A stretch of DNA of 64,000 nucleotides from Salinivirga cyanobacteriivorans. GTDB lineage: Bacteria; Bacteroidota; Bacteroidia; Bacteroidales; Salinivirgaceae. The stretch spans positions 2,661,501 through 2,725,500 of the forward strand of contig NZ_CP013118.1 of NCBI RefSeq assembly GCF_001443605.1, read 5' to 3'. Made by a program: the position numbers and the translations under genes. The notes beneath the pieces are model-generated. The model had not been told where the DNA came from, ran no database searches, and saw only the letters and a list, made by a program, of their open reading frames with translations. Shown here in pieces: positions 1 to 64,000 of the stretch. Numbering within the stretch: position 1 is the first letter of the stretch; each line of letters opens with the position of its first letter.

Positions 1-60
1 CGGCCAAATAAAGGCTGCCAGAAGCATGAGGCTTTTCATAGTAATTGTTAATTTTCTCAT
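1..60 (-). CDS. N-terminus of a secreted protein (partial)
   Basis: An ATG on the minus strand at position 60 opens a frame that runs without a stop off the left edge (20 codons visible). The visible peptide has a basic start (MRKLTITMKS) followed by a hydrophobic run (LMLLAAFIW), which is how a Sec signal peptide begins. Nothing of the mature protein is in the window, so its function cannot be named. A second ATG in frame at codon 8 (position 39) is an equally possible start. The gene points away from folA's 3' end on the same strand, about 100 nt downstream of the folA stop, so it could be read from the thyA-folA transcript or from its own promoter. Confidence 0.5.
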   Translation of the reverse strand, partial: MRKLTITMKSLMLLAAFIWP

Positions 61-161
61 AAGTAATTAATTTGGTTTTACATTAAATATTGTGTTTTTG
101 AGATTACAAGTAAAGCCACTTATCTTAACCGAATATTAAATCGGGCTTAAGAAAAGGGCAA

Positions 162-665
162 TTAAGGTTTCTTTTTGAGATTAATAAATTGATATTCCAT
201 ATTGGTTTTCTCGTCGGTTAATGTGTTGCTTTCATAGGTTGTTTGCCAGTGTTTCGGATTATAAAAATCCAGGTATGTATCACACTCAAAGCGATCTTTG
301 ATTCGTGTCAGGTAAAGGTACCGGGCTTTGGGGTAAAAGATACGGTAAATTTCTGCTCCGCCAATTATAAAAATTTTATCGTGGTTTTTTGCTATATTCT
401 GCAATTCTTCCGGATCATGAATCACGGTTGCTCCTGCTGCATTAAAATTGGAATTCCGGGTCAGTACAACGTTTTTCCGGTTAGGAAGGGGTTTTTTGGG
501 CAACGATTCCCATGTTTTTCTACCCATCACAATGGTATGTCCGGTAGTAAGTGCTTTAAATCGCTTCAGGTCGGCAGAAATATGCCATGGCAAATTATTG
601 TCTTCGCCTATTCCATCTGCCTGGTCGGCTGCTACGATCATGGCTATTTCTGCTTTTTGTTTCAT
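162..665 (-). CDS. folA: Dihydrofolate reductase
   Basis: Reduces 7,8-dihydrofolate to tetrahydrofolate with NADPH, regenerating the cofactor that thymidylate synthase oxidises. The 167-residue length is normal for bacterial DHFR. The family signature is clear: the N-terminal [13 protein letters not shown] strand, the [15 protein letters not shown] substrate loop, the [21 protein letters not shown]-binding motif around residues 40-57, and the IIGGAEIY motif near residue 100. Its start codon overlaps the thyA stop by 4 bases (ATGA arrangement), so the pair is translationally coupled and supplies dTMP synthesis as one unit. Identification is secure; nothing unusual is seen in the sequence. Confidence 0.97.
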
Positions 666-1456
666 ACTGCGACTTTTCCTCTTATGTGTGGGTGCGCCTG
701 ATAGTTGACCAATTCAAAATCTTCAAAAGTAAAATCAAATATATTTTTGATGTCGGGATTGATTTTCATTGTGGGTAATTGGTAGGGCTTGCGTTGTAAT
801 TGTGTTTTGACCTGTTCTATGTGATTTAGGTAAATGTGTGCATCGCCGAATGTATGCACAAAATCACCGGGTTCATACCCGGTCACCTGGGCCACCATGA
901 GAGTAAGCAGAGCGTAAGATGCGATATTGAATGGCACACCCAGAAAAAGATCGGCGCTGCGCTGGTACAACTGGCAGCTTAATTTGCCATTGGCCACGTA
1001 AAACTGAAACAGGATGTGGCAGGGTGGCAAAGCCATTTGATCGATTTGCCCCACGTTCCAGGCTGATACCAGATGGCGGCGCGAATCAGGGTTGCTTTTC
1101 AGGTTTTCTATCAATTGCTTAATCTGGTCAATATGCCTACCATCGGGTGTGGGCCACGATCGCCACTGGTAACCGTATATGGGGCCGAGATCTCCGTTTT
1201 CATCGGCCCATTCGTTCCAAATGCGTACTTTATTTTCTTTTAAATATTGAATGTTTGTCGATCCCTGCAGGAACCAAAGCAGTTCGTGAATGATAGAGCG
1301 TAAATGCAGCTTTTTGGTTGTCACTGCCGGAAAACCTTCTGCCAGATTTACACGGAACTGGTGACCAAAAATCGACAATGTGCCGGTTCCGGTACGGTCT
1401 GGTTTTTCAATTCCGTTATCAAGCACGTGCTGCAATAGATTCAGGTAGGGACGCAT
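662..1456 (-). CDS. thyA: Thymidylate synthase
   Basis: Methylates dUMP to dTMP using methylene-tetrahydrofolate, which is converted to dihydrofolate and then recycled by the downstream folA. The protein is 264 residues, the same length as the E. coli enzyme. The catalytic cysteine falls at residue 146 in the motif [12 protein letters not shown], the dUMP-binding arginine is in [14 protein letters not shown] near the N-terminus, and the LYQRSAD and conserved C-terminal PHPxIxGKVAV-type tail are present (here [11 protein letters not shown]). It begins the thyA-folA unit, with the ATG at 1456 the only sensible start. This is the cytosolic folate-dependent ThyA, not the flavin-dependent ThyX. 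Confidence 0.98.
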
Positions 1457-1552
1457 ACGCTAAATTTTAAGAAAATGGGCATCTAAGTTAATAAAAACAT
1501 TGGTATAAAAAAAGTGATTTGGCTGCAGATGCGTTTTTGATTTGAGCTATTT

Positions 1553-3571
1553 TTACTTTTTCTTTCTAATAATGAGCTTACCCGGAATACTTGTTTCTTC
1601 AAGTTCGAATAGTTCAGGGTTGGCATTCAGTAATTCTATAGCTACGCGCCTGTTGAATTTGCGTCCTTCGGGAGCATCTTTGCCATTCATTTCATTGCGG
1701 GCTATGGGTGCTTTTTCTCCCATGCTGGCTGTGGCAATGCGTGATGGATTGATATTTTTTTCGGTAAGGTAGTTTTTCACGAAACGGGCTCTTTTTAAAC
1801 CTAGTTTTTTATTATACCAATCCGGTCCTTTGGCATCGGTGTGCCCGGTAAGTTTTACATTAACTGCCGTGTTTTGCTGTAAAAATGCAACCAGTTGTCC
1901 ATACGCACTCATGTCGGTCTCGAAACTGTCAAATGGCATGAAGATATTCTCAGGTATTTTCCATACATTTTCCAGTTCAATGTCTTTCATGGGCACTTCC
2001 TGGGTTATTAGCGTGTTTTCGTTTTCATCAGTATTTTTTATCGTGATGGTGCGTTCAATGCTTTTGTATCCGTCGGCTTCGATGAGGAGTTGCAATTTTG
2101 TGCCTTCTTCTGCCGCAAGCACAAATTTTCCGGTGCGCTGGTTGGGTGTGTAAGTGCCGAACATTTCTCCTGTACGATCATTAAAAGCGGTTATTTCGGC
2201 ACCTTTGATCACTTCTCCGGCTTTGTTTTTGGCATAACCAACATAAACCATAAGTGGTGTGTGGTCTTCTCCCGGCATCAAAATCATAAAGAGATCGGTT
2301 TCGCCCAGACTTTTTTCGTTGAATGAGGCGTAATATCCTCTTTTGCCATCGGCCGAAACGCTAAAGCACACATCATCGGCAGTGCTGTTTATGGGGTACC
2401 CAATGTTTTGTACCTTGTTCCAGTCGTTGGTGTTTTGTCTGCTGGTTACAAAAATATCGAGTCCACCCATGGTTTTGTGTCCGGCAGAGCTAAAATACAA
2501 TCTTTTGTTGTCGGGGTGTATAAAGGGGCTATCTTCGTTTTCCGGGGTATTAATTTCCGGGCCGAGGTTTTCTGCAGCTCCCCAAATTCCCGTGGGTAGT
2601 TTTCTTGTAACGTAAATATCAAGCCCTCCATAGCCACCCGGGCGACTGCTGGCGTAGAAAAATTCTGTCATATCGGGTGAAAAACATCCATGGGTTTCAA
2701 GTTCCGGCGAATTTATGGGATCGGGCATAATTTCGGGGGTGCTCCATTTGTTACCATCCCACTGGCTTTGATAAAGTTCTCCATCACCATCGTCGTTCAT
2801 ATAAATAACCAATGTATTTCCATCAAACGATAAGCTGGTGCTTGCCTCATTGTAAGGTGTGCTCACATTGGTCATTTTTTCGGGTGCCGACCATTTTTCA
2901 TCGTCATTTTTGTGTGTGATGTACAGGTCATCGGAATGGTTTATATCTGTAACTTCATTACTTTTTCGGTTGCTGGTAAAAATCAGCGTTTGCTCATCAC
3001 CCGATATTACCGGGGCATATTCAATAGCAGGAGTATTAATTCCCTGGCGAAATTGCGATATCTCAACATCAATTGGGTTATTTAAAATGTTTTTTGCGTT
3101 TTGGTTTAACTCAATTAACCGGTTCAGCTCTTGCAGATATGCTTCATTAGCCAGATCTGCCACCGAAGTTTTAAATTGTTTGTAGATACTGTCGGCCTTA
3201 TCAAATTCGTGGTTATGATACAAGGCTCTGGCAAGAAAAACGGGTGTTTCAAGTGGAGCTGATGTCTCTTCGGGGTTTTCAGGATCGTACGCTTCTGTTG
3301 TATTTGCTGCTGCTTTTTTCAGGTGAGAGATAGCTTGTTTTTTTTGATAACTGCTTTGCAAATAACAAAACCCAACCTTAAAGTGAAGATTGGCATTTTT
3401 TGGTTGCTTATTTATAAGTGGTTTCAGTATTTCCAGGGCTTTTGCAAAGTTTTGTTCCTGAATAAATGATTCGGCGGTGAGAAATTGATTTTCAAAACTT
3501 TTTTCCTGAGCTAAAAGGGAAAAAGATAAAAAGGTGATAAAAATGATGGTAAGTGTACGGTGGATTTGCAT
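1553..3571 (-). CDS. PorE-like OmpA-family protein with TPR and PD40 repeats
   Basis: An exported envelope protein of 672 residues from the chosen ATG. In order: signal peptide (MQIHRTLTIIFITFLSFSLLAQ), TPR-type helical repeats (about 25-160), a WD40-like PD40 propeller (about 180-440, with repeated strands such as TLIFTSNRKS, EFFYASSRPGGYGGLDIYVT and RLYFSSAGHKTMGGLDIFVT), a carboxypeptidase-regulatory-like beta domain (about 445-530), and a C-terminal OmpA peptidoglycan-binding domain with TGHTDAKG and RARFVKNYL. This order matches PorE, a T9SS-associated protein, but many Bacteroidota have several paralogues with other jobs, so the specific role is inferred. An in-frame start 33 nt further upstream is rejected because a -7 box (3590-3597) lies between the two. 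A similar protein is at 61581-63599. Confidence 0.88.
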   Translation of the reverse strand: MQIHRTLTIIFITFLSFSLLAQEKSFENQFLTAESFIQEQNFAKALEILKPLINKQPKNANLHFKVGFCYLQSSYQKKQAISHLKKAAANTTEAYDPENPEETSAPLETPVFLARALYHNHEFDKADSIYKQFKTSVADLANEAYLQELNRLIELNQNAKNILNNPIDVEISQFRQGINTPAIEYAPVISGDEQTLIFTSNRKSNEVTDINHSDDLYITHKNDDEKWSAPEKMTNVSTPYNEASTSLSFDGNTLVIYMNDDGDGELYQSQWDGNKWSTPEIMPDPINSPELETHGCFSPDMTEFFYASSRPGGYGGLDIYVTRKLPTGIWGAAENLGPEINTPENEDSPFIHPDNKRLYFSSAGHKTMGGLDIFVTSRQNTNDWNKVQNIGYPINSTADDVCFSVSADGKRGYYASFNEKSLGETDLFMILMPGEDHTPLMVYVGYAKNKAGEVIKGAEITAFNDRTGEMFGTYTPNQRTGKFVLAAEEGTKLQLLIEADGYKSIERTITIKNTDENENTLITQEVPMKDIELENVWKIPENIFMPFDSFETDMSAYGQLVAFLQQNTAVNVKLTGHTDAKGPDWYNKKLGLKRARFVKNYLTEKNINPSRIATASMGEKAPIARNEMNGKDAPEGRKFNRRVAIELLNANPELFELEETSIPGKLIIRKKK

Positions 3572-3589
3572 GATGTTGATTTTAAATCC

Positions 3590-3597
3590 CAAATTTA
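3590..3597 (-). promoter_or_regulatory. Bacteroidota -7 promoter box (TAAATTTG) for the OmpA-family gene
   Basis: On the minus strand the bases read TAAATTTG, an exact match to the phylum consensus TAnnTTTG. It sits 19 bases before the ATG at 3571, giving a very short leader. No clear -33 TTG partner is visible at the expected distance. The box decides against the more upstream start at 3604. Confidence 0.5.
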
Positions 3598-3709
3598 AGC
3601 ACATTATTGGCTTTATTTTTTTTATGTAGGCATAGTTTTGTTAATAAAGATTTAATATGGGTGATTTATTTTACCCTGTTAAATGCTTATTTAAAGATTA
3701 TAATTTCAT

Positions 3710-3717
3710 TAAATTTG
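3710..3717 (+). promoter_or_regulatory. -7 promoter box (TAAATTTG) for the T9SS nuclease gene, with a leader hairpin
   Basis: TAAATTTG matches TAnnTTTG and lies 79 nt before the ATG at 3797. Directly after it, GTGAAACC (3717-3724) pairs with GGTTTCAC (3752-3759), so the 5' leader of the mRNA probably folds into a hairpin. No convincing -33 element is seen. Confidence 0.45.
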
Positions 3718-3796
3718 TGAAACCCGAATTAAGAAGGTTTATAAAACTATCGGTTTCACCCACAAAGGTTTGATTATTAAACTTAAACTATAGGAT

Positions 3797-5980
3797 ATGA
3801 AATTTTTTACTTTGCTTTTTACAAGCTTATTAGCTTTGGGATTACAGGCACAGGTAGTGCCCATTTACGACATCCAGGGCCAGAGTTCAGCCTCACCTTA
3901 TGATGGTTATGAAATAACTACCAAAGGCATTGTCACTGCAGCTTTTGCGGGAAGTTATTTTATTCAGGATGGTGATAGTGCGTGGTGTGGAATGTATATT
4001 TATGATAACACTTATACCCCGCAACCCGGCGATTCAGTGCAATTAACCGCAACTGTCGAGGAGTATTACAATATGACAGAAATGACGAATGTTTCGAGTT
4101 ACCAGGTCATCAATACGGGTAACCCGGTTCCTGAACCTGTAGTAATTACCACCGGTGAAGCCACAGAGGCTTATGAGAGCGTTTTTATCAGGGTAGAAGA
4201 TGCCACCTGCACGAACCCGGATTTGGGTTATGGCGAGTGGGAGCTTAATGATGGCTCCGGAGCGGTAGCTGTAGATGATATGGGTTATCCATATACGCCA
4301 ACACAAGGATTAAATTACAATGTGCAGGGTCCACTGAATTATTCGTACAGTGCTTTTAAAATTGAACCACGTAACGAAAATGACGTGCAGGTGAGCGAGG
4401 CATTGTTCATTAACGGCCCGGTTTCCATTTCAGATATTCAGGAAACAAGCGTTACCTTTTCATGGGAGACCAATGCAGTTTCAAATACCGTGCTTGCATA
4501 TGGCGAAACTAATGCGCTTGAACTCGACACAATAGTTGTTGATGAGAGTGTGACAGCACATACCATTACCTTAGACGGACTTTCAGCCAACACAATTTAT
4601 TATGTAAAGCCATATTCAATTGCAGGAGAAGATACAACACTCTCATCCGTACATTTAGCTCCCACAAAATCGACATCTTCGGGTGCTATGAAAGTCTATT
4701 TCAATCACAGCATCGATTCAACCGAAGCATGGGAGAATTATGCTGTTGCCATACCTAATGCTTTTACCGACACCATCATTAGTTATATTGATAAGGCGCA
4801 GCAAACCCTTGATATTACCATGTATGATTTGGTTGATACAACCGATGGGGAAGTTATTCGCATTATTAATGCCATAAATGATGCGTATGACCGTGGTGTT
4901 ACAGTTCGTTACATCACCGACGATGAACCAGCGAACCCGCTCCTGGATAGTTTAAATCCATCTATTCCTTTGCTAAGGGGAAATGCCGAAGCCATTATGC
5001 ACGATAAGTTCATAATTATTGATGCGCAAAGCATTGACAGTAGCTGGGTGATGACCGGATCGACCAATCACACCATTGCAAATTTGGACAAGGATTACAA
5101 CAACATTATTTGTATACAGGATCATCAATTGGCAAAAGGTTATTTGATGGAGTTTAACGAAATGTGGGGCAGTGAAGGAGCTGCACCTGATGAAGGAGCG
5201 GCTCTGTTTGGCGCAGATAAAACCGACAATACACCACATCATTACAATATTGGAGGAATTTATGTGGAAAGCTATTTTTCACCCTCTGATGGTACTACTT
5301 CAAAAATAGTTGAGAAAATTGATGCAGCCCAGAGCAGTGTGGAATTTGGAATGTTGGTTTTTACCGAAAACACATTGGGTACGGCGATAAAAAATGCACA
5401 TGACCGGGGTCTTGATGTAAGGGGCATAATTGATTATACCGGTTTTTCCGGCGATGAGTATGATTTCCTTGTGTCGGAAGGTGTTAATGTATTGGCTTAT
5501 GAAAATGAGGACGGTTCTGAATGGCCTGAGGGTGCCACATTACACCACAAATATGCCGTATTAGACCAGGCTACTGAAAATGCCGTACTTATTACCGGTT
5601 CACACAACTGGTCGGCTTCTGCAGAGAGCATCAATGACGAGAACACACTCATAATTCACGACCGTAATATGGCTAATTTATACCACCAGGAATTTGCAAA
5701 ACGTTTTCAGGAGCTTGAAGACTTGCTTAACATTGATGATGTAGTTGAGAATAGTATGTTCCGGTTGTATCCCAATCCATCAGAAAACGTACTTCATGTT
5801 GACATGCATGATTTTGGAAATGCTCAATACCGTATAGTTAATATACAGGGGCGTGTGGTAATGAGTGGACAAATTAATGCAAACCACGTTGCTATTCGGC
5901 ATAATCTACCATCAGGTTTATATGTTTTAACTATAGAAAGCGACAGCCAAGCCGTCCAAAATAAGTTTATCGTACGCTAA
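3797..5980 (+). CDS. Secreted phospholipase D-type nuclease with T9SS sorting domain
   Basis: A 727-residue extracellular protein. It has a signal peptide (MKFFTLLFTSLLALGLQAQ), then an OB-fold-like domain typical of secreted nucleases of the ExeM/YhcR type (VPIYDIQG, GIVTAAFAGSYFIQDGD, about residues 20-200), a fibronectin III-like module (about 205-295, ETSVTFSWETN to NTIYYVKPYS), and two phospholipase D half-sites: HDKFIIID beginning at His402 with a following GSTNH, and HHKYAVLD with His584 followed by GSHNWS. Two HKD motifs form one PLD active site. The last 73 residues from FRLYPNPSENVL at about 655 are a type A T9SS C-terminal sorting domain, so the protein is predicted to reach the cell surface or medium through T9SS. 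PLD members of this kind are often nucleases, but phospholipase activity is not excluded. It is a single-gene unit. Confidence 0.9.
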   Translation: MKFFTLLFTSLLALGLQAQVVPIYDIQGQSSASPYDGYEITTKGIVTAAFAGSYFIQDGDSAWCGMYIYDNTYTPQPGDSVQLTATVEEYYNMTEMTNVSSYQVINTGNPVPEPVVITTGEATEAYESVFIRVEDATCTNPDLGYGEWELNDGSGAVAVDDMGYPYTPTQGLNYNVQGPLNYSYSAFKIEPRNENDVQVSEALFINGPVSISDIQETSVTFSWETNAVSNTVLAYGETNALELDTIVVDESVTAHTITLDGLSANTIYYVKPYSIAGEDTTLSSVHLAPTKSTSSGAMKVYFNHSIDSTEAWENYAVAIPNAFTDTIISYIDKAQQTLDITMYDLVDTTDGEVIRIINAINDAYDRGVTVRYITDDEPANPLLDSLNPSIPLLRGNAEAIMHDKFIIIDAQSIDSSWVMTGSTNHTIANLDKDYNNIICIQDHQLAKGYLMEFNEMWGSEGAAPDEGAALFGADKTDNTPHHYNIGGIYVESYFSPSDGTTSKIVEKIDAAQSSVEFGMLVFTENTLGTAIKNAHDRGLDVRGIIDYTGFSGDEYDFLVSEGVNVLAYENEDGSEWPEGATLHHKYAVLDQATENAVLITGSHNWSASAESINDENTLIIHDRNMANLYHQEFAKRFQELEDLLNIDDVVENSMFRLYPNPSENVLHVDMHDFGNAQYRIVNIQGRVVMSGQINANHVAIRHNLPSGLYVLTIESDSQAVQNKFIVR

Positions 5981-5985
5981 ATTTA

Positions 5986-6073
5986 CCAGCAAGTCATCTG
6001 GTGAATTGATCCTTGCCTTTTGATTGATGCAAACTGTTTCGAAAAGTTAGCAAGTTATTCACCAGATGGCTGG
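5986..6073. repeat. 88-bp imperfect palindrome
   Basis: CCAGC (5986-5990) and CATCTGGTGAAT (5995-6006) pair with ATTCACCAGATG (6057-6068) and GCTGG (6069-6073). Inside, CTTGC and CTTTT pair with AAAAG and GCAAG. The element begins just after the nuclease stop codon. It lacks a T-run after the stem, so it does not look like a simple terminator, though it could fold in the 3' end of the mRNA. Confidence 0.6.
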
Positions 6074-6082
6074 CATTCTACC

Positions 6083-6115
6083 AATCGCAGGCCGACTCCG
6101 AGTCGGTATGCGATT
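6083..6115. repeat. Strong two-step hairpin
   Basis: AATCGCA (6083-6089) pairs with TGCGATT (6109-6115), and inside that CCGACT (6092-6097) pairs with AGTCGG (6101-6106) around a CCG loop. The stem is GC-rich compared with its surroundings. No T-run follows. Confidence 0.55.
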
Positions 6116-6171
6116 ATTGTCACGGCAGCTTATTTGGTGAATTTTTCAAATAGCGTTAAACCCTTGAGTCT

Positions 6172-6246
6172 GCTATTACCCATAATTTGTCGTCAGGACT
6201 GTACATTTTGATTATTCAAAGCGAAAGTAAAACAGCACAAGCTAAG
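6172..6246 (+). pseudogene. Relic of a T9SS C-terminal sorting domain
   Basis: Read in the frame starting at 6172 this stretch gives AITHNLSSGLYILIIQSESK followed by TAQAKF, which aligns without gaps to the end of the neighbouring nuclease (AIRHNLPSGLYVLTIESDSQ, then AVQNKF, from 5891). By hand count 52 of 75 bases match, with many differences in third codon positions. The frame upstream is broken by stops (TAA at 6157), and the tail runs past the normal end into unrelated codons. It is best read as the remains of a second sorting domain, from a lost neighbouring T9SS cargo gene or an old tandem duplication. Confidence 0.6.
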
Positions 6247-6328
6247 TTCGCGGCTTTTTTTCCTGTGTTGTGCATTGGGACACCCACATTTAACTTCTAT
6301 AAAAGCTATTTTTCTATTTGGTCATAAA

Positions 6329-6362
6329 CCTACTTTTTTTGCTACAGGTCAAAAAAAGTAGG
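6329..6362. repeat. 13-bp perfect inverted repeat hairpin
   Basis: CCTACTTTTTTTG (6329-6341) and CAAAAAAAGTAGG (6350-6362) pair perfectly around an 8-base loop (CTACAGGT). Further A/T runs follow. It lies 12 bases before the large palindrome at 6375 and may be part of the same element. Confidence 0.6.
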
Positions 6363-6374
6363 CAAAAAAAACCC

Positions 6375-6523
6375 GCCGCTTACAGAAAAATGCTAAAAAC
6401 CTGCTCATTATGACTAAAGTTTACGAACTCACACCGATTTTTTCTGAAAAATCGGTGCTCAAACAGCGCAAACTTTGACGCCATAATGAACAGGTTTTCT
6501 TAACGCATTTTTCTTCATGCGGC
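6375..6523. repeat. 149-bp imperfect palindromic element
   Basis: The left half and the reverse complement of the right half share, in order, GCCGC, AGAAAAATGC, AAAACCTG, TCATTATG, AAAGTTT and CACCGATTTTT, with small gaps between. The centre is a perfect stem of CACCGATTTTT (6432-6442) with AAAAATCGGTG (6447-6457) around TCTG. There is no coding potential. It has the form of a REP- or MITE-like element, or of a long structured RNA. No transposase is in the window. Confidence 0.6.
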
Positions 6524-6571
6524 TATAAAAGCAACTGTTATCCACTACATCAACGACAAGGCCCAAAGCGG

Positions 6572-6651
6572 GCTGGCCCGATCAAATTACTCGTAAACTT
6601 CCCGTTTTTCACGGGACAAGCTGTGAGGGCTAAAGCCGTAGGCGGGCCAGC
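6572..6651. repeat. 80-bp nested inverted repeat
   Basis: GCTGGCCCG (6572-6580) pairs with CGGGCCAGC (6643-6651). Between them CCCGT (6601-6605) pairs with ACGGG (6611-6615). The region is clearly more GC-rich than the flanking DNA. No gene product is recognisable on either strand. Confidence 0.5.
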
Positions 6652-6875
6652 GCCAGGGTGAATGTTCTACTCGAATTAATCCAAAAAATGATTGAAAATC
6701 ATAATTATGGATTGTATGAGAGTAAATCCCGATATAGAAAATATTAGCAATTGCTGAAGGCAGTTGTGCTATATTTTCATAATCGGGGTTCAATCAATAT
6801 GAATGACATAAAAGAGGCTTGTCCAGCTTTTATTCTGTCATTTAATTTATTGAACAGAGCGGTGTGAACAGCCTG

Positions 6876-6892
6876 TTCCGATAGAATCGGAA
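6876..6892. repeat. Small hairpin
   Basis: TTCCGAT (6876-6882) and ATCGGAA (6886-6892) form a 7-bp perfect stem around AGA. No T-run follows on either strand. Confidence 0.35.
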
Positions 6893-6947
6893 GCGAAGCC
6901 CTCATGAGCCAATAGGCGAATAACCGTAATTTGATCTTGATTTTTTG

Positions 6948-6977
6948 CCCCACTTTTTTATCAAGAAAAAAGTGGGG
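6948..6977. repeat. 12-bp perfect hairpin
   Basis: CCCCACTTTTTT (6948-6959) pairs perfectly with AAAAAAGTGGGG (6966-6977) around ATCAAG. Its design (G/C clamp plus A/T run) resembles the hairpin at 6329-6362, although the sequences differ. Confidence 0.55.
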
Positions 6978-7266
6978 AGGTCAATTGCTTACCAGAAGTT
7001 GCTATAATCAAATAACTTGTTAGTATACAGTTTATTGCGGTAATTGATAACTTTTAAGCAAATAACCCGAAGATTAATTTTCATCATTTTTCATAAGCTA
7101 TTCATTAGTAGAATCTTAGGTGTTTGTGAAATAATTTTGAAATCGCTGCGCATTCGAAATCTATTAAAAAAATAAAGTGGGTCACCCAAAACAGAGATTT
7201 TTGTGAGTGTAAATTGCTACTAATCAGCATATATTATCAGCGAAATACTATTCATACACAAAACAG

Positions 7267-7283
7267 GAAAACTGGTAGTTTTC
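7267..7283 (-). terminator. Possible terminator of the ParA/STAS/HAD operon
   Basis: GAAAACT (7267-7273) and AGTTTTC (7277-7283) form a 7-bp stem with a GGT loop about 50 nt downstream of the HAD gene stop. On the minus strand the stem is followed by CTGTTTTGTG, only moderately T-rich, so the call is tentative. Confidence 0.4.
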
Positions 7284-7333
7284 TTGCTGAGACTATGTAG
7301 GTGTTATTCTCAATAGGTTCAGAAGTCGCAGCC

Positions 7334-8032
7334 CTATCCTTCGATAATTTTCAGCAGGTCGGCCAGTGTTTGGCCCCGGTAAAAGTTTGGCGATTGTATA
7401 TCGTCTTTTACATCCTCATGCGCCCAGGTGGTATGATAAGGTACATGCATGGCGTAGCCACCCATTTCAAGCACCGGTAAAATATCAGACTTAATGGAAT
7501 TACCTGTCATAAAGAAATTTTGTGCCGGAATTTTCAAACGGGCCAACATGTTCTGGTAGTCTGTAATTTGCTTATCGGGCATGATTTCTATATGATGGAA
7601 ATATTTTGCGAGGCCCGATTTTCTGAGTTTGCGTTGCTGATCTAACAAGTCTCCCTTGGTAGCAACCACAAGTTCGTGTGTTTCGGTAAGTCGACCCAGG
7701 GTTTCTTCAACTTCATGAAGTAATTTTACCGGTTTGGCCAGCATAGCTTTTCCAATTTCAAGTATTTCATGTGTAATGCGACCCGGCAATTTTTGGTCTG
7801 TAATGAACAGGGCTGTTTCAGTCATCGACAACACAAAGCTTTTTATACCATACCCATATTGCTCAAGATTCTGCATTTCAATTTCAAAAAGTTTTTTCTC
7901 CACCTGTGCCCTGGGAGCGTATTCATTAAGTAGCTGAAAAAAATCTACTTCTGCTTCACGAAAAAATGTTTCGTTGTTCCATAGGGTGTCGTCGGCATCG
8001 AAACCCAGAATTTTAATATGGTCTAACTGCAT
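7334..8032 (-). CDS. HAD-superfamily phosphatase (YjjG-like)
   Basis: A cytosolic 232-residue haloacid dehalogenase-type hydrolase, probably removing phosphate from a small metabolite such as a nucleotide. Motif I is FDADDTLW with the nucleophile Asp12 and the acid/base Asp14. Motif II is the threonine in VVATKGDL, and motif IV is the acidic GNSIKSD near residue 180. A helical cap lies between motifs I and II, as in the subfamily that includes E. coli YjjG. The substrate cannot be read from the sequence. It is the last gene of a run with a STAS-like protein (11-nt gap) and ParA, but no functional tie to these is obvious. Confidence 0.85.
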   Translation of the reverse strand: MQLDHIKILGFDADDTLWNNETFFREAEVDFFQLLNEYAPRAQVEKKLFEIEMQNLEQYGYGIKSFVLSMTETALFITDQKLPGRITHEILEIGKAMLAKPVKLLHEVEETLGRLTETHELVVATKGDLLDQQRKLRKSGLAKYFHHIEIMPDKQITDYQNMLARLKIPAQNFFMTGNSIKSDILPVLEMGGYAMHVPYHTTWAHEDVKDDIQSPNFYRGQTLADLLKIIEG

Positions 8033-8043
8033 AATTTGGTGGC

Positions 8044-8460
8044 CTATTGTTTGGTAAACACAGTCATTGCATCTTTCATGCCAATTGTATTAAGCATTTG
8101 GATTACATCGCTGGATAAGCGAATATCGTAATCAACAGCTCTTTTTTGTTTTTTTGCCTCTTCATCAAAAGCCATTAGAAGTTGTATAAAGGCCACATCA
8201 ATTTCTGTGATTTTTACTGAAGTTATTTCTATTTTTTCTTTGGACTTCAGTGCCGTTTCAAGGGTGCTTTTAAGTTCATTTGAGTTTTGCACAGTATAGG
8301 CAGGCCCAAATTTTATTCTGGCTGGTTTTGTTTTTTGCGATGCTGCTTTTTTTTGTGTTTTGGCAGCTGGTTGCTTTTTGGGTGAAGAGGCTTGCTCTTT
8401 GCCCGCATCTATTGAATCGATGACGTTTTTAACGCCTTTTTTAAAACTTTTTTTTGCCAT
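8044..8460 (-). CDS. STAS-like protein with lysine-rich N-terminal tail
   Basis: The 138-residue protein has two parts. Residues 1-50 are basic and probably disordered (KKSFKKGVKNVIDSIDAG, then many Lys, Gln and Ala). Residues from about 52 to 138 resemble a STAS/MlaB-type domain: alternating strands and helices with the core VKITEIDVAFIQLLMAFDEE and the end LSSDVIQMLNTIGM. The usual phospho-acceptor serine after the D in DxS is not evident: the sequence has a TEID turn. It starts 2 nt after the parA stop, so the two proteins are made together. The basic N-terminus recalls short tails with which partner proteins stimulate ParA ATPases, but that is inference. No ParB is present. Confidence 0.7.
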   Translation of the reverse strand: MAKKSFKKGVKNVIDSIDAGKEQASSPKKQPAAKTQKKAASQKTKPARIKFGPAYTVQNSNELKSTLETALKSKEKIEITSVKITEIDVAFIQLLMAFDEEAKKQKRAVDYDIRLSSDVIQMLNTIGMKDAMTVFTKQ

Positions 8461-8462
8461 AG

Positions 8463-9218
8463 TTAAGCAAGATTTTTTTGTAAAATTTCACGTGTCAATG
8501 CTGCATAATCCCGGGCTCCTGCACTGTCTTTTTTGTAGCGGTATATATCCATTTGTTCTACAGGTGCTTCTGCCAGTGCTATGTTGTTGCGAATTACAGT
8601 ATCAAAAACTTTTTGTCCAAATGCTTCACCCACAGTTTCCCTTATGTCGCGGTTAAGCACTTTGCGTTTGTCGTATTGGGTGAGGAACAAACCACCTAAA
8701 GTTAACCTGTTGTTCAGGCGTTTGTGTACAATGTCGATGGTTTCCATAATTTTTTTTAATCCATGTACGGCTAAATATTCTGATTGTACGGGAATAAAAA
8801 CTTCATCAGCCGCTGCAAGTGCATTCATGGTTAGTAAGCCCAGTGAGGGCGGACAATCGATTAGTATAATGTCGTAAGGATTTTTAACCTGTTCAACAAT
8901 TTCTTTGAGCAATAACTCTCTGGCGGGCACAGCAGCCAGTTCTAGTTCTGCTCCCGATAAATCGAGCACGGCGGGTATGGCATGGAGGTTTTTGTTTATC
9001 GCAAAAGGTTCGGGCACATAATCGCCTTTTAGTCCTCCGTAAATATTATTGCCGGTTTTTTCTTCCAGTCCCAGAGATTGAGAGAGATTCGATTGCGGAT
9101 CGAGGTCGATGAGCAGCGTTTTTTGTTTTCTCCTGCTAAAGCCAACACCAAGATTAATTACTGAAGTTGTTTTTCCTACACCGCCTTTGTGGTTACAAAA
9201 TGCATAAATTTTTGCCAT
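8463..9218 (-). CDS. ParA/Soj-family ATPase
   Basis: A 251-residue P-loop ATPase of the ParA/MinD class. The deviant Walker A motif KGGVGKTT starts at Lys11 with the signature lysine included, Walker A' is LLIDLDPQSNLS near residue 37, and Walker B is DIILIDCPPSLG near residue 120. The protein has no N-terminal helix-turn-helix, like chromosomal Soj and the orphan ParAs that position cellular cargo. No parB or parS-like site is adjacent. The partner is most likely the STAS-like protein encoded 2 nt downstream. It could take part in placing chromosomes or another structure, such as a chemosensory or motility complex; the sequence does not decide. Confidence 0.9.
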   Translation of the reverse strand: MAKIYAFCNHKGGVGKTTSVINLGVGFSRRKQKTLLIDLDPQSNLSQSLGLEEKTGNNIYGGLKGDYVPEPFAINKNLHAIPAVLDLSGAELELAAVPARELLLKEIVEQVKNPYDIILIDCPPSLGLLTMNALAAADEVFIPVQSEYLAVHGLKKIMETIDIVHKRLNNRLTLGGLFLTQYDKRKVLNRDIRETVGEAFGQKVFDTVIRNNIALAEAPVEQMDIYRYKKDSAGARDYAALTREILQKNLA

Positions 9219-9302
9219 ACCAATTTTAATTTACGGGTATGCTGCAAATTACGAAATTTAAGCGAGAAAAAACAGGTGTTTTTATGTGATTGTGCGAAGG
9301 GG

Positions 9303-10208
9303 TTACTTTTCCAGATTTTTAAGAAAATCGTTCATTTTATGCTGAATGGTTTGAATTTCGTTCATTTTTGATTCCAGAGAATTGTTGAACTCTGCAATTT
9401 GCTTCCTGAGTTCTGCAACCTGTAAATCTACAATAGAAAATTTCTTTTCGTCTTTACTGTTTTTTGTTTCTTCAATTTTTGATTTAATGAAATCCATGAA
9501 ATCATACAGGTAATTTTCTACGCCAACCTTCACATCGATTTTTTCCCCAAGATCATCGTGCTTAATAAATTTTATATCGAAACGCACCTCTTTTTCGTTG
9601 GCATTGGAAACCAGGTCGTTAAAATAACCGAGATATTGCTGAAAAGGCGCCTGGAGTGTTTCGGGCATATTGAAAACCTGCAGCATTACCTTGGCAGCAT
9701 CTAATCGTTTCTTTTCTGTGGTAAGATAATGCATTGTGGCATAAAGTCCGCGTTTGATGACTTTTTGTGGAGGAAATTCAAAGGGGTTTTCTTCCAGGTA
9801 AAGTTCTTTAAGGCTTAACAGCTCTATGAATTCAATGGGTAAAGTTTTTAGCTCACTATAGCTTGCATCAAGCGATTTGAGGTTCGATAAAAAACCAATT
9901 TCTTTTGGGAAAGTGGTAAAATCGTTGTGGCTAATGTCAAGCAGTGCAAGTGATTTGAGGTGCCCAATGGTGGGAGGAAGTGCTTTGATCTGATTTTTGA
10001 GTAACAGTAACGTTTTCAGATATATGAGTTTGCCAATTTCGTGTGGAACTTTTTTAATGTAGTTGTAACTTAGGTCAAGGTGTTCCAATTGCGTGAGTTC
10101 GCCAATTTCGGGCGGAATTTCTTCTAGATCCCGATTTGATAAGTCAAGACTTTTAGAGTTTTTTTCTTTAGCCTTTTTTATAAAAAATACGAGCTCTTCC
10201 CTATCCAT
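9303..10208 (-). CDS. Leucine-rich repeat protein with C-terminal coiled coil
   Basis: A 301-residue protein without signal peptide or membrane segment, so probably cytosolic. Residues about 20-150 hold six leucine-rich repeats of 23 residues with the consensus LxxLxxLDLSxNxIxxxPxxIGxL, the type found in Ras-suppressor-like and Bacteroidota LRR proteins. Residues about 160-250 form an unrecognised helical region, and the last 50 residues (LQVAELRKQIAEFNNSLESK onward) predict a coiled coil. LRR domains bind proteins, but the partner is unknown. It has its own -7 box at 10228-10235 and stands 84 nt upstream of parA. Confidence 0.8.
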   Translation of the reverse strand: MDREELVFFIKKAKEKNSKSLDLSNRDLEEIPPEIGELTQLEHLDLSYNYIKKVPHEIGKLIYLKTLLLLKNQIKALPPTIGHLKSLALLDISHNDFTTFPKEIGFLSNLKSLDASYSELKTLPIEFIELLSLKELYLEENPFEFPPQKVIKRGLYATMHYLTTEKKRLDAAKVMLQVFNMPETLQAPFQQYLGYFNDLVSNANEKEVRFDIKFIKHDDLGEKIDVKVGVENYLYDFMDFIKSKIEETKNSKDEKKFSIVDLQVAELRKQIAEFNNSLESKMNEIQTIQHKMNDFLKNLEK

Positions 10209-10227
10209 AAGTATGGTTTTATTTATC

Positions 10228-10235
10228 CAAAAATA
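10228..10235 (-). promoter_or_regulatory. -7 promoter box (TATTTTTG) for the LRR gene
   Basis: The minus strand reads TATTTTTG, an exact TAnnTTTG match 19 bases before the ATG at 10208. No clear -33 element is seen. Confidence 0.45.
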
Positions 10236-10290
10236 CTAATAATTTGTTAAAATGTGCATTTAATCGTTTATTTTACGTAAAGTGCACGAT

Positions 10291-11058
10291 TTAACCACGT
10301 GTAAAGACCATTTCTTTTGATGAAGATAAATTTTCGGCATACATGTAACCCGCTTCAGAGAAGTTTTTTAAATCTTCTGCGTGAGTTATGCGGTTTCGAA
10401 TAATATATGCAGACATCAATCCTCTGGCTTTTTTAGCGTAAATAGCAATTACTTTATAATTATCGTCCTTTAATTCTTTAAATACGGGTGTAATTACATT
10501 GAGTTTCAAAGCATCTTTTTTAACAGCTTTGTAATACTCATTTGAGGCCAGGTTTACCAGGGTGTCTGTGCCTTTTTCTTTTCCCTGCTTATTAAGGGTT
10601 TTGGCAAGTTGGTCACTCCAGAACTCGTATAAATTTTTACCGTTTGTATTCGTAAGTTTGGTTCCCATTTCGAGTCTGTAGGGTTGAATTAGGTCCAAAG
10701 GCCTTAAAATTCCGTATAATCCGGAAAGAATGCGCAGGCTGCCCTGTGCAAACTCAAGGTCTTGCTCATCAAACTGTTCAATATTTAAACCATTGTATAC
10801 TTCGCCCCTGAAGGCGTAAATGCTCTGTTTTGCATTTTTTTGAGTGTGTGATTTTTGCCAGTTTTGGTGCCTGATGGTATTGAGTTCAGCAATTTTGTTA
10901 CTTACATTCATGAGTTTCGATAACTCAGCCTGTGATAATTTTTTCAGCTGCTCCATTAACATGGCTGCTTCATCTTTAAACAGGGGTTGCGAACTGTTCT
11001 TTACCGGAGCTTCGTGCTCAAAATCCAGTGTTTTTGCAGGTGATAGTATAAAAAGCAT
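10291..11058 (-). CDS. yaaA: Peroxide stress protein YaaA family
   Basis: A 255-residue cytosolic protein of the YaaA/DUF328 family. In E. coli YaaA lowers intracellular unincorporated iron under hydrogen peroxide stress and binds DNA. Family hallmarks visible here are the start MLFILSPAKTLDFE, the central GEVYNGLNIEQF and LSGLYGILRPLDLIQPYRLEMG, and the late KKARGLMSAYII. Length matches the family. It lies 9 nt downstream of purN and is probably in the rnhA-purN-yaaA transcript, which has no functional theme beyond housekeeping. The start ATG has no competitor. Confidence 0.95.
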   Translation of the reverse strand: MLFILSPAKTLDFEHEAPVKNSSQPLFKDEAAMLMEQLKKLSQAELSKLMNVSNKIAELNTIRHQNWQKSHTQKNAKQSIYAFRGEVYNGLNIEQFDEQDLEFAQGSLRILSGLYGILRPLDLIQPYRLEMGTKLTNTNGKNLYEFWSDQLAKTLNKQGKEKGTDTLVNLASNEYYKAVKKDALKLNVITPVFKELKDDNYKVIAIYAKKARGLMSAYIIRNRITHAEDLKNFSEAGYMYAENLSSSKEMVFTRG

Positions 11059-11067
11059 TTTTATTTG

Positions 11068-11658
11068 CTATACATCTGAACGGATAAATTGTTCTATAAT
11101 TCGGGGGTAATGCTGATATTCCAGTTCATGCACTTTTGAGGCTATAATTTCAGGCGTGTCATCTCTTTCAATAGGCGTGGTAGCCTGAAAAATAATTTTT
11201 CCTTCATCGTATTTTTCATTAACCAGGTGTATGCTGATACCGGTTTCAGGCTCCCCGTTTTCCCAAACTTTTTGGTGTACCCTGTCACCATACATACCTT
11301 TGCCCCCGTATTCGGGAAGTAAAGCCGGGTGGATATTTATAATGCGGTTTTTATAGTTATTAATTAAGTGTGTCGGAATTAGCCATAAAAAACCAGCCAG
11401 TACGATATAATCGGCTTTTTGTTCCTGTAGCAGGTTTAGTACTCTGTTGGTTTTATACAAGTCACTTCTGTTAAATGTAAATGCCGGTATGTAGTGATTT
11501 TTAGCCCTTGTAAGCACATAAGCTTCGGGGTTGTTGGAAAATATGCTGGCCACACAAATTTCGGCATTGTTCTCGAAATATTTAATAATAGCTTCTGTGT
11601 TGGTTCCTGAGCCACTGGCAAAAATGGCAATGCGCTTTTTAGGGTGGTCGCAATTCAT
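11068..11658 (-). CDS. purN: Phosphoribosylglycinamide formyltransferase
   Basis: Third step of purine synthesis: transfers the formyl group from 10-formyltetrahydrofolate to GAR. The 196-residue length suits PurN. The phosphate-binding loop FASGSGTNTEAI is at residues 12-23, the active-site asparagine and histidine are in NIHPALLPEYGGKGMYG near residues 105-121, and the aspartate is in VNEKYDEGKIIFQ. It lies between rnhA (10-nt gap upstream) and yaaA. Another purine gene, purM, begins at the right end of the window in a separate unit. Confidence 0.96.
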   Translation of the reverse strand: MNCDHPKKRIAIFASGSGTNTEAIIKYFENNAEICVASIFSNNPEAYVLTRAKNHYIPAFTFNRSDLYKTNRVLNLLQEQKADYIVLAGFLWLIPTHLINNYKNRIINIHPALLPEYGGKGMYGDRVHQKVWENGEPETGISIHLVNEKYDEGKIIFQATTPIERDDTPEIIASKVHELEYQHYPRIIEQFIRSDV

Positions 11659-11668
11659 ATCTTATATT

Positions 11669-12145
11669 TTAAAAAAGTTCTTCGTTATTATTCTGGTAAC
11701 CTTCGTCTATTTTCAGCGTGGGTAACTTTGAGGCTGCTACAGCCAGTTCATCGGCCCTGTTGTTGAGTTCGTTATTGGCATGGCCTTTCACCCAGTGAAA
11801 TCTAATATCGGGTATTTGTTTGTAAATGCTCAAAAAGCGCCGCCATAAGTCGGGGTTTTTTGTTTTTTTGAACTGTTTTCTTTCCCAGTTATGAATCCAG
11901 CCCTGCTCTACAGCATCGGCTACATATTTGCTGTCGGTATAAATTCTTACAGGAATTTGTTTGGTTTTTAATTGCTCCAGCGCTACAATTACAGCCAGTA
12001 ATTCCATGCGGTTATTTGTAGTTTTTTTATAACCTTCGGCCATGGTTTTTTCATGCCCCTTGTAGCGCATCACAATGCCATACCCACCAGGTCCCGGATT
12101 TCCCCGCGCTGCACCGTCTGTGTGAATTGTAATAGTTTCTCCCAT
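11669..12145 (-). CDS. rnhA: Ribonuclease HI
   Basis: Cleaves the RNA strand of RNA-DNA hybrids (R-loops, primers). The 158 residues from the chosen ATG match the usual length of about 155. Catalytic carboxylates are recognisable: Asp in IHTDGAARGNPGPGGYG, Glu in TNNRMELLAVI, Asp in RIYTDSKYV, and the late Asp in NNRADELA, with the HWVKGHAN motif. The longer reading from 12226 adds 27 residues with no family match, so the ATG at 12145 is preferred. It is probably the first gene of the rnhA-purN-yaaA unit. Confidence 0.96.
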   Translation of the reverse strand: MGETITIHTDGAARGNPGPGGYGIVMRYKGHEKTMAEGYKKTTNNRMELLAVIVALEQLKTKQIPVRIYTDSKYVADAVEQGWIHNWERKQFKKTKNPDLWRRFLSIYKQIPDIRFHWVKGHANNELNNRADELAVAASKLPTLKIDEGYQNNNEELF

Positions 12146-12501
12146 ATCTGCAAAAGTAATTAAAATGTTATATAGTGCCCTTAAGAAAATTCCAATAACT
12201 GTATTTCGACATGTAGAATGTATCACGTTACGTTTATTTTGAAAACAGTTATCCCGGGAATTGGGACGTCATGATTTAGAAAAGGAACAGGATCCCGATT
12301 TTCAGGACAGGCTTAGTTCTTGAAAGTTTTATTACCGGGCACACAAAAAATTAGATGTTTTTTTGAAAACACTATATGGTCATGTGTAATTTTGAGCAAC
12401 TTTTCGCAATGAATTAAAAAAGATCCTACTACCCATTGATCCGGGGTATAAAACATCGCTAATCACTATTTTTCACTACTTTTGCAGGAAATTTTCGACT
12501 T
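12146..12501. other. Divergent intergenic region between rnhA and the radical SAM gene
   Basis: This 356-bp stretch has no open frame of note. It must hold the rnhA promoter on the minus strand, which is not clear, and the promoter of the plus-strand radical SAM gene (see 12477-12484). GGGAATTGGGAC and GGATCCCGATTTTC around 12250-12310 are G/C-richer patches of the kind left by decayed repeats; no complete inverted repeat was found. Confidence 0.4.
12477..12484 (+). promoter_or_regulatory. -7 promoter box (TACTTTTG) for the radical SAM gene
   Basis: An exact match to TAnnTTTG, 17 bases before the ATG at 12502. A -33 TTG at standard spacing is not obvious. Confidence 0.5.
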
Positions 12502-13278
12502 ATGAGTACATTTTTATTCGATAAAACCGTTTTTGGCCCGGTAAAAAGCAGACGCCTGGGTGTATCGTTGGGTATTAATCTTTTACCAACGAATTCCAAG
12601 GTTTGCACTTTTGATTGTATTTATTGCGAATGTGGATGGACAGATAAGGGTTCAAATGTAGGCGTACTTCCCACCCGCGAAGACGTTATCAGCAAGCTTG
12701 AAGGCGTTTTAATAGAAAGAAGTCAGAAAAATTTACCTATAGATGCCATTACTTTTGCCGGAAATGGTGAGCCCACCATGCATCCTGCTTTTGTAGAGAT
12801 TGTGGAAGATACCCTCAAGTTACGGCAGCGGCTTTTTCCTGGGGCGCGCATATCTATTTTAAGCAATGCCACACTGGTACATAAGCCCCGTATTTTTCAT
12901 GTGCTTCAAAAAGTAGACGATAATATTCTTAAGTTAGATAGTGGTATTGAAGCCACCATTAAAAAGATAAATTGCCCGCTGGGAAACTTCAACCTTGATA
13001 CGCTCATCGAGAGCTTAAAAAAGTTTCAGGGTATTCTTACCATACAAAGTATGTTTATCAAAGGAGAATATGAAGGCTACAAGGTTGACAATACAACGGA
13101 AGAAGAAATTTCAGCCTGGTTGTCGGCAATTAAGGAGATTGGCCCTAAGCGAATTATGGTTTATACCATTGCTCGTGAAACCGCAGCAGAAGGCATTGAA
13201 GCTGTGAGTATAGATGAGCTGGAACAAATTGCAGAAAAAGCGCGTTCTTTGGGTATAGAAGTGCTCGTTTCATCATAA
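12502..13278 (+). CDS. Radical SAM protein (COG0731-like)
   Basis: A 258-residue radical S-adenosylmethionine protein. The cluster-binding cysteines are Cys35, Cys39 and Cys42 in VCTFDCIYCECG, the canonical CX3CX2C. The SAM-binding GNGEPTMHP follows near residue 89, and LSNATL and the late beta strands complete the half barrel. The family is grouped with Fe-S oxidoreductases related to the wybutosine enzyme TYW1, but no tRNA-binding or flavodoxin domain is present, so the reaction is unknown. It is the first gene of a three-gene unit with a thiamine-binding protein (12-nt gap) and a DUF3108 protein. Confidence 0.88.
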   Translation: MSTFLFDKTVFGPVKSRRLGVSLGINLLPTNSKVCTFDCIYCECGWTDKGSNVGVLPTREDVISKLEGVLIERSQKNLPIDAITFAGNGEPTMHPAFVEIVEDTLKLRQRLFPGARISILSNATLVHKPRIFHVLQKVDDNILKLDSGIEATIKKINCPLGNFNLDTLIESLKKFQGILTIQSMFIKGEYEGYKVDNTTEEEISAWLSAIKEIGPKRIMVYTIARETAAEGIEAVSIDELEQIAEKARSLGIEVLVSS

Positions 13279-13290
13279 ATTATAAATGCT

Positions 13291-13602
13291 ATGAATGTGT
13301 TATTGGAGTTTGCTATGTTTCCTACAGACAAAGGCATAAGTGTTAGCGAATATGTGAGCCAGATTATCGATATGGTGCGCAATTCAGGTTATCCGTATAA
13401 ACTTAGTGCAATGGGAACCATTGTAGAAACACCTGATATGGCAAAAGCTACCGAAATTTTAAATAAAGCGCAGCAAATACTTGAACCACACTCAGACCGT
13501 ATTTATTGTACGGCCAAGTTTGATATTAAAAAAAGCGAAATGGGGCGGCTCGAAGGTAAAATTGCATCGGTGGAAGGAAAAATCGGAAAAGTAAACCACT
13601 GA
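13291..13602 (+). CDS. MTH1187-family thiamine-binding protein
   Basis: A 103-residue cytosolic protein of the MTH1187/YkoF-type (DUF77) family, which form ferredoxin-like dimers or tetramers that bind thiamine or its precursors. The match rests on the start LEFAMFPTDKGISVSEYVSQ, the central YKLSAMGTIVETPDM and the C-terminal KFDIKKSE. It follows the radical SAM gene by 12 nt, and its stop codon overlaps the next start in a TGATG arrangement, so all three genes are co-translated. No TPP riboswitch is visible upstream. Whether the ligand here is thiamine is known only from the family. Confidence 0.88.
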   Translation: MNVLLEFAMFPTDKGISVSEYVSQIIDMVRNSGYPYKLSAMGTIVETPDMAKATEILNKAQQILEPHSDRIYCTAKFDIKKSEMGRLEGKIASVEGKIGKVNH

Positions 13603-14411
13603 TGATAAGGCGTTTTTATTTGCTCGTATTTTTGTTTGCTGTGCAAAGCGCTTTTGGCCAGTGTGGGATAGAGCAAAAGGTTTTTCGGGCAGGCGAAAAG
13701 CTCACTTACAAAGCCTATTTTAACTGGAACTTTATTTGGCTGGAGGCAGCTGACGTGGAGTTTACGGTTACACATACCGCAAATAAACGTGCGTATAATT
13801 TTACCTCCATTGGTACAAGTTTGCCCAAATACGATTGGTTATATAAAGTTAGAGATACTTTTCGTTCTAAGGTTAATGTAGAAACACTTCAACCCTGGTT
13901 TTACCATCGCAACACCAGCGAAGGGAGTTACCGTGTAAACAATAAATACCACTTTAATTATTCCGACAGCCTGATTTATACCGATACAGATAATTCAGAT
14001 TTTGGAAAAGCCATGGACACCATTGCTTTTCCCGATTGTACTTTTGATGTACTTTCTGCAATATACTACACACGCTCTTTAGATTTTGATCACAGAAAAA
14101 TTGGAGAGAAAATTCCCATCACCTTTATTATCGATAATGAATTGTATGATTTATATATTCGATATCTCGGGAAAGAAACCATAGAGACCCGTACCGGAGA
14201 CATATATAAATGTGTAAAATTTAACATTTTGCTTGTTGAAGGGACTATTTTTGAGGGTGGTGAAGATATGACCGTTTGGGCCACCGATGATCGAAACCAT
14301 ATACCAGTTTTGGTTGAAGCTAAAATAGTATTGGGTAAGGTAAAGGCTTTTTTAACTGATTATCAGAATATAAAATATCCGTTGAGTGGCTGGCTGGGTA
14401 AAGGAGAATAG
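13602..14411 (+). CDS. DUF3108 exported protein
   Basis: A 269-residue protein with a signal peptide (MIRRFYLLVFLFAVQSAFG) and a DUF3108 body: the opening FRAGEKLTYKAYFNWNFIWLEAADVEF, then a series of beta strands ending in a domain that contains DRNHIPVLVEAKIVLGKVKA. DUF3108 proteins are periplasmic or outer-membrane associated and their fold resembles lipid-carrying beta-barrel proteins; the function is not established. It overlaps the previous gene by one base. Its stop is only 4 nt from the stop of the convergent bacteriohemerythrin gene. Confidence 0.85.
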   Translation: MIRRFYLLVFLFAVQSAFGQCGIEQKVFRAGEKLTYKAYFNWNFIWLEAADVEFTVTHTANKRAYNFTSIGTSLPKYDWLYKVRDTFRSKVNVETLQPWFYHRNTSEGSYRVNNKYHFNYSDSLIYTDTDNSDFGKAMDTIAFPDCTFDVLSAIYYTRSLDFDHRKIGEKIPITFIIDNELYDLYIRYLGKETIETRTGDIYKCVKFNILLVEGTIFEGGEDMTVWATDDRNHIPVLVEAKIVLGKVKAFLTDYQNIKYPLSGWLGKGE

Positions 14412-14415
14412 CAAC

Positions 14416-14826
14416 TTATTTTTGAATACTTCTCACGTAAGCCACAGCGGCTTTATCTTTTTCTAAAATATGGTTTTTGAACCAACTTTTCAGAAAGGTG
14501 AGCAGCTCCTGGCAGGCTTCAGTGCTATTGTCATCAGCCAGGTACGACTGGATTTGGTTGATTTTCTCAACGAATTTTTGATGATTGACCTTATGTTCGG
14601 CAAAACCGTCATAACCCTGGTAGTATATCTCCTCGTTAATGAGGTGGTGTTCAGTGTAGTGCATCAGGGCGTATAACAATTCGACTATCTTTTGGCGGCA
14701 AAAGTCTTTACTCATTATATCCACAAGTTGGTTGTGTATTTTTATGAATTGAAGATGCCCTTCATCAATTTTTTCGATTCCGGTCATGTATTCCGGTTGC
14801 CACTGAATATAGTCGTTTGTATCCAT
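14416..14826 (-). CDS. Bacteriohemerythrin
   Basis: A small di-iron oxygen-binding protein of 136 residues from the chosen ATG. The ligand pattern is complete: His in KIDEGHLQF, His and Glu in HYTEHHLINEE, two His in EHKVNHQKF, and the final His and Asp in KNHILEKDKA. It begins with IQWQPEYMTGIEKID, the usual start of the family, which is why the ATG at 14826 is preferred to one 27 nt upstream at 14853. Such proteins store or sense oxygen, or deliver it, and are common in microaerophiles and motile bacteria. It is a single gene converging on the DUF3108 gene. Confidence 0.92.
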   Translation of the reverse strand: MDTNDYIQWQPEYMTGIEKIDEGHLQFIKIHNQLVDIMSKDFCRQKIVELLYALMHYTEHHLINEEIYYQGYDGFAEHKVNHQKFVEKINQIQSYLADDNSTEACQELLTFLKSWFKNHILEKDKAAVAYVRSIQK

Positions 14827-15071
14827 TGAATTATCTGTTTGATCTACATACAAATATCAAGTAAAAACACCCAAATACAATGATATTTCTCATGTAATGG
14901 AATCATAATTCACTGATGCCCAGATTCTGTAATATTGCTTGTTTTTACAAGATAACCTGCATGTTTTTTTGCATTTTTTGTTGTTCATGAGTTTATTTTT
15001 AGTTGATTGCCAGTGGCTGATTGTTTTGTGCAAAGCCCCTGTATTACTATAATGTTTCCCGAAATTATTGC

Positions 15072-15079
15072 TATCTTTG
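15072..15079 (+). promoter_or_regulatory. -7 promoter box (TATCTTTG) for dxs
   Basis: An exact TAnnTTTG match 28 bases before the ATG at 15108. It favours that start over an ATG at 15021, which would lie upstream of the promoter. Confidence 0.5.
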
Positions 15080-15107
15080 TAGGCTAAAATCTTTGTTGAA
15101 TTGCCCT

Positions 15108-16997
15108 ATGGGATTACTGGATCAAATTGAATATCCCACTGATCTAAAAAAACTCGATAAACCACAACTTATTCAGCTAGCTGATGAGTTGCGCGAATTT
15201 ATTATAGACGAGGTAAGTGCCAACCCCGGCCATTTTGGAGCCAGCCTTGGTGCAGTAGAATTAACAGTGGCCCTACACTACGTTTACAACACACCGTATG
15301 ACCGCTTAATTTGGGATGTAGGCCACCAGGCTTACGGTCATAAAATTCTTACCGGACGCAAAAACCGGTTTCATACCAATCGAAAACTCGGAGGAATAAG
15401 CGGTTTTCCAAATCGTTCAGAAAGTGAATACGATGCCTTTGGTGTTGGTCATTCATCCACGAGTATAAGTGCCGCTCTTGGAATGGCTGTTTCAGCTCAG
15501 CTACGCAAAGAAGATGATCGACATGTTATAGCTGTAATTGGCGATGGTGCCCTAACCGGAGGCATGGCTATGGAAGGTTTGAATAATGTGGGTGTGCAAA
15601 ATGCCAATATTCTGGTCGTACTGAACGACAACGATATGGCCATTGATCCGAATGTGGGCGCTTTTAAAGAGTACCTGACCGACATTGCCACCTCAAGACC
15701 CTACAATAAACTCAAGGATGAGGTTTGGAATATGCTTGGCAAATTTAACCGACTCGGGCCTACAGCACAGCGTCTTATTCAAAAAGTTGACAACAGTATA
15801 AAATCTTTGCTCATGAAGCAAAGTAATTTTTTTGAAGCCATTAACTTTCGTTATTTCGGGCCCATTGACGGGCACGATGTGGTACACCTGGTCAACGTGA
15901 TGAATGACCTGAAAGATATTCCGGGCCCTAAACTGCTCCATTGTATTACAAAAAAAGGCAAAGGGTTTAAACAAGCGGAGCTCAATGCTGCAGAATGGCA
16001 TGCGCCGGGTAAATTCGATAAAAATACAGGCCTGAAAATAAAAGATGACGATGGCACGCCCAAACCACCCAAATATCAGGATGTGTTTGGACATACATTG
16101 CTGGAACTTGCCAGACAAAACAAAGAAATTGTTGGTATTACACCCGCAATGCCCGCAGGTTCATCTCTGAACATCATGATGAAAGAGATGCCCGACCGTT
16201 GTTTTGATGTGGGAATTGCAGAGCAACATGCTGTTACCTTTTCTGCAGGACTGGCGGCAGAACAAAAAACACCTTTTTGTAACATTTACAGCACATTTAT
16301 GCAACGTGCCTATGATCAAATTGTGCACGACGTGGCACTGCAGAAATTACCGGTTGTTTTTTGTCTCGACCGTGGTGGTCTTGTTGGTGAAGATGGAGCA
16401 ACCCATCACGGTGCATTTGATTTGGCTTACATGCGAAGTGTGCCCAATATGATTGTGAGTGCTCCAATGAATGAAACAGAGCTTCGAAATTTGATGTATA
16501 CAGCACAAAACTACAAAGAAGGGCCTTTTTCTATACGCTATCCAAGAGGTCGTGGAATGCTGATCGATTGGAAACAACCTATGAATGATTTGCCAATTGG
16601 GCAAGGAAGAAAAGTTTCAGATGGCGAAGAAGTTGCTATTGTTTCAATCGGGCATCCCGGGAATTTCGTGCAACAGGCCATTAATCATCTTAAATCTGAA
16701 AAAATTACACCGGCCCACTACGATATACGCTTTTTGAGACCTATTGATGAGGATCTTTTAGAAGAAGTGTTCAATAATTTTCAGAAAATAATTACCGTTG
16801 AAGACGGCACCATCATTGGTGGTTTGGGAAGTGCTGTTATAGAATATGCCGCAGAACACGGACACCGGGCCCAAATTGTGCGTTTAGGTATTCCAGATAA
16901 ATTTATTGAGCACGGTAAGCCTGCTGAACTTTACCGTATGTGCGGTTTTGATTCAGAAGGAATCATGAAAACTGTCAAGGAAATCGTATCTGCTTAG
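15108..16997 (+). CDS. dxs: 1-deoxy-D-xylulose-5-phosphate synthase
   Basis: First enzyme of the MEP isoprenoid pathway: condenses pyruvate and glyceraldehyde 3-phosphate with thiamine diphosphate. The 629-residue length from the chosen ATG is typical. The N-terminal part has WDVGHQAYGHKILTGR and the thiamine-binding GDGALTGGMAMEGLNN with NDNDMAI. The middle, transketolase-like domain has the catalytic glutamate in DVGIAEQHAVTFSAGLA, then DRGGLVGEDGATHHG. The C-terminal domain has PIDEDLL and VEDGTIIGGLGSAV. The longer frame from 15021 adds 29 residues unlike the family. The next pathway enzyme, dxr, is at 59016-60173. Confidence 0.97.
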   Translation: MGLLDQIEYPTDLKKLDKPQLIQLADELREFIIDEVSANPGHFGASLGAVELTVALHYVYNTPYDRLIWDVGHQAYGHKILTGRKNRFHTNRKLGGISGFPNRSESEYDAFGVGHSSTSISAALGMAVSAQLRKEDDRHVIAVIGDGALTGGMAMEGLNNVGVQNANILVVLNDNDMAIDPNVGAFKEYLTDIATSRPYNKLKDEVWNMLGKFNRLGPTAQRLIQKVDNSIKSLLMKQSNFFEAINFRYFGPIDGHDVVHLVNVMNDLKDIPGPKLLHCITKKGKGFKQAELNAAEWHAPGKFDKNTGLKIKDDDGTPKPPKYQDVFGHTLLELARQNKEIVGITPAMPAGSSLNIMMKEMPDRCFDVGIAEQHAVTFSAGLAAEQKTPFCNIYSTFMQRAYDQIVHDVALQKLPVVFCLDRGGLVGEDGATHHGAFDLAYMRSVPNMIVSAPMNETELRNLMYTAQNYKEGPFSIRYPRGRGMLIDWKQPMNDLPIGQGRKVSDGEEVAIVSIGHPGNFVQQAINHLKSEKITPAHYDIRFLRPIDEDLLEEVFNNFQKIITVEDGTIIGGLGSAVIEYAAEHGHRAQIVRLGIPDKFIEHGKPAELYRMCGFDSEGIMKTVKEIVSA

Positions 16998-17051
16998 ATA
17001 CTATGTCGCCAAAAAATTGTTCCTTTGGGTTTTGAATTTTTTATTCCGCAA

Positions 17052-17957
17052 ATGAGCAACAACAGGGCAGGATATATCACCGTATTTATAGCAATGCTAT
17101 GCTGGAGCCTTACCTTTGTATGGTACAAACAGGTATATGAGGTTTTTACACCTATTGGTACTGTGTTTTTAAGGCTCACCATTGCATCAGCTTTGCTGTT
17201 TGTGTTTACTAAATTGATCAGAAGGCTGCAGCCAATTGCCAAAGAGGACCGGTTTACTTTTTTGTCACTGGCATTTTTTGAACCTTTTGTGTATTTCTTT
17301 AGCGAGAGCTATGGTATGCATTACGTTTCGCCTACCGAAGGTGCGGTTATTATTGCAGTTATTCCTTTGCTTACACCCGTTATGGCCCGCATATTTTTTG
17401 GCGACAAGATCACCTTGTTAAATGTCATTGGTCTGGCCATATCATTTGTGGGTGTAGTGTTGGTGGTTACAAAAGTCGGGTTCGAATGGAAAGCTCCGGC
17501 CATTGGTGTAGCTTTTATGTTCATGGCTGTAATAGCAGCGCTGGGGTACTCAGCAATAATTATGAAACTCTCGGGTAAATACAATCCGTTCACCATTATT
17601 ACTTATCAGAATTTTATAGCAGCAGTTTTGTTCTTGCCACTATTCCTCGTTTTTGACCTGGATAATTTCCTGGCAGTGGAGTTTACCTTTGATAATGTTT
17701 GGCCATTGCTAAAACTGGCCGTGGTAGCGTCTGCTATGGCCTATCTGTTTTTTGTGTACAGTATTTCAAAAATTGGTATTGTACAGGCCAATATGTTTAC
17801 CAATTTAATTCCGGTATTCGCTGCAGTATTTGCCTGGTATATGCTTGGCGATGAGTTGAGCTGGCGAACTATCACTGGGGTGGCTTTAGTGGTTGTTGGG
17901 CTTTTCTTACCCCATTACAGCACTGTGCGGAGAAGGTATTTTTTCCTGAAAAAATAG
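17052..17957 (+). CDS. EamA/DMT-family transporter
   Basis: An inner-membrane protein of 301 residues with about ten hydrophobic helices in two repeats of five, as in the EamA drug/metabolite exporters. The first repeat opens with GYITVFIAMLCWSLTFVWYK and includes PTEGAVIIAVIPLLTPVMA; the second includes ALGYSAIIMKLSGKYNPFTI and ANMFTNLIPVFAAVFAWYML. Substrate unknown; family members move amino acids, nucleosides or drugs. The ATG at 17052 is chosen over a TTG at 17025. The 54-nt gap after dxs allows co-transcription. Confidence 0.9.
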   Translation: MSNNRAGYITVFIAMLCWSLTFVWYKQVYEVFTPIGTVFLRLTIASALLFVFTKLIRRLQPIAKEDRFTFLSLAFFEPFVYFFSESYGMHYVSPTEGAVIIAVIPLLTPVMARIFFGDKITLLNVIGLAISFVGVVLVVTKVGFEWKAPAIGVAFMFMAVIAALGYSAIIMKLSGKYNPFTIITYQNFIAAVLFLPLFLVFDLDNFLAVEFTFDNVWPLLKLAVVASAMAYLFFVYSISKIGIVQANMFTNLIPVFAAVFAWYMLGDELSWRTITGVALVVVGLFLPHYSTVRRRYFFLKK

Positions 17958-18053
17958 TATACGACGCCTTAATGAATTTCGAATCTGTGCATAATTTGCA
18001 TTACAAGATATAATATACCAGCGGCATCGGTTCAAAAACCCAGGCGAGAATCA

Positions 18054-18085
18054 CCTAATACTTTCTGAATATTAGGCGTTTTGTT
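18054..18085 (+). terminator. Terminator after the EamA transporter
   Basis: CCTAATA (18054-18060) pairs with TATTAGG (18070-18076) around a 9-base loop, followed on the plus strand by CGTTTTGTTTT. The stem overlaps the stop codon of the convergent DUF1643 gene. Confidence 0.5.
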
Positions 18086-18617
18086 TTACAAGATTTCTTA
18101 AATATTCCGGCATGTTAAAAGGCTGAGTTTTAGTGGTGGCTTTTAAATACAACGGATGTCGGGGATGCCCTGCTTTTGTGAGATTTCCTATGCTGAGCCA
18201 CTGGTGATTATGGTTTTCGGCAATTTGGCAAATATCTGCCAGGCAGTGGCTGAAATATGGGCGGTGCGATATGAGTGTACCCCAGGCAGCCCAGAGGTTA
18301 ACTTTTTCAAACTGCCCCATGAGTCGCGAAATGGCTTCCATGTTTTGTGTATGCAGTTTTTTGTTGAGTCGTTTGTGAATATTTACCGCATGTGTGGCCC
18401 GTTGGGGATAAATATTGAGCATGATCCAGCTGTCGAATCCATTATTGTACGTTAATCGCTCTACTGACCTAACGGTATTATCGAGATCTTCCGGTGCTGC
18501 TGTACTTGGGTTAATGCCAAAACAGATCAAAGGGTTCTGGCCTTTGACACCGAGCACATAACGATTTTTATTGTTTATGTCGGTTTCATATAGCCAGTCG
18601 TCAGGTTGTAGCATCAT
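18072..18617 (-). CDS. DUF1643 protein
   Basis: A 181-residue cytosolic protein of the DUF1643 family, recognised by RYVLGVKGQNPLICFGINPS, NTVRSVERLTYNNGFDSWIMLNIYPQRAT and LWAAWGTL. The family has no settled biochemical function; members occur near phages, plasmids and restriction loci but also, as here, in ordinary chromosomal settings. Two ATGs in tandem (18617, 18614) can start it. It overlaps the stop of the upstream FGE-sulfatase-like gene (ATGA type), so the two are translationally coupled, which is an odd pairing of a cytosolic and an exported protein. Confidence 0.85.
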   Translation of the reverse strand: MMLQPDDWLYETDINNKNRYVLGVKGQNPLICFGINPSTAAPEDLDNTVRSVERLTYNNGFDSWIMLNIYPQRATHAVNIHKRLNKKLHTQNMEAISRLMGQFEKVNLWAAWGTLISHRPYFSHCLADICQIAENHNHQWLSIGNLTKAGHPRHPLYLKATTKTQPFNMPEYLRNLVKQNA

Positions 18618-19420
18618 TCATCTACATTTTTTTCACATACGCAGCGAAATCCAAGCCAATCTGCTGGCCCATCATATGAAAAATCCTTTTCAATGGTAAC
18701 TTCTTCGGCCTTGTGTCGCCATGCTCCACCTTTAGCAACTCCTTTTTCCGCGATTATTTCTGCCACGTTACCCAAAATATTGTAAACCCCGTAAGTGTTT
18801 TTCCAATAAGCATCTACCTGGTTTGTTATATCGGGATGTGTGGTTATTCCATTGTCATTTTTATCTGCAGCTGTTTTAAAATTGTGACGAGCGGCTTTGC
18901 GGTATTTCTTTCTTTTAAATTTCCGTTTGGCTTTTTTTGAATAATCAGCGCTGGCAATTTTTTCCCATTCCGCTTTTGTTGGCAAACGGTAGGTGTATAC
19001 ACTGGGAATATTTTTAATTGTAGCCAGCTGTTCAGGGTCAATTTTATGTTTTTCAATGTAAATTTTTTCATTCACCCGGTCGCTGCGCCATTTGCAAAAG
19101 CTCCTGGCCTGTTCGTAACTTATTCCAATTACAGGGTAATTCTTATAGGCAGGGTGTTGATAGTAATATTGCACATAAGGTTCATTATACTTACCCTGTC
19201 TCCAAACCAGTGTATCAGGCAGCACCGCTTTATATTTTTTTGACTGTTCGCCATACTTCCTTTTGGCCCAAAACATATACTCTTTCCATTCGAGATTTGA
19301 GATTTCTGTCACATCACAATAAAGGTTCTCCTCGATTTTTACTGTGCCGGGCGGGTTGTCATTGCTGGCAAATAAATTAAATGATAGTGCTACCAGAGAT
19401 AAAATTACAATTGTTTTCAT
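18614..19420 (-). CDS. FGE-sulfatase (SUMF1)-domain exported protein
   Basis: A 268-residue protein with a signal peptide (MKTIVILSLVALSFNLFASN) and a formylglycine-generating-enzyme-like domain. The fold markers are VTEISNLEWKEYM, YPVIGISYEQARSFCKWRS, TYRLPTKAEWEKIA, YNILGNVAEI, KGGAWR and the ending DWLGFRCVCE. True FGEs use a pair of cysteines in the active site; here the usual C-terminal CxxxC-type pair is not evident, so a structural or T9SS/gliding role such as GldJ/GldK relatives have is more likely than sulfatase maturation. The ATG at 19420 is preferred to a TTG at 19426. It is followed by the coupled DUF1643 gene. Confidence 0.82.
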   Translation of the reverse strand: MKTIVILSLVALSFNLFASNDNPPGTVKIEENLYCDVTEISNLEWKEYMFWAKRKYGEQSKKYKAVLPDTLVWRQGKYNEPYVQYYYQHPAYKNYPVIGISYEQARSFCKWRSDRVNEKIYIEKHKIDPEQLATIKNIPSVYTYRLPTKAEWEKIASADYSKKAKRKFKRKKYRKAARHNFKTAADKNDNGITTHPDITNQVDAYWKNTYGVYNILGNVAEIIAEKGVAKGGAWRHKAEEVTIEKDFSYDGPADWLGFRCVCEKNVDE

Positions 19421-19564
19421 GTTCAATAGAAATATTTTGTTTGCTTAAACAAGCGAAAAATAACAATTTTTATTGTATTGCGGACCGGTTAATTTATTTT
19501 TGATTGCATATTGTTTTTGATTATTACTGGTCATAAGTGCCCATTTTGTATTAAATTAGTGCTT

Positions 19565-20731
19565 ATGAGAAAAATCAAGATACAAATGCTGGCCTTTTCC
19601 GGCGCAGATCAGGAAATATATGACAAAGGTATGGAGTTACTGGAGCGCTTTGTACCCGAAGATGCATTTATGTTCACTCATGTAAATCCAGATGTATTGT
19701 TTTTTATAACCGGCGGTTCTGAAAAGCATGCTATAGAAGCCTGTGCCAAACTTGACCGGGTATTATTATGGTCGCATGATGGTGATAACTCCAATGCTGC
19801 AGCTACAGAAGTAAAAGCTTATTTGGATAAAAAGCATACTTTCAGTCTTCTTTGGAGCATTCAGCAACAAGGGTTTGCTAATGATGTTATAAATTTTCAA
19901 CAAACCCTTTCAGCAACTGACAAGCTTAAAGATCAGCAATTGGGTCTTATTGGCAATGTGTCAGAATGGCTAGTGGCATCTGAAATATCAGAGAAGAAAT
20001 TGAGAGAGCGGTTTGGAGTATTTTTGGCACCTATCTCATGGGATGCTTTAAGGCCTTACAGCGATTTTGAGCCTTCTGGAAATTTTATGCAACACTTTGA
20101 AGGAGCCAGCGAGGATGAACTTGAAAAAGCTGCCCGGGTGCATCATTTAATGGAAAATACCATTGAAGAAAACCACCTTGATGCTATTACAGTCGAATGT
20201 TTTCCGTTGGTAAAACAGCATGCCGTAACAGCCTGTCTGTCGCTCTCATTGCTTAATGATATGGGTATTCCGGCTGGCTGCGAAGGCGACCTGACAAGCA
20301 TTACCGGCATGATGCTCTCCAAAGCGCTTACAGGCGAAATTGCATGGATGGCCAATACAGTGAAAATTGAAACCGATAAGGTTCGCTTTGCGCATTGCAC
20401 CATTGCCCGCAAAATGGTAAGGGCATACAACATCATGACCCATTATGAAACCGGACTGGGAACAGCCATTCAGGGCGAGATTAATGCTGAAAAACTTACC
20501 GTATTTCGTTTCGATAGCGAACTGAAACAAGCTTTTATTTCTATTGGCCAGGTGGTGGACCGGCCTAAATTGAGCAATGCATGTCGCACACAGGTGGACC
20601 TGGCAATGCCTGAAGAAGATATTAAAAAATTGCAAACACATCCGCTTGGTAATCACCATCTATTTTTACCGGGCGATCACCGGAAATTAATCGAATTGGC
20701 AGTTTTGTGGAGTGGGATGGAGGTAATCTAG
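19565..20731 (+). CDS. L-fucose/L-arabinose isomerase-like protein
   Basis: A 388-residue cytosolic protein resembling the sugar isomerase family of FucI and AraA, mainly over its second half. The signature is DAITVECFPLVKQHAVTACLSLSLLND, then GIPAGCEGDLTSITGMMLSKALTG and VRFAHCTIARKM, where Glu and Asp residues bind the metal in the true isomerases. It is shorter than FucI (about 590 residues), and no sugar kinase, aldolase or transporter gene is nearby, so the substrate is open. The ATG at 19565 replaces a longer reading from 19511 that lacks family match. The stop codon TAG (20729-20731) lies in the terminal repeat of a palindromic element. Confidence 0.8.
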   Translation: MRKIKIQMLAFSGADQEIYDKGMELLERFVPEDAFMFTHVNPDVLFFITGGSEKHAIEACAKLDRVLLWSHDGDNSNAAATEVKAYLDKKHTFSLLWSIQQQGFANDVINFQQTLSATDKLKDQQLGLIGNVSEWLVASEISEKKLRERFGVFLAPISWDALRPYSDFEPSGNFMQHFEGASEDELEKAARVHHLMENTIEENHLDAITVECFPLVKQHAVTACLSLSLLNDMGIPAGCEGDLTSITGMMLSKALTGEIAWMANTVKIETDKVRFAHCTIARKMVRAYNIMTHYETGLGTAIQGEINAEKLTVFRFDSELKQAFISIGQVVDRPKLSNACRTQVDLAMPEEDIKKLQTHPLGNHHLFLPGDHRKLIELAVLWSGMEVI

Positions 20732-20890
20732 TGTCATGCAAAGCATAATCTGACGGGCCAAGTATTGATCTTTTCATTTTTATCGGCGTTAAAAAATGTT
20801 TACAGAACGCTGCTATGCGCACATTTTTCGCCTTGCTAAAAACGAAAATCTCTTCTACCTACCCGAAACACTAAACTTGAAATGACACTA
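20729..20890. repeat. 162-bp MITE-like palindromic element
   Basis: Perfect 9-bp terminal inverted repeats, TAGTGTCAT (20729-20737) and ATGACACTA (20882-20890), bound a longer imperfect palindrome. GATCTTTTCATTTTTATC followed by GGCG and AAAAAATG on the left matches the reverse complement of the right half (GATTTTCGTTTTTAGC, then GGCGAAAAATGTG). The centre is CGC-TGCTAT-GCG near 20808-20819. There is no coding frame. It lies between two converging genes and its left end supplies the stop codon of the FucI-like gene. The whole can fold as a long hairpin and may also end transcription. Confidence 0.6.
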
Positions 20891-20971
20891 GCTTATATTT
20901 CATAAAAAAGAGACTACTAAAAAGTATGATCCTTTTTGGTTAGCCTCCCTGTGTTTGTTTAATTTTAAGGA

Positions 20972-21571
20972 CTATTCTTTTCCAAGTACCTGCTTAACAA
21001 CTTTGGTGATATATTTTCCGATAATGTCAAATTCGAGGTTGACAATGGTGCCCTCTTCGTAGGTTTTAAAAACGGTATGCTCATAGGTATAAGGAATAAC
21101 AGCAACCTGGAAGGTTTTTTTCCGGCTGTTTACCACGGTCATGCTCACACCGTCAATTGATACAGAACCTTTCTCAACTGTAATGTTATCGCCTTTGGGC
21201 TCGTATTTAAAAGTAAAGTACCAGCTGCCATCTGCTTCTTCTACATTCGTTACTGTAGCAGTTTGATCTACGTGTCCCTGAACCATGTGTCCGTCGAGGC
21301 GGCCATCGGCTTTCACACTTCTTTCAAGGTTTACAAGATCGCCTGGCTTGAGATTACCAAGGCTGCTTTTTAGCAGTGTCTCTTTTACTGCTGTAACAGT
21401 GTAATCATTATCAGTTTTATCCACAACAGTTAGGCAAACGCCATTATGCGAAATGCTTTGGTCAATGGCAAGTTCATCTACAAATGCGCAAGTGATGGTA
21501 AGGTCGACATTTTCGCCTTTTTTTTCCACTTTAACCACTTTTCCGGGCTCTTCTACTATTCCTGAGAACAT
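20972..21571 (-). CDS. ribE: Riboflavin synthase alpha chain
   Basis: Catalyses dismutation of two lumazines to riboflavin and a pyrimidine, the last step of riboflavin synthesis. The 199 residues contain the two homologous lumazine-binding halves: MFSGIVEEPGKVVKVEKKG with SISHNGVCLTVVD in the first (1-97) and LDGHMVQGHVDQTATV with SVSIDGVSMTVVN in the second. The start MFSGIVE is the usual one. No FMN riboswitch (RFN element) fits in the 79-nt gap upstream; instead there is a small hairpin (ACACGAA at 21601-21607 with TTCGTGT at 21616-21622). The rest of the pathway is not in the window. Confidence 0.96.
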   Translation of the reverse strand: MFSGIVEEPGKVVKVEKKGENVDLTITCAFVDELAIDQSISHNGVCLTVVDKTDNDYTVTAVKETLLKSSLGNLKPGDLVNLERSVKADGRLDGHMVQGHVDQTATVTNVEEADGSWYFTFKYEPKGDNITVEKGSVSIDGVSMTVVNSRKKTFQVAVIPYTYEHTVFKTYEEGTIVNLEFDIIGKYITKVVKQVLGKE

Positions 21572-21650
21572 AATTGATCAGTTTTATATGTTTATAGAGG
21601 ACACGAAATTAGTTATTCGTGTGCATAAATTACAATTTTTTTGACATTGG

Positions 21651-22661
21651 TTAGCGGTGATCTTTCAGAAAACAGCCTGCAGTAAAGTTTATAGCCTTTT
21701 CAATTCCTTCAAAATTGGTTTTAAGAGTTTGTTCTATCTTAGAATTGTCATAAAATGTTTTCGAAAAGGCAGAGCTGGCAGTATTTTTATTGATTTGTGA
21801 GCGATGGCCGGTGAGCTTTGAGAAAAAACCAGTAATGGCGGCTAAAAAATACATCATCCATGGTTGGGCGGCAAATCGGGGCCTTCTTACACTTAAATTA
21901 TCGGCGACCATATTAAAAAATTGCCGGTAGTTGAGGTTTTCGTTGTTCAGAATAAACTGTTGGTTTGAAATATCATTGAATAGAAGGTCGCTCATTGCTT
22001 TTGCTACATCACGCACATCTACAAATCCGGTTGTGCCGGTAGTGAAAAATGGCAGGCCTTTCCATACAGACTTGAATAACCGTGGGCTTCCCTGGTCCCA
22101 TTGACCGGGGCCAATGATTACTGTTGGATTCACAATTACAGCATCCATGCCTTCTTCCACACCTCTCCAAACTTCAAGTTCAGCTAAATGTTTGGAATTA
22201 CCATAAACAGATACGGGATTAAACTCGAACTCCTGGTTATCTTCTTTAACTTTATTGTCGGAACCATCACCTAAAGCCGCTATGGAGCTTACATATATAA
22301 ATTTTTTCACACCCGCCTCAAGTGCTGCATTTACCATATTTTCGGTTCCGTGATGGTTTATATTCAGCAAGTTACCCTTGTCGAGCGGAGAGAATGATAC
22401 CAACCCGGCACAATGAATAACAGAATCGACATCTGTTTCAAGAGCGGTTTCAAGTGAAAATATGTCAGTTATATCTCCTTCAACAAGCTGTATTTGATTA
22501 TCGTAATTATTTAAGTCGGCGCCATAATACTGAAAAGTGCGGGCTAATCGGCTGATGCGATGTTTTTTACGCACAAGGAGTTTTACTTTATGTCCCTGAC
22601 TTACCAAATGGTACGTCAGGTGACTACCTACTAACCCTGTTGCGCCTGTTACAAAAATCAT
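21651..22661 (-). CDS. NAD-dependent epimerase/dehydratase (extended SDR)
   Basis: A 336-residue extended short-chain dehydrogenase. The Rossmann motif GATGLVGSHL is at residues 6-15, the catalytic Tyr and Lys are in VYGNSKHLAELE near residue 153, and IYVSSIAALGDG holds the serine. The pattern is closest to dihydroflavonol-4-reductase-like bacterial enzymes that reduce or epimerise NDP-sugars or carbonyl groups. The substrate is not known. It follows the coiled-coil protein gene by 3 nt, so they are probably co-transcribed. Confidence 0.88.
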   Translation of the reverse strand: MIFVTGATGLVGSHLTYHLVSQGHKVKLLVRKKHRISRLARTFQYYGADLNNYDNQIQLVEGDITDIFSLETALETDVDSVIHCAGLVSFSPLDKGNLLNINHHGTENMVNAALEAGVKKFIYVSSIAALGDGSDNKVKEDNQEFEFNPVSVYGNSKHLAELEVWRGVEEGMDAVIVNPTVIIGPGQWDQGSPRLFKSVWKGLPFFTTGTTGFVDVRDVAKAMSDLLFNDISNQQFILNNENLNYRQFFNMVADNLSVRRPRFAAQPWMMYFLAAITGFFSKLTGHRSQINKNTASSAFSKTFYDNSKIEQTLKTNFEGIEKAINFTAGCFLKDHR

Positions 22662-22664
22662 ATT

Positions 22665-23603
22665 TTAAAAAATTGATTTCTTAACTTCGTACGAAGTACT
22701 ACCAATAATATGGTTGCCATGGATAATTTCAAACTTGTACATACCCGGAGGTAATGTTTCGTATACCTGGTAGTAAATGCACATATCAATTGCTTCGTTA
22801 TTGTACTTCAGGTTACGTTTTGCAGAGTACATAATATTGGTATTATTCACCTGTACAGAATCGAGTTGTTGGTTCTCCATCACAAAATCGGCTGGTGTAA
22901 TAATTCTTAAATAAATAGTTTTATCACCTGCTTCCACAACTCTGTTTTGGTCTATTGTAAAACAAGCCTTGAATTTATCAATACGCTTATTGCGGTTTCT
23001 TTCATTTCCATTTTCGTTCAGTCCTACAGCCGTAATATTCATAGCACGTAAAATTGATGCTACTTCCACTTTTTCCGAAGCCTCTTCCATCTTTTCAGAG
23101 AGCTGCTCGTGTTCTGTCTGAATTGTTTTATAACGAGTCCTTACCTGTTTGTTCTCCTTGCGCAGCGCAATGTTGCTTTGGTTAAGAGAGTCAATTTGTA
23201 CGATGTAGCTTCTCATGATTTTGCGCAAAGTAGAAAGCTCTTTTTCGTACTCTTCAAATTTTGTTCTGCTGTAACTTCGCTCATTACGCAGCCTGGTAAG
23301 TAATTTTTGAACCCGCTCTTTTTCAGCCAGCAATTCTTTGTTCACCTCTTCATTTGTGGTTTGCAAAGATTCGTATTCGGCAATCATATTTTCCAGGTTA
23401 TTTTCAATGCTGTCTTTGGTAATTGTAAGCTCAACATTTTCCTGAATCTGGGCCTTGTTTTTCTCCTTTTCGGTGTAGTACAACCATGCCAATCCAATAA
23501 CTGCGAGTGTCAATATGGCAAGTGTGATATTGTAAAACAGATTTGAACGGTTTTTGCTACCATTGCTATCTGTTAAGTTATGGTCAAAATTTTCTGTGTT
23601 CAT
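22665..23603 (-). CDS. Single-pass membrane protein with long coiled coil
   Basis: A 312-residue protein I cannot assign to a named family. Residues 1-20 are polar, about 22-43 form one hydrophobic helix (LFYNITLAILTLAVIGLAWLYY), about 45-185 are strongly charged and heptad-rich (a coiled coil), and about 190-312 form a beta-rich C-terminal domain with a run KACFTIDQNRVVEAGDKTIY and a final MYKFEIIHGNHIIGSTSYEV. The likely topology is N-in, with the coiled coil and the domain in the periplasm. It is transcribed away from the suf operon with its own promoter and leads into the epimerase gene. Confidence 0.7.
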   Translation of the reverse strand: MNTENFDHNLTDSNGSKNRSNLFYNITLAILTLAVIGLAWLYYTEKEKNKAQIQENVELTITKDSIENNLENMIAEYESLQTTNEEVNKELLAEKERVQKLLTRLRNERSYSRTKFEEYEKELSTLRKIMRSYIVQIDSLNQSNIALRKENKQVRTRYKTIQTEHEQLSEKMEEASEKVEVASILRAMNITAVGLNENGNERNRNKRIDKFKACFTIDQNRVVEAGDKTIYLRIITPADFVMENQQLDSVQVNNTNIMYSAKRNLKYNNEAIDMCIYYQVYETLPPGMYKFEIIHGNHIIGSTSYEVKKSIF

Positions 23604-23643
23604 TATGGCTTTTTTTTCGTTGTGTCAGGAACTTATTTTGTTG

Positions 23644-23672
23644 CAAAAATAATAGATTGTCAGTTCATTCAA
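23644..23672 (-). promoter_or_regulatory. Promoter of the coiled-coil protein gene
   Basis: On the minus strand a TTG (23670-23672) is followed after 18 bases by TATTTTTG (23644-23651), matching the Bacteroidota -33/-7 pattern. The -7 box ends 40 bases before the ATG. Confidence 0.5.
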
Positions 23673-23803
23673 GGAAAAATAGTGCCAAAATATCGGGGCT
23701 TATCATAATTCAAACAAAAATGTCCTGATTTTGTACCAAATATTACAGTTATTACGTCATTAAAGCTATATTATTGCAAACGTGACGAACAAAGAATATT
23801 TTT

Positions 23804-23811
23804 TACATTTG
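23804..23811 (+). promoter_or_regulatory. -7 promoter box (TACATTTG) of the suf operon
   Basis: An exact TAnnTTTG match 51 bases before the sufB ATG at 23863. A -33 element at the standard distance is unclear. No Fur-like or IscR-like operator was recognised around it. Confidence 0.5.
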
Positions 23812-23862
23812 GAATATATTTTGTGTATTTAGATTAATTAAAAATTAAATAATTCAAGGCTT

Positions 23863-25311
23863 ATGGCCACAGAACAAGATAAAATACTCGATGAAGTAAC
23901 GAAAAGTGATTACAAGTACGGGTTTGTTACAGAGGTTGATGCAGATGCCCTACCAAAGGGGTTAAATGAAGATATAATCAGACAAATTTCTGCTAAAAAA
24001 AATGAACCGGAGTTTATGCTTGAATATCGTCTTGATGCTTACCGAAAGTGGACAGAGATGAAAACTCCCAATTGGGCACACTTAAATATACCCGAAATTG
24101 ATTTTCAGGATATTATTTATTATTCGGCACCCAAGAAAAAGCCCAAGTATGAATCAATGGATGAGGTTGATCCGGAGTTGATAGAAACGTTTAATAAGTT
24201 GGGGATCCCACTTGAGGAGCAAAAAGTTTTAGCAGGCGTAGCGGTTGATGCAGTTATGGATAGTACTTCGGTAAAAACCACATTTAAAGAAACACTTGCT
24301 GAAAAAGGCATTATTTTCTGTTCAATAAGTGATGCAGTACAGGAACATCCGGATTTGGTGAAAAAATACCTTGGAACTGTGGTGCCGCCTGACGATAACT
24401 TCTTTGCAGCACTGAACTCAGCTGTTTTTTCCGACGGATCATTTGTTTACATTCCCAAGGGCGTTCGGTGCCCGATGGAATTGTCGACATATTTCCGTAT
24501 TAATGCAGCCAATACAGGGCAGTTTGAGCGCACACTAATTATAGCCGAAGATGATAGTTATGTGAGCTACCTTGAGGGGTGTACTGCTCCTATGCGCGAC
24601 GAGAACCAGCTCCATGCCGCTATTGTGGAGATTGTGGCCCTTGACAATGCTGAAGTAAAATACTCGACCGTACAGAATTGGTACCCCGGAAACTCCGAAG
24701 GTAAGGGGGGTATTTATAATTTTGTAACCAAGCGTGGTCTGGCCAAAGGAAAAAACTCAAAAATTTCATGGACACAGGTTGAAACAGGCTCAGCTATTAC
24801 CTGGAAATACCCGAGTTGTGTACTCATGGGTGATAATTCCGTTGGTGAGTTTTATTCTGTGGCTGTGACCAATAACCATCAGCAAGCTGATACCGGCACA
24901 AAAATGATACACCTTGGGAAAAACACCAAAAGTACGGTAGTATCCAAAGGTATATCGGCCGGTAAGAGTCAGAATAGCTACAGGGGTTTGGTTAAAGTGA
25001 TTAAGCGGGCCGATAATGCACGAAATTTTTCGCAATGCGATAGCTTATTGCTGGGAGATAAGTGTGGAGCTCATACTTTTCCATACCTGACTATTAATAA
25101 CCACTCTGCGCAGGTTGAACACGAAGCTACAACCTCTAAAATTGGTGAAGAGCAAATTTTTTATTGCAATCAGCGGGGTATAGAAACCGAAGATGCCATT
25201 GGAATGATTGTGAATGGTTATGCCAAAGAGGTTATAAATAAATTGCCAATGGAATTTGCAGTAGAAGCACAGAAATTATTGCAAATTAGCCTTGAAGGCA
25301 GTGTGGGATAA
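23863..25311 (+). CDS. sufB: Fe-S cluster assembly scaffold SufB
   Basis: A 482-residue cytosolic scaffold on which SufBC2D builds iron-sulfur clusters. The family core is evident: [19 protein letters not shown] near residue 200, [16 protein letters not shown] with the sulfur-accepting cysteine region, [23 protein letters not shown], and the end [21 protein letters not shown]. The length is that of standard SufB. It is the first gene of sufB-sufC-sufD-sufS-sufE-DUF59, all on the plus strand with gaps of 12-57 nt, so the whole machine is made from one transcript. Confidence 0.97.
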
Positions 25312-25346
25312 AGAAACAGAAACATCAATTAGCAAAATACAATATC

Positions 25347-26099
25347 ATGTTATCAATAAAAAACTTACATGCATCCATAGAAGGACAAGAGATATTAAAG
25401 GGAATCAACCTTGATGTAAAACCCGGGGAGATCCATGCCATTATGGGACCTAATGGTTCCGGTAAAAGCACGTTGGCCTCTGTATTGGCCGGACGCGATA
25501 TTTTTGAGGTTACAGAAGGAGAAGTAACCTTCCAGGGAGAAGATTTGTTTGACAAAGAACCTGACGAACGAGCCAAAGATGGTTTGTTTCTGAGCTTCCA
25601 GTATCCGGTGGAAATTCCGGGTGTAAGCATGGTTAATTTTATGCGTACAGCTGTAAACGAGATACGCAAGCACCGCGGTCAGGAAGAACTGAAATCATCA
25701 GATTTTCTGAAGGTTTTGCGTGAGAAAAAAGCATTGGTTGAAATAGATTCGAAATTAACCAACCGTAGTGTTAATGAGGGTTTTAGTGGTGGAGAGAAAA
25801 AGAAAAATGAAATTTTTCAAATGGCCATGCTCGAACCAAAACTTTCGATACTAGATGAAACAGATTCAGGTCTTGACATTGATGCCCTGCGCATTGTAGC
25901 CAATGGTGTGAATAAGCTTAAAACTAAAGATAATGCCACAATCGTGATTACACACTATCAAAGATTGTTGGATTATATTGTGCCCGACCATGTGCATATT
26001 TTGTATGATGGTAAGATTGTAAAATCCGGTGACAAACAGCTGGCAGTTGATCTTGAGCAGCATGGTTATGAGTGGGTTAAGAAAGAAATGGCACTTTAA
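25347..26099 (+). CDS. sufC: Fe-S cluster assembly ATPase SufC
   Basis: The ABC-type ATPase subunit of SufBCD, which drives conformational change in the scaffold. Its 250 residues hold Walker [10 protein letters not shown] near residue 32, the signature [14 protein letters not shown] near 145, and Walker [20 protein letters not shown] near 168, followed by the H-loop [14 protein letters not shown]. The EKK(K/R)NE version of the signature is the SufC hallmark that separates it from transport ABC proteins. It lies 35 nt after sufB and 12 nt before sufD. Confidence 0.97.
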
Positions 26100-26111
26100 A
26101 AAATTGCAACT

Positions 26112-27464
26112 ATGAGTACTGATTTAAACCAAAAATATGATCAGTTAATTGCTGATAACCTTGACAATGTTCAGGCCCATTCCAGCAATTTATTGAACAG
26201 TTACAGGAAAGATGCTCAGCAGGCATTCCATAAAAATGGTTTACCCAGCATTAAGAACGAAGACTATAAGTATACTAACGTTTTACCGCTGTACAAACAG
26301 GACTGGAATTTACCACAGCTCGAGAAAGAGCTACCAATGAATATCAATGAGATATTTCGTTGCGATGTGCCTAATCTCGATACCGACCTGGTACTTACTG
26401 TAAATGGACGTTTCCATGAGTTTCAGGGAAACGCAGATAAGCTACCAGAAGGCACTATTATTGGCGGCCTTGCGGAGATGAGTGAAAAATATCCTGAAAT
26501 AGTTAAACCATATTTGTTTCAGCAGGCAGAGCAGGATACCGATAGCCTTGTTGCTCTGAACGGAGCGCTCGCGGTCGATGGATTGTTTATTTATATCCCG
26601 CGTAATGCTGTTTTTGAAAAACCTATCCAAATTGTGAATTTATTGCTGGGTGAACGGCCATTGCTTACACACAAACGTAACCTGGTTGTTGCCGATGAAA
26701 ATGCGCAATCGCAAATTGTAATTTGTGATCATACGCTCAGTGCAGAACGTTTCTTCGACAACAGTGTTACAGAAGTAGTAGTGAAGCAAAACGCGCGCCT
26801 GGAATATTACAATATTCAAAACCAGCATAATGGGTCATCGCAAATTTCATCATTGTTTGCCAATGTGCATCGCGATGCGACCTTTCATACCAGCACAATA
26901 AGCCTGCATGGAGGTTTGATCCGGAACAATTTGCGTATTTCATTGCTTGATGAGGGGGCCCATGCCGATGCATCGGGTTTGAGCTTAACCGACCGGGAGC
27001 AACATGTAGATAATCATACTTACATTGATCATAAAGCAGCCAACTGCACCAGTAACCAATTCTTCAAGAGTGTACTCGATGATCAATCGTCTACAGCTTT
27101 TACAGGACGTATCATGGTGCAACCCGGCGCACAGCAGACCAATGCCTACCAAAGCAACAAAAGTTTATTGCTCACCAATGATGCATCATCAAACAGCCGT
27201 CCGCAATTGGAGATTTACGCCGATGATGTGAAATGCAGCCATGGTGCCACTACCGGCCAAATTGACGAGGATGCCCTGTTCTACATGCGTCAAAGAGGAA
27301 TAAATTCGCGTGAAGCAAGGTTGCTGCTTATGTTTGCATTTGCCTACGAGGTAATTGACAAGATCAATGTGAGACCTCTGGCAGAAAGAATAGAAGATCT
27401 TGTGAATAAACGGTTGCGCGGAGAATTATCAAGGTGTAACAATTGTGAAATTAAGTGTCAGTAA
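26112..27464 (+). CDS. sufD: Fe-S cluster assembly protein SufD
   Basis: The SufB paralogue of the SufBC2D complex, needed for iron entry. It is 450 residues, with a divergent N-terminal helical part and a beta-helix core resembling SufB: LNGALAVDGLFIYIPRNAVFE, RNNLRISLLDEGAHADASGL and the C-terminal CSHGATTGQIDEDALFYMRQRG, which carries the conserved histidine region at the SufB interface. The C-terminus ends in a short CNNCEIKCQ tail with three cysteines, seen in many but not all SufD proteins. Position between sufC and sufS supports the call. Confidence 0.95.
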   Translation: MSTDLNQKYDQLIADNLDNVQAHSSNLLNSYRKDAQQAFHKNGLPSIKNEDYKYTNVLPLYKQDWNLPQLEKELPMNINEIFRCDVPNLDTDLVLTVNGRFHEFQGNADKLPEGTIIGGLAEMSEKYPEIVKPYLFQQAEQDTDSLVALNGALAVDGLFIYIPRNAVFEKPIQIVNLLLGERPLLTHKRNLVVADENAQSQIVICDHTLSAERFFDNSVTEVVVKQNARLEYYNIQNQHNGSSQISSLFANVHRDATFHTSTISLHGGLIRNNLRISLLDEGAHADASGLSLTDREQHVDNHTYIDHKAANCTSNQFFKSVLDDQSSTAFTGRIMVQPGAQQTNAYQSNKSLLLTNDASSNSRPQLEIYADDVKCSHGATTGQIDEDALFYMRQRGINSREARLLLMFAFAYEVIDKINVRPLAERIEDLVNKRLRGELSRCNNCEIKCQ

Positions 27465-27503
27465 TAACCGTTTATTAAACGGTAAAATATAAATATCAGT
27501 ACC

Positions 27504-28724
27504 ATGAGTTTAAATGTAGCAGATATTCGCAGGCAATTTCCAATACTGGAACAGCAGGTTTACAAAAAAGACCTGGTGTATTTCGATAATGCTGCTACAA
27601 CCCAGAAACCACAGGTGGTTATTGATGTGTTGGATGAATATTATAAAAAGTATAATGCCAACATTCACAGGGGCGTGCATTTTTTAAGTTCGCATTGTAC
27701 CGATGCCACAGAAACAGCTCGTAAAACTGTTCAGGATTTTATCAATGCGAAACACGCTCATGAAATTGTTTTCACCAGGGGCACTACCGAATCCGTAAAT
27801 TTGGTAGCCCAGTCGTTTGCATCCGAATTTATAAATGAGGGAGATGAAATTGTGGTTACCCGCATGGAGCATCATTCCAATATTGTACCATGGCAATTAG
27901 TATGCGAAAAATACGGTGCTAAGCTCAAGGTTGTAGATATTTACCCCGATGGTACCATTAACATGGATAGTTTTAAAGCGGCTTTGAATGCAAAAGTTAA
28001 AATCGTTGCATTTACGCATGTATCTAACACACTTGGAACTATAAACGATGTGCAAGCCATGACCCGGTTGGCTCATAATCAGGACATACCTGTGTTAATC
28101 GATGGTGCTCAGGCTGTGCAACATACCCATGTTGATGTGCAGGAGATTGATGCTGATTTTTATGTTTTTTCGGGTCATAAAATCTATGCTCCAACAGGAA
28201 TTGGTGTTTTGTATGGAAAAGAAGAGTGGCTCGAAAAGCTTCCACCCTGGCAGGGTGGCGGCGAAATGATCGATCAGGTGAGCTTTGAAAAGACAACCTT
28301 TAATGAGCTGCCCTTTAAATTTGAAGCCGGCACACCGAATTATATTGGTGCCATTGCTATGGGGGAGGCTTTATCGTATGTAAGCAACAACGGAATAGAC
28401 GCCATTAAAAAGCATGAAGACGATTTACTAAACTATGCAACCGAACGTATTACCACAGTCGATGGTGTAAGAATAATTGGAGAAGCCGCCCAAAAAAGTA
28501 GTGTATTGTCGTTTGTAATAGACGGTATACACCCATACGATATAGGAGTCTTGCTCGATAAAACCGGAATTGCCGTGCGTACCGGTAATCACTGTACGCA
28601 GCCATTGCACGATTGGTATGAAATACCAGGAACAGTGCGGGCCTCTTTTGCCATGTACAATACAAAAGCTGAGATTGATTATTTTATGGATAAAATGCAG
28701 CAAGTATTGGAAATGCTTAAATAA
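27504..28724 (+). CDS. sufS: Cysteine desulfurase SufS
   Basis: A PLP enzyme that takes sulfur from cysteine to form alanine and a persulfide on its own cysteine. The 406-residue length fits group II desulfurases. PLP binds Lys226 in VFSGHKIYAPTGIG; the persulfide cysteine is Cys364 in RTGNHCTQPLHDW; the N-terminal part has YFDNAATTQKPQVVID and MEHHSNIVPWQ. The catalytic loop is short, as expected when SufE supplies activation, and sufE is the next gene 17 nt downstream. Confidence 0.97.
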   Translation: MSLNVADIRRQFPILEQQVYKKDLVYFDNAATTQKPQVVIDVLDEYYKKYNANIHRGVHFLSSHCTDATETARKTVQDFINAKHAHEIVFTRGTTESVNLVAQSFASEFINEGDEIVVTRMEHHSNIVPWQLVCEKYGAKLKVVDIYPDGTINMDSFKAALNAKVKIVAFTHVSNTLGTINDVQAMTRLAHNQDIPVLIDGAQAVQHTHVDVQEIDADFYVFSGHKIYAPTGIGVLYGKEEWLEKLPPWQGGGEMIDQVSFEKTTFNELPFKFEAGTPNYIGAIAMGEALSYVSNNGIDAIKKHEDDLLNYATERITTVDGVRIIGEAAQKSSVLSFVIDGIHPYDIGVLLDKTGIAVRTGNHCTQPLHDWYEIPGTVRASFAMYNTKAEIDYFMDKMQQVLEMLK

Positions 28725-28741
28725 AAAGAAAATCCCAAATT

Positions 28742-29167
28742 ATGAGTACGATTGACAAAAAGCAACAAGAAATTGTAGAGGAATTTTCAGTATTTGATGA
28801 CTGGATGGATAAGTATGCATACCTGATTGAGCAAGGCAAGGAGCTCACTGGTCTAAAAGATGAGCATCGCACCGATAATAATGTGATTAGTGGATGCCAG
28901 AGCAAAGTATGGCTCCATGCAGAATATGAAGAAGGGAAAATTAAATTTACCGCCGATAGCGACGCTGTACTCACAAAAGGCCTGGTTGCTTTGGTGATTA
29001 AGGTATTCTCGAACGAAAAACCAGATACTATAATTAATGCTGAGCCCTGGTTTATAAAAGAAATCGGACTTGAGGAGAATTTATCGCCCACACGTTCCAA
29101 TGGCCTCAATGCAATGCTTAAGCAAATAAAGTTTTATGCTATGGCTTTTAAAGCCAAACACGGTTAA
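28742..29167 (+). CDS. sufE: Sulfur acceptor SufE
   Basis: A 141-residue partner that accepts the persulfide from SufS and passes it to SufB. The acceptor is Cys52 in NVISGCQSKVWL, with the family motifs FDDWMDKYAYLIEQGKEL before and LSPTRSNGLNAMLKQIK after. Length and placement right after sufS are standard. Its presence means the SUF system here uses SufE rather than SufU. Confidence 0.96.
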   Translation: MSTIDKKQQEIVEEFSVFDDWMDKYAYLIEQGKELTGLKDEHRTDNNVISGCQSKVWLHAEYEEGKIKFTADSDAVLTKGLVALVIKVFSNEKPDTIINAEPWFIKEIGLEENLSPTRSNGLNAMLKQIKFYAMAFKAKHG

Positions 29168-29224
29168 TGGCCATATTAGCATAAATTCGTTGAAACCAGA
29201 TTGTAGGACTAAAAGCTTAACACA

Positions 29225-29536
29225 ATGGCACAAAAAGTAGAAGAAGCACAAGTACTTGAAGTACTTAAAAATATATTCGACCCGGAAATACCAGTTAATA
29301 TTTATGACCTGGGTTTAATCTATAAAGTAGATATAGACGATGACAATACGGTGGAGATATTAATGACCCTCACTGCACCCAATTGTCCGGTAGCACCTTC
29401 GCTTGTTTCAGAAGTTACCGAAAAAGTAAAAGGAATAGAAGGCGTACAGGATGCCTTTGTGAATCTTACATTTGACCCACCCTGGGATCAGGAAATGATG
29501 AGCGAAGAGGCTAAGTTGGAGCTGGGATTTATGTAA
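29225..29536 (+). CDS. DUF59/MIP18-family Fe-S assembly protein (SufT-like)
   Basis: A 103-residue protein of the MIP18/DUF59 family, thought to help Fe-S cluster maturation or delivery. The conserved cysteine is in LTAPNCPVAPSL near residue 60, and the opening DPEIPVNIYDLGLIYKV and the end VNLTFDPPWDQEMMSEEAKLELG are diagnostic. It is the last gene of the suf operon, 57 nt after sufE. Because SufT of some bacteria is longer and fused, I give no symbol. Confidence 0.93.
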   Translation: MAQKVEEAQVLEVLKNIFDPEIPVNIYDLGLIYKVDIDDDNTVEILMTLTAPNCPVAPSLVSEVTEKVKGIEGVQDAFVNLTFDPPWDQEMMSEEAKLELGFM

Positions 29537-29546
29537 TTTGAATGGC

Positions 29547-29565
29547 ATTTATCATCGTGATAAAT
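29547..29565 (+). terminator. Weak hairpin after the suf operon
   Basis: ATTTATCA (29547-29554) pairs with TGATAAAT (29558-29565) around TCG, starting 10 nt after the last suf stop codon. No proper U-run follows, so it may protect the 3' end rather than stop transcription. Confidence 0.35.
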
Positions 29566-29578
29566 TTGCTTAAGTAAT

Positions 29579-29608
29579 TTTGAATTTTATTACTTCTTAT
29601 TATTTTTG
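29579..29608 (+). promoter_or_regulatory. Promoter of the PEGA lipoprotein gene
   Basis: TTTG (29579-29582) and TATTTTTG (29601-29608) are separated by 18 bases, close to the phylum consensus. The -7 box ends 52 bases before the ATG at 29661. Confidence 0.55.
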
Positions 29609-29660
29609 CAACAAAGTTGATTTGTTTGTTTTTTTGAATTATAATATTTAAACTTTAGTT

Positions 29661-30146
29661 ATGAAAAGAATTACTATCTCGCTATTGGTTATTTCTATTA
29701 GCATTATTTTAGCCGGATGTGCTACAATTGTGTCGGGCTCAAAACAATCTGTTAAAATTTACAGTACGCCCTCGAATGCAAAAGTAAGTATTAATAATGT
29801 TGTGGTAGGAAATACACCGTTAACTAAACAAATTTCGCGTAAAGAAGAGTCTGTTTTAATAAAAATAGAACTAGATGGCTATGAGACATATACCACTAGT
29901 TTAGAGCGTAAGTTTAATGCATGGTTTATAGGCAATATTGTTTTTGGTGGCCTGATAGGTATCATCATCGATCCAATAACCGGTGCTATTTATAAGTTTG
30001 AACCCAAGGAAATCAATGCAAAGCTAACAGAGGATGAGGTCGAAGGAATTGGTTATTTAGATAAAAATGACATTTACATTAAGTTAGCCAAAAATTCTGA
30101 CTGCTCAGACCTTGAAAAAATTGGAGAGCTTCAGCCCGTTGAATAA
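29661..30146 (+). CDS. PEGA-domain lipoprotein
   Basis: A 161-residue lipoprotein. The lipobox LAGC ends at Cys19 after a hydrophobic signal (ITISLLVISISIIL). The mature part has a PEGA domain with KIYSTPSNAKVSINNVVVGN and IELDGYETYTT, a beta fold found in surface and stalk proteins. A hydrophobic and glycine-rich stretch follows (WFIGNIVFGGLIGIIIDPIT). Its role is unknown. It precedes the caspase-like gene in the same direction but a terminator (30191-30240) separates them, so co-regulation is possible but co-transcription unlikely. Confidence 0.8.
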   Translation: MKRITISLLVISISIILAGCATIVSGSKQSVKIYSTPSNAKVSINNVVVGNTPLTKQISRKEESVLIKIELDGYETYTTSLERKFNAWFIGNIVFGGLIGIIIDPITGAIYKFEPKEINAKLTEDEVEGIGYLDKNDIYIKLAKNSDCSDLEKIGELQPVE

Positions 30147-30190
30147 TCTGTTTATTTAGGCTCAAGTTTTCTATAGAATAAGCTAATTGA

Positions 30191-30240
30191 AATCCATTGG
30201 CAATATTGGAATAATTTCAAATATTGTTAATGGATTTTTT
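30191..30240 (+). terminator. Rho-independent terminator after the PEGA lipoprotein gene
   Basis: AATCCATT (30191-30198) pairs with AATGGATT (30229-30236), and inside it CAATATT (30201-30207) pairs with AATATTG (30220-30226). A T-run follows directly (TTTTTTTA). Confidence 0.7.
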
Positions 30241-30305
30241 TATCAATTAACCCTATTATTTTGTAATTTAACGAACATTTTATCTTGATCACAGAAAGAC
30301 ATATT

Positions 30306-31862
30306 ATGAGAATCACAAGTAATATACTACTATTATTAATTTTGTCATCCCACCTGATTTTTGGTCAGACCATTACAGGTGAATGGACAAGGAATGATAA
30401 CAGCGTTTATAAATTTAGTGACGATAAAGCCTTGTTGGTTAATGTGGGCTTTCATTTAACCAAAGGAAATTTTCAGAGGGGAGAAGTAAAAATAAAGAAT
30501 ATTACTTATAATGGTGGATTGGTTACTGGGTTATCGAAAATTAAAGATAAAAAAGGTAATTTGTTGAAATGGAAAAAAGTAACCATCAGACAATTTGGAG
30601 ACAAAATTGAAATAATTGATCCAGAAGGTAAAAAAACGATTCTTACTAAAAGAATTATTGGTAATACTGATAGCCCATTTAATATTTATGGTCGTTGGAG
30701 GAGGGTTAATGAAGGATCTATTTATGATTTTGAAGGAAATATTGCTATTCTTTCCAGGATTGGTTGGATGCTTGAACAAGGGGCTTTTATGCCAAATCAG
30801 GTGAAAATCATGAATATTTCCTATTTATCAGATAACTTGTTTTCTGGTGAAACCCGAATTAATGACAAAAATGGGAAACTCTTAAAATGGGAACCTGTAA
30901 ATATTATTATTAACGGTAATGAACTTAGAGTGCAATATTCAAATACAGGAAAGTCCATATTGTTTGTCAAACAAAATGATAATGAGCCAACCGATAAAAT
31001 AAAAGACGTTCCTGAAAGGCGAAAACAAAATAAACTGACTTCTTCGAAAAATCAGCAAAAACCACAATCAATTGATACAAATATTCCATCAACTACTAAA
31101 AAAAGGCCTAATACATATGCCTTAATTATAGGTAATGAAGATTATACCAAATTCCAGTCAACATTATCAGCGGAAGCTAATGTGGATTTTGCAGCTAATG
31201 ACGCTACTATCTTTCACAAATATTGTATTAAAACACTTGGCATACCTGCAGAAAACTTAAAACTCCGAATTGATGGGATTAGCAGTCAAATGAAACGAGA
31301 TATAAAGTGGCTTACTTCAAGGGCTAAGTATGGAGGTAGCGATGTTCAGTTAATTTTTTATTATGCTGGGCATGGATTTCCAGACCCTGATACCAAGAAG
31401 AAATATATTATGCCGGTTGACATCACAGGTGCTCAGGTTCGGGAAGGTATTGCACTAAGCTCACTTTACAAAGAGTTAACGACCTATCCAGCGGAAAAAG
31501 TTACGGTTTTTTTAGATGCATGCTTTAGCGGAGGAGGAAGAGAACAAGGTTTGCTGACAGCAAGGGGTGTTAAAATAAAACCAAGGAATGAAGAGGTTCA
31601 CAAGGGGAAGCTTATTGTTTTTTCAGGTAGCTCAGGAGATCAGGAATCTTTACCTTACAAAGAAAAAAGACACGGCATATTTACTTATTACCTTTTAAAA
31701 AAGATTCAGCAGACAAAAGGTGCTGTTACTTATAAGGACTTAAGTGAGTATTTAATGAAAAAAGTTCCACTGAAGGCTATTGACTTGTTTTATAAGGAGC
31801 AATTACCTGAGGTAAACGTGAGTTACCCATTAAAAGATATTTGGAAGGGAATGGAACTGTAG
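30306..31862 (+). CDS. Secreted caspase-like (peptidase C14) protein
   Basis: A 518-residue exported protein. It has a signal peptide (MRITSNILLLLILSSHLIFG), then two tandem homologous beta modules of about 95 residues (opening GEWTRNDNSVYKFSDDKALL and GRWRRVNEGSIYDFEGNIAIL), a polar linker with many Lys, Gln and Thr (about 230-265), and a caspase/metacaspase p20 domain starting YALIIGNEDY. The dyad is intact: His356 in YYAGHGFPD and Cys406 in FLDACFSGGG. A cysteine protease active after basic or acidic residues is likely; specificity cannot be read. The ATG at 30306 is preferred to an ATT-initiated reading 21 nt upstream. The gene looks more AT-rich than its neighbours. Its stop is 4 nt from the convergent Crp-type gene. 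Confidence 0.85.
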   Translation: MRITSNILLLLILSSHLIFGQTITGEWTRNDNSVYKFSDDKALLVNVGFHLTKGNFQRGEVKIKNITYNGGLVTGLSKIKDKKGNLLKWKKVTIRQFGDKIEIIDPEGKKTILTKRIIGNTDSPFNIYGRWRRVNEGSIYDFEGNIAILSRIGWMLEQGAFMPNQVKIMNISYLSDNLFSGETRINDKNGKLLKWEPVNIIINGNELRVQYSNTGKSILFVKQNDNEPTDKIKDVPERRKQNKLTSSKNQQKPQSIDTNIPSTTKKRPNTYALIIGNEDYTKFQSTLSAEANVDFAANDATIFHKYCIKTLGIPAENLKLRIDGISSQMKRDIKWLTSRAKYGGSDVQLIFYYAGHGFPDPDTKKKYIMPVDITGAQVREGIALSSLYKELTTYPAEKVTVFLDACFSGGGREQGLLTARGVKIKPRNEEVHKGKLIVFSGSSGDQESLPYKEKRHGIFTYYLLKKIQQTKGAVTYKDLSEYLMKKVPLKAIDLFYKEQLPEVNVSYPLKDIWKGMEL

Positions 31863-31866
31863 GTTT

Positions 31867-32568
31867 TTAAAACTGCTCCGAAATCATCTTTAGTTCATTG
31901 GTTTTTATCACCTTAATTTTACGGCCTTTGAGTTCGATAAGCCCCTGTGATTTGAATTGTGATAGCATGCGAATGACCGATTCTGTAGCTGTACCCACGA
32001 GGTTAGCCAGTTCTTCGCGTGTAAGTGGTATGTTGAGATAATCGTCTTCGTTGCGGCCAAATTGTTCCAGTAAGTTCAGCAATACTTCTGCCAGGCGTTC
32101 TTTTACAGTTTTTTGAGCAATGTCGGTAATGTATTTGTTGGCATCGCCCAGTTCTTTACAGGCCTGCTGGATCAATTTCAGGCTAAAATCGGTATTGGTC
32201 TCTACCAACTTAAACAAACGGGTAGCCGGAATAAAACACAAAAAAGCATCGGTTATTACCTTGGCCGTTGTACAAAAAGTTTCTTTGCTGAGTACGGAAC
32301 GGTATCCGATTATATCGCCCTGTTTGGCGAAAGTGATAATTTGCTCCCGGCCTTCAGGTCCGGTTTTGTACAGTTTTATGATACCCTCGTTTACGCAATA
32401 AAAACCCGTTGCATGGTTGCCCTCATGAAAAATAAAATCGCCACGCTTATATGCCTGACAATTTTTGTCATAATTCAAAAGCGCATACTCTTCTTCATTC
32501 AGCTGCTCGAAAAGCGTTGAAGTCTGGAGTGTGCATTCCGTGCATTCTATATGCTTTCTGTGTTTCAA
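31867..32568 (-). CDS. Crp/Fnr-family transcriptional regulator
   Basis: A 233-residue regulator. An N-terminal cysteine-containing stretch (HIECTECTLQTSTLF) precedes a cyclic-nucleotide-binding-type beta barrel (about 25-140, with FIFHEGNHATGFYCVNEGIIK) and a winged helix-turn-helix (LTREELANLVGTATESVIRM near residue 190). Cysteines near the start recall Fnr, but only three are clustered and a fourth in the barrel region is not clearly placed, so oxygen sensing is only a possibility. The only usable start appears to be the TTG at 32568: the frame upstream reaches a stop with no ATG. It is divergent from the 32774 gene and may regulate it. Confidence 0.88.
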   Translation of the reverse strand: MKHRKHIECTECTLQTSTLFEQLNEEEYALLNYDKNCQAYKRGDFIFHEGNHATGFYCVNEGIIKLYKTGPEGREQIITFAKQGDIIGYRSVLSKETFCTTAKVITDAFLCFIPATRLFKLVETNTDFSLKLIQQACKELGDANKYITDIAQKTVKERLAEVLLNLLEQFGRNEDDYLNIPLTREELANLVGTATESVIRMLSQFKSQGLIELKGRKIKVIKTNELKMISEQF

Positions 32569-32731
32569 TTCCAGAAATTTAAATGAGCTGTTTTATAGCA
32601 GAGCAATTTATCATTTTTTAGGCATAAAAAAAAGAAAGCCGTTTGGGTATTTTTTTTTAAATTTTTTCCGGGATGTATTTTACATAAATAAATCAAATCT
32701 ACTAATCTAACATGTCGTAAAAACTTTTATC

Positions 32732-32746
32732 TGATTGTAAAAATCA
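32732..32746 (+). promoter_or_regulatory. Possible operator palindrome TGATT-N5-AATCA
   Basis: TGATTGTAAAAATCA is a perfect 5-bp inverted repeat immediately upstream of the -7 box at 32747, in the gap between the Crp/Fnr-type gene and its divergent neighbour. TGAT...ATCA half-sites are those of Fnr-type proteins, though the usual spacer is 6 bases between TGAT and ATCA, not 7. Confidence 0.3.
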
Positions 32747-32754
32747 TAAATTTG
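32747..32754 (+). promoter_or_regulatory. -7 promoter box (TAAATTTG) for the 32774 gene
   Basis: An exact TAnnTTTG match 19 bases before the ATG at 32774. It probably drives the whole plus-strand run to 36184. Confidence 0.5.
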
Positions 32755-32773
32755 CATATACAAAATTTACCTT

Positions 32774-33445
32774 ATGAAGCATATTGTAAGAGCAGCATTA
32801 ATCACGACCGGATTGGGCTTGCTCATGACTTTTGCCTACGACCTTAAGCAACCGGCAGGTTTTTTTAGCAATGATGCGCGAACAACCTATTTTGCAGCAA
32901 CTATGTTATTGGTTTTTGGTGCGCTAAGCATGAAAAATGTATTGAGCTATAAAACTAAAACTAACATAAAGTACACACCAAAACATGAAGAACTGAAAAA
33001 CTCAGGTTTAAGTCTGGCCGTATTGTTTCTTTTTATTTTGGCACCAATGTTTGACCAACCTGAAAGGTTTTCTATTTGCGATTGTCAATGGATAAGATGG
33101 ATCGGATGTTTATTCATGATTGATGCTATAACTTTTTTTAGTTGGAGTTCCTGGATTCTTGGCAAACAGTATTACAGAAATGACGGTAAAGCTTCAGACT
33201 TAAAAATTATTAAAACAGGACCATATGCCATTATCAGGCATCCCCGTTTATTGGGTCTAATGTCGTGGGGCCTTTCTACTGCTTTGGTTTTTAATAATAT
33301 TGTGGCACTTTTGGTTACCATACTGCTGGTTTGGGTTGTTGGACTGAAAGCAGAAGATGAAGAGGTTTTAAAAGAACTTGAATTTGGCGAAGAGTGGATT
33401 GATTATAAAAAACAAACATACCGTTTTATACCAATGATTTATTGA
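32774..33445 (+). CDS. Isoprenylcysteine carboxyl methyltransferase-family membrane protein
   Basis: A 223-residue inner-membrane protein with about six hydrophobic helices. The C-terminal half has the ICMT/PEMT-type cofactor-binding pattern: KIIKTGPYAIIRHPRLLGLMSWG, then an acidic patch and EEWIDYKKQTYRFIP. Such bacterial proteins are annotated as methyltransferases, some related to NnrU, with unknown substrates (lipids or isoprenoids are plausible). It is the first gene of a tight run: the next start is 3 nt downstream. Confidence 0.8.
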   Translation: MKHIVRAALITTGLGLLMTFAYDLKQPAGFFSNDARTTYFAATMLLVFGALSMKNVLSYKTKTNIKYTPKHEELKNSGLSLAVLFLFILAPMFDQPERFSICDCQWIRWIGCLFMIDAITFFSWSSWILGKQYYRNDGKASDLKIIKTGPYAIIRHPRLLGLMSWGLSTALVFNNIVALLVTILLVWVVGLKAEDEEVLKELEFGEEWIDYKKQTYRFIPMIY

Positions 33446-33447
33446 AT

Positions 33448-34395
33448 ATGACGTTACACTATAAAAAAGAAGACATTATAGCGGCTTACGAACGCGTGAG
33501 GCAGCGAATACATAAAACGCCAGTTTTGACTTCAGCTTTAATAAATGAGATGGCTGAAACAAAATTGTACTTTAAATGTGAGAATTTACAAAAAGCAGGC
33601 TCTTTTAAAATTCGTGGAGCTACAAATGCCATTTTGCAATTATCTGAAGATGAGAAGAAAAAGGGTGTTGTGACACATTCTTCCGGCAATTTTGCACAGG
33701 CTTTGGCATTGGCAGCCCGGGATTTATTTGTTCCGGCCTACATTGTAATGCCCGATAATGCCCCCCGGGTAAAAGTTGATGCTGTTAAAGCCTATGGTGC
33801 AGATATAAGGTTTTGTAAAAACACCCAGACTGAGCGGGTTAGAGCAATGGAGGAATGGCAACAGGAGACGGGAGCGACGTTTTTGCATCCTTATGACAAT
33901 CCCCATGTAATTCTCGGGCAGTCGAGCTGCGCATACGAGTTGCTGAATCAGGTATCTGAACTGGACAACATTGTTTCGCCTGTGGGGGGTGGAGGCCTGA
34001 TTTCCGGTACTGCTCTTACGGCCTCATTTTTTTCTCCTAACACCAATGTTTTTGCGGCTGAACCAAAAGGAGCCGACGATGCATGGCACTCGTTTAATTA
34101 TGGAAAAATATTTCCCTCAGAAAATCCTCAAACCATAGCCGATGGGCTGCTGACTTCGCTGGGCGAATATACTTTTCCAGTAATTAGAAAATTGGTGAGC
34201 GATATTTATACCGTTACAGATGAGGAAATAATTGAAGCCATGAAAATTGTATGGACACGCATGAAAATAATTATTGAACCCTCTTCTGCAACATCCTTAG
34301 CAGTAATTTTGAAACATAAAGCACAGTTTCGCGATCAGAAAACAGCACTTATCATTAGCGGAGGTAATGTGGATTTAAATCGCTTACCCTTTTAA
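33448..34395 (+). CDS. PLP-dependent threonine/serine dehydratase or serine racemase
   Basis: A 315-residue fold-type II PLP enzyme. The cofactor lysine is Lys54 in [13 protein letters not shown]; the Ser/Gly-rich substrate loop is [15 protein letters not shown]; the phosphate-binding glycine loop is [14 protein letters not shown] near residue 182; the C-terminus is [12 protein letters not shown]. There is no regulatory ACT domain, which fits catabolic threonine dehydratase or serine racemase. Which amino acid is used cannot be decided by eye. The ATG at 33448 is chosen over the TTG at 33442 that overlaps the previous gene. Confidence 0.9.
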
Positions 34396-34406
34396 AGCTT
34401 GAAATC

Positions 34407-35228
34407 ATGGAGAATATTGAATTACAAAATATCATGCTGGCCTTTGGGCTCACACTTTTTGCAGGAATGTCGACCGGCATTGGCAGTGCAATTGCCTTTT
34501 TTGCAAAAGAAACCAACCATAAGCTTTTGGCTGTATCGCTTGGGTTTTCTGCAGGCGTAATGATTTATGTTTCCCTTGTCGAAATTTTTCAAAAAGCAAA
34601 GGCTGATCTTTCATCTGTATTTGGAGATGTGACCGGAGCCTGGTATACGGTAGCAGCATTTTTTGGCGGCATTCTTTTTATTGCGATTATCGATAAGCTG
34701 ATTCCAAGCTACGAAAACCCGCACGAGATACGCAATATTGAAGATCTCGGTAAGGTGCAAAAAAGTAAGAAGCTCATGCGTATGGGCGTTTTTTCAGCTC
34801 TGGCAATCGCCATTCACAACTTCCCCGAAGGTATGGCGACTTTTATGTCGGGGTTGGCCGATCCATATATTGCTTTGCCCATTGCTGTGGCGATTGCCAT
34901 TCACAATATTCCCGAAGGAATTGCTGTGAGTGTGCCGGTGTTTTATGCCACAGGAAATCGCCGTAAGGCTTTTTTGCTATCGTTTTTTAGCGGACTGGCA
35001 GAGCCGGTTGGCGCATTAATTGGTTTTTTGGTAATTTATTTCTTCTTTGATAGTTTTAGTCCTGCTATATCGGGAATTATGTTTGGTGCTGTTGCCGGTA
35101 TCATGGTTTTTATATCGCTCGATGAGCTTTTACCAACAGCCGAAGAATACGGAGAACACCATTTATCTATTTATGGCCTGGTTGCAGGTATGGCAGTTAT
35201 GGCGCTTAGTCTTTTATTGTTTCTTTAA
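34407..35228 (+). CDS. ZIP-family metal transporter (ZupT-like)
   Basis: A 273-residue inner-membrane protein with about eight helices. The metal path is marked by [12 protein letters not shown] (helix 4) and [16 protein letters not shown] (helix 5), the paired HNxPEG motifs of ZupT/GufA. It takes up zinc, iron or other divalent metal. A charged loop follows helix 3 ([20 protein letters not shown]). Start ATG lies 12 nt after the PLP enzyme; the dehydrogenase follows after 12 nt. Confidence 0.93.
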
Positions 35229-35239
35229 TATTTATCATT

Positions 35240-36184
35240 ATGAGAATACATTTGATTGAACCCCTGAATGTTGATCAGCACTTTTTGTCAAAGTTTATTG
35301 AAGAGGCAGAAAATGCAGGTTTTGAATTTCATCAATGGCGCGATAGAAAAGAAGATACGCAGACATTGATTGAACGGTGTAAAGATGCCGATGTGGTTAT
35401 TTTTAGCAATATTCCTTTTACTGCTGAAGTTATTGATGCGTGCCCGAAACTTAAGATGCTGTCTGTGGCCTTTACCGGGGTTGATCATGTAGATATGAAA
35501 GCCTGTCGTGAGCGTGATATTTTGGTTTCGAATGCTGCCGGTTACTCGACGCAGTCGGTTGCAGAACTAACCATAGCCTTGATGATTGGTGCGTTTCGTA
35601 ATGTGGTTTCAAACGAAGCAAAAACGCGTAGTTTAAAAGGTAGGGATGGATATGTGGGAAATGAGCTGAGTGGGAAAACTGTAGGTATTATAGGTATGGG
35701 GGCTATAGGCAGTGCAGTCGGGAAAATTTGCAGTGTGGCATTTGGTTGCCGTGTTTTATATTACAATCGTTCGCCAAAAAAACTTGATTTTGGTAAGCAG
35801 GTGCCTTTAAATGATTTGCTTAAAGCATCAGATATTGTAAGCTTGCATGTGCCTTTGAATGATGAAAGCAGTGGCATGATAGGGGAGGAAGAATTGGCAC
35901 AAATGAAATCTACGGCAGTGATTATAAATACAGCCAGGGGCCCGGTCGTTGAAACTCAGGCGCTTGTTCATGCTTTACGCAGACAAAGTATTGCAGCCGC
36001 AGCTATTGATATGTATGAGCAGGAACCACCCTTGCCCGCTGATCATCCATTTCTGTCCTGTCCCAACATAATGCTCATGCCTCATATTGCTTATGCTACT
36101 CAGGAAGCATTTCGTTTAAGAGCAGAGATTGTATTTAAAAATATATTGCAATGGAAGGCAGGTAAACCACAAAATGTGCAATAA
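35240..36184 (+). CDS. D-isomer-specific 2-hydroxyacid dehydrogenase
   Basis: A 314-residue NAD-dependent oxidoreductase. The cofactor motif is GIIGMGAIGSAVG near residue 150; catalytic residues are Arg in NTARGPVVE, Glu in DMYEQEPPLPADHPF and His in MPHIAYAT. The substrate is a 2-hydroxy or 2-keto acid. It could act with the PLP dehydratase upstream, whose product is a 2-keto acid, but this is inference. It is the last gene of the run and is followed by a bidirectional terminator. Confidence 0.93.
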   Translation: MRIHLIEPLNVDQHFLSKFIEEAENAGFEFHQWRDRKEDTQTLIERCKDADVVIFSNIPFTAEVIDACPKLKMLSVAFTGVDHVDMKACRERDILVSNAAGYSTQSVAELTIALMIGAFRNVVSNEAKTRSLKGRDGYVGNELSGKTVGIIGMGAIGSAVGKICSVAFGCRVLYYNRSPKKLDFGKQVPLNDLLKASDIVSLHVPLNDESSGMIGEEELAQMKSTAVIINTARGPVVETQALVHALRRQSIAAAAIDMYEQEPPLPADHPFLSCPNIMLMPHIAYATQEAFRLRAEIVFKNILQWKAGKPQNVQ

Positions 36185-36189
36185 AAAAA

Positions 36190-36210
36190 GCCTGAGAAAA
36201 AATCTCAGGC
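36190..36210. terminator. Bidirectional terminator between convergent units
   Basis: GCCTGAGA (36190-36197) pairs with TCTCAGGC (36203-36210) around AAAAA. On the minus strand the stem is followed by a T-run (CTTTTTTTA), so it mainly ends the gcvH transcript; on the plus strand the tail is TCATTTG. Confidence 0.75.
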
Positions 36211-36238
36211 TCATTTGTAAACCACGAGTTGGTTTTTA

Positions 36239-36616
36239 TTATTCTACTTCGTTTTTATAATCATCTGCAGAAAGCAGATCGTTTAGTTCGTCTTTATTAT
36301 CAACTTTTATTTTAATCATCCACCCTTCGCCGTAGGGATCTTCGTTTACGGTTTCTGGAGCATCTTCGAGTTTTGGGTTCACTTCAGCAACTTCTCCGCT
36401 AATTGGCATATACATATCTGATACTGTTTTAACAGCCTCAATTGTACCAAATACATCCCTTTTTTGGAGCGATTCACCTTCGGTTTCTACCTCAACGAAT
36501 ACTACATCGCCAAGTTGTTCCTGTGCAAAATCGGTTACTCCTACAGTAGCAGTATCACCATCTATTTTCACCCATTCGTGATCTTTTGTGTACTTAAGAT
36601 TTTCGGGAATATTCAT
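36239..36616 (-). CDS. gcvH: Glycine cleavage system H protein
   Basis: A 125-residue lipoyl carrier that shuttles the aminomethyl group between the P, T and L proteins. The lipoylated lysine is Lys63 in GTIEAVKTVSDMYMP. The start NIPENLKYTKDHEWVK and the end GEGWMIKIKV are typical. gcvP, gcvT and lpd are not in the window. The gene lies 82 nt downstream of the last sensor of the five-gene array on the same strand; whether it shares that transcript is unclear. Confidence 0.97.
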   Translation of the reverse strand: MNIPENLKYTKDHEWVKIDGDTATVGVTDFAQEQLGDVVFVEVETEGESLQKRDVFGTIEAVKTVSDMYMPISGEVAEVNPKLEDAPETVNEDPYGEGWMIKIKVDNKDELNDLLSADDYKNEVE

Positions 36617-36698
36617 GATCGTAAAATTTTATTAGGTTTTAGGCAAAAGTAATATTTTTTTTATCGAACCTCATCATTATTAAGTGTTTTTAGACATC

Positions 36699-39083
36699 TT
36701 AATTATTTTTTAATTCACTTACTTTATTCATGAGTTGTGTGATTTCTTTGTCGAGCTTTACTTTATGGGTAATGTCGGTGGCAATATTCAGCACTCGGTC
36801 AATTTCTTCATCTTCGAAAATCGGAATATAGGTTTCACTAAGATATATGGTTTGGTCTCTTTTGGTAATTTCATGAATCCGTTTTTTAGTAACTCCACTG
36901 ATAACTTCCTGCCAAAATTTAAGAAATCCTCTTCTTGATGCATCATCTTGTGTCACAAATGCATCCTGGAACTTACCAATCATGTGTTCAGCTGCATGCC
37001 CGTAGGTATTTGCCATTAACTCATTAATTCTGATAATACGTCCGTCCAGGTCATATTCGGCCATCATGGTGGTATTTTGTAAAGTGTTTCGGATGGCCGA
37101 AAGCTCTGACTCCCGCTTTTTGGCCTCTTCCTGTGTAGCCTGCATCTCTTCCAGGTTTTGGCGCATCTCTTCTTCTTGCTGTGATAGTTCATCTTTGAGC
37201 TGTTCTGATTGTTTTAACAGCTGAGCAGTGCGAATATTGGTTTTAACACTCGATACTGTAGCAGCAATACTTTCTGCCAGTTTCTCGGTAAATTCAATTT
37301 GATGGTTTTCAAATGGCTCATAGCCCATAAGCTCAAGTAAACCAAATGGTTCATCGTTCATTAACATAGGTACAATGAGCAAATTATTGGGGGCCGGATC
37401 ATCAGTTTTACCAGTAGTTAAAGTAGCGAAGCTATCTGGTGTGTTGGTAAGGTGTATGGTGCTTTTTTCACTGATTGCCCTACCTACAAGCTCTTCACCT
37501 TCTTTTACTTTTTTGTCTATAAGTTTTTGACTGCCGAATGCATGAACGGCCTTGAGATCAAAATATGATTCATTTTCGTCTTCTTCAATTATAAAAATTG
37601 CACACTGCGGTATCTCCATATATTCGCAAATATTTTTGGCGATATTTACAGAGAACTTTTGCATGTCATCGTTATCTTCCCGCAAAATTTCGCCAAATTG
37701 AGCAAGTCCCTGTGTAACCCAGGCCTGTTTGCGGTCTTTTTCGCGTTTTTCTTCTTCAAATTTCCGTGCCTCTTTCAGGCTCTCGCGCATGTCTACCAAT
37801 GATTGCCCAAGGAAATCGTTTTTACTAAGTAACTGGTGCTCGCGGTCCAGATTTCCTTCTCCTATTTGTTTGGCAAAACCTGCTGTTTCATTCAGTCCGT
37901 CAATTAGTTTGTTGACGCTTTGTGCCATATCATTAATTTCATCGTTGTATTTGCCTTTTACTTTAAGGCTTGTTTCGATGTTACCTTTGGCAATTTCTTC
38001 TAGCACTCTGGTGATGTTGGTAACAGGTCTGGTAATTGACCTTGCTATTATGTAAATAAAGATGCTTAGTACGGACAAGGCTACCAATCCGGCAATGATG
38101 CTTAATATAAAACTATTTTTGGCCACACTGTTTAGTTCGCTGATTGGCACTGCAATACCAAAAACCCATCTTTCACTGGCTTTGCCAATGGTGAGTGGGC
38201 TCATAGTAAAATAGGTTTCCTGTCCGGTAATAGGATCTACGTCTGTGAAGCTATAATTATTATTCCACTGGGCATTTTGAAGGATTTCTTCAGAGGTTAC
38301 CTTGCTGTATTTTAAGGTATCTAGCTTTTGCCCCACCCATTTTGAAGACCTGTGTGCAACTATACTTCCATCGTGAGCAATTAGAAAAGCGTAACTTTCA
38401 TCGAATGGTTTAATTTGTTCAGCATATTTTTGGAGGCTGTCTAATGAGGCATCGGCACCAATAACACCGAGGAAGCGACCATTGTAAATTAATGGCACAA
38501 TCATGTTTGTTTGCAAAACAGCATACGCTTCGCCTTTTCCGTAACTGTAATAGTATGGTGCAAGAAGGGTTTGCTTACGGTTTGTTTTAGGTGTAGTATA
38601 ATAATTGCCCTGAAATAAAGGTCCTGAGCTTAGGCCTTCGAGTTTAATAGAGTCTCCTTCTTTGTAGTAGGTAGGGGAGAAGTTTCCGATATAGGTATTT
38701 CCTTTAACATTAATGTATAAACTGTCGAAATTATCTATTGTATTGGGTTCCCATATGGTCCATAAACTTAAAATGTCGGTTTTCTTCTTGAGGTTATATT
38801 TAAGGATATTCATGAAGTTTGCTCTGCGGGCTGCAGAGTCAAGTGACTCAAAGGAGAGTAGAAAATTATTGAGACCCTGGGCAGTGCTCATATATTTTTG
38901 CATTTCTCCTTTTATTTGCCGGGCATTAACTTTTGCAGTAAGATCGGCGTACTCCACGCTTTTATTGTAGGCGTTTTTCTTTATTTGTAAACCAATAACC
39001 AGAATAGATGTGCCAAATATAACAAACGAGGTTGTTAGTATTAGCAGCAGCATCTTTACGTATAGTTTCATTCTTACCTTCAT
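36699..39083 (-). CDS. Cache-HAMP-GAF-PAS membrane sensor, paralogue 5 of the array
   Basis: A 794-residue membrane sensor. TM1 is at about 10-30, an extracytoplasmic double Cache domain at about 45-320 (core GRFLGVIGADASL, YAFLIAHDGSIVAH), TM2 at about 325-347, HAMP at about 347-400 (RSITRPV start), a second HAMP-like helix pair (GEGNLDREH to MRESLKEARK), GAF at about 480-625 (EELVGRAISEKSTIHLTNTP), a coiled coil (ELSQQEEEMRQNLEEMQ) and a PAS at about 680-790 (EYDLDGRIIRINE). It ends there: no kinase, cyclase, phosphatase or MCP signalling domain. It is the last gene, 105 nt after its neighbour, more than between other members. It must signal through a partner or act by dimer contacts. Confidence 0.85.
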   Translation of the reverse strand: MKVRMKLYVKMLLLILTTSFVIFGTSILVIGLQIKKNAYNKSVEYADLTAKVNARQIKGEMQKYMSTAQGLNNFLLSFESLDSAARRANFMNILKYNLKKKTDILSLWTIWEPNTIDNFDSLYINVKGNTYIGNFSPTYYKEGDSIKLEGLSSGPLFQGNYYTTPKTNRKQTLLAPYYYSYGKGEAYAVLQTNMIVPLIYNGRFLGVIGADASLDSLQKYAEQIKPFDESYAFLIAHDGSIVAHRSSKWVGQKLDTLKYSKVTSEEILQNAQWNNNYSFTDVDPITGQETYFTMSPLTIGKASERWVFGIAVPISELNSVAKNSFILSIIAGLVALSVLSIFIYIIARSITRPVTNITRVLEEIAKGNIETSLKVKGKYNDEINDMAQSVNKLIDGLNETAGFAKQIGEGNLDREHQLLSKNDFLGQSLVDMRESLKEARKFEEEKREKDRKQAWVTQGLAQFGEILREDNDDMQKFSVNIAKNICEYMEIPQCAIFIIEEDENESYFDLKAVHAFGSQKLIDKKVKEGEELVGRAISEKSTIHLTNTPDSFATLTTGKTDDPAPNNLLIVPMLMNDEPFGLLELMGYEPFENHQIEFTEKLAESIAATVSSVKTNIRTAQLLKQSEQLKDELSQQEEEMRQNLEEMQATQEEAKKRESELSAIRNTLQNTTMMAEYDLDGRIIRINELMANTYGHAAEHMIGKFQDAFVTQDDASRRGFLKFWQEVISGVTKKRIHEITKRDQTIYLSETYIPIFEDEEIDRVLNIATDITHKVKLDKEITQLMNKVSELKNN

Positions 39084-39188
39084 CCGTTTATGATTTTGAT
39101 TTTTAATGGTCGGTGGCTTAGCTCGTTGAAATTGGGCGGCAATTCAAAATAAACTGAGCTCCTGACCACAAGCTAAATTACGTCTGGG

Positions 39189-41972
39189 TTATTTAACTAT
39201 AATTTTTTCTAATTCTGTTTGTGCATTTTTCCAAATGGTGGCAATTTCCTGGAGCAGGTCCTCAATGTTTTCAGTATCTACGCCAGTTGCAGCAATTGTT
39301 TCAATTTTTTTAGCCATTTCAACCACACGGCTTAATCCAAGGTACGACATTTTGGTTCTGAAATTTCCAATTTTTGATCTCAGCAGCCTAAGGTCTGATT
39401 TGGCTATATTTTGTAATTCATCTAATTGTTTGGGAATAGTGTCAACATATATACTAATAATATTCTGAATTTTGCGTAAGTCATTTTTGTATACTTTTCT
39501 CAAATGCGTTAGGTCAATGTATTCGAATCGACCTTCTTGTTCCATTATTTCATTAATATTGATGGATTTTTTCGCAGCTTCTTTTTTTCCTCCATGCTTT
39601 TTTACAAGTTTCTCGTATTCAGTTTTTAGTTCTTGCAATTGTTTCTCTTTGCGTTTTTCTTCTGAAATATCAATAGCAATGTTGAGCACTTTGTAGGTTT
39701 TGCCCTCTTTATTAATTAGCGGGTAATAGTACTCTTTTAAATAGAAATCCCGGCCCAGATGTTTTGAGTAGAAATTATTTGTTGCTGTCTGTCCTTTTTC
39801 AAGCTTGTTCCAAATTTCCTCATAGTTGTGTTTAACCTGGGCACTGCTGAATTCGTATGATCCGATTTGTTTATTTATTACCTGTTCTTGTTTCAGTTGA
39901 AACAGGTGCAGCATATTTTCATTTATATCGGTAATTTTTCCATCCGGATCGTATTCAATATATAATAGTGTGCTTTTGGCTGCATTAATGAAGTTTTGAA
40001 TTTTATTTTCTCTTTTTGTGGCCTCTTCTTGCATGGCTTGCAGTTCTTCCATGTTTTGGCGCATTTCTTCTTCCTGCTGAGCAAGTTCGTCGGCCTGTTC
40101 TTTAGATTCTTTCAATAATTCTGCTGTGCGGGCATTTATTTTGGCCGATGAAATGGTCGATGCAATTGAAACTCCGATTTTTTCAACGAACTGTATCTGG
40201 TATTCCTGCATTCTGTTCAGAGATCCTATTTCAATTATACCGATTACATCTTCATTAATAATCATAGGAACAACCAATGTACTGCCGGGTTTGGTATTTC
40301 CTAAACCGGAGATAATCGGTGCATGATCTTCGGGTATATCATCCATATAAATCCGGTCTTTTTCAAGCAGGCATTTGCCAACCACACCCTCGTTGGGTTG
40401 TATGGTTTTATGCAGCATTTTTTCTTTATCGAAGCCAATTGAGGCAACAAGTTCGAGATATTGCTGATCTTTTTTACCTTCGGTAAGGTAGAGGCCTCCC
40501 TGATGGGCGCCAAGGTAATCGACGAGTGTTGAAATAATTTTGTTGGTAAGTTTGGCGAGATTGTCATTATCCTGCCTTAAGATGGTACCAAAGAGGTTGA
40601 TGCCTTCTGAGGCCCATTTGCTTTGTTCTTCTTCTTTTTGGCGATGGACTTCTTCTGCTTTGGCCTCTTTGAGCGAGTTACGCATTTCAAGCACAGCGTT
40701 ACCCAACACATCTTTATCGCTCAATGGTGTAAATTCGTGGTCAAAATTGCCGTTTTTAATTTGATTGGCAAATTCAACCGTATCTTTAAATCCTTTAATA
40801 ACCGTATTGACCGAATGACTCATTTGCTCAATTTCATCACCCGTTTTAATACTGATGTTATCTATTTTTCTTATTTCGCCCAGCGATAGTTGCTGCAATA
40901 CTTTTGTTGTTTTATTGATTGGTTTTATAATTTGGTATGCAACAAGCAGTGTAACTATTATGAGCACGATCAGTCCGTAGATTCCTACTTTTCTTGAATC
41001 TTCAAAGTGGCTTTCAGCTTCGGTAATGATGTTTTGAAGTGGTACATTAATGGCTATACCCCAGTGAGAATTGCTCTTGCCAAATGTAACGGGAATAATG
41101 GTAGTAAAGAACTCTTCGTCCGTGACCTGGTCTGTTTTAACAAATTTATTGTATGTCCCATTTCTAATTTGAGGAATGATATTGTGTTGTATATTTAAAA
41201 TACTATCAGTTTCGGCAAAGTTTTTACCCAGGTATGCTTCATTCGGGTGCGCTACAATAAAACCTTTATTTGAGAGAATATAGGCATATCCTTCAAAATT
41301 TTGATTCAATGAATCAACCAAAACCTTGAGTTGCCGGAGACTAATGTCTGCACCCACCATACCCACAAAACTACTATCCTGCATAACGGGTACTATAATC
41401 GAGGTCATTAGTATTTCTTCACCTGATCCTCCTGAATAAACGTCTGTATATGGTTCTGTAATACCTTCTCTTGGGTTTGCTTTATAGTCGTAATACAGGC
41501 TTGCAGTATCATCTCCATAGGTGTCGAGGGTGTCGATTGTGGTGGAGATGAAGCCCCCTTCTCTGAAATAGATATAGGATAACCTGCCATAGGGTAGGTT
41601 CCAGTCGGGTTCAATGTATTGTCTTTCCCAATTGTCCCAAACTGAAATATACCTGGGGTTTTGCTTTAGCAGACGCTCCAGGGCGCTGTTAAAAAAAGTA
41701 CGGTATGATTCAGGATCTAATTCATCGAATTTTTCAAATGTGTTGGCGTAAGTTCTGAATATTTCAAAGTCGGCTTCAAATAAGTTTTTAACTCTGGCCG
41801 TAACATTCTCGGCTTGTTGGCCTGCTGTTTTTTTGGCCAGTTCAATGGCAACTTCCTTGTAGTCGTAATTTATATAGCGGATGGTTATAAGATAAATAAT
41901 ACCGGCAACCAGTACTACGCCAATTAGCAGTCTGATGCTTAAGCTAAATCTTATATTTTTTAATTGATTCAT
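39189..41972 (-). CDS. Cache-HAMP-GAF-PAS sensor with degenerate Hpt domain, paralogue 4
   Basis: A 927-residue member of the array. Order: TM1 (about 12-30), double Cache (FVGMVGADISL, YAYILSNKGFIVAHP), TM2, HAMP, HAMP-like helices, GAF (EGVVGKCLLEKDRIYMDDIPED), coiled coil (DELAQQEEEMRQNMEELQ) and PAS (EYDPDGKITDINENML). It continues, unlike its neighbours, into a charged linker and about 110 residues that resemble an Hpt phosphotransfer domain: FEYIDLTHLRKVYKNDLRK, IYVDTIPKQLDELQ, then KIGNFRTKMSYLG. Where active Hpt domains have His in AHKLKxxxxxLG, this one has Gly869. The start is the ATG at 41972, not the TTG at 41975. The Hpt-like tail could bind a response regulator or kinase without phosphotransfer. 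Confidence 0.82.
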   Translation of the reverse strand: MNQLKNIRFSLSIRLLIGVVLVAGIIYLITIRYINYDYKEVAIELAKKTAGQQAENVTARVKNLFEADFEIFRTYANTFEKFDELDPESYRTFFNSALERLLKQNPRYISVWDNWERQYIEPDWNLPYGRLSYIYFREGGFISTTIDTLDTYGDDTASLYYDYKANPREGITEPYTDVYSGGSGEEILMTSIIVPVMQDSSFVGMVGADISLRQLKVLVDSLNQNFEGYAYILSNKGFIVAHPNEAYLGKNFAETDSILNIQHNIIPQIRNGTYNKFVKTDQVTDEEFFTTIIPVTFGKSNSHWGIAINVPLQNIITEAESHFEDSRKVGIYGLIVLIIVTLLVAYQIIKPINKTTKVLQQLSLGEIRKIDNISIKTGDEIEQMSHSVNTVIKGFKDTVEFANQIKNGNFDHEFTPLSDKDVLGNAVLEMRNSLKEAKAEEVHRQKEEEQSKWASEGINLFGTILRQDNDNLAKLTNKIISTLVDYLGAHQGGLYLTEGKKDQQYLELVASIGFDKEKMLHKTIQPNEGVVGKCLLEKDRIYMDDIPEDHAPIISGLGNTKPGSTLVVPMIINEDVIGIIEIGSLNRMQEYQIQFVEKIGVSIASTISSAKINARTAELLKESKEQADELAQQEEEMRQNMEELQAMQEEATKRENKIQNFINAAKSTLLYIEYDPDGKITDINENMLHLFQLKQEQVINKQIGSYEFSSAQVKHNYEEIWNKLEKGQTATNNFYSKHLGRDFYLKEYYYPLINKEGKTYKVLNIAIDISEEKRKEKQLQELKTEYEKLVKKHGGKKEAAKKSININEIMEQEGRFEYIDLTHLRKVYKNDLRKIQNIISIYVDTIPKQLDELQNIAKSDLRLLRSKIGNFRTKMSYLGLSRVVEMAKKIETIAATGVDTENIEDLLQEIATIWKNAQTELEKIIVK

Positions 41973-41987
41973 CAATCTTCGGATTTG

Positions 41988-44732
41988 TTATTTTTTCTTG
42001 ATTGTGTCGGTTATATCAATGGCCAGGTTTATGACTTTATAAATATTTCCATTTTGGTCTCTTACTGGTATGTACACTTCTGAGAAATATAGGTTTTTGC
42101 CATTTGCCAGAATATGTTGAACAATTTTTCTGGTTTTGCCGGCAGATAAATCTTTCCATAAATTATCAAATTCTTTTTTCTTTTCGGGGTCAGTTTCAAA
42201 GGCACCCTGCTTTACGCCTAGCATATCAGATTTTTTTGCTCCAAGCAAATTAAGGAAGTTATTGTTAATATCAATAATTTTTCTGTTCATATCATACTCA
42301 ACGTATAGCGAAACGTCTTTTACCCCGTCTACAAGTAACCGCATTTCTTCCTTACTGGCCTCGGATTTTTCGTTGAGCTCTTTAAGTTGTTCCATTTTTT
42401 GTTCAACATCCTCCTGGGCCTTTTTCATTTCAGTTAAATCCCGCAGAGCTCCTACAAATTTTGTCTCATTATTCAACTTGCCTTCTTCAAGCCTTAATTC
42501 AACCGGGAATTTTCTGCCTGATTTATGCATGCCCATTACTTCCCTTGATTTTCCAAGGACATGTCTTTGTCCGGTTTTTAAGTATCTTTTGATGTAATTA
42601 TCATGCTCTCTGGCATTTTCTCCATACATGATTAATTTGACATTTTGGCCAATGGCTTCTTTTGAGCTATATCCAAATAATTTTTCAGCAGCGGGGTTCC
42701 AGAGTTCTATTATGCCGTTGCTATCAATTGTAACTATGGCATCCACGATATTATCAAAAATCATTTGAGTCTTAGCCTGGCTTTCTTTCAATGATTCTTG
42801 TGTAGCCTGTATTTCTTCCATGTTTTGCCGCATCTCTTCTTCTTGTTGGGCTAATTCATCGGCCTGTTGCTGTGATTGTTGCAGTAGTTCTTCTGTGCGC
42901 TGATTGATTTTAGTGGTAGAGATATCACTGGCCACGTTTTCACCTGCTTTTTCTAAAAACTCAACTTGATATTTTTCGAATTTATTAAAAGATACAAGTT
43001 CAATTACACCCAGCACCTGCTCGTTTACTTTAAGCGGTATGAGAATAAGGCTTCTTGGTTTGCTCTCTCCCAGACCTGAATTTACGGTTACATAGTTTTC
43101 AGGTATTTCTCTGAGGTGAATTGTAAGTTTTTCATGGGCACATCTGCCAACAAGACCTTCTTCAGGTTTTACTTTATCGCGCATGAGTTTCTCCCGTTCA
43201 TAGGCTACAGCTGTAATCATTTCATAATAAACATCGTTTTTGTCGCTGTCGTTTAAAACATAAATAGCGCCCATGGCTGCATCTACGTATTTTATTATTC
43301 TGGAAAGTATGGAGTAGGATAATTCCTGAAGGTTTTTAGATTGCCGCAATAAATCGTTAATCATACTGTATCCATCGGTAGCCCATCGTCTGATCTCTTC
43401 TTCTTTTTTACGCCGGGCTTCGTCCTCTTTTGCCTGTTTTAGGTTATCGCGCATTTCGAGTAGTGCTGAACCAAGCATATCTTCATCGCTGAGCTTATGA
43501 AAATCTACCGACAAATCTCCATTTCCGACAGATGATGCAAATTCGGCTGTTCTGTGTAGCCCTTCTGTTAATTGGTTTACAGAATTGGCCATTTCACCCA
43601 CTTCATCTTTTGTATTTATTTTTAACAGGTTGTTTTTGTCTATTTTGCCGTCTGAAAGCTCTTTTAATATTTTGGTGGTTTTTATAATTGGGCGGCTAAT
43701 ACTCCGGGCTATTAACGAAATGATGAAACCCATCACAACTAAACCCAGGGAACCGATAAAAATTCCTGTTTGTAAAAATGTTGCTGTTCTGTCCTCGATT
43801 ATGGTGGATGGAAACGCTACGGCCAGGGCCCAGTTAATATTGGCTTTTTTAATTTTGATAGGCGAAAAAGTATATTGATATTCAGCTTGCATTAGCGTGT
43901 CGTGGTGGGTGAAGGTAAAAGTTTTTCCACGGTCAATCCGCTTGTTTATATTGCCATCTGCAGTGAAAATTGAATCTACATCGCTAAGTTTTTCTCCAAC
44001 CCACTCTTTTTTCGGGTGTGCTACTATGGTGCCATCTGTAGAAAGTATAAAGGCATAACTGCCATTGTATGGCTGTATGGAGTCTGTAATCGACTGGAAA
44101 TAATCCATATTGACATCGGCTCCGGCGAGGCCAACAAATTCGTTGTTTTTTAGAATGGGGACAGAAATATTTGTGTTTAAAACTGCATCTTGTTCGTTCC
44201 CTGTATAGGAAAAGAGTTCCGGATTACTTATAAAATGGTTTTTATTGGTTTTAATGGAATAGTAATTACTTGCGTAATCATCTCCCTCAAGGTTTCTTTT
44301 AGCATCGAAAAGTTTAATTACATCTCCTTCCCTGTAGTACCCTCGCATAAGCCGTCCATAATCATTATTGTAGGTTGAATCGATGTATTTAAGTTCGAAA
44401 CTCGTTGCTACTGATATATATTGCGGATTGTTTTCAAGAATAGCTTTTTGCTGGTCTAAATATATTTTTTCCCAGGCCTCGAATGTTTCCATTTTGAAGG
44501 TGGAGCCCGCATCTGCTAGCACATCAATGGCTTTAAGGTCTGAATCAATTACAGATTTTACAAGGTTGGCTTTTTCTGCTGCTGTTTTTTCGACAATTCT
44601 AAAGGTATCTTCTTTAGTACTATTAACTGTTTGTATTATTACAGCACCCAATGAGATTAAATAAATTAACGTGGCTCCACTGAGCAGATAGACCAACATG
44701 CGGGTGTTAATATTAAATCGTATTTTTTTCAT
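41988..44732 (-). CDS. Cache-HAMP-GAF sensor with two PAS domains, paralogue 3
   Basis: A 914-residue member of the array. Order: TM1 (LLSGATLIYLISLGAVIIQT), double Cache (FVGLAGADVNM, YAFILSTDGTIVAHP), TM2, HAMP, HAMP-like helices (GNGDLSVDFHKLSDEDMLG), GAF (EGLVGRCAHEKLTIHL), coiled coil (DELAQQEEEMRQNMEE), then an extra canonical PAS (VDAIVTIDSNGIIELWNP, AEKLFGYSSKEAIGQNV) that the other members lack, a short helix, and the terminal PAS shared by all (EYDMNRKIIDINNNF). The extra PAS belongs to the class often found before kinases, but none follows. Gap to the next gene is 12 nt, so translation is probably coupled. Confidence 0.85.
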   Translation of the reverse strand: MKKIRFNINTRMLVYLLSGATLIYLISLGAVIIQTVNSTKEDTFRIVEKTAAEKANLVKSVIDSDLKAIDVLADAGSTFKMETFEAWEKIYLDQQKAILENNPQYISVATSFELKYIDSTYNNDYGRLMRGYYREGDVIKLFDAKRNLEGDDYASNYYSIKTNKNHFISNPELFSYTGNEQDAVLNTNISVPILKNNEFVGLAGADVNMDYFQSITDSIQPYNGSYAFILSTDGTIVAHPKKEWVGEKLSDVDSIFTADGNINKRIDRGKTFTFTHHDTLMQAEYQYTFSPIKIKKANINWALAVAFPSTIIEDRTATFLQTGIFIGSLGLVVMGFIISLIARSISRPIIKTTKILKELSDGKIDKNNLLKINTKDEVGEMANSVNQLTEGLHRTAEFASSVGNGDLSVDFHKLSDEDMLGSALLEMRDNLKQAKEDEARRKKEEEIRRWATDGYSMINDLLRQSKNLQELSYSILSRIIKYVDAAMGAIYVLNDSDKNDVYYEMITAVAYEREKLMRDKVKPEEGLVGRCAHEKLTIHLREIPENYVTVNSGLGESKPRSLILIPLKVNEQVLGVIELVSFNKFEKYQVEFLEKAGENVASDISTTKINQRTEELLQQSQQQADELAQQEEEMRQNMEEIQATQESLKESQAKTQMIFDNIVDAIVTIDSNGIIELWNPAAEKLFGYSSKEAIGQNVKLIMYGENAREHDNYIKRYLKTGQRHVLGKSREVMGMHKSGRKFPVELRLEEGKLNNETKFVGALRDLTEMKKAQEDVEQKMEQLKELNEKSEASKEEMRLLVDGVKDVSLYVEYDMNRKIIDINNNFLNLLGAKKSDMLGVKQGAFETDPEKKKEFDNLWKDLSAGKTRKIVQHILANGKNLYFSEVYIPVRDQNGNIYKVINLAIDITDTIKKK

Positions 44733-44745
44733 TGCACTGGTGCTT

Positions 44746-47094
44746 TTAGTCCTCTTTTTTGTTTTTGAGGTGTGTAATGTCTATAGCTATGTTCACTACT
44801 CGCTGGGGTTCTCCATCATTATCCTTAATCGGTGTATAGACTTCTGACAACCACCTTGTTTTGTTATTTATTTCAATTTTTTGTTCTTGTTTATGGGGTA
44901 TTCCTTTTCGCATCTTTGCCCATAATGTTTCAAAATTTTTGATACGCTCTTCATCTTCTCCAAGTTCGAAAAAGCCTTGTTTTTTACCGATAATTTGCTG
45001 TCTGGGCAACTCAAGTAGCTGTGCATAAGCATCATTAATGTTTGTGATGTAGCCTTCCATGCTAAACTCGGCTACATAGGCAAGTGAATTAATGGCTGTA
45101 ATCATTCCGGTCATTTCTGCTTCACGTTTTGCGGCTTCTTCCTGTGTAGATTGCATTTCTTCCATCTGTTGCCTGAGTTCTTCTTCTTTCTCAGTAAGTT
45201 CTCCGGCCTGGCTTTTGGTTTGCTCAAGTAGTTTGCTTGTGCGCTGACTGATTTTCAGCGATGCTATTGTAGATGCAATGCTTTCGCCCGCTTGCTCAAC
45301 AAATTCTATTTGGTATTTTTCCATTTCATTGAATGAAATAATCTCAATAATGCCCATAACTTCCTCATTGAGCATAAGTGGGACAATTAACAGAGCTCTG
45401 GGATTGGCTTTCCCAAGGCCCGAGGTTATATTGACATAGTTGTCAGGGATTTCAGTCATGTAGAGGGTTGCCTGTTCATATGCCGCCCTTCCTATGAGGG
45501 TTTCTCCCATTTTTATGGTTCTGTGCAGTGGTTTTTTCCTTCCCCAGGCTAAGGCAGAAGTAGCCTCAAAAGTAATGTCCTCTTCCGATTCTACTTTCTC
45601 TTTTTCAGCTACTACATAAAGTGCGCCCTGATTGGCATTAAGGTAATCAGCAATGTACTTAACTACCTGATAGGAGAGGTCTTCCAGGTTGCCATGCTGA
45701 CGCATCAACTCATTTATTTTAGCAATACCTTCGGTGATCCATTTTTGTATTTGGTCAGCTTCTTTTCGTTTTTTCTCGTCTTCTTCAGCTTTTTGAAGGC
45801 TTTGACGCATATTGAGCAATGCGTTGCCAATAACATCATCTTCGCTAAGCTTTTCAAATTCTACATCCAGGTTGCCTTTGCCAATTTCTTCTGCAAACTC
45901 TGCTGTTCGTGCCAGGCTATGTTTCAGCCCGTTTACATCAAGCGAAATACTTCCAATTTCGTCTTTTGTTTTAATTCTCAGCTCCTGCTGTGTATTGATT
46001 TTACCAGCTGCCAGTTCTTTTAGCAGACTGGAAATGTTAATAAGCGGACGTGTAATGTTCCGGGCAATAATCCAAAGTACAAAACCTAAAATGATGATAC
46101 CTGCTAAGCCAATAAGCAACGATTTTTGCATGTTTTGGTTGGCTTGTATTAGCATTTGTTTATAAGGTACCACAATGCTCAAATACCAGGGTGTATCAGT
46201 GTCACCAATAAATACAGGAGCAAATGTTGTATAATATTTTTCGTTGTTTTTATCCCGGTTAAATGAAAATGTTTTGCCTGTTTTCATTCGTCGTTCAAAA
46301 TTATATCGCTCTGCGTCTGCCTGGTTGTCTTTAATCAGGTTGCTACCTATATTATTGGCATCAGGGTGATATATTATGGTTCCTTCATGGCTAACAAAAA
46401 AGGCATAACTGTTTTTGTAAGGCTTTATCGTTTTAACGAGACCTGAAAAGCGCTCCAGCTTCAGATCTATTCCCATTAGACCTAAAAAGCGTGTGCTTTG
46501 TAATACTGGCACACAAATACTGGTTTCCAGTATTTCTTCTGACTTGTCTTCTGTGTAGGAGTACCAATATGGTTCTGTAATTATATTTTTTTTATTTATT
46601 TTTATTTTGTAATAAAGACCTTCTTCGTCATCTCCTTCGGTGTCAACAGTATCAATTTTACGTTTTATTTCATTATCAACTCTATAAAAGTTTGTGCGCA
46701 CTCTGCCGTAATTGTTAGGATAGTTTTCATCGATGGCAGCTAGCTCCCAGTGCATCCATATGGATTGGAGGTGTTGATTTTGTTCAAACACACGTTTTAG
46801 CATTGGTGGTAATACCTGCTTGCGAATACTATCTTCATAAAGCACAAAATCCTGAAAGGCTTTGCCCAGTGTATGTGTTAACATAAAGTCTTTATTAAGC
46901 TCGCTTTCAATGTCAGAAGCTTTTTTTTGTGCTATTTCAATTGTCAGCCGTTTTGCTTCATCCAGGGCCATTTGCCGGGTTTCTATGCTAACGTATAAAA
47001 TGGTTAAGAGAAAGACTACTGTAGCACTACTTAATATAAAAAGCTGCAGTTTAGCCTGAATACTTTCTTTTATTTTATTGATTAACCCTTTCAT
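44746..47094 (-). CDS. Cache-HAMP-GAF-PAS membrane sensor, paralogue 2
   Basis: A 782-residue member. TM1 at about 15-35, double Cache at about 45-320 (FLGLMGIDLKL, YAFFVSHEGTIIYHP), TM2 (IGLAGIIILGFVLWIIARNITRP), HAMP, HAMP-like helices (GKGNLDVEFEKLSEDDVIG), GAF (ETLIGRAAYEQATLYMTEIP, then GLGKANPRALLIVPLML), coiled coil (GELTEKEEELRQQMEEMQ) and PAS (EFSMEGYITNINDAY). The lipid-facing and cytosolic parts align well with its neighbours, while the Cache domain is the most divergent part, as expected if each senses a different ligand. Gap to paralogue 3 is 13 nt, and to paralogue 1 is 35 nt. Confidence 0.85.
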   Translation of the reverse strand: MKGLINKIKESIQAKLQLFILSSATVVFLLTILYVSIETRQMALDEAKRLTIEIAQKKASDIESELNKDFMLTHTLGKAFQDFVLYEDSIRKQVLPPMLKRVFEQNQHLQSIWMHWELAAIDENYPNNYGRVRTNFYRVDNEIKRKIDTVDTEGDDEEGLYYKIKINKKNIITEPYWYSYTEDKSEEILETSICVPVLQSTRFLGLMGIDLKLERFSGLVKTIKPYKNSYAFFVSHEGTIIYHPDANNIGSNLIKDNQADAERYNFERRMKTGKTFSFNRDKNNEKYYTTFAPVFIGDTDTPWYLSIVVPYKQMLIQANQNMQKSLLIGLAGIIILGFVLWIIARNITRPLINISSLLKELAAGKINTQQELRIKTKDEIGSISLDVNGLKHSLARTAEFAEEIGKGNLDVEFEKLSEDDVIGNALLNMRQSLQKAEEDEKKRKEADQIQKWITEGIAKINELMRQHGNLEDLSYQVVKYIADYLNANQGALYVVAEKEKVESEEDITFEATSALAWGRKKPLHRTIKMGETLIGRAAYEQATLYMTEIPDNYVNITSGLGKANPRALLIVPLMLNEEVMGIIEIISFNEMEKYQIEFVEQAGESIASTIASLKISQRTSKLLEQTKSQAGELTEKEEELRQQMEEMQSTQEEAAKREAEMTGMITAINSLAYVAEFSMEGYITNINDAYAQLLELPRQQIIGKKQGFFELGEDEERIKNFETLWAKMRKGIPHKQEQKIEINNKTRWLSEVYTPIKDNDGEPQRVVNIAIDITHLKNKKED

Positions 47095-47129
47095 GGTAAT
47101 ACTTTAATCTGATGTTGATTTTTATGCTT

Positions 47130-49430
47130 TTATTTCTTTTTTGTGTGTGTAATATCGATTCCAATATTTACAACTTTGTATGGTTCTCCTTCGGCGTTTA
47201 TTACGGGTTTGTATGTTTCAAGTAACCATACATACGCGTTACCTGATTTAATTTTTTGTTCCTTGGTTATTGATTCGCCTGCTCGCAGCTGCTCCCAGGT
47301 TTCTTCAAAAGCTTCCTGGTCGACGGTTCCGGCAAAGCTGCCCTGTTGCATCCCAATAACCTGGTCTTTGGGTTTGGCCAGCAATACTTCGAGGTTTTTA
47401 TTCATGTCAATAAGGTGCCCGTCCATATCAAATTCAGCCACATATGCGATGTCGTTTACTGCTTCGTGCAGCGCGGTCATTTCGTGTTGTCGCTGTTGGG
47501 CTTCTTCCTGGGTTGCTTTCATTTCTTCTACATTTTGCCTCATTTCCTGCTCTTGTTGTGCGAGTTCGTCGGTTTGCTTTTGTGACCGATGCAGTAGCTT
47601 CTCTGTTTTTTGGTTAATTCTTACGTTGGCAATGGTTGCTGCGAGATTACCTCCAATTTGTTCAACCATTTTTATCTGGTAATCGGCAAATTCGTTAAAT
47701 GAAATTAACTCTATTACTCCAAGTACTTCTTCGTTGTTTTTTATGGGGACCAGTAATATTGTGCGGGGGTTGGCATCACCCAGGCCTGTTTTGATGTTCA
47801 CGTATTCTTCTGGTATTTCGGTCATGTATACCGTTAGCCCTTCATATGCACATCGTCCTACTAAACCCTCTTCGTTTTTTATCTTTTTTTCAATGAGTTT
47901 ATTTCTACCATATGCAATGGCTGAAATGAGTTCATAGAAAACTTCATCTTCCTCATCGTTTTTAACGTATATTCCGCCCTGTGATACGTTTAGGTAGTCC
48001 AACAGGTATTGTAGCGTACTGAATGTGAGGTTTTTGATGTTTTGGTTGTGTTTCCTGAAAATATCGCTGGTTTCAGTTATGGCCTGGTTTATCCAGTTAT
48101 TTATTTCATCTTCTTTTTGTCTTTCCTGCTGCTCTTTTCTGGCTTTTTGCAGGTTTTCGCGCATTTCTACAAGCGATATTCCGAGTTCATCCTCTTTATC
48201 TTCTATAGTGAGTTCCTGATCTAAATCTCCACGTCCCAGATGTTTTGCGAACTGGTTTTTTTGGTTTAGTTTCTCGATGGTTTGATTTAAGGCTTCTGCC
48301 ATTTCCTCAATTTCATCGCCTGTTTCAAGTTTGAGTTTATTACTTGTTTTTATTTCTCCCCTGGATAGTTTGTTTAATTGCTTTGTTACCGACTGAACAG
48401 GTCTGGAAATATTAATGCTTACAAAATAGATGACGATACCCAGCAGAATTAAGCCAACTATTCCGACTATAAAGGAGACGTATAGGTTTTCATTGACTTG
48501 TTGAATTATAGACTCTCTTGGGACGGTAATTCCCAGGTACCAATAGGTGTCCGTTCGGCTTATTTTTATTGGGAAATAGCTTACAAATCGTTCTTCCTGG
48601 CCACGATCATTGACAATAGAAAAGGGTTTCCCCAGTTTAATTTTTTGATAAATATTAAAATCCGGCTTGCTTGTAGGATTTTTGGGAATAAAGGTGTTTA
48701 GTTTGTCGTTTTCGGGGTGCCCTGCATATTTTCCGTTATGTGAGATGAGGAAGGCATAGCTCCCTTCCAGGTCTTCTAACTGAATTCCGCTTACAATTTC
48801 CTGAAAGCGGTCCAGGGTAACATCAACGCCGATTATACCTACAAACTTTTTTTGATCCATGATCGGAGCCTCGTAGGTTGTCATAATTTTCTTATCAGCT
48901 TTTTGTTCGCTGAAAGCATCGGCATATATTTCAGAAATAAGTTCTCTGGCCAGGGCTTTATCTTTGGCGTAATATTTATTGTCACCATCCAGACTTCGTA
49001 TATCTACAAGTCGTTTCATTTCACCTTTTTCACGCAACCTTGTGTTTGTAATGCGACCCGTAGGGCGATTCCATGTGCTGTCGACGACATTCAATTCCCA
49101 GCTGTCCCAGAGTTGATAAAATTCGGGATTCCCCTGAAATACATGATCGTAAATTTGATTGACCAGTTTTTGGTACTGGTCAGTTTCGAGGAACTTATAG
49201 GTTTTAAATGCCAATGCAAGGGTTCTTACAACTGCAAAATCTTCATTAATTAATACTTTAAGTTGGTTGGCGTGTTTTTCTGTTTGTGCCTCTATAAGTC
49301 GTGTTTGATTTTCGTATGAAGATTGCCGGTCTTTAAATGCAATGTAGCCAATGGCTCCTGTAAATACCAGTACAGAGAGTGATATAATAATAAACTGAAT
49401 TTTATGGCGTAAGCGAAGTTTGATTTTCAT
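47130..49430 (-). CDS. Cache-HAMP-GAF-PAS membrane sensor, paralogue 1 (first gene of the array)
   Basis: A 766-residue member. TM1 (IIISLSVLVFTGAIGYIAF), double Cache (FVGIIGVDVTL, YAFLISHNGKYAGHP), TM2 (VGIVGLILLGIVIYFVSINISRP), HAMP, HAMP-like helices (GRGDLDQELTIEDKEDELG), GAF (EGLVGRCAYEGLTVYMTEIP, GLGDANPRTILLVPI), coiled coil (DELAQQEQEMRQNVEEM) and PAS (EFDMDGHLIDMNKNL). The protein stops just after the PAS. A terminator for trpS lies upstream (49480-49527), so this gene starts its own transcript; no clear TAnnTTTG box was found in the remaining 60 nt, the closest being TAAATTAG. Confidence 0.85.
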   Translation of the reverse strand: MKIKLRLRHKIQFIIISLSVLVFTGAIGYIAFKDRQSSYENQTRLIEAQTEKHANQLKVLINEDFAVVRTLALAFKTYKFLETDQYQKLVNQIYDHVFQGNPEFYQLWDSWELNVVDSTWNRPTGRITNTRLREKGEMKRLVDIRSLDGDNKYYAKDKALARELISEIYADAFSEQKADKKIMTTYEAPIMDQKKFVGIIGVDVTLDRFQEIVSGIQLEDLEGSYAFLISHNGKYAGHPENDKLNTFIPKNPTSKPDFNIYQKIKLGKPFSIVNDRGQEERFVSYFPIKISRTDTYWYLGITVPRESIIQQVNENLYVSFIVGIVGLILLGIVIYFVSINISRPVQSVTKQLNKLSRGEIKTSNKLKLETGDEIEEMAEALNQTIEKLNQKNQFAKHLGRGDLDQELTIEDKEDELGISLVEMRENLQKARKEQQERQKEDEINNWINQAITETSDIFRKHNQNIKNLTFSTLQYLLDYLNVSQGGIYVKNDEEDEVFYELISAIAYGRNKLIEKKIKNEEGLVGRCAYEGLTVYMTEIPEEYVNIKTGLGDANPRTILLVPIKNNEEVLGVIELISFNEFADYQIKMVEQIGGNLAATIANVRINQKTEKLLHRSQKQTDELAQQEQEMRQNVEEMKATQEEAQQRQHEMTALHEAVNDIAYVAEFDMDGHLIDMNKNLEVLLAKPKDQVIGMQQGSFAGTVDQEAFEETWEQLRAGESITKEQKIKSGNAYVWLLETYKPVINAEGEPYKVVNIGIDITHTKKK

Positions 49431-49479
49431 TCCTATAAAAATAATTAAGCATCTAATTTACTTGATAAATGTAAGTTGC

Positions 49480-49527
49480 TGAAAAAAACAACGCAGTAAT
49501 TTTCATTTTAATTTTTGAATTACTGCG
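49480..49527 (-). terminator. Rho-independent terminator of trpS
   Basis: CGCAGTAATT (49492-49501) pairs perfectly with AATTACTGCG (49518-49527). Read on the minus strand the stem is followed by TTGTTTTTTTC. It separates trpS from the sensor array. Confidence 0.7.
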
Positions 49528-49625
49528 CAGTTATTTTTTCTATATGTTATTTTTTATCAGTTGCATTTATTTCTCATTATTTGCATGACAAAAGGCATTT
49601 AAACTTAATAAAATCAATCAAAAGC

Positions 49626-50615
49626 TCAAAATTTTTTAAAACCAATAATTTCGCGCACTTCTCTAATGGTTTTTTGTGCACTTTCTCTGGCTTTTTCTGC
49701 ACCCAATTTAGCTACTTTCTGCAAATAAGCTTCATCGGCAGATATTTCCTGAATTCTATTGTAAATAGGCTCGATGTATTTGATAATATCATCGGCCAGT
49801 TGTTTTTTCAGGTCGCCATAGCGAATGCTGCAGTCAGCATAAGCTTCTTTGAAATGGGTTAATGTGTCTGGTTCTGAAACGACCTGCATTATGGTAAACA
49901 GGTTTTGTATGGGTTCAGTAACCGGGGAGTTGGGTTCAGTTGGGCCTGCATCTGTTACCGCTTTCATTACTTTTTTCCGGATTTTTTTGGGGGTATCTGA
50001 TAAATAAACGCCATTTCCTTCTGATTTTCCCATTTTTCCGCTACCATCTAATCCCGGTATTTTTATGAGGTCGTCACCAAAGTTCCATGGTTCAGGGGCT
50101 TTAAAGTATTCTGTTTTATACATTCCATTAAATCTTCGCGCATATTTGCGACACATCTCAAGGTGTTGCTCCTGGTCTTTTCCTACAGGAACTTTTGTAG
50201 CGCGATGAATAAGTATATCGGCTGCCATAAGCACCGGGTAGGTTAATAATCCGGCATTTACATTATTGGGGTTTTTACGTACTTTTTCTTTAAAGCTTGC
50301 AGTGCGTTCAAGTTCACCCACATAAGCGTTCATGCTTAGTAAAAGATTGAGCTCTGCTACTTCTGGCACATCACTCTGGATAAAAAGTGTGGCTTTTTCA
50401 GGATCCAGCCCTGCTGCCAGGTATTCTACAAGTACTTGTTTTACATTGCTATGCAGGTCTTTCGGGTTTGGGTGTGTAGTCAGAGAATGATAATCGGCTA
50501 TAAAAAAATAGCAATTATGATTCTCCTGCATTTTGATGAAATTCCGTATTGCACCAAAATAATTTCCTAAATGAAGATTTCCTGTAGACCTGATTCCACT
50601 TACAACTCTTTCCAT
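49626..50615 (-). CDS. trpS: Tryptophanyl-tRNA synthetase
   Basis: Charges tRNA(Trp) with tryptophan. It is a 329-residue class Ic synthetase. The HIGH-equivalent motif is TGNLHLGNYFGA at residues 11-22, the KMSKS loop is GSGKMGKSEGN near residue 193, and the tryptophan pocket residues lie in VLMAADILIHRATKVPVGKDQEQH. Length is typical. It is monocistronic: a -7 box upstream and a terminator downstream. Confidence 0.97.
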   Translation of the reverse strand: MERVVSGIRSTGNLHLGNYFGAIRNFIKMQENHNCYFFIADYHSLTTHPNPKDLHSNVKQVLVEYLAAGLDPEKATLFIQSDVPEVAELNLLLSMNAYVGELERTASFKEKVRKNPNNVNAGLLTYPVLMAADILIHRATKVPVGKDQEQHLEMCRKYARRFNGMYKTEYFKAPEPWNFGDDLIKIPGLDGSGKMGKSEGNGVYLSDTPKKIRKKVMKAVTDAGPTEPNSPVTEPIQNLFTIMQVVSEPDTLTHFKEAYADCSIRYGDLKKQLADDIIKYIEPIYNRIQEISADEAYLQKVAKLGAEKARESAQKTIREVREIIGFKKF

Positions 50616-50643
50616 ATCAAATAATCTCGCTTAATTAATCTCA

Positions 50644-50651
50644 CAAATGTA
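50644..50651 (-). promoter_or_regulatory. -7 promoter box (TACATTTG) for trpS
   Basis: The minus strand reads TACATTTG, an exact TAnnTTTG match 28 bases before the ATG at 50615. No tRNA-responsive leader or T-box was recognised. Confidence 0.5.
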
Positions 50652-50744
50652 CGAAATTATTCGTTTTCCACGATTTGTAAACTGTCAATTTCCCCTAAAT
50701 TGTTCAGGGTTTTGCTGTTAAGCCTGAAAGGCTTTTTAGGCCAA

Positions 50745-52085
50745 CTATTGCTGTTTTTGTGGATCAAATTCAGTTAAAATATTACCGGTCATGCGCATAA
50801 TTTCTGTATAAGAGTCCATCAGATCATAAATGGTCTGTAGTTTAGACAGGGAAGCATTTAAAAAGCTAAGCTGTACCTGCCTGAAGTTTATACTGTTTAT
50901 TGTGCCCAGCCTGTACCGGTCTTTTGCAAGCTCATAATTTAGCTGTGTCACCTTTTCGTTTTCCAGGGCCACATTATAAAGTTGTTTCCTTACATTATAC
51001 AGGTCATAAAGCGATACAAGCTGCATTTTTAATTCGTTTTCCATCTCCCGGGTTTCCAGTTTGCTTTGCTCCAGGGAGATTTTGGCATTTTGAATTGACC
51101 TTTTTACCTGCCCGCCGTTGAAGAGGTTAAAATTAAGTGTGAAGTTTCCATAAACGACCAAAGGGTCGGAATTGGTGTTGGGCAAATCGTCTACTTTACG
51201 TGTACCGTAGGTATAGCTTGAGCCGGCATTTAGAGAAAAAGTAGGATAAAGGTTACTTTTACTCTGTTGCAGGTCGTATTTTATTAATTTTTGGTTGATA
51301 TATTGGTTGGTGAGTGTTTGGTTGCTTGCTTCCAGCCTGTTGTAAAGTTCCTCGAGGTTGAAACTTTCGTCAATGGGCTGAAAGCTATCTGTAAGGGTAT
51401 ACTGTTTGGTGTGCGACTCACCCATTATCAGGTTTAAATTGCGTTTGGCATTTCGAAAATTAATACCCTGTAAAATGTAATTGGAGCTATCTTCCAGATA
51501 AGCTGTTTTGGCTTGCTGCAAGTCAAAGGTTGTTCCATTTCCGGTATTTTTTTGCGTTTTGGCATATCGGAACTGGTCCAGGGATAGGTTCATTACTTCC
51601 CGGGTAATTTGGAGTCGTTCTTTTTCAAGCAAAGTTTTCTGGTAGGCGAGAATAATAGCCTGCAGGGTATTTTCTACCACAACGCTCATCATTCCTTCAG
51701 AGAGGTTTTCTAATTCGGCAAGCCTCGATCTGTTTATCTGCACTGAAAATCCTCCAAAAAGCATCCAGTTAAGATTTACAGAAGGGGAGATATCATTATA
51801 AAGTGTAGTGCTGCTCTGTGGCTTTGTTTGGTCTGTCCACCTGTTATTTTGTGCTGCAGACAAGGTTATGGACGGCCACATACCTGCAGCTCCGGCTGTA
51901 TTATTGTTCGCGGCAATTTCCAGATCTTTTTGTGCAATGCGTATTTGGTAGTTGTTTTCAAGTGTTTTACTAATGGCATTAAAAAAAGAAAGTGGCTCCT
52001 GGCCAAGAGCTGGCCCGGAACCACCAATCCAAATGAAAACAGCTATGAGAGTACAAAAGTATACATATTTTTTTGAAATAACCAT
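50745..52085 (-). CDS. TolC-family outer-membrane efflux protein
   Basis: A 446-residue outer-membrane channel for the RND pump encoded just upstream. It has a signal peptide (about 1-28) and the repeated alpha-helical hairpin structure of TolC proteins, with ANNNTAGAAGMWPSITLSAA in the first half and SNLYPTFSLNAGSSYTYG with FNLFNGGQVKRSI in the second. It starts 5 nt after the RND gene stop and is the last gene of the unit. Confidence 0.93.
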   Translation of the reverse strand: MVISKKYVYFCTLIAVFIWIGGSGPALGQEPLSFFNAISKTLENNYQIRIAQKDLEIAANNNTAGAAGMWPSITLSAAQNNRWTDQTKPQSSTTLYNDISPSVNLNWMLFGGFSVQINRSRLAELENLSEGMMSVVVENTLQAIILAYQKTLLEKERLQITREVMNLSLDQFRYAKTQKNTGNGTTFDLQQAKTAYLEDSSNYILQGINFRNAKRNLNLIMGESHTKQYTLTDSFQPIDESFNLEELYNRLEASNQTLTNQYINQKLIKYDLQQSKSNLYPTFSLNAGSSYTYGTRKVDDLPNTNSDPLVVYGNFTLNFNLFNGGQVKRSIQNAKISLEQSKLETREMENELKMQLVSLYDLYNVRKQLYNVALENEKVTQLNYELAKDRYRLGTINSINFRQVQLSFLNASLSKLQTIYDLMDSYTEIMRMTGNILTEFDPQKQQ

Positions 52086-52090
52086 AATAA

Positions 52091-55000
52091 TTAGTGGATT
52101 TTTTTCTTTTCATTTAAAACTACGAATTCAACTTCCTCTGCTGTATGCATTCTTTTTCGCTTACTCAGGGCCCAGAATATAACTCTTCGTGAGTCGTTTA
52201 GAACGCCAATTAGGACAGGGAAGAAGATTAAAATAAAAGCGGTTCCGATTAATACACCATAAGCAAGGGCTACTGCCATTGGAATTAAAAATTGAGCCTG
52301 AAAGGAGTTTTCAAGTATTAATGGGTAAAGACCAATGGTTGTAGTAATGGTGGTAAGGACAATTGGTCTGAAGCGTGTCATTCCGGCTTTGTACAAAGCA
52401 TCCAGCATTTTATCGCCTTCGAGTAAAAAGCGGTTGTATTTGGCCAGAAAAACTACGGCATCGTTCACAATTACTCCTGATAATGCCACCATCCCCCAAA
52501 CGCTGAGCATTGAGAGTGGTATACCTTCTATACCATGGCCCCACATTGCACCTAACCATGCCAGTGGAATCATTAGTAGTACAATTGCTGCCTGTTCGAA
52601 TGATTTGAAGTGTATCATCAGAATAAGTACAATAATCAGGAAAGCAATTAAATAATATTTTTGTATTTCGGCAATTGACTCGTTACTCCTTCTTTGTTGT
52701 CCCTGATAAGTTACATCTACTCCGGGAAACTGAGCTTTTATTTCGGGTACAATTTCTTTATTTATTCTTTCAATGATTTCCGGAACCGGCTCAAGTGGGT
52801 CTTTGGTGTCGGCTTCAATTCTAATTTCTCGTTTACTGTTGTATCTCTTGATGCTTACGGGTCCGCGTTTAATTTTATAATCAGCGAGCTCCGACAATGG
52901 GTAATAGCCTGCCGGTGTTTTAATTTTCATGTCTTCGAGCTGACCAAGTCGCATGCGGTCTTCTTTAGGGTAACGCACATATACACGCAGTTCATCTTTT
53001 CCTTTTTGTAAACGCTGCGCCTGACCACCAAAAAATGCTTGTCGCACCTGGGTTGCAATGTAATTTTGATCTAACCCCAGGAAATATGCTTTGGGTTTCA
53101 AATCGAGCTGAACTTCTTGTTTGCCCGGCACATTGTTGTTCGTAATATCTTTAAGTTCAGAAAATTCATTGAGCCTTTCTTCAACAAAATTTTTGGCCGC
53201 TTCAAGCTCTTTTATATTTTGACCGAGTAAGCTCATAGAAACCGGCTTTCCAAAGCGACTATTTCCGCCTACAGCAAATTTTTGCGCTTCAGGCACTTCC
53301 CCAATTTTTTCGCTGATGAGATTTATTATATCGTAGGAATTTACAGGAGCACCTTCCATATCGCGCAGTATAACCCTGATATTTCCTGAGTGGCTGCCCG
53401 TTTCGTTACCATTAAATGCATTTCCGAGATTTAGAAATGTGTAGTCAATGAAGTTTTCATCATCATTGTACTTTTCTTTTAGCTCTTCATTTACTTCCCA
53501 TGTAAGGTCTTCAAATCTTTTTAGGTAACGTATTGTTTGTGCTTCACCTTCACCGGGTTTAAAAGCCAGGTCGATATTAAAAAAGTCAAAAGCTACCGGA
53601 GGGAAAAAGGTTACTTTGATAAAATTACCCCTCAATAACCCTACAGTTAAAAGGATAACAAAAATTGGAAGGAATACGAAAAACCAGCGCCAGCGAATTA
53701 CAAAGCTTAATAATTTTCCGTAAATTTTATCACGCATAAGGAACACTATACGATCAAATTTTTGTCGTAATCGCTTTCCGGGGCTCGTTCCTTCAATTGG
53801 TTTCAGTACTCGATGGTTTCCCAAATGGGCAGGCAGCACAAGAAATGCTTCAAAAAGTGATAACGCCAAACTAACGGCTACCACAAATGCCATTTCAAAC
53901 ATAAATTCCAGACCACCCTCTTTAATAAAGAAAAGGGGTGAAAATGCCACAATTGTAGTGCTTATAGAAGTTACTACAGCCGGCAGCACTTCAAGGGTCC
54001 CGTCAATGGCTGCTTTTTTTGGGGTTTTACCCTCTTCGAAGTGGGCATAAATATTTTCAGCAATTACAATACCATCGTCCACCAAAATACCAATCACCAG
54101 TATCATCCCAAAAAGGCTGATCATGTTTATGGTGATACCGTATAGGCTCGCGACAATGAACATACCAAGGAACGATGCCGGAATACCCCACGCCACCCAC
54201 AGCGAAAGTCTGAAACTTAAGAAGAAAGCTAGTGCTATTACAACTAATAAAAGTCCAATTCCGCCATTCCGGTATAAAAGGTTGAGGCGGCTTTCTAATA
54301 CTGTAAGAAAATTGAACGTTTCTTTTAAAGTAATATCATCGTGTTCAGCATTAAATGCTTCAACGTATTGATCAACATATTTGGTTATTTCTTCCAGATC
54401 TTCTTCGGGCAATTTCTGAATGGAGATTGATACAGCCTGTTTTTCATTGAGGGTATACTCCATCGGAACATCTTCGAACTTTGTTTTTACTTCAGCTACG
54501 TCTCTTATACGTATATAATCTCCTTTTTCACCTGCCCGCAGAATGATATCTCCAATTTCGTTCGGGTCTACAGACCGGTTTCTTATACGCACAAGAATTT
54601 CTTCCTGAGGTGATTTTATCATTCCGGCAGCAATGTCGCGGTTTGTAGCTGCAATGGCTTGAACAAGATCATTCATGGTGAGTTGATACCGCATGAGATC
54701 TTCTTCACTTATTTCAACAGAAATTTCCAGATTAGGATAGCCTGAAATGCCCATTTGAGATATTACACCTGAGGCCAAAAAGTCGTTTTCTATTTGGTCT
54801 GCATATTTTTTTAAGGTAAAAACATCTGTGTCGCCATATAAACTCAAAAACATGGCCTGTGATACCGACCGACGCTTGAATACGATTGGCCTTTCGGCTG
54901 CAGTTGGGAAAGAGCTGATGCCATCAACGGCATTTTTTACTTCCATTAAGGTTTCGTCCAGATCGTACTCTCCTGTTGTGGTTATTTGAACTCTTGAGAA

Positions 55001-55264
55001 ATTTTCTGAAGATGTACTAGTAAACTCTTTAATACCAACAATACCCCTTATTGCCTGCTCTATGCGAGTTGTAACACCTTCTTCCATTTGTTCTGGCGAT
55101 GCACCCGGGTAGAATACAGAGATTGTAATTTCACGAGAAGTACGCTCAGGAAAAAATGATTTTTTCATGGTTAAATAACCAAATGAGCCTGCCAATAATA
55201 AAACCGCAATTATGATGTTGGCATAAAAAGGGAATTGCACAAATTGTTGTATCAGTCTTCTCAT
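52091..55264 (-). CDS. RND-family efflux pump permease (AcrB/MexF class)
   Basis: A 1057-residue inner-membrane proton-driven exporter with twelve predicted helices and two large periplasmic loops. Helix 1 is near 16-35; helix 4 carries the proton-relay aspartates in LVIGILVDDGIVIAENIY near residue 405; helix 10 has GAMWGHGIEGIPLSML and SGVIVNDAVVFLAKYNRF. The early FPERTSREITISVFYPGASPEQMEEGV is the family's porter-domain signature. Drug versus metal or lipid export cannot be told; the paired acidic residues argue for the proton-coupled hydrophobe type. Its start overlaps the adaptor stop by one base (TAATG). Confidence 0.95.
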   Translation of the reverse strand: MRRLIQQFVQFPFYANIIIAVLLLAGSFGYLTMKKSFFPERTSREITISVFYPGASPEQMEEGVTTRIEQAIRGIVGIKEFTSTSSENFSRVQITTTGEYDLDETLMEVKNAVDGISSFPTAAERPIVFKRRSVSQAMFLSLYGDTDVFTLKKYADQIENDFLASGVISQMGISGYPNLEISVEISEEDLMRYQLTMNDLVQAIAATNRDIAAGMIKSPQEEILVRIRNRSVDPNEIGDIILRAGEKGDYIRIRDVAEVKTKFEDVPMEYTLNEKQAVSISIQKLPEEDLEEITKYVDQYVEAFNAEHDDITLKETFNFLTVLESRLNLLYRNGGIGLLLVVIALAFFLSFRLSLWVAWGIPASFLGMFIVASLYGITINMISLFGMILVIGILVDDGIVIAENIYAHFEEGKTPKKAAIDGTLEVLPAVVTSISTTIVAFSPLFFIKEGGLEFMFEMAFVVAVSLALSLFEAFLVLPAHLGNHRVLKPIEGTSPGKRLRQKFDRIVFLMRDKIYGKLLSFVIRWRWFFVFLPIFVILLTVGLLRGNFIKVTFFPPVAFDFFNIDLAFKPGEGEAQTIRYLKRFEDLTWEVNEELKEKYNDDENFIDYTFLNLGNAFNGNETGSHSGNIRVILRDMEGAPVNSYDIINLISEKIGEVPEAQKFAVGGNSRFGKPVSMSLLGQNIKELEAAKNFVEERLNEFSELKDITNNNVPGKQEVQLDLKPKAYFLGLDQNYIATQVRQAFFGGQAQRLQKGKDELRVYVRYPKEDRMRLGQLEDMKIKTPAGYYPLSELADYKIKRGPVSIKRYNSKREIRIEADTKDPLEPVPEIIERINKEIVPEIKAQFPGVDVTYQGQQRRSNESIAEIQKYYLIAFLIIVLILMIHFKSFEQAAIVLLMIPLAWLGAMWGHGIEGIPLSMLSVWGMVALSGVIVNDAVVFLAKYNRFLLEGDKMLDALYKAGMTRFRPIVLTTITTTIGLYPLILENSFQAQFLIPMAVALAYGVLIGTAFILIFFPVLIGVLNDSRRVIFWALSKRKRMHTAEEVEFVVLNEKKKIH

Positions 55265-56409
55265 TACCTCTGTTTCTTTTCTGCTTGATCAATAATTTTT
55301 ACCTGCATATTTTCATTGGCATTGAGCAATGCTTCATTAACTATGAATTCACCTTCTTTCAATCCGTTAAAAAACAGAGTCTTCTCGTTAATCTTTACGA
55401 TGTTGACTACTGCTTTTTTCAAGCGGCTGTTTTGCACTAAAAATATTTCGTTGTGATTAAATACAGCACTCCGGGGTAATTCCATAGAGTTTTTGACTTT
55501 AATATCTTTGAATAGACAGGAATAATAATCTCCTTCATAAACCTGGCCGGCCTTTGATGGAATCTTGACATATACAGGTATGCTTTGTGTTTGAGGATCT
55601 TTAAATTGGGCAATTCTGACAATGGTTCCTACCAAGGTGTCTGCTGTGCGTTCTTCGGGAACTACATTCACCGCCTGGCCTTTTTTAAGCCATTTTACTT
55701 CATTTTTTTCAACTGGCACTTCTACTTCGTATGTAGAGGTATTGATAATAGTCCCAATTACTGCTCCTGGATTTATCACGGAACCTTCTTGCATGTTTAC
55801 CTGTGTGAAGTTTCCTGAAAACGGAGCTATAATTGTGTGCTTATCTACACGTTCCTCAAAGCTTTTAATCGAATAATAATCACCCAGAACATTTCGAGAT
55901 GAGAGGAAAATTTTTAATTGTTTATTATTGATTTCAGGGAGCGCAGGTAAATCATCGTCCACATTAACTGCATTGAAGAAATTTTGCCATTCGTTATAAG
56001 CATCCGGAAAGTCAAGTTTAAGGTCAGCAAGCACATTGGCCAGAGACATTAAAAACCTACTTTTTTGAGATTTTAAATTGTATGTTACTTCCTCATTTAC
56101 GATTCTTGCCAACACCTGGCCTTTTCTAGAGGCGGCTCCCTTTTTTAAAGGTACATCACCGGTGAAAACTTTTCCCTGGACTTCACTGCTTAGGCTGACT
56201 TGTTCTATGGCCATTACTCTTCCAGATGCTATAATTTCAGCATCATAGTCTTTGTAAACAATTTTTTCAGCGTTTACATATCGCGTGGCTTTTTGTGGTT
56301 TTTGTTTGGTTTTTTCTGGTTTCAGTGATTCCAATGTAAGCAACAATACTATACCAAGTCCCAAAAACACAAGGACGGCCAGGAAAATTCGATAAAAATT
56401 TTTACTCAT
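55264..56409 (-). CDS. RND periplasmic adaptor (membrane fusion protein)
   Basis: A 381-residue adaptor linking the RND permease to TolC. It has one N-terminal hydrophobic anchor (IFLAVLVFLGLGIVLLLTLE), then lipoyl-type half motifs around a short helical hairpin (VSLSSEVQGKVFTGDVPLKKG and HTIIAPFSGNFTQVNMQEGSVINPGAVIG) and a beta-barrel/membrane-proximal part (VKWLKKGQAVNVVPEE, LPRSAVFNHNEIFLV). It is 51 nt after the 123-residue gene and directly coupled to the permease. Confidence 0.93.
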   Translation of the reverse strand: MSKNFYRIFLAVLVFLGLGIVLLLTLESLKPEKTKQKPQKATRYVNAEKIVYKDYDAEIIASGRVMAIEQVSLSSEVQGKVFTGDVPLKKGAASRKGQVLARIVNEEVTYNLKSQKSRFLMSLANVLADLKLDFPDAYNEWQNFFNAVNVDDDLPALPEINNKQLKIFLSSRNVLGDYYSIKSFEERVDKHTIIAPFSGNFTQVNMQEGSVINPGAVIGTIINTSTYEVEVPVEKNEVKWLKKGQAVNVVPEERTADTLVGTIVRIAQFKDPQTQSIPVYVKIPSKAGQVYEGDYYSCLFKDIKVKNSMELPRSAVFNHNEIFLVQNSRLKKAVVNIVKINEKTLFFNGLKEGEFIVNEALLNANENMQVKIIDQAEKKQR

Positions 56410-56460
56410 TTTAATTTAACCTTTTCAAACAGTGATATAACTATAAATTCAGCAATTTGT

Positions 56461-56832
56461 TTACAGCCGGTTTTTATACATCTCGCGAAACATTACTTTC
56501 TGCATTTCACGTTGAATGACCAAAAATGTAATTACATCTCGCTCAGGCATAGTAGGATCATAGGCTCTAAGCGATTCAATTTTTGATTCCGATAAATCAA
56601 TCCGGTAAAGAAGGTTCATCAATTTTGCAAAGTCATCGTGTAGCAATTTCTCTATATGCTCTTGCATTAAACTGATGATTTCAGGACTTTCAATGTCGAG
56701 ACTGAGGTCTGATTGCGAAAAATCTTTTTCTATTTGCTGCAACACTTTTTTATTGAAGGAAGCATCAACCAACCAGTGATTGAGCTCCTCCAGCGAATGT
56801 GTATTATTGAGTTTTTTCAGATTTTTTTCCAT
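56461..56832 (-). CDS. Small helical protein of unknown function
   Basis: A 123-residue protein I do not recognise. It has no signal peptide or membrane segment and is mostly helical and acidic, with SLEELNHWLVDASFNKKVLQ near the start and LLYRIDLSESKIESLRAYDP and VITFLVIQREMQKVMFREMY toward the end. Its start lies 29 nt inside the end of the DUF4837 gene, and the RND adaptor follows after 51 nt, so it is embedded in the same transcript. A role with the pump is possible only by context. Confidence 0.6.
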   Translation of the reverse strand: MEKNLKKLNNTHSLEELNHWLVDASFNKKVLQQIEKDFSQSDLSLDIESPEIISLMQEHIEKLLHDDFAKLMNLLYRIDLSESKIESLRAYDPTMPERDVITFLVIQREMQKVMFREMYKNRL

Positions 56833-57820
56833 TAGATACTTCTTCAGGGAATTTTATCATATAACCAATAGCCTCTAAAAACCGCACAAACTTACGTTTA
56901 TTTCCACCGGGGTTGTATACATAACCATCGAAAACTACTACGCGATTGCGTTTTTTATCTAATCGACTGATCTGTATAAAAGGACCGCCCATAAAATCAT
57001 TAACAACTGTCCACAACCCCCTGATTTCTGTATAGTATTTTTTTTCTACCATCAATTCAGTGAATTTAGGTGGAATAAAACGGTATTCTGTTGTCATGTA
57101 GGTATCTCTTGTTTCAGAAAGAGGTCCTTCTACGTATAATTCTAACAATGAGTCTCTTTTATTTAGTAAATATTCTTTGGAGAAAGTGTTGGTATCTTCA
57201 TACGGGAAATGATAAATAAATGCCCCGGAGCTCATGTCTTTAGTTTCGAAAGAAACCCATAAAAAATTACTGGTATCAAGGCGTACCTCATAGCCTTTAG
57301 GGAAAGTGGTATGAAGATTATAATTTTTTAATGTATATTTTCTGAGGTTTTTATTAACCCCTTGTCGAATTTTGTATTTGGCGTATTTTTTTTCGGTGTA
57401 GTTGAGCAAATCGAGTAACTGTTGCTCATTTTTCATAAGTAGCTCTACAAAAGCAGATTCATTAGGGGCCTTAAAGTGGAAAACCACCTGCATATCAGCC
57501 CTTTTCACAGTAACTTTGGGTTTACTGACGCCTGATGATATAGTAATTTTTATGATGTTTCGAAATGCACGAAATGTATTCGAAAAAGCATTCCATGGAA
57601 TCATATAAACCTTAAACATAGGTTCATATTGCGGTAAACCATAAACCGGAGCTCCCAGCACAGTGTCTATATAGTCACCAGCTTTGGTTTCATGGAACTT
57701 TTTATCAAGTACCACAACAACTTCACCCTCTCTGCCACCACCCGTGGCTGTACTCATGTCTGTGCAGGATTGTGCAGCAAAAAAAGTAGCAATTATAGCT
57801 ATGAAAACCAGTTTGTTCAT
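56804..57820 (-). CDS. DUF4837 lipoprotein
   Basis: A 338-residue lipoprotein of the Bacteroidota family DUF4837. The signal ends at a cysteine in FFAAQSCTDMST, so it is lipid-anchored at Cys19. The family features are GREGEVVVVLDKKFHETKAGDYI, the PVYGLPQYEPMFKVYMIPW stretch, and a C-terminal RNRVVVFDGYVYNPGGNKRKFVRFLEAI. The function is not established. It is the first gene of a unit with a small helical protein and the RND efflux genes, which suggests an envelope role. Confidence 0.88.
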   Translation of the reverse strand: MNKLVFIAIIATFFAAQSCTDMSTATGGGREGEVVVVLDKKFHETKAGDYIDTVLGAPVYGLPQYEPMFKVYMIPWNAFSNTFRAFRNIIKITISSGVSKPKVTVKRADMQVVFHFKAPNESAFVELLMKNEQQLLDLLNYTEKKYAKYKIRQGVNKNLRKYTLKNYNLHTTFPKGYEVRLDTSNFLWVSFETKDMSSGAFIYHFPYEDTNTFSKEYLLNKRDSLLELYVEGPLSETRDTYMTTEYRFIPPKFTELMVEKKYYTEIRGLWTVVNDFMGGPFIQISRLDKKRNRVVVFDGYVYNPGGNKRKFVRFLEAIGYMIKFPEEVSNGKKSEKTQ

Positions 57821-58013
57821 TTGTGACAGCTTTAGTGTTAAAAAATCAATTAAAAATACAACTCTTATGCTTCTCTCAAAAATTCTTAGAGTTAAAACGT
57901 GTTTTTATATTAAAATTGTGTATGCAACGTTCTATAAAAAACTGTTTTCAGGCACAGATCAGTAATTTATGATTGAAGACATTTAAAATGAAACATATCC
58001 GGCAGGCTCGATA

Positions 58014-58044
58014 TTTCAAATAACCAACTGAAGTGTTATATTTG
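58014..58044 (+). promoter_or_regulatory. Promoter of the M23 peptidase gene
   Basis: TATATTTG (58037-58044) matches TAnnTTTG exactly; TTTC (58014-58017), one base off the -33 consensus TTTG, precedes it by 19 bases. The -7 box ends 40 bases before the ATG at 58085. Confidence 0.5.
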
Positions 58045-58084
58045 CAGAATATTATACCTTCAGGTTTTACATATTTAGATTTTC

Positions 58085-58951
58085 ATGGCTAAACAAAAGA
58101 AAAAGAAAGTAATAACCAGATTGCGCCGTACCTACAGGTTGGTAATTATGAATGACCAGACCTTTGAGGAAAAATGGTCATACAGGCTCACTGGTTTAAA
58201 TGTATTAACTGCTGTCAGTGGTATTGCCATGGTGCTTATTTTTATTGGTATCATGCTCATATCTTTTACACCGCTTAAACGTCTGCTACCGGAGTATCCC
58301 GATGCGGAATTTCATGAGCAGATGATTCAAAATGCAGTGAGGCTCGATAGTATAGAGCATGAGTTGATGGTAAGGGACCAGTATATCAGGAATTTAAGGC
58401 ATATTTTGGCCGGCGATTCAAGAACTAAAATTGATGATGTACCTGATACAGTTGAGTTATATGGTAATTTGAATATGGAGCCTTCGAAAGAAGATTCGGT
58501 TTTGCGCAGACGCGTTAAGCTTGAACAACAGGCCAGCCTGCTTGGACAGCAATTTAGCAACAATAAGGACAATATAAAAAAAATGACTTTTTTTGCACCT
58601 GTAAAGGGTTTAATAAGTAACTACTTTAATTATGGTGAAGGGCATTATGGTATTGACATTGCTACAGAAAAGTCATCGTCGGTACATGCTGCTTTGCCCG
58701 GGACAGTTATTTCCAGCTTCTGGTCTTTGGAAACCGGTTATAGTCTGCAAATTCAACACCCCAACAACCTGGTTTCGGTTTATAAGCATAACGAGTCACT
58801 TTTAAAAGAGCAGGGAGATTTGGTCGTGGCAGGAGAGGTTGTGGCTTTTGTAGGCAATACCGGGGAGTTTACCACAGGCCCCCACTTGCATTTTGAATTA
58901 TGGCACAACGGTTTGCCTGTCAACCCACAAGATTATATTGATTTTGAATAA
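58085..58951 (+). CDS. M23-family peptidoglycan endopeptidase
   Basis: A 288-residue membrane-anchored peptidase. A basic cytosolic start (AKQKKKKVITRLRRTYR) precedes one transmembrane helix at about 40-62, a short helical region, and an LytM domain. The zinc ligands are His and Asp in GEGHYGIDIATEK near residue 190 and the His pair in GPHLHFELWHNG near the end. It should cut peptide cross-links in the cell wall. Apart from one glycine-rich change in the first ligand motif it looks active. Gene is monocistronic or leads dxr-rseP, 64 nt downstream. Confidence 0.93.
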   Translation: MAKQKKKKVITRLRRTYRLVIMNDQTFEEKWSYRLTGLNVLTAVSGIAMVLIFIGIMLISFTPLKRLLPEYPDAEFHEQMIQNAVRLDSIEHELMVRDQYIRNLRHILAGDSRTKIDDVPDTVELYGNLNMEPSKEDSVLRRRVKLEQQASLLGQQFSNNKDNIKKMTFFAPVKGLISNYFNYGEGHYGIDIATEKSSSVHAALPGTVISSFWSLETGYSLQIQHPNNLVSVYKHNESLLKEQGDLVVAGEVVAFVGNTGEFTTGPHLHFELWHNGLPVNPQDYIDFE

Positions 58952-59015
58952 TAGTTTGCCTATATTCAATATTGTTCATGAATAAGCTATTTGTATACCT
59001 CAAAAACTGAAACAA

Positions 59016-60173
59016 ATGAAAAAAATTGCCATATTAGGTAGTACAGGTTCCATAGGCACACAGGCTTTGGAGGTTATTCGCCAAAACCCTGAAAGGTTTA
59101 GCGTTGTTGGTTTGTCTTCACATGCAAATGCCAATTTACTTATTGAACAGGCTAAAGAGTTTAAGCCTGCTATGGTACACATTACCGATGAAAAAATTGT
59201 TAAAGAGGTTAAAGCAGCACTTAAAAATACATCTACAAAAGTTCTGACCGGCGCAAAAGAACTTAAAGGTCTGGCAACTGATAGCGATGTGGATATGGTT
59301 ATTTCTGCCATAGTGGGGTTTGCAGGGCTTAGACCAACGCTCGCCGCAATTGAAGCCGGAAAAGATATTGCCCTTGCAAACAAAGAAACACTTGTGGTGG
59401 CAGGAGATATTGTAATGGATTTAGCCACAAAAAAAGAAATAAACATTTTACCTGTAGACAGCGAGCATTCAGCAATTTTTCAGGCCATGCAGGGAGAAAA
59501 TTACGACAAAGTGCGGCGAATGATATTAACAGCATCAGGTGGTCCCTTTCTCGATATGGATATAAAAGACATGTACAGGGTGTCTTGTGAGGATGCATTG
59601 AAACATCCAAACTGGAACATGGGCAATAAAATTACAATCGATTCTGCGACAATGATGAATAAGGGGCTGGAAGTAATTGAAGCCTACCATTTATTCAAAA
59701 CGCCACCCTTCAAAATTGAAGTAGTAATACATCCGCAATCTATCATTCATTCCATGGTAGAGTTCGATGACAGATCGATAAAAGCCCAAATGGGATTGCC
59801 AGACATGCGGGTTCCTATTCAATATGCACTCGGATACCCTGAAAGGCTTAAAAATAAGTTGCCTGAACTGGACTTCACCGTATATAACGCACTAACCTTT
59901 CAAAAGCCCGATTTAGAAAAGTTTCCTGCACTTGGCATTGCTTTTGAGACAGTCAGAAGAGGGGGGAACTTTCCATGTATAATCAATGCTGCAAACGAAA
60001 TCGCTGTGGATGCATTTCTAAACAACCAGATTGGTTTTATGGAAATAGCCAGGGTGGTGGAGCAAACAATGGAAGCTGCCACACCATGTGTGAACCCTGA
60101 CCTTGATGATTTGGTGCAAACCGATGAGGAAGCCAGAGAAAAAGCAAAAGAATTTATTATACAATTAAAGTAA
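59016..60173 (+). CDS. dxr: 1-deoxy-D-xylulose-5-phosphate reductoisomerase
   Basis: Second step of the MEP isoprenoid pathway: rearranges and reduces DXP to methylerythritol phosphate with NADPH. The 385 residues begin with the cofactor motif ILGSTGSIGTQALEVI. The metal and substrate site is PVDSEHSAIFQAM with Asp and Glu ligands near residues 149-151, followed by LTASGGPF, HPNWNMGNKITIDSATMMNKGLE and the C-terminal FPCIINAANEIAVDAFL. It is followed 9 nt later by rseP, a common Bacteroidota pairing. Confidence 0.97.
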   Translation: MKKIAILGSTGSIGTQALEVIRQNPERFSVVGLSSHANANLLIEQAKEFKPAMVHITDEKIVKEVKAALKNTSTKVLTGAKELKGLATDSDVDMVISAIVGFAGLRPTLAAIEAGKDIALANKETLVVAGDIVMDLATKKEINILPVDSEHSAIFQAMQGENYDKVRRMILTASGGPFLDMDIKDMYRVSCEDALKHPNWNMGNKITIDSATMMNKGLEVIEAYHLFKTPPFKIEVVIHPQSIIHSMVEFDDRSIKAQMGLPDMRVPIQYALGYPERLKNKLPELDFTVYNALTFQKPDLEKFPALGIAFETVRRGGNFPCIINAANEIAVDAFLNNQIGFMEIARVVEQTMEAATPCVNPDLDDLVQTDEEAREKAKEFIIQLK

Positions 60174-60182
60174 TAACATTGG

Positions 60183-61496
60183 ATGGAAATTATAGTTAAA
60201 ATAGGCCAATTTCTATTAAGCCTCTCAATTTTAATAGTGCTCCACGAATTTGGGCACTTTTTCTTTGCAAGGCTTTTTAAAACCCGTGTAGAGAAGTTTT
60301 TCTTGTTTTTTAACCCGGGCTTTTCATTATTTCAGTTTAAGAAAGGCGAAACCACTTACGGATTGGGTTGGCTGCCCCTGGGAGGGTATGTGAAAATTTC
60401 TGGTATGATTGATGAGTCAATGGACAGAGAGCAAATGAACAAGCCTGCCAAACCCTATGAGTTCCGGGCAAAACCTGCCTGGCAACGGTTGTTGATTATG
60501 CTTGGTGGAGTGTTTGTGAATTTCTTGCTTGGATTTTTAATCTATGCCGCAGTTTTATATACCTGGGGAGAAGATTACCTGCCTGTAAAGAATTTAAAGC
60601 ATGGTGTTGTTGTAGATTCTGCAGCAGCAGAAGCCGGGTTTAAAGATGGTGATCGTATAGTTAGCCTCGATGGTAAAGAAGTAGAACGCTACAGAGAGGT
60701 CATCACCAATATTTTACTGGAAGATGTGACTACAGTGCAGGTAATGCGCGATGGGGAACAAAAAAGTATTATGTTACCTGCTGAGGTTAAAAAGAAAATT
60801 ATTAAAGGCGACAGGCTTTTTACTCCGCGCATTCCGTTTGTAGTTGGAGCCTTTGGTAAAAACAGTGCTGCACAAAAAGCAGGTATTCAAAAAGGCGATC
60901 GCATCATTCAGGTCGATACAATTGCAACCCCAATGGCCGATCAATTAAGCCCTGCCCTGAAAAATTACCAAAATAGTAACGTAAATGTAACCGTTCTGCG
61001 TGACGGACGCGAAAAAACATTTGAAGTACAACTTGATTCTACTGCAATGTTGGGGGTAGCGGTTGATATTACAAAAGCACTCGACTATGAAACAAAACAC
61101 TATTCATTTGTAGAAGCTATACCGGCAGGTGTTTCGAAGGCCTACGACACTGGCAAAAAATATTTACAGCAATTTAAACTCATATTTTCTCCTGAAACAG
61201 AAGCCTATAAAGAAGTTGGAGGTTTTATTACAATTGGGAAAATTTTCCCTGGTGTTTGGAACTGGCAGTCATTCTGGAGTCTCACAGCATTTCTATCCAT
61301 AATGCTCGCTATTCTGAATTTACTTCCAATACCTGCGCTTGATGGTGGGCATGTTATGTTTTTGATGTACGAGATTATTACAGGCCGTAAACCAGGTGAA
61401 AAATTCATGGAATATGCCCAGATGACCGGAATGTTTATCTTGCTGGCACTCTTGATTTTTGTTAATGGAAATGATATCGTGAAATTATTTCAATAA
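60183..61496 (+). CDS. rseP: Site-2 protease RseP
   Basis: A 437-residue inner-membrane zinc metalloprotease that cuts transmembrane substrates within the bilayer. The active site is HEFGH at residues 21-25; the second metal motif is LPIPALDGGHVMFLMYE near residue 385. Two PDZ domains lie between (about 130-190 and 215-290, LKHGVVVDSAAAEAGFKDGD and FVVGAFGKNSAAQKAGIQKGD). In other bacteria this releases an anti-sigma factor after envelope stress. No anti-sigma partner is in the window. Confidence 0.95.
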   Translation: MEIIVKIGQFLLSLSILIVLHEFGHFFFARLFKTRVEKFFLFFNPGFSLFQFKKGETTYGLGWLPLGGYVKISGMIDESMDREQMNKPAKPYEFRAKPAWQRLLIMLGGVFVNFLLGFLIYAAVLYTWGEDYLPVKNLKHGVVVDSAAAEAGFKDGDRIVSLDGKEVERYREVITNILLEDVTTVQVMRDGEQKSIMLPAEVKKKIIKGDRLFTPRIPFVVGAFGKNSAAQKAGIQKGDRIIQVDTIATPMADQLSPALKNYQNSNVNVTVLRDGREKTFEVQLDSTAMLGVAVDITKALDYETKHYSFVEAIPAGVSKAYDTGKKYLQQFKLIFSPETEAYKEVGGFITIGKIFPGVWNWQSFWSLTAFLSIMLAILNLLPIPALDGGHVMFLMYEIITGRKPGEKFMEYAQMTGMFILLALLIFVNGNDIVKLFQ

Positions 61497-61580
61497 AATT
61501 ATTTAAATTCGCAAAAAGCAATATAAAACATAAAATTTCAGTTCCTGCGTTCTAATAAGGATTGAAGTATTAAAAGAAAA

Positions 61581-63599
61581 ATGTATACTATGCAATATTT
61601 CAGGTTAGTGGGTTTGTTTTTAGCCTTTTTTATGGTGCTTCAGGTTGCTGATGCCCAGCAGCGGAGAATCGAAAAGGCTGAAAACGCTTTCAGTTCGGGA
61701 AGGTATTTTGAAGCCATTGATTTATTTAAATATGCCTACGGTAAAGTTGACGACCGTGAACTTAAAAAAGAGTTAATCTATAAAACGGCCCTTTGTTATC
61801 GCTACATAGATGATGTGCGGCAGGCAGAAATTTGGTTCCGGAAAGCTGTAAGGCGCGATATAGAAAATCCTCTTGCAACACTCTATTATGCCGATGCATT
61901 GCTCGCCAATGGTGAGTATGAAGAAGCCAAAACAAATTATAAGAAGTACAAGCAATTGGTGCCGGACGATATTAGGGCCGATAAAGGTATTGAATCATGT
62001 GATTTTGCCATACAGGCTGTAGAAAACCCAACCCGGCATGAGGTTACGCCTATGTATTTTTTCAATACGCGAGAAAGTGAGTTCTCGCCCTGTTATGGAA
62101 AAGACAACTACTCAATCGTTTACTTTACAACCACTACTGAAGGAACTACCGGAAATGAGATAAACCCTGTTACAGGACAGTACTATGCCGATATTTATCA
62201 ATCGCGGGTAGACCGGAAAGGTGAGTGGTCTGACCCCACACCTTTGGGTGAAAACATTAACACTGAATTTGATGAGGGTGTAGCCTGTACAAATGAGAAA
62301 GCCAATACGATGTACTTTACAGCCATTCGCGACAATAAAGATGGCGATATGGTAACCCAGATTTACAAGAGCGAAAAGCAAGGTATTGACTGGGGTGAAG
62401 CTACCCGTGTTGCTATTTATGAGTCAGACTCTATTATGGTAGCGCATCCGGCCATTTCATATGATGAAAAAACACTCTACTTTGTAAGTAATAAATCTGG
62501 CGGTCAGGGCGGGAAAGATATTTGGAAAGTTACAGCCAGCGACGATGGCTGGGGCACACCCGAAAACCTTGGACCTGACATTAACACAAGTGGCAATGAG
62601 GTATTTCCCTTTATCCACAAGGATGGAACTTTATATTTTGCATCTGACGGACATGTTGGTATGGGAGGATTAGATTTATTTATGGCCCGGCCACAAGGCA
62701 GCAAGTGGGAAGTAGAAAACCTGGGTTACCCGATGAACTCACCAAGAGACGATTTTGGAATTGTTTTCGAACGTGAGCTGGAACGTGGCTTTATGTCATC
62801 GAATCGGGATGATGCCAGAGGTGAAGATGATGTTTTTCAATTTGCATTGCCTCCACTTGAGTTCACGCTTAAACTGACTATTAAAAACGAAAAAACAGGA
62901 CAAATTATACCAGATGCCTCTGTAAACTTAATTGGCTCTGACGGAACAAACGAAGTTAAAACCAGTGAGGCTGATGCCACTGTTGAGTATGAATTGAATC
63001 CCAATACAGATTACAGAATTATAGCCCGCAAAGGAGGGTTTCTTGCTGGTAAAGAGAAACTTTCTACCAAAGGATTAACTGAAAGTAAAGAGATTGAACT
63101 CGACGTATTTATGCCACCAAACGATGAGCCAAGGCTGGTTAAAGTATTTTATGATTTTGGTAAATGGGATCTGAAACCAGAATCAATGGTAGCGCTTGAG
63201 GAACTCGTAGAGCTGCTTAGAGACGACAATCCGAATATTACTATAGAATTAAGTTCACATACTGATTTTCGCGGAAGCGATGAGGCAAACAGAGAGCTGT
63301 CATACAAGCGCGCAAAAAGTGTTGTGGATTTCCTTATTCTTTACGGTATTGATGCCGAACGTCTCACATCGAAAGGATATGGTGAGTCCAAACCCAAAGA
63401 AATTTCGCCACGTGAGGCTCAGGAATATGCAAATAGACCAGGGTGGGAATTTCTAAAAGCAGGTGATGTACTAACAGAATCCTATATCAGAAATTTACCA
63501 ACCGAAGAGATGAAAGAAATTGCACATTCACTTAACCGTAGAACAGAATTCCGTGTAACAGGCACAGATTACGTTCCCCGAATTCGACGAAAGAAATAG
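61581..63599 (+). CDS. PorE-like OmpA-family protein with TPR and PD40 repeats
   Basis: A 672-residue envelope protein with a signal peptide ending near ADAQ (about residue 26), TPR repeats at about 30-145 (AENAFSSGRYFEAIDLFKYA, ADALLANGEYEEAKTNYKKY), a PD40 propeller (about 160-440, with TLYFVSNKSGGQGGKDIWKV and TLYFASDGHVGMGGLDLFMA), a carboxypeptidase-regulatory-like domain (about 445-530) and an OmpA domain (SHTDFRGSDEANRELSYKRA). Architecture and length fit PorE of the T9SS, which links the secretion machine to peptidoglycan, but the minus-strand paralogue at 1553 fits as well. It follows rseP by 84 nt. Confidence 0.88.
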   Translation: MYTMQYFRLVGLFLAFFMVLQVADAQQRRIEKAENAFSSGRYFEAIDLFKYAYGKVDDRELKKELIYKTALCYRYIDDVRQAEIWFRKAVRRDIENPLATLYYADALLANGEYEEAKTNYKKYKQLVPDDIRADKGIESCDFAIQAVENPTRHEVTPMYFFNTRESEFSPCYGKDNYSIVYFTTTTEGTTGNEINPVTGQYYADIYQSRVDRKGEWSDPTPLGENINTEFDEGVACTNEKANTMYFTAIRDNKDGDMVTQIYKSEKQGIDWGEATRVAIYESDSIMVAHPAISYDEKTLYFVSNKSGGQGGKDIWKVTASDDGWGTPENLGPDINTSGNEVFPFIHKDGTLYFASDGHVGMGGLDLFMARPQGSKWEVENLGYPMNSPRDDFGIVFERELERGFMSSNRDDARGEDDVFQFALPPLEFTLKLTIKNEKTGQIIPDASVNLIGSDGTNEVKTSEADATVEYELNPNTDYRIIARKGGFLAGKEKLSTKGLTESKEIELDVFMPPNDEPRLVKVFYDFGKWDLKPESMVALEELVELLRDDNPNITIELSSHTDFRGSDEANRELSYKRAKSVVDFLILYGIDAERLTSKGYGESKPKEISPREAQEYANRPGWEFLKAGDVLTESYIRNLPTEEMKEIAHSLNRRTEFRVTGTDYVPRIRRKK

Positions 63600-63613
63600 T
63601 AAATTGGTATATC

Positions 63614-63647
63614 ACAGCTCCGGTGTAATGGCATCGGAGCTGTTTTT
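63614..63647 (+). terminator. Rho-independent terminator of the OmpA-family gene
   Basis: ACAGCTCCG (63614-63622) pairs perfectly with CGGAGCTGT (63635-63643) around a 12-base loop, followed by TTTTTA. It begins 14 nt after the stop. Confidence 0.75.
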
Positions 63648-63670
63648 ATATTAAATAAATGTAAAATGAT

Positions 63671-63678
63671 TAATTTTG
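63671..63678 (+). promoter_or_regulatory. -7 promoter box (TAATTTTG) for purM
   Basis: An exact TAnnTTTG match 20 bases before the ATG at 63699, just downstream of the terminator. Confidence 0.5.
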
Positions 63679-63698
63679 TGGCCAATAATTAATTTGTA

Positions 63699-64000
63699 AT
63701 GAACAACAACAGATACGCCCGCAGAGGAGTTTCAGCAAGCAAAGAGGATGTACACAAAGCAATTTCTGCCCTTGACAAGGGGATTTACCCCAATGCTTTT
63801 TGCAAAGTAATTCCTGATGTTTTAGCCGGCGATCCCGAATATTGCAATGTAATGCATGCTGACGGAGCTGGAACCAAATCATCTTTAGCCTATATGTACT
63901 GGAAAGAAACAGGCGACCTGTCGGTTTGGAAAGGCATTGCCCAGGATGCAATCGTTATGAATATTGATGATTTACTTTGCGTAGGTATAACAGATAATAT
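63699..64000 (+). CDS. purM: Phosphoribosylformylglycinamidine cyclo-ligase (partial)
   Basis: The window ends inside this gene; about 100 codons are visible and the frame is open to the edge. It makes AIR from FGAM and ATP in purine synthesis. The translated start ([20 protein letters not shown]) and the later [19 protein letters not shown] and [20 protein letters not shown] are the conserved N-terminal half of PurM, including the ATP-binding DGAGTK. Its own promoter and an upstream terminator show a fresh transcription unit. The remaining two thirds are outside the window. Confidence 0.93.

Follow-up and report, generated by a model that had tools for sequence, protein, structure and literature searches.

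The stressosome comprises RsbR paralogues, RsbS and RsbT, alongside the SpoIIE-type proteins RsbU and RsbX. A second partner-switching system, SiaABC(D), has been described in Pseudomonas aeruginosa, where, according to two reports, the phosphorylation of SiaC is set by SiaA and SiaB (PMC7647112) and unphosphorylated SiaC activates the cyclase SiaD, with Y65, N67, T68 and S69 as the named SiaC residues (PMC8457831). The locus considered here is a row of five sensor genes in the window, i.e. the whole 64,000-nucleotide stretch of the Salinivirga cyanobacteriivorans genome that was analysed. The receptors encoded in this array end without an output enzyme and, on balance, probably act in trans on a GAF-PAS-PAS-SpoIIE phosphatase (L034) encoded elsewhere in the genome, in a partner switch of the SiaABC type.

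Organisation and domain architecture of the sensor array

An earlier note described five adjacent minus-strand paralogues of 766, 782, 914, 927 and 794 residues, and open reading frames of these lengths are indeed present. Array genes 1 (47130..49430), 2 (44746..47094) and 5 (36699..39083), all on the minus strand as are the other two, code for dCache-HAMP-GAF-coil-PAS sensors of 766, 782 and 794 aa, respectively, as read from the ORFs and Pfam matches. Array gene 3 (41988..44732) codes for a dCache-HAMP-GAF-coil-PAS-PAS sensor of 914 aa (ORF, Pfam and structure model), while the product of array gene 4 (39189..41972), of 927 aa from its ATG, combines the dCache-HAMP-GAF-coil-PAS plan with a degenerate HPt domain. 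An alternative in-frame TTG start at 41975 would lengthen the latter to 928 aa. The intergenic gaps from gene 1 to gene 5, noted earlier as 35, 13, 12 and 105 nt, are correct for the first, second and fourth; the third measures 15 nt from the ATG and 12 nt only with the TTG start.

Pfam matched dCache_1, HAMP, GAF and PAS in all five proteins, with two PAS domains in array protein 3. The common Cache-HAMP-GAF-PAS plan is thus borne out, with two domains below their curated cut-offs, namely the dCache of array protein 1 (40.4 against 45 bits) and the HAMP of array protein 4 (23.6 against 25 bits). A second HAMP-like helix pair, described earlier as common to all five, is detected by Pfam as a second stretch in array protein 1 only, and the model of array protein 3 has helices at that place. 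NCBIfam yielded PAS-box matches, slightly below cut-off in array protein 1, and partial matches far below cut-off to the sensor parts of kinases, phosphodiesterases, an MCP and SiaA. The AlphaFold model of array protein 3 (mean pLDDT 80.5, pTM 0.47, 60-sequence alignment) comprises a mixed alpha/beta extracytoplasmic part flanked by helices, a long helical segment, GAF, coil and PAS, with no folded element beyond the final PAS; its first PAS (residues 644-758) is poorly modelled.

Neither HisKA, HATPase, GGDEF, EAL, MCPsignal nor SpoIIE was matched in the five proteins by Pfam to E=1, and a hidden MCP, kinase, cyclase or phosphatase domain, sought with Pfam to E=1 and NCBIfam to E=0.1, was rejected. 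The array is confirmed as five membrane sensors without a kinase, cyclase, MCP or phosphatase domain. The broader proposal that none of them bears any output domain is correct for array proteins 1, 2, 3 and 5, the exception being array protein 4 with its degenerate HPt.

The array is flanked by genes that are taken here, from their sequence, to be trpS and gcvH. Behind trpS, direct reading revealed a hairpin with a T run (49482..49527, minus strand), with stem 49527-49518/49501-49492 and a loop of 16. The trpS terminator suggested previously is therefore present upstream of the array, and is likely the upstream border of the transcript; it is absent from the list of the automatic terminator scan, which admits loops of at most 8. 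On the other side, gcvH (36239..36616, minus strand) lies on the strand of the array, 82 nt downstream of array gene 5, and is followed by a terminator-like hairpin found by the scan (36188..36212, minus strand). As this site (36212-36188) is the strongest of its kind on the minus strand, the transcript may extend to gcvH too, terminator-like sites across the region being no commoner than in shuffles (16 observed against 13.5).

A degenerate HPt domain in array protein 4

The degenerate HPt at the end of array gene 4 (39189..39590, minus strand) corresponds to residues ~795-927 of the protein. The Pfam Hpt model gives no match to this tail, which was found only by comparison with kinase ends of the same genome. 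By phmmer (whole-sequence E) it matches the C-terminal HPt-like ends of the hybrid kinases L049 (3.5e-16), L047 (1.6e-8) and L048 (4e-4), these ends having been located with PF01627, above cut-off in L047 and L048 and just below it in L049 (23.6 against 24.6 bits). The phosphohistidine column reads G, N, G, I, V, S, N and V in array protein 4, which has glycine at this place, and its seven relatives; the phospho-accepting histidine is absent from all eight aligned proteins with this tail. A model of the tail (pLDDT 89.7, 11 sequences) retrieved only HPt proteins at Foldseek ranks 1-17, the best with E 0.0029 and TM 0.69 and none below 0.001. Alignment and model together identify the tail as an HPt fold without the residue that accepts the phosphoryl group.

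Conservation of the five-gene row

The search of related genomes proposed in the earlier note recovered the row in G001 and G002 of the same genus and in G003 and G005 of another genus of the same family, its order being kept with flanking trpS or gcvH in both genera. The row is adjoined by trpS in G002, G003 and G005 and by a contig end in G001; a gcvH homologue stands beside it in three of these four genomes (G001, G002 and G005). A named record (L086), possibly of the same genome as G005, likewise contains trpS, five sensors and gcvH, and the named contigs closest to array gene 4 over its full length include Salinivirgaceae MAGs. In the GAF-coil tree, positions 1, 2, 4 and 5 cluster by position across genera (support 0.96-1.0), and position 3 does not. 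That two genera share this gene order, flanking genes included, shows the array to be more than a chance arrangement. The third array gene of G002 is represented by two overlapping ORFs. The earlier remark that similar unlinked proteins occur in Bacteroidota is accurate for the 58 of 79 named loci with a single sensor, and incomplete, since the other 21 contain tandem runs of at least two.

The GAF-coil family and its constant half

Twelve GAF-coil proteins were found in the genome itself, the five array proteins and seven more that share the HAMP-GAF-coil. The latter comprise two adjacent proteins with a C-terminal hemerythrin, three single sensors, one three-PAS sensor separated from the nearby chemotaxis operon by a transposase-like gene, and one protein ending in SpoIIE. 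A small GAF membrane protein of the SpoIIE operon matches the family more weakly. Up to 34 family matches occur in a single genome. Removal of 70 phosphatase-type and four kinase-fused proteins, of incomplete ORFs and of redundant members (identity to another of 60% or more) left 110 non-redundant output-less members, including the five array proteins. GAF_2 is present in 109 and hemerythrin in three (E 0.001), while HisKA, HATPase, GGDEF, EAL, MCPsignal, STAS and SpoIIE are matched in none of the 110, which were scanned individually at E 0.001 and gave complete lists of 19 and 23 matched families. Some sensors located in phosphatase operons have five or six PAS stretches, and one has 14.

Sixty of the sensors (A1) share 16 invariant columns, all within residues 431-645 of array gene 3, with seven falling in the coil (631-645), whereas the 50 more divergent A2 sensors have no invariant column. 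To judge from this conservation, the invariant GAF-coil stretch could be the place where a common partner binds. In a shortened form, the coil motif is matched by 85 of the 110 sensors, and also by 28 of the 70 phosphatase-type and one of the four kinase-fused members, and it was rejected as an exclusive docking signature; given the lack of an invariant column in A2, the fit to 85 of 110 and the similar coils of kinase-fused and phosphatase members, the motif alone is no proof of a dock. Comparison by eye of the SiaC-binding residues of SiaD with the sensor coil gave no convincing match.

The classical methylation consensus is found in all seven MCPs of the genome, in none of its 12 family proteins and in two of the 110 members of the wider set, the same as in shuffled sequences. 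Methylation of the family coils by CheR and CheB at this consensus is therefore unsupported. Since the MCP genes all have the consensus and the sensors of this genome lack it, the two enzymes would either modify different sites or have different protein substrates.

A GAF-SpoIIE phosphatase operon as candidate partner

The family member that ends in SpoIIE (L034, 879 aa, GAF-PAS-PAS-SpoIIE) has the same GAF-coil as the sensors and is encoded at 2.12 Mb of the single 4.81 Mb contig, in an operon ~0.58 Mb from the array. This operon has the order CheR-CheR-CheB-GAF-phosphatase-SiaB-SiaC-TerB/ABC transporter. The best NCBIfam match of the phosphatase is NF038263 (SiaA; E 1.4e-48, residues 612-877), its 166 bits falling short of the equivalog cut-off, which is 700. 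NF038262 and PF09345 are matched above cut-off in the operon; the equivalog models for SiaB and SiaC score under their thresholds. A second SiaB-SiaC pair lies beside a paralogue of the TerB-ABC transporter (L185).

Orthologous neighbourhoods, 72 in number, were taken from 71 genomes, and 71 of them have a phosphatase gene model (L238 being left out, as were G158, G161, G185 and G231, with the phosphatase in pieces or at contig ends). Downstream of the phosphatase, SiaB and SiaC are each encoded in 65 of these 71 operons and an ABC gene in 63, while CheR of either kind is encoded upstream in 46 and CheB in 44. An output-less family sensor occurs in the upstream same-strand run (gaps of at most 600 nt) of 41 of the 71, or 35 without six that are short, cut or weakly matching (L225, L262 and L273-L276); in 20 of the 71 operons this run extends up to the end of the retrieved sequence. 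A rough estimate of chance for an in-run sensor is ~2-3% (six positions, with ~15 of 3,500 genes belonging to the family). The sensor directly adjoins the phosphatase in 17 of the 41, the order CheR-sensor-CheR-CheB-GAF-phosphatase is found in 14 and other orders in 10, and only 23 of the 41 also have a CheR or CheB of the L034 operon type in the run. This linkage extends over at least five families of the order.

In G034, G147 and G241, a cheR-HK-cheD-cheB set is followed by a sensor and then by CheR-CheR-CheB-GAF-phosphatase-SiaB-SiaC, and this sensor clusters with the three-PAS sensor of the genome studied here (support 0.97). In G246, cheY-cheA-cheW-cheR-HK-cheD-cheB leads directly into GAF-phosphatase-SiaB-SiaC. 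At four named loci (L145, L151, L158 and L162) a sensor is divergent from a gene whose SpoIIE half is 30-37% identical to that of L034. The in-operon sensors belong mostly to other branches of the tree than the array sensors. None of the five operons examined from the window's own family (L034, L170, L171, L173 and L175) holds a sensor, two of these stretches starting close upstream or at a contig end, so that the link between array and operon is one of homology. The partner could also be another phosphatase, given roughly 31 SpoIIE genes in this genome (from 33 rows, of which some fall in one gene or are partial) and 13 SiaC.

Distribution across the order and alternative partners

Among 247 genomes of the order, 73 have an orthologue of the GAF-SpoIIE phosphatase and 86 a sensor match at E 1e-45 or better. 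At this threshold both occur in 73, the sensor alone in 13 and the phosphatase alone in none; this zero is in part built in, since the query also hits the phosphatase (3.9e-51). Nine of the 13 sensor-only genomes are at least 90% complete. In one of them (G104) the match is confined to the Cache side and a GAF-coil was not detected; the other eight, with the GAF-coil and without the phosphatase, each encode at least one version fused to HisKA-HATPase. The fusion was identified by Pfam in one gene each of G081, G108, G138 and G207, and by a local profile built from those four in G025, G149, G234 and G236; G149 also has one 620-aa member without a kinase. The four sensor-only genomes of 74-88% completeness have output-less sensors with no phosphatase found, representing gaps or real exceptions. 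Fourteen more genomes with a weaker sensor match (1e-20 to 1e-45) and without the phosphatase lie outside the tally of eight. SiaC is present in 102 of the 247 genomes; among the 100 that have a sensor match of any kind at 1e-20, it occurs in 83. The earlier suggestion that many inputs feed one shared partner is supported by the sensors in the operon run of the GAF-coil SpoIIE phosphatase and by the kinase-fused versions in examined genomes where that phosphatase is absent, and there is now a named candidate; the mixed dimers offered as an alternative are conjectural.

The same kinase-fused versions would also agree with a model in which the sensors instead act in trans on at least one separate histidine kinase, by contact of GAF, PAS and coil or with the degenerate HPt of array protein 4 as a receiver decoy. 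A kinase partner keeps some probability because at six named loci (L090, L094, L099, L127, L142 and L143) arrays of three or four sensors start two genes behind a same-strand kinase-like gene, which was checked in L094 and L127; L096 is similar, with more genes between. However, the four kinase-fused forms among 114 non-redundant members all come from genomes without GAF-SpoIIE, in a set biased by fetching the loci by similarity, and the frequent sensors of the phosphatase operons likewise argue against a kinase, as does the absence of a kinase gene adjoining the array among the ORFs of the window, named by eye. Control of a separate kinase is unlikely.

That the array proteins are chemotaxis receptors, joining MCP arrays and acting via CheA and CheW, is more improbable still. 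The three-PAS relative near the chemotaxis operon, in line with the chemotaxis genes in three relatives, and the CheR and CheB genes of many phosphatase operons would agree with such a role, but the MCP signalling domain and the methylation consensus are missing as set out above, and the genome has seven ordinary MCP genes. It is equally improbable that the sensors have no common partner and are locally duplicated stand-alone ligand or redox binders (for storage, for buffering or as scaffolds) tied to the Sia genes by descent only, for although the few members with hemerythrin and a sensor-partner interaction that is so far predicted only would fit, the cytosolic half is the most conserved, with invariant columns in A1 (none in A2), and operon linkage recurs in several families.

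Proposed mechanism

Under the preferred reading, in which the array receptors act on the L034 phosphatase, each receptor would sense the outside through its Cache domain and signals from inside through GAF and PAS, and would relay the signal via the common HAMP-GAF-coiled-coil to a trans-acting partner, for which L034, with the same GAF-coil, is the leading candidate. We infer this contact, and whether it would raise or lower phosphatase activity is likewise a matter of prediction. The L034 phosphatase, opposed by the kinase SiaB, would then determine how far SiaC is phosphorylated. In this view SiaA would have been split, its sensing half multiplied into many separate receptors and its phosphatase kept as a single protein. 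The gain of the receptors may be adjusted by the CheR and CheB of the L034 operon. The first candidate for the output is the co-encoded TerB-ABC transporter, and a GGDEF enzyme is an unlikely one because the genome has no GGDEF match, a control search having been positive in eight of 14 genomes.

A further-reaching proposal is that these are chemotaxis-like receptors operating on Ser/Thr partner switching, numerous and interchangeable, forming mixed assemblies via the constant HAMP-GAF-coil and tuned by a dedicated CheR/CheB set at unusual sites. The roles of CheA and CheY would here be taken by the SpoIIE phosphatase, SiaB and more than one SiaC. This must be regarded as tentative and rather doubtful. 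The analysis names a specific candidate partner for sensors that end in nothing, a large class in bacteria, and points to a widespread system of receptors, methylation enzymes and a protein phosphatase switch, given the phosphatase orthologue in 73 of 247 genomes. No description of such a system was found in openly licensed PubMed Central papers, judged by title or the start of the abstract.

Comparison with known systems

The cytosolic machinery resembles that of SiaABC(D) of P. aeruginosa in that the SpoIIE phosphatase is closest to SiaA and a SiaB-family kinase and SiaC are adjacent to it in the L034 operon. In a by-eye alignment, the SiaC encoded here has Y-F-N-T-A at the place of the Y65, N67, T68 and S69 named for P. 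aeruginosa SiaC (PMC8457831). Unlike in P. aeruginosa, sensing is spread over many separate receptors, the array proteins themselves containing no SiaA phosphatase (SpoIIE unmatched by Pfam in five of five), the operon adds two CheR and a CheB, and SiaD-like cyclase output is unavailable, with an ABC transporter gene in its stead.

With methyl-accepting chemotaxis proteins, the array sensors share the dCache-HAMP membrane receptor plan, and CheR and CheB are encoded in many related operons, but the MCP signalling domain and the methylation consensus are lacking. The Cache-HAMP-GAF histidine kinases of related genomes (L278-L281) share the Cache-HAMP-GAF-coil N-terminal part and differ in having their own HisKA-HATPase, with three receiver stretches in three of the four.

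The stressosome also combines several output-less sensors, in which variable sensor halves are joined to a constant half, with a kinase/phosphatase partner switch. Its sensors differ from the membrane Cache-HAMP-GAF-PAS proteins of the array, which have no STAS match in any of the five. By the tests made, the array proteins are members of neither SiaABC nor the stressosome, and by analogy they may work like a partner switch of either type.

Partner-switch genes and the associated transporter

The S. cyanobacteriivorans genome (G000), encoding 13 SiaC phosphoproteins and about 31 SpoIIE proteins, with no match to the diguanylate cyclase (GGDEF) domain in the whole-genome search, holds a large partner-switch network without the known kind of c-di-GMP synthesis. 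At a further locus, a SiaC tandem pair is preceded by a gene for a 365-aa protein with a SiaB-like kinase at its start (L193:1076-2957). A gene coding for a TerB-ABC-ABC2 transporter lies 3' of siaC in the phosphatase operon of this genome (L034:12501-15545), and a transporter gene follows siaC in 63 of the 71 phosphatase operons read. A paralogue of the L034 transporter gene, truncated by the limits of the sequence read (L185:1929-3353), adjoins a second SiaB-SiaC pair. The transporter is a possible output of the switch.

Other sensors and their genomic neighbourhoods

Two neighbouring paralogues of the array sensors (L029:7261-13325; G000:C1, about 3.504-3.510 Mb) end in a hemerythrin domain, identified with Pfam for one and by eye for the other. 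Both were counted within the output-less family tally. The hemerythrin is a possible oxygen or redox input that sits where an output domain is usually found. The in-operon sensor of L255 (L255:3-7196), which begins at a contig edge, comprises at least 2397 aa, includes 14 PAS stretches and lacks an output domain. In L090, L094, L099, L127, L142 and L143, a kinase-like gene lies two genes ahead of an array of three or four sensors, and a small metallopeptidase-like gene lies in between, according to inspection by eye of L094 and L127. In the congeneric genome G002, two overlapping ORFs of 503 and 456 aa (L180:13345-16108) take the place of the third array gene, reflecting either a sequencing error or a broken gene.

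The phosphatase-SiaB-SiaC operon stands in line with chemotaxis genes in four genomes (L265, L266, L269 and L270). In S. cyanobacteriivorans, a transposase-like gene (L033:10301-11467) separates the three-PAS sensor from cheB, suggesting that no gap may originally have existed here between this sensor and the chemotaxis operon, as is the case in L266.
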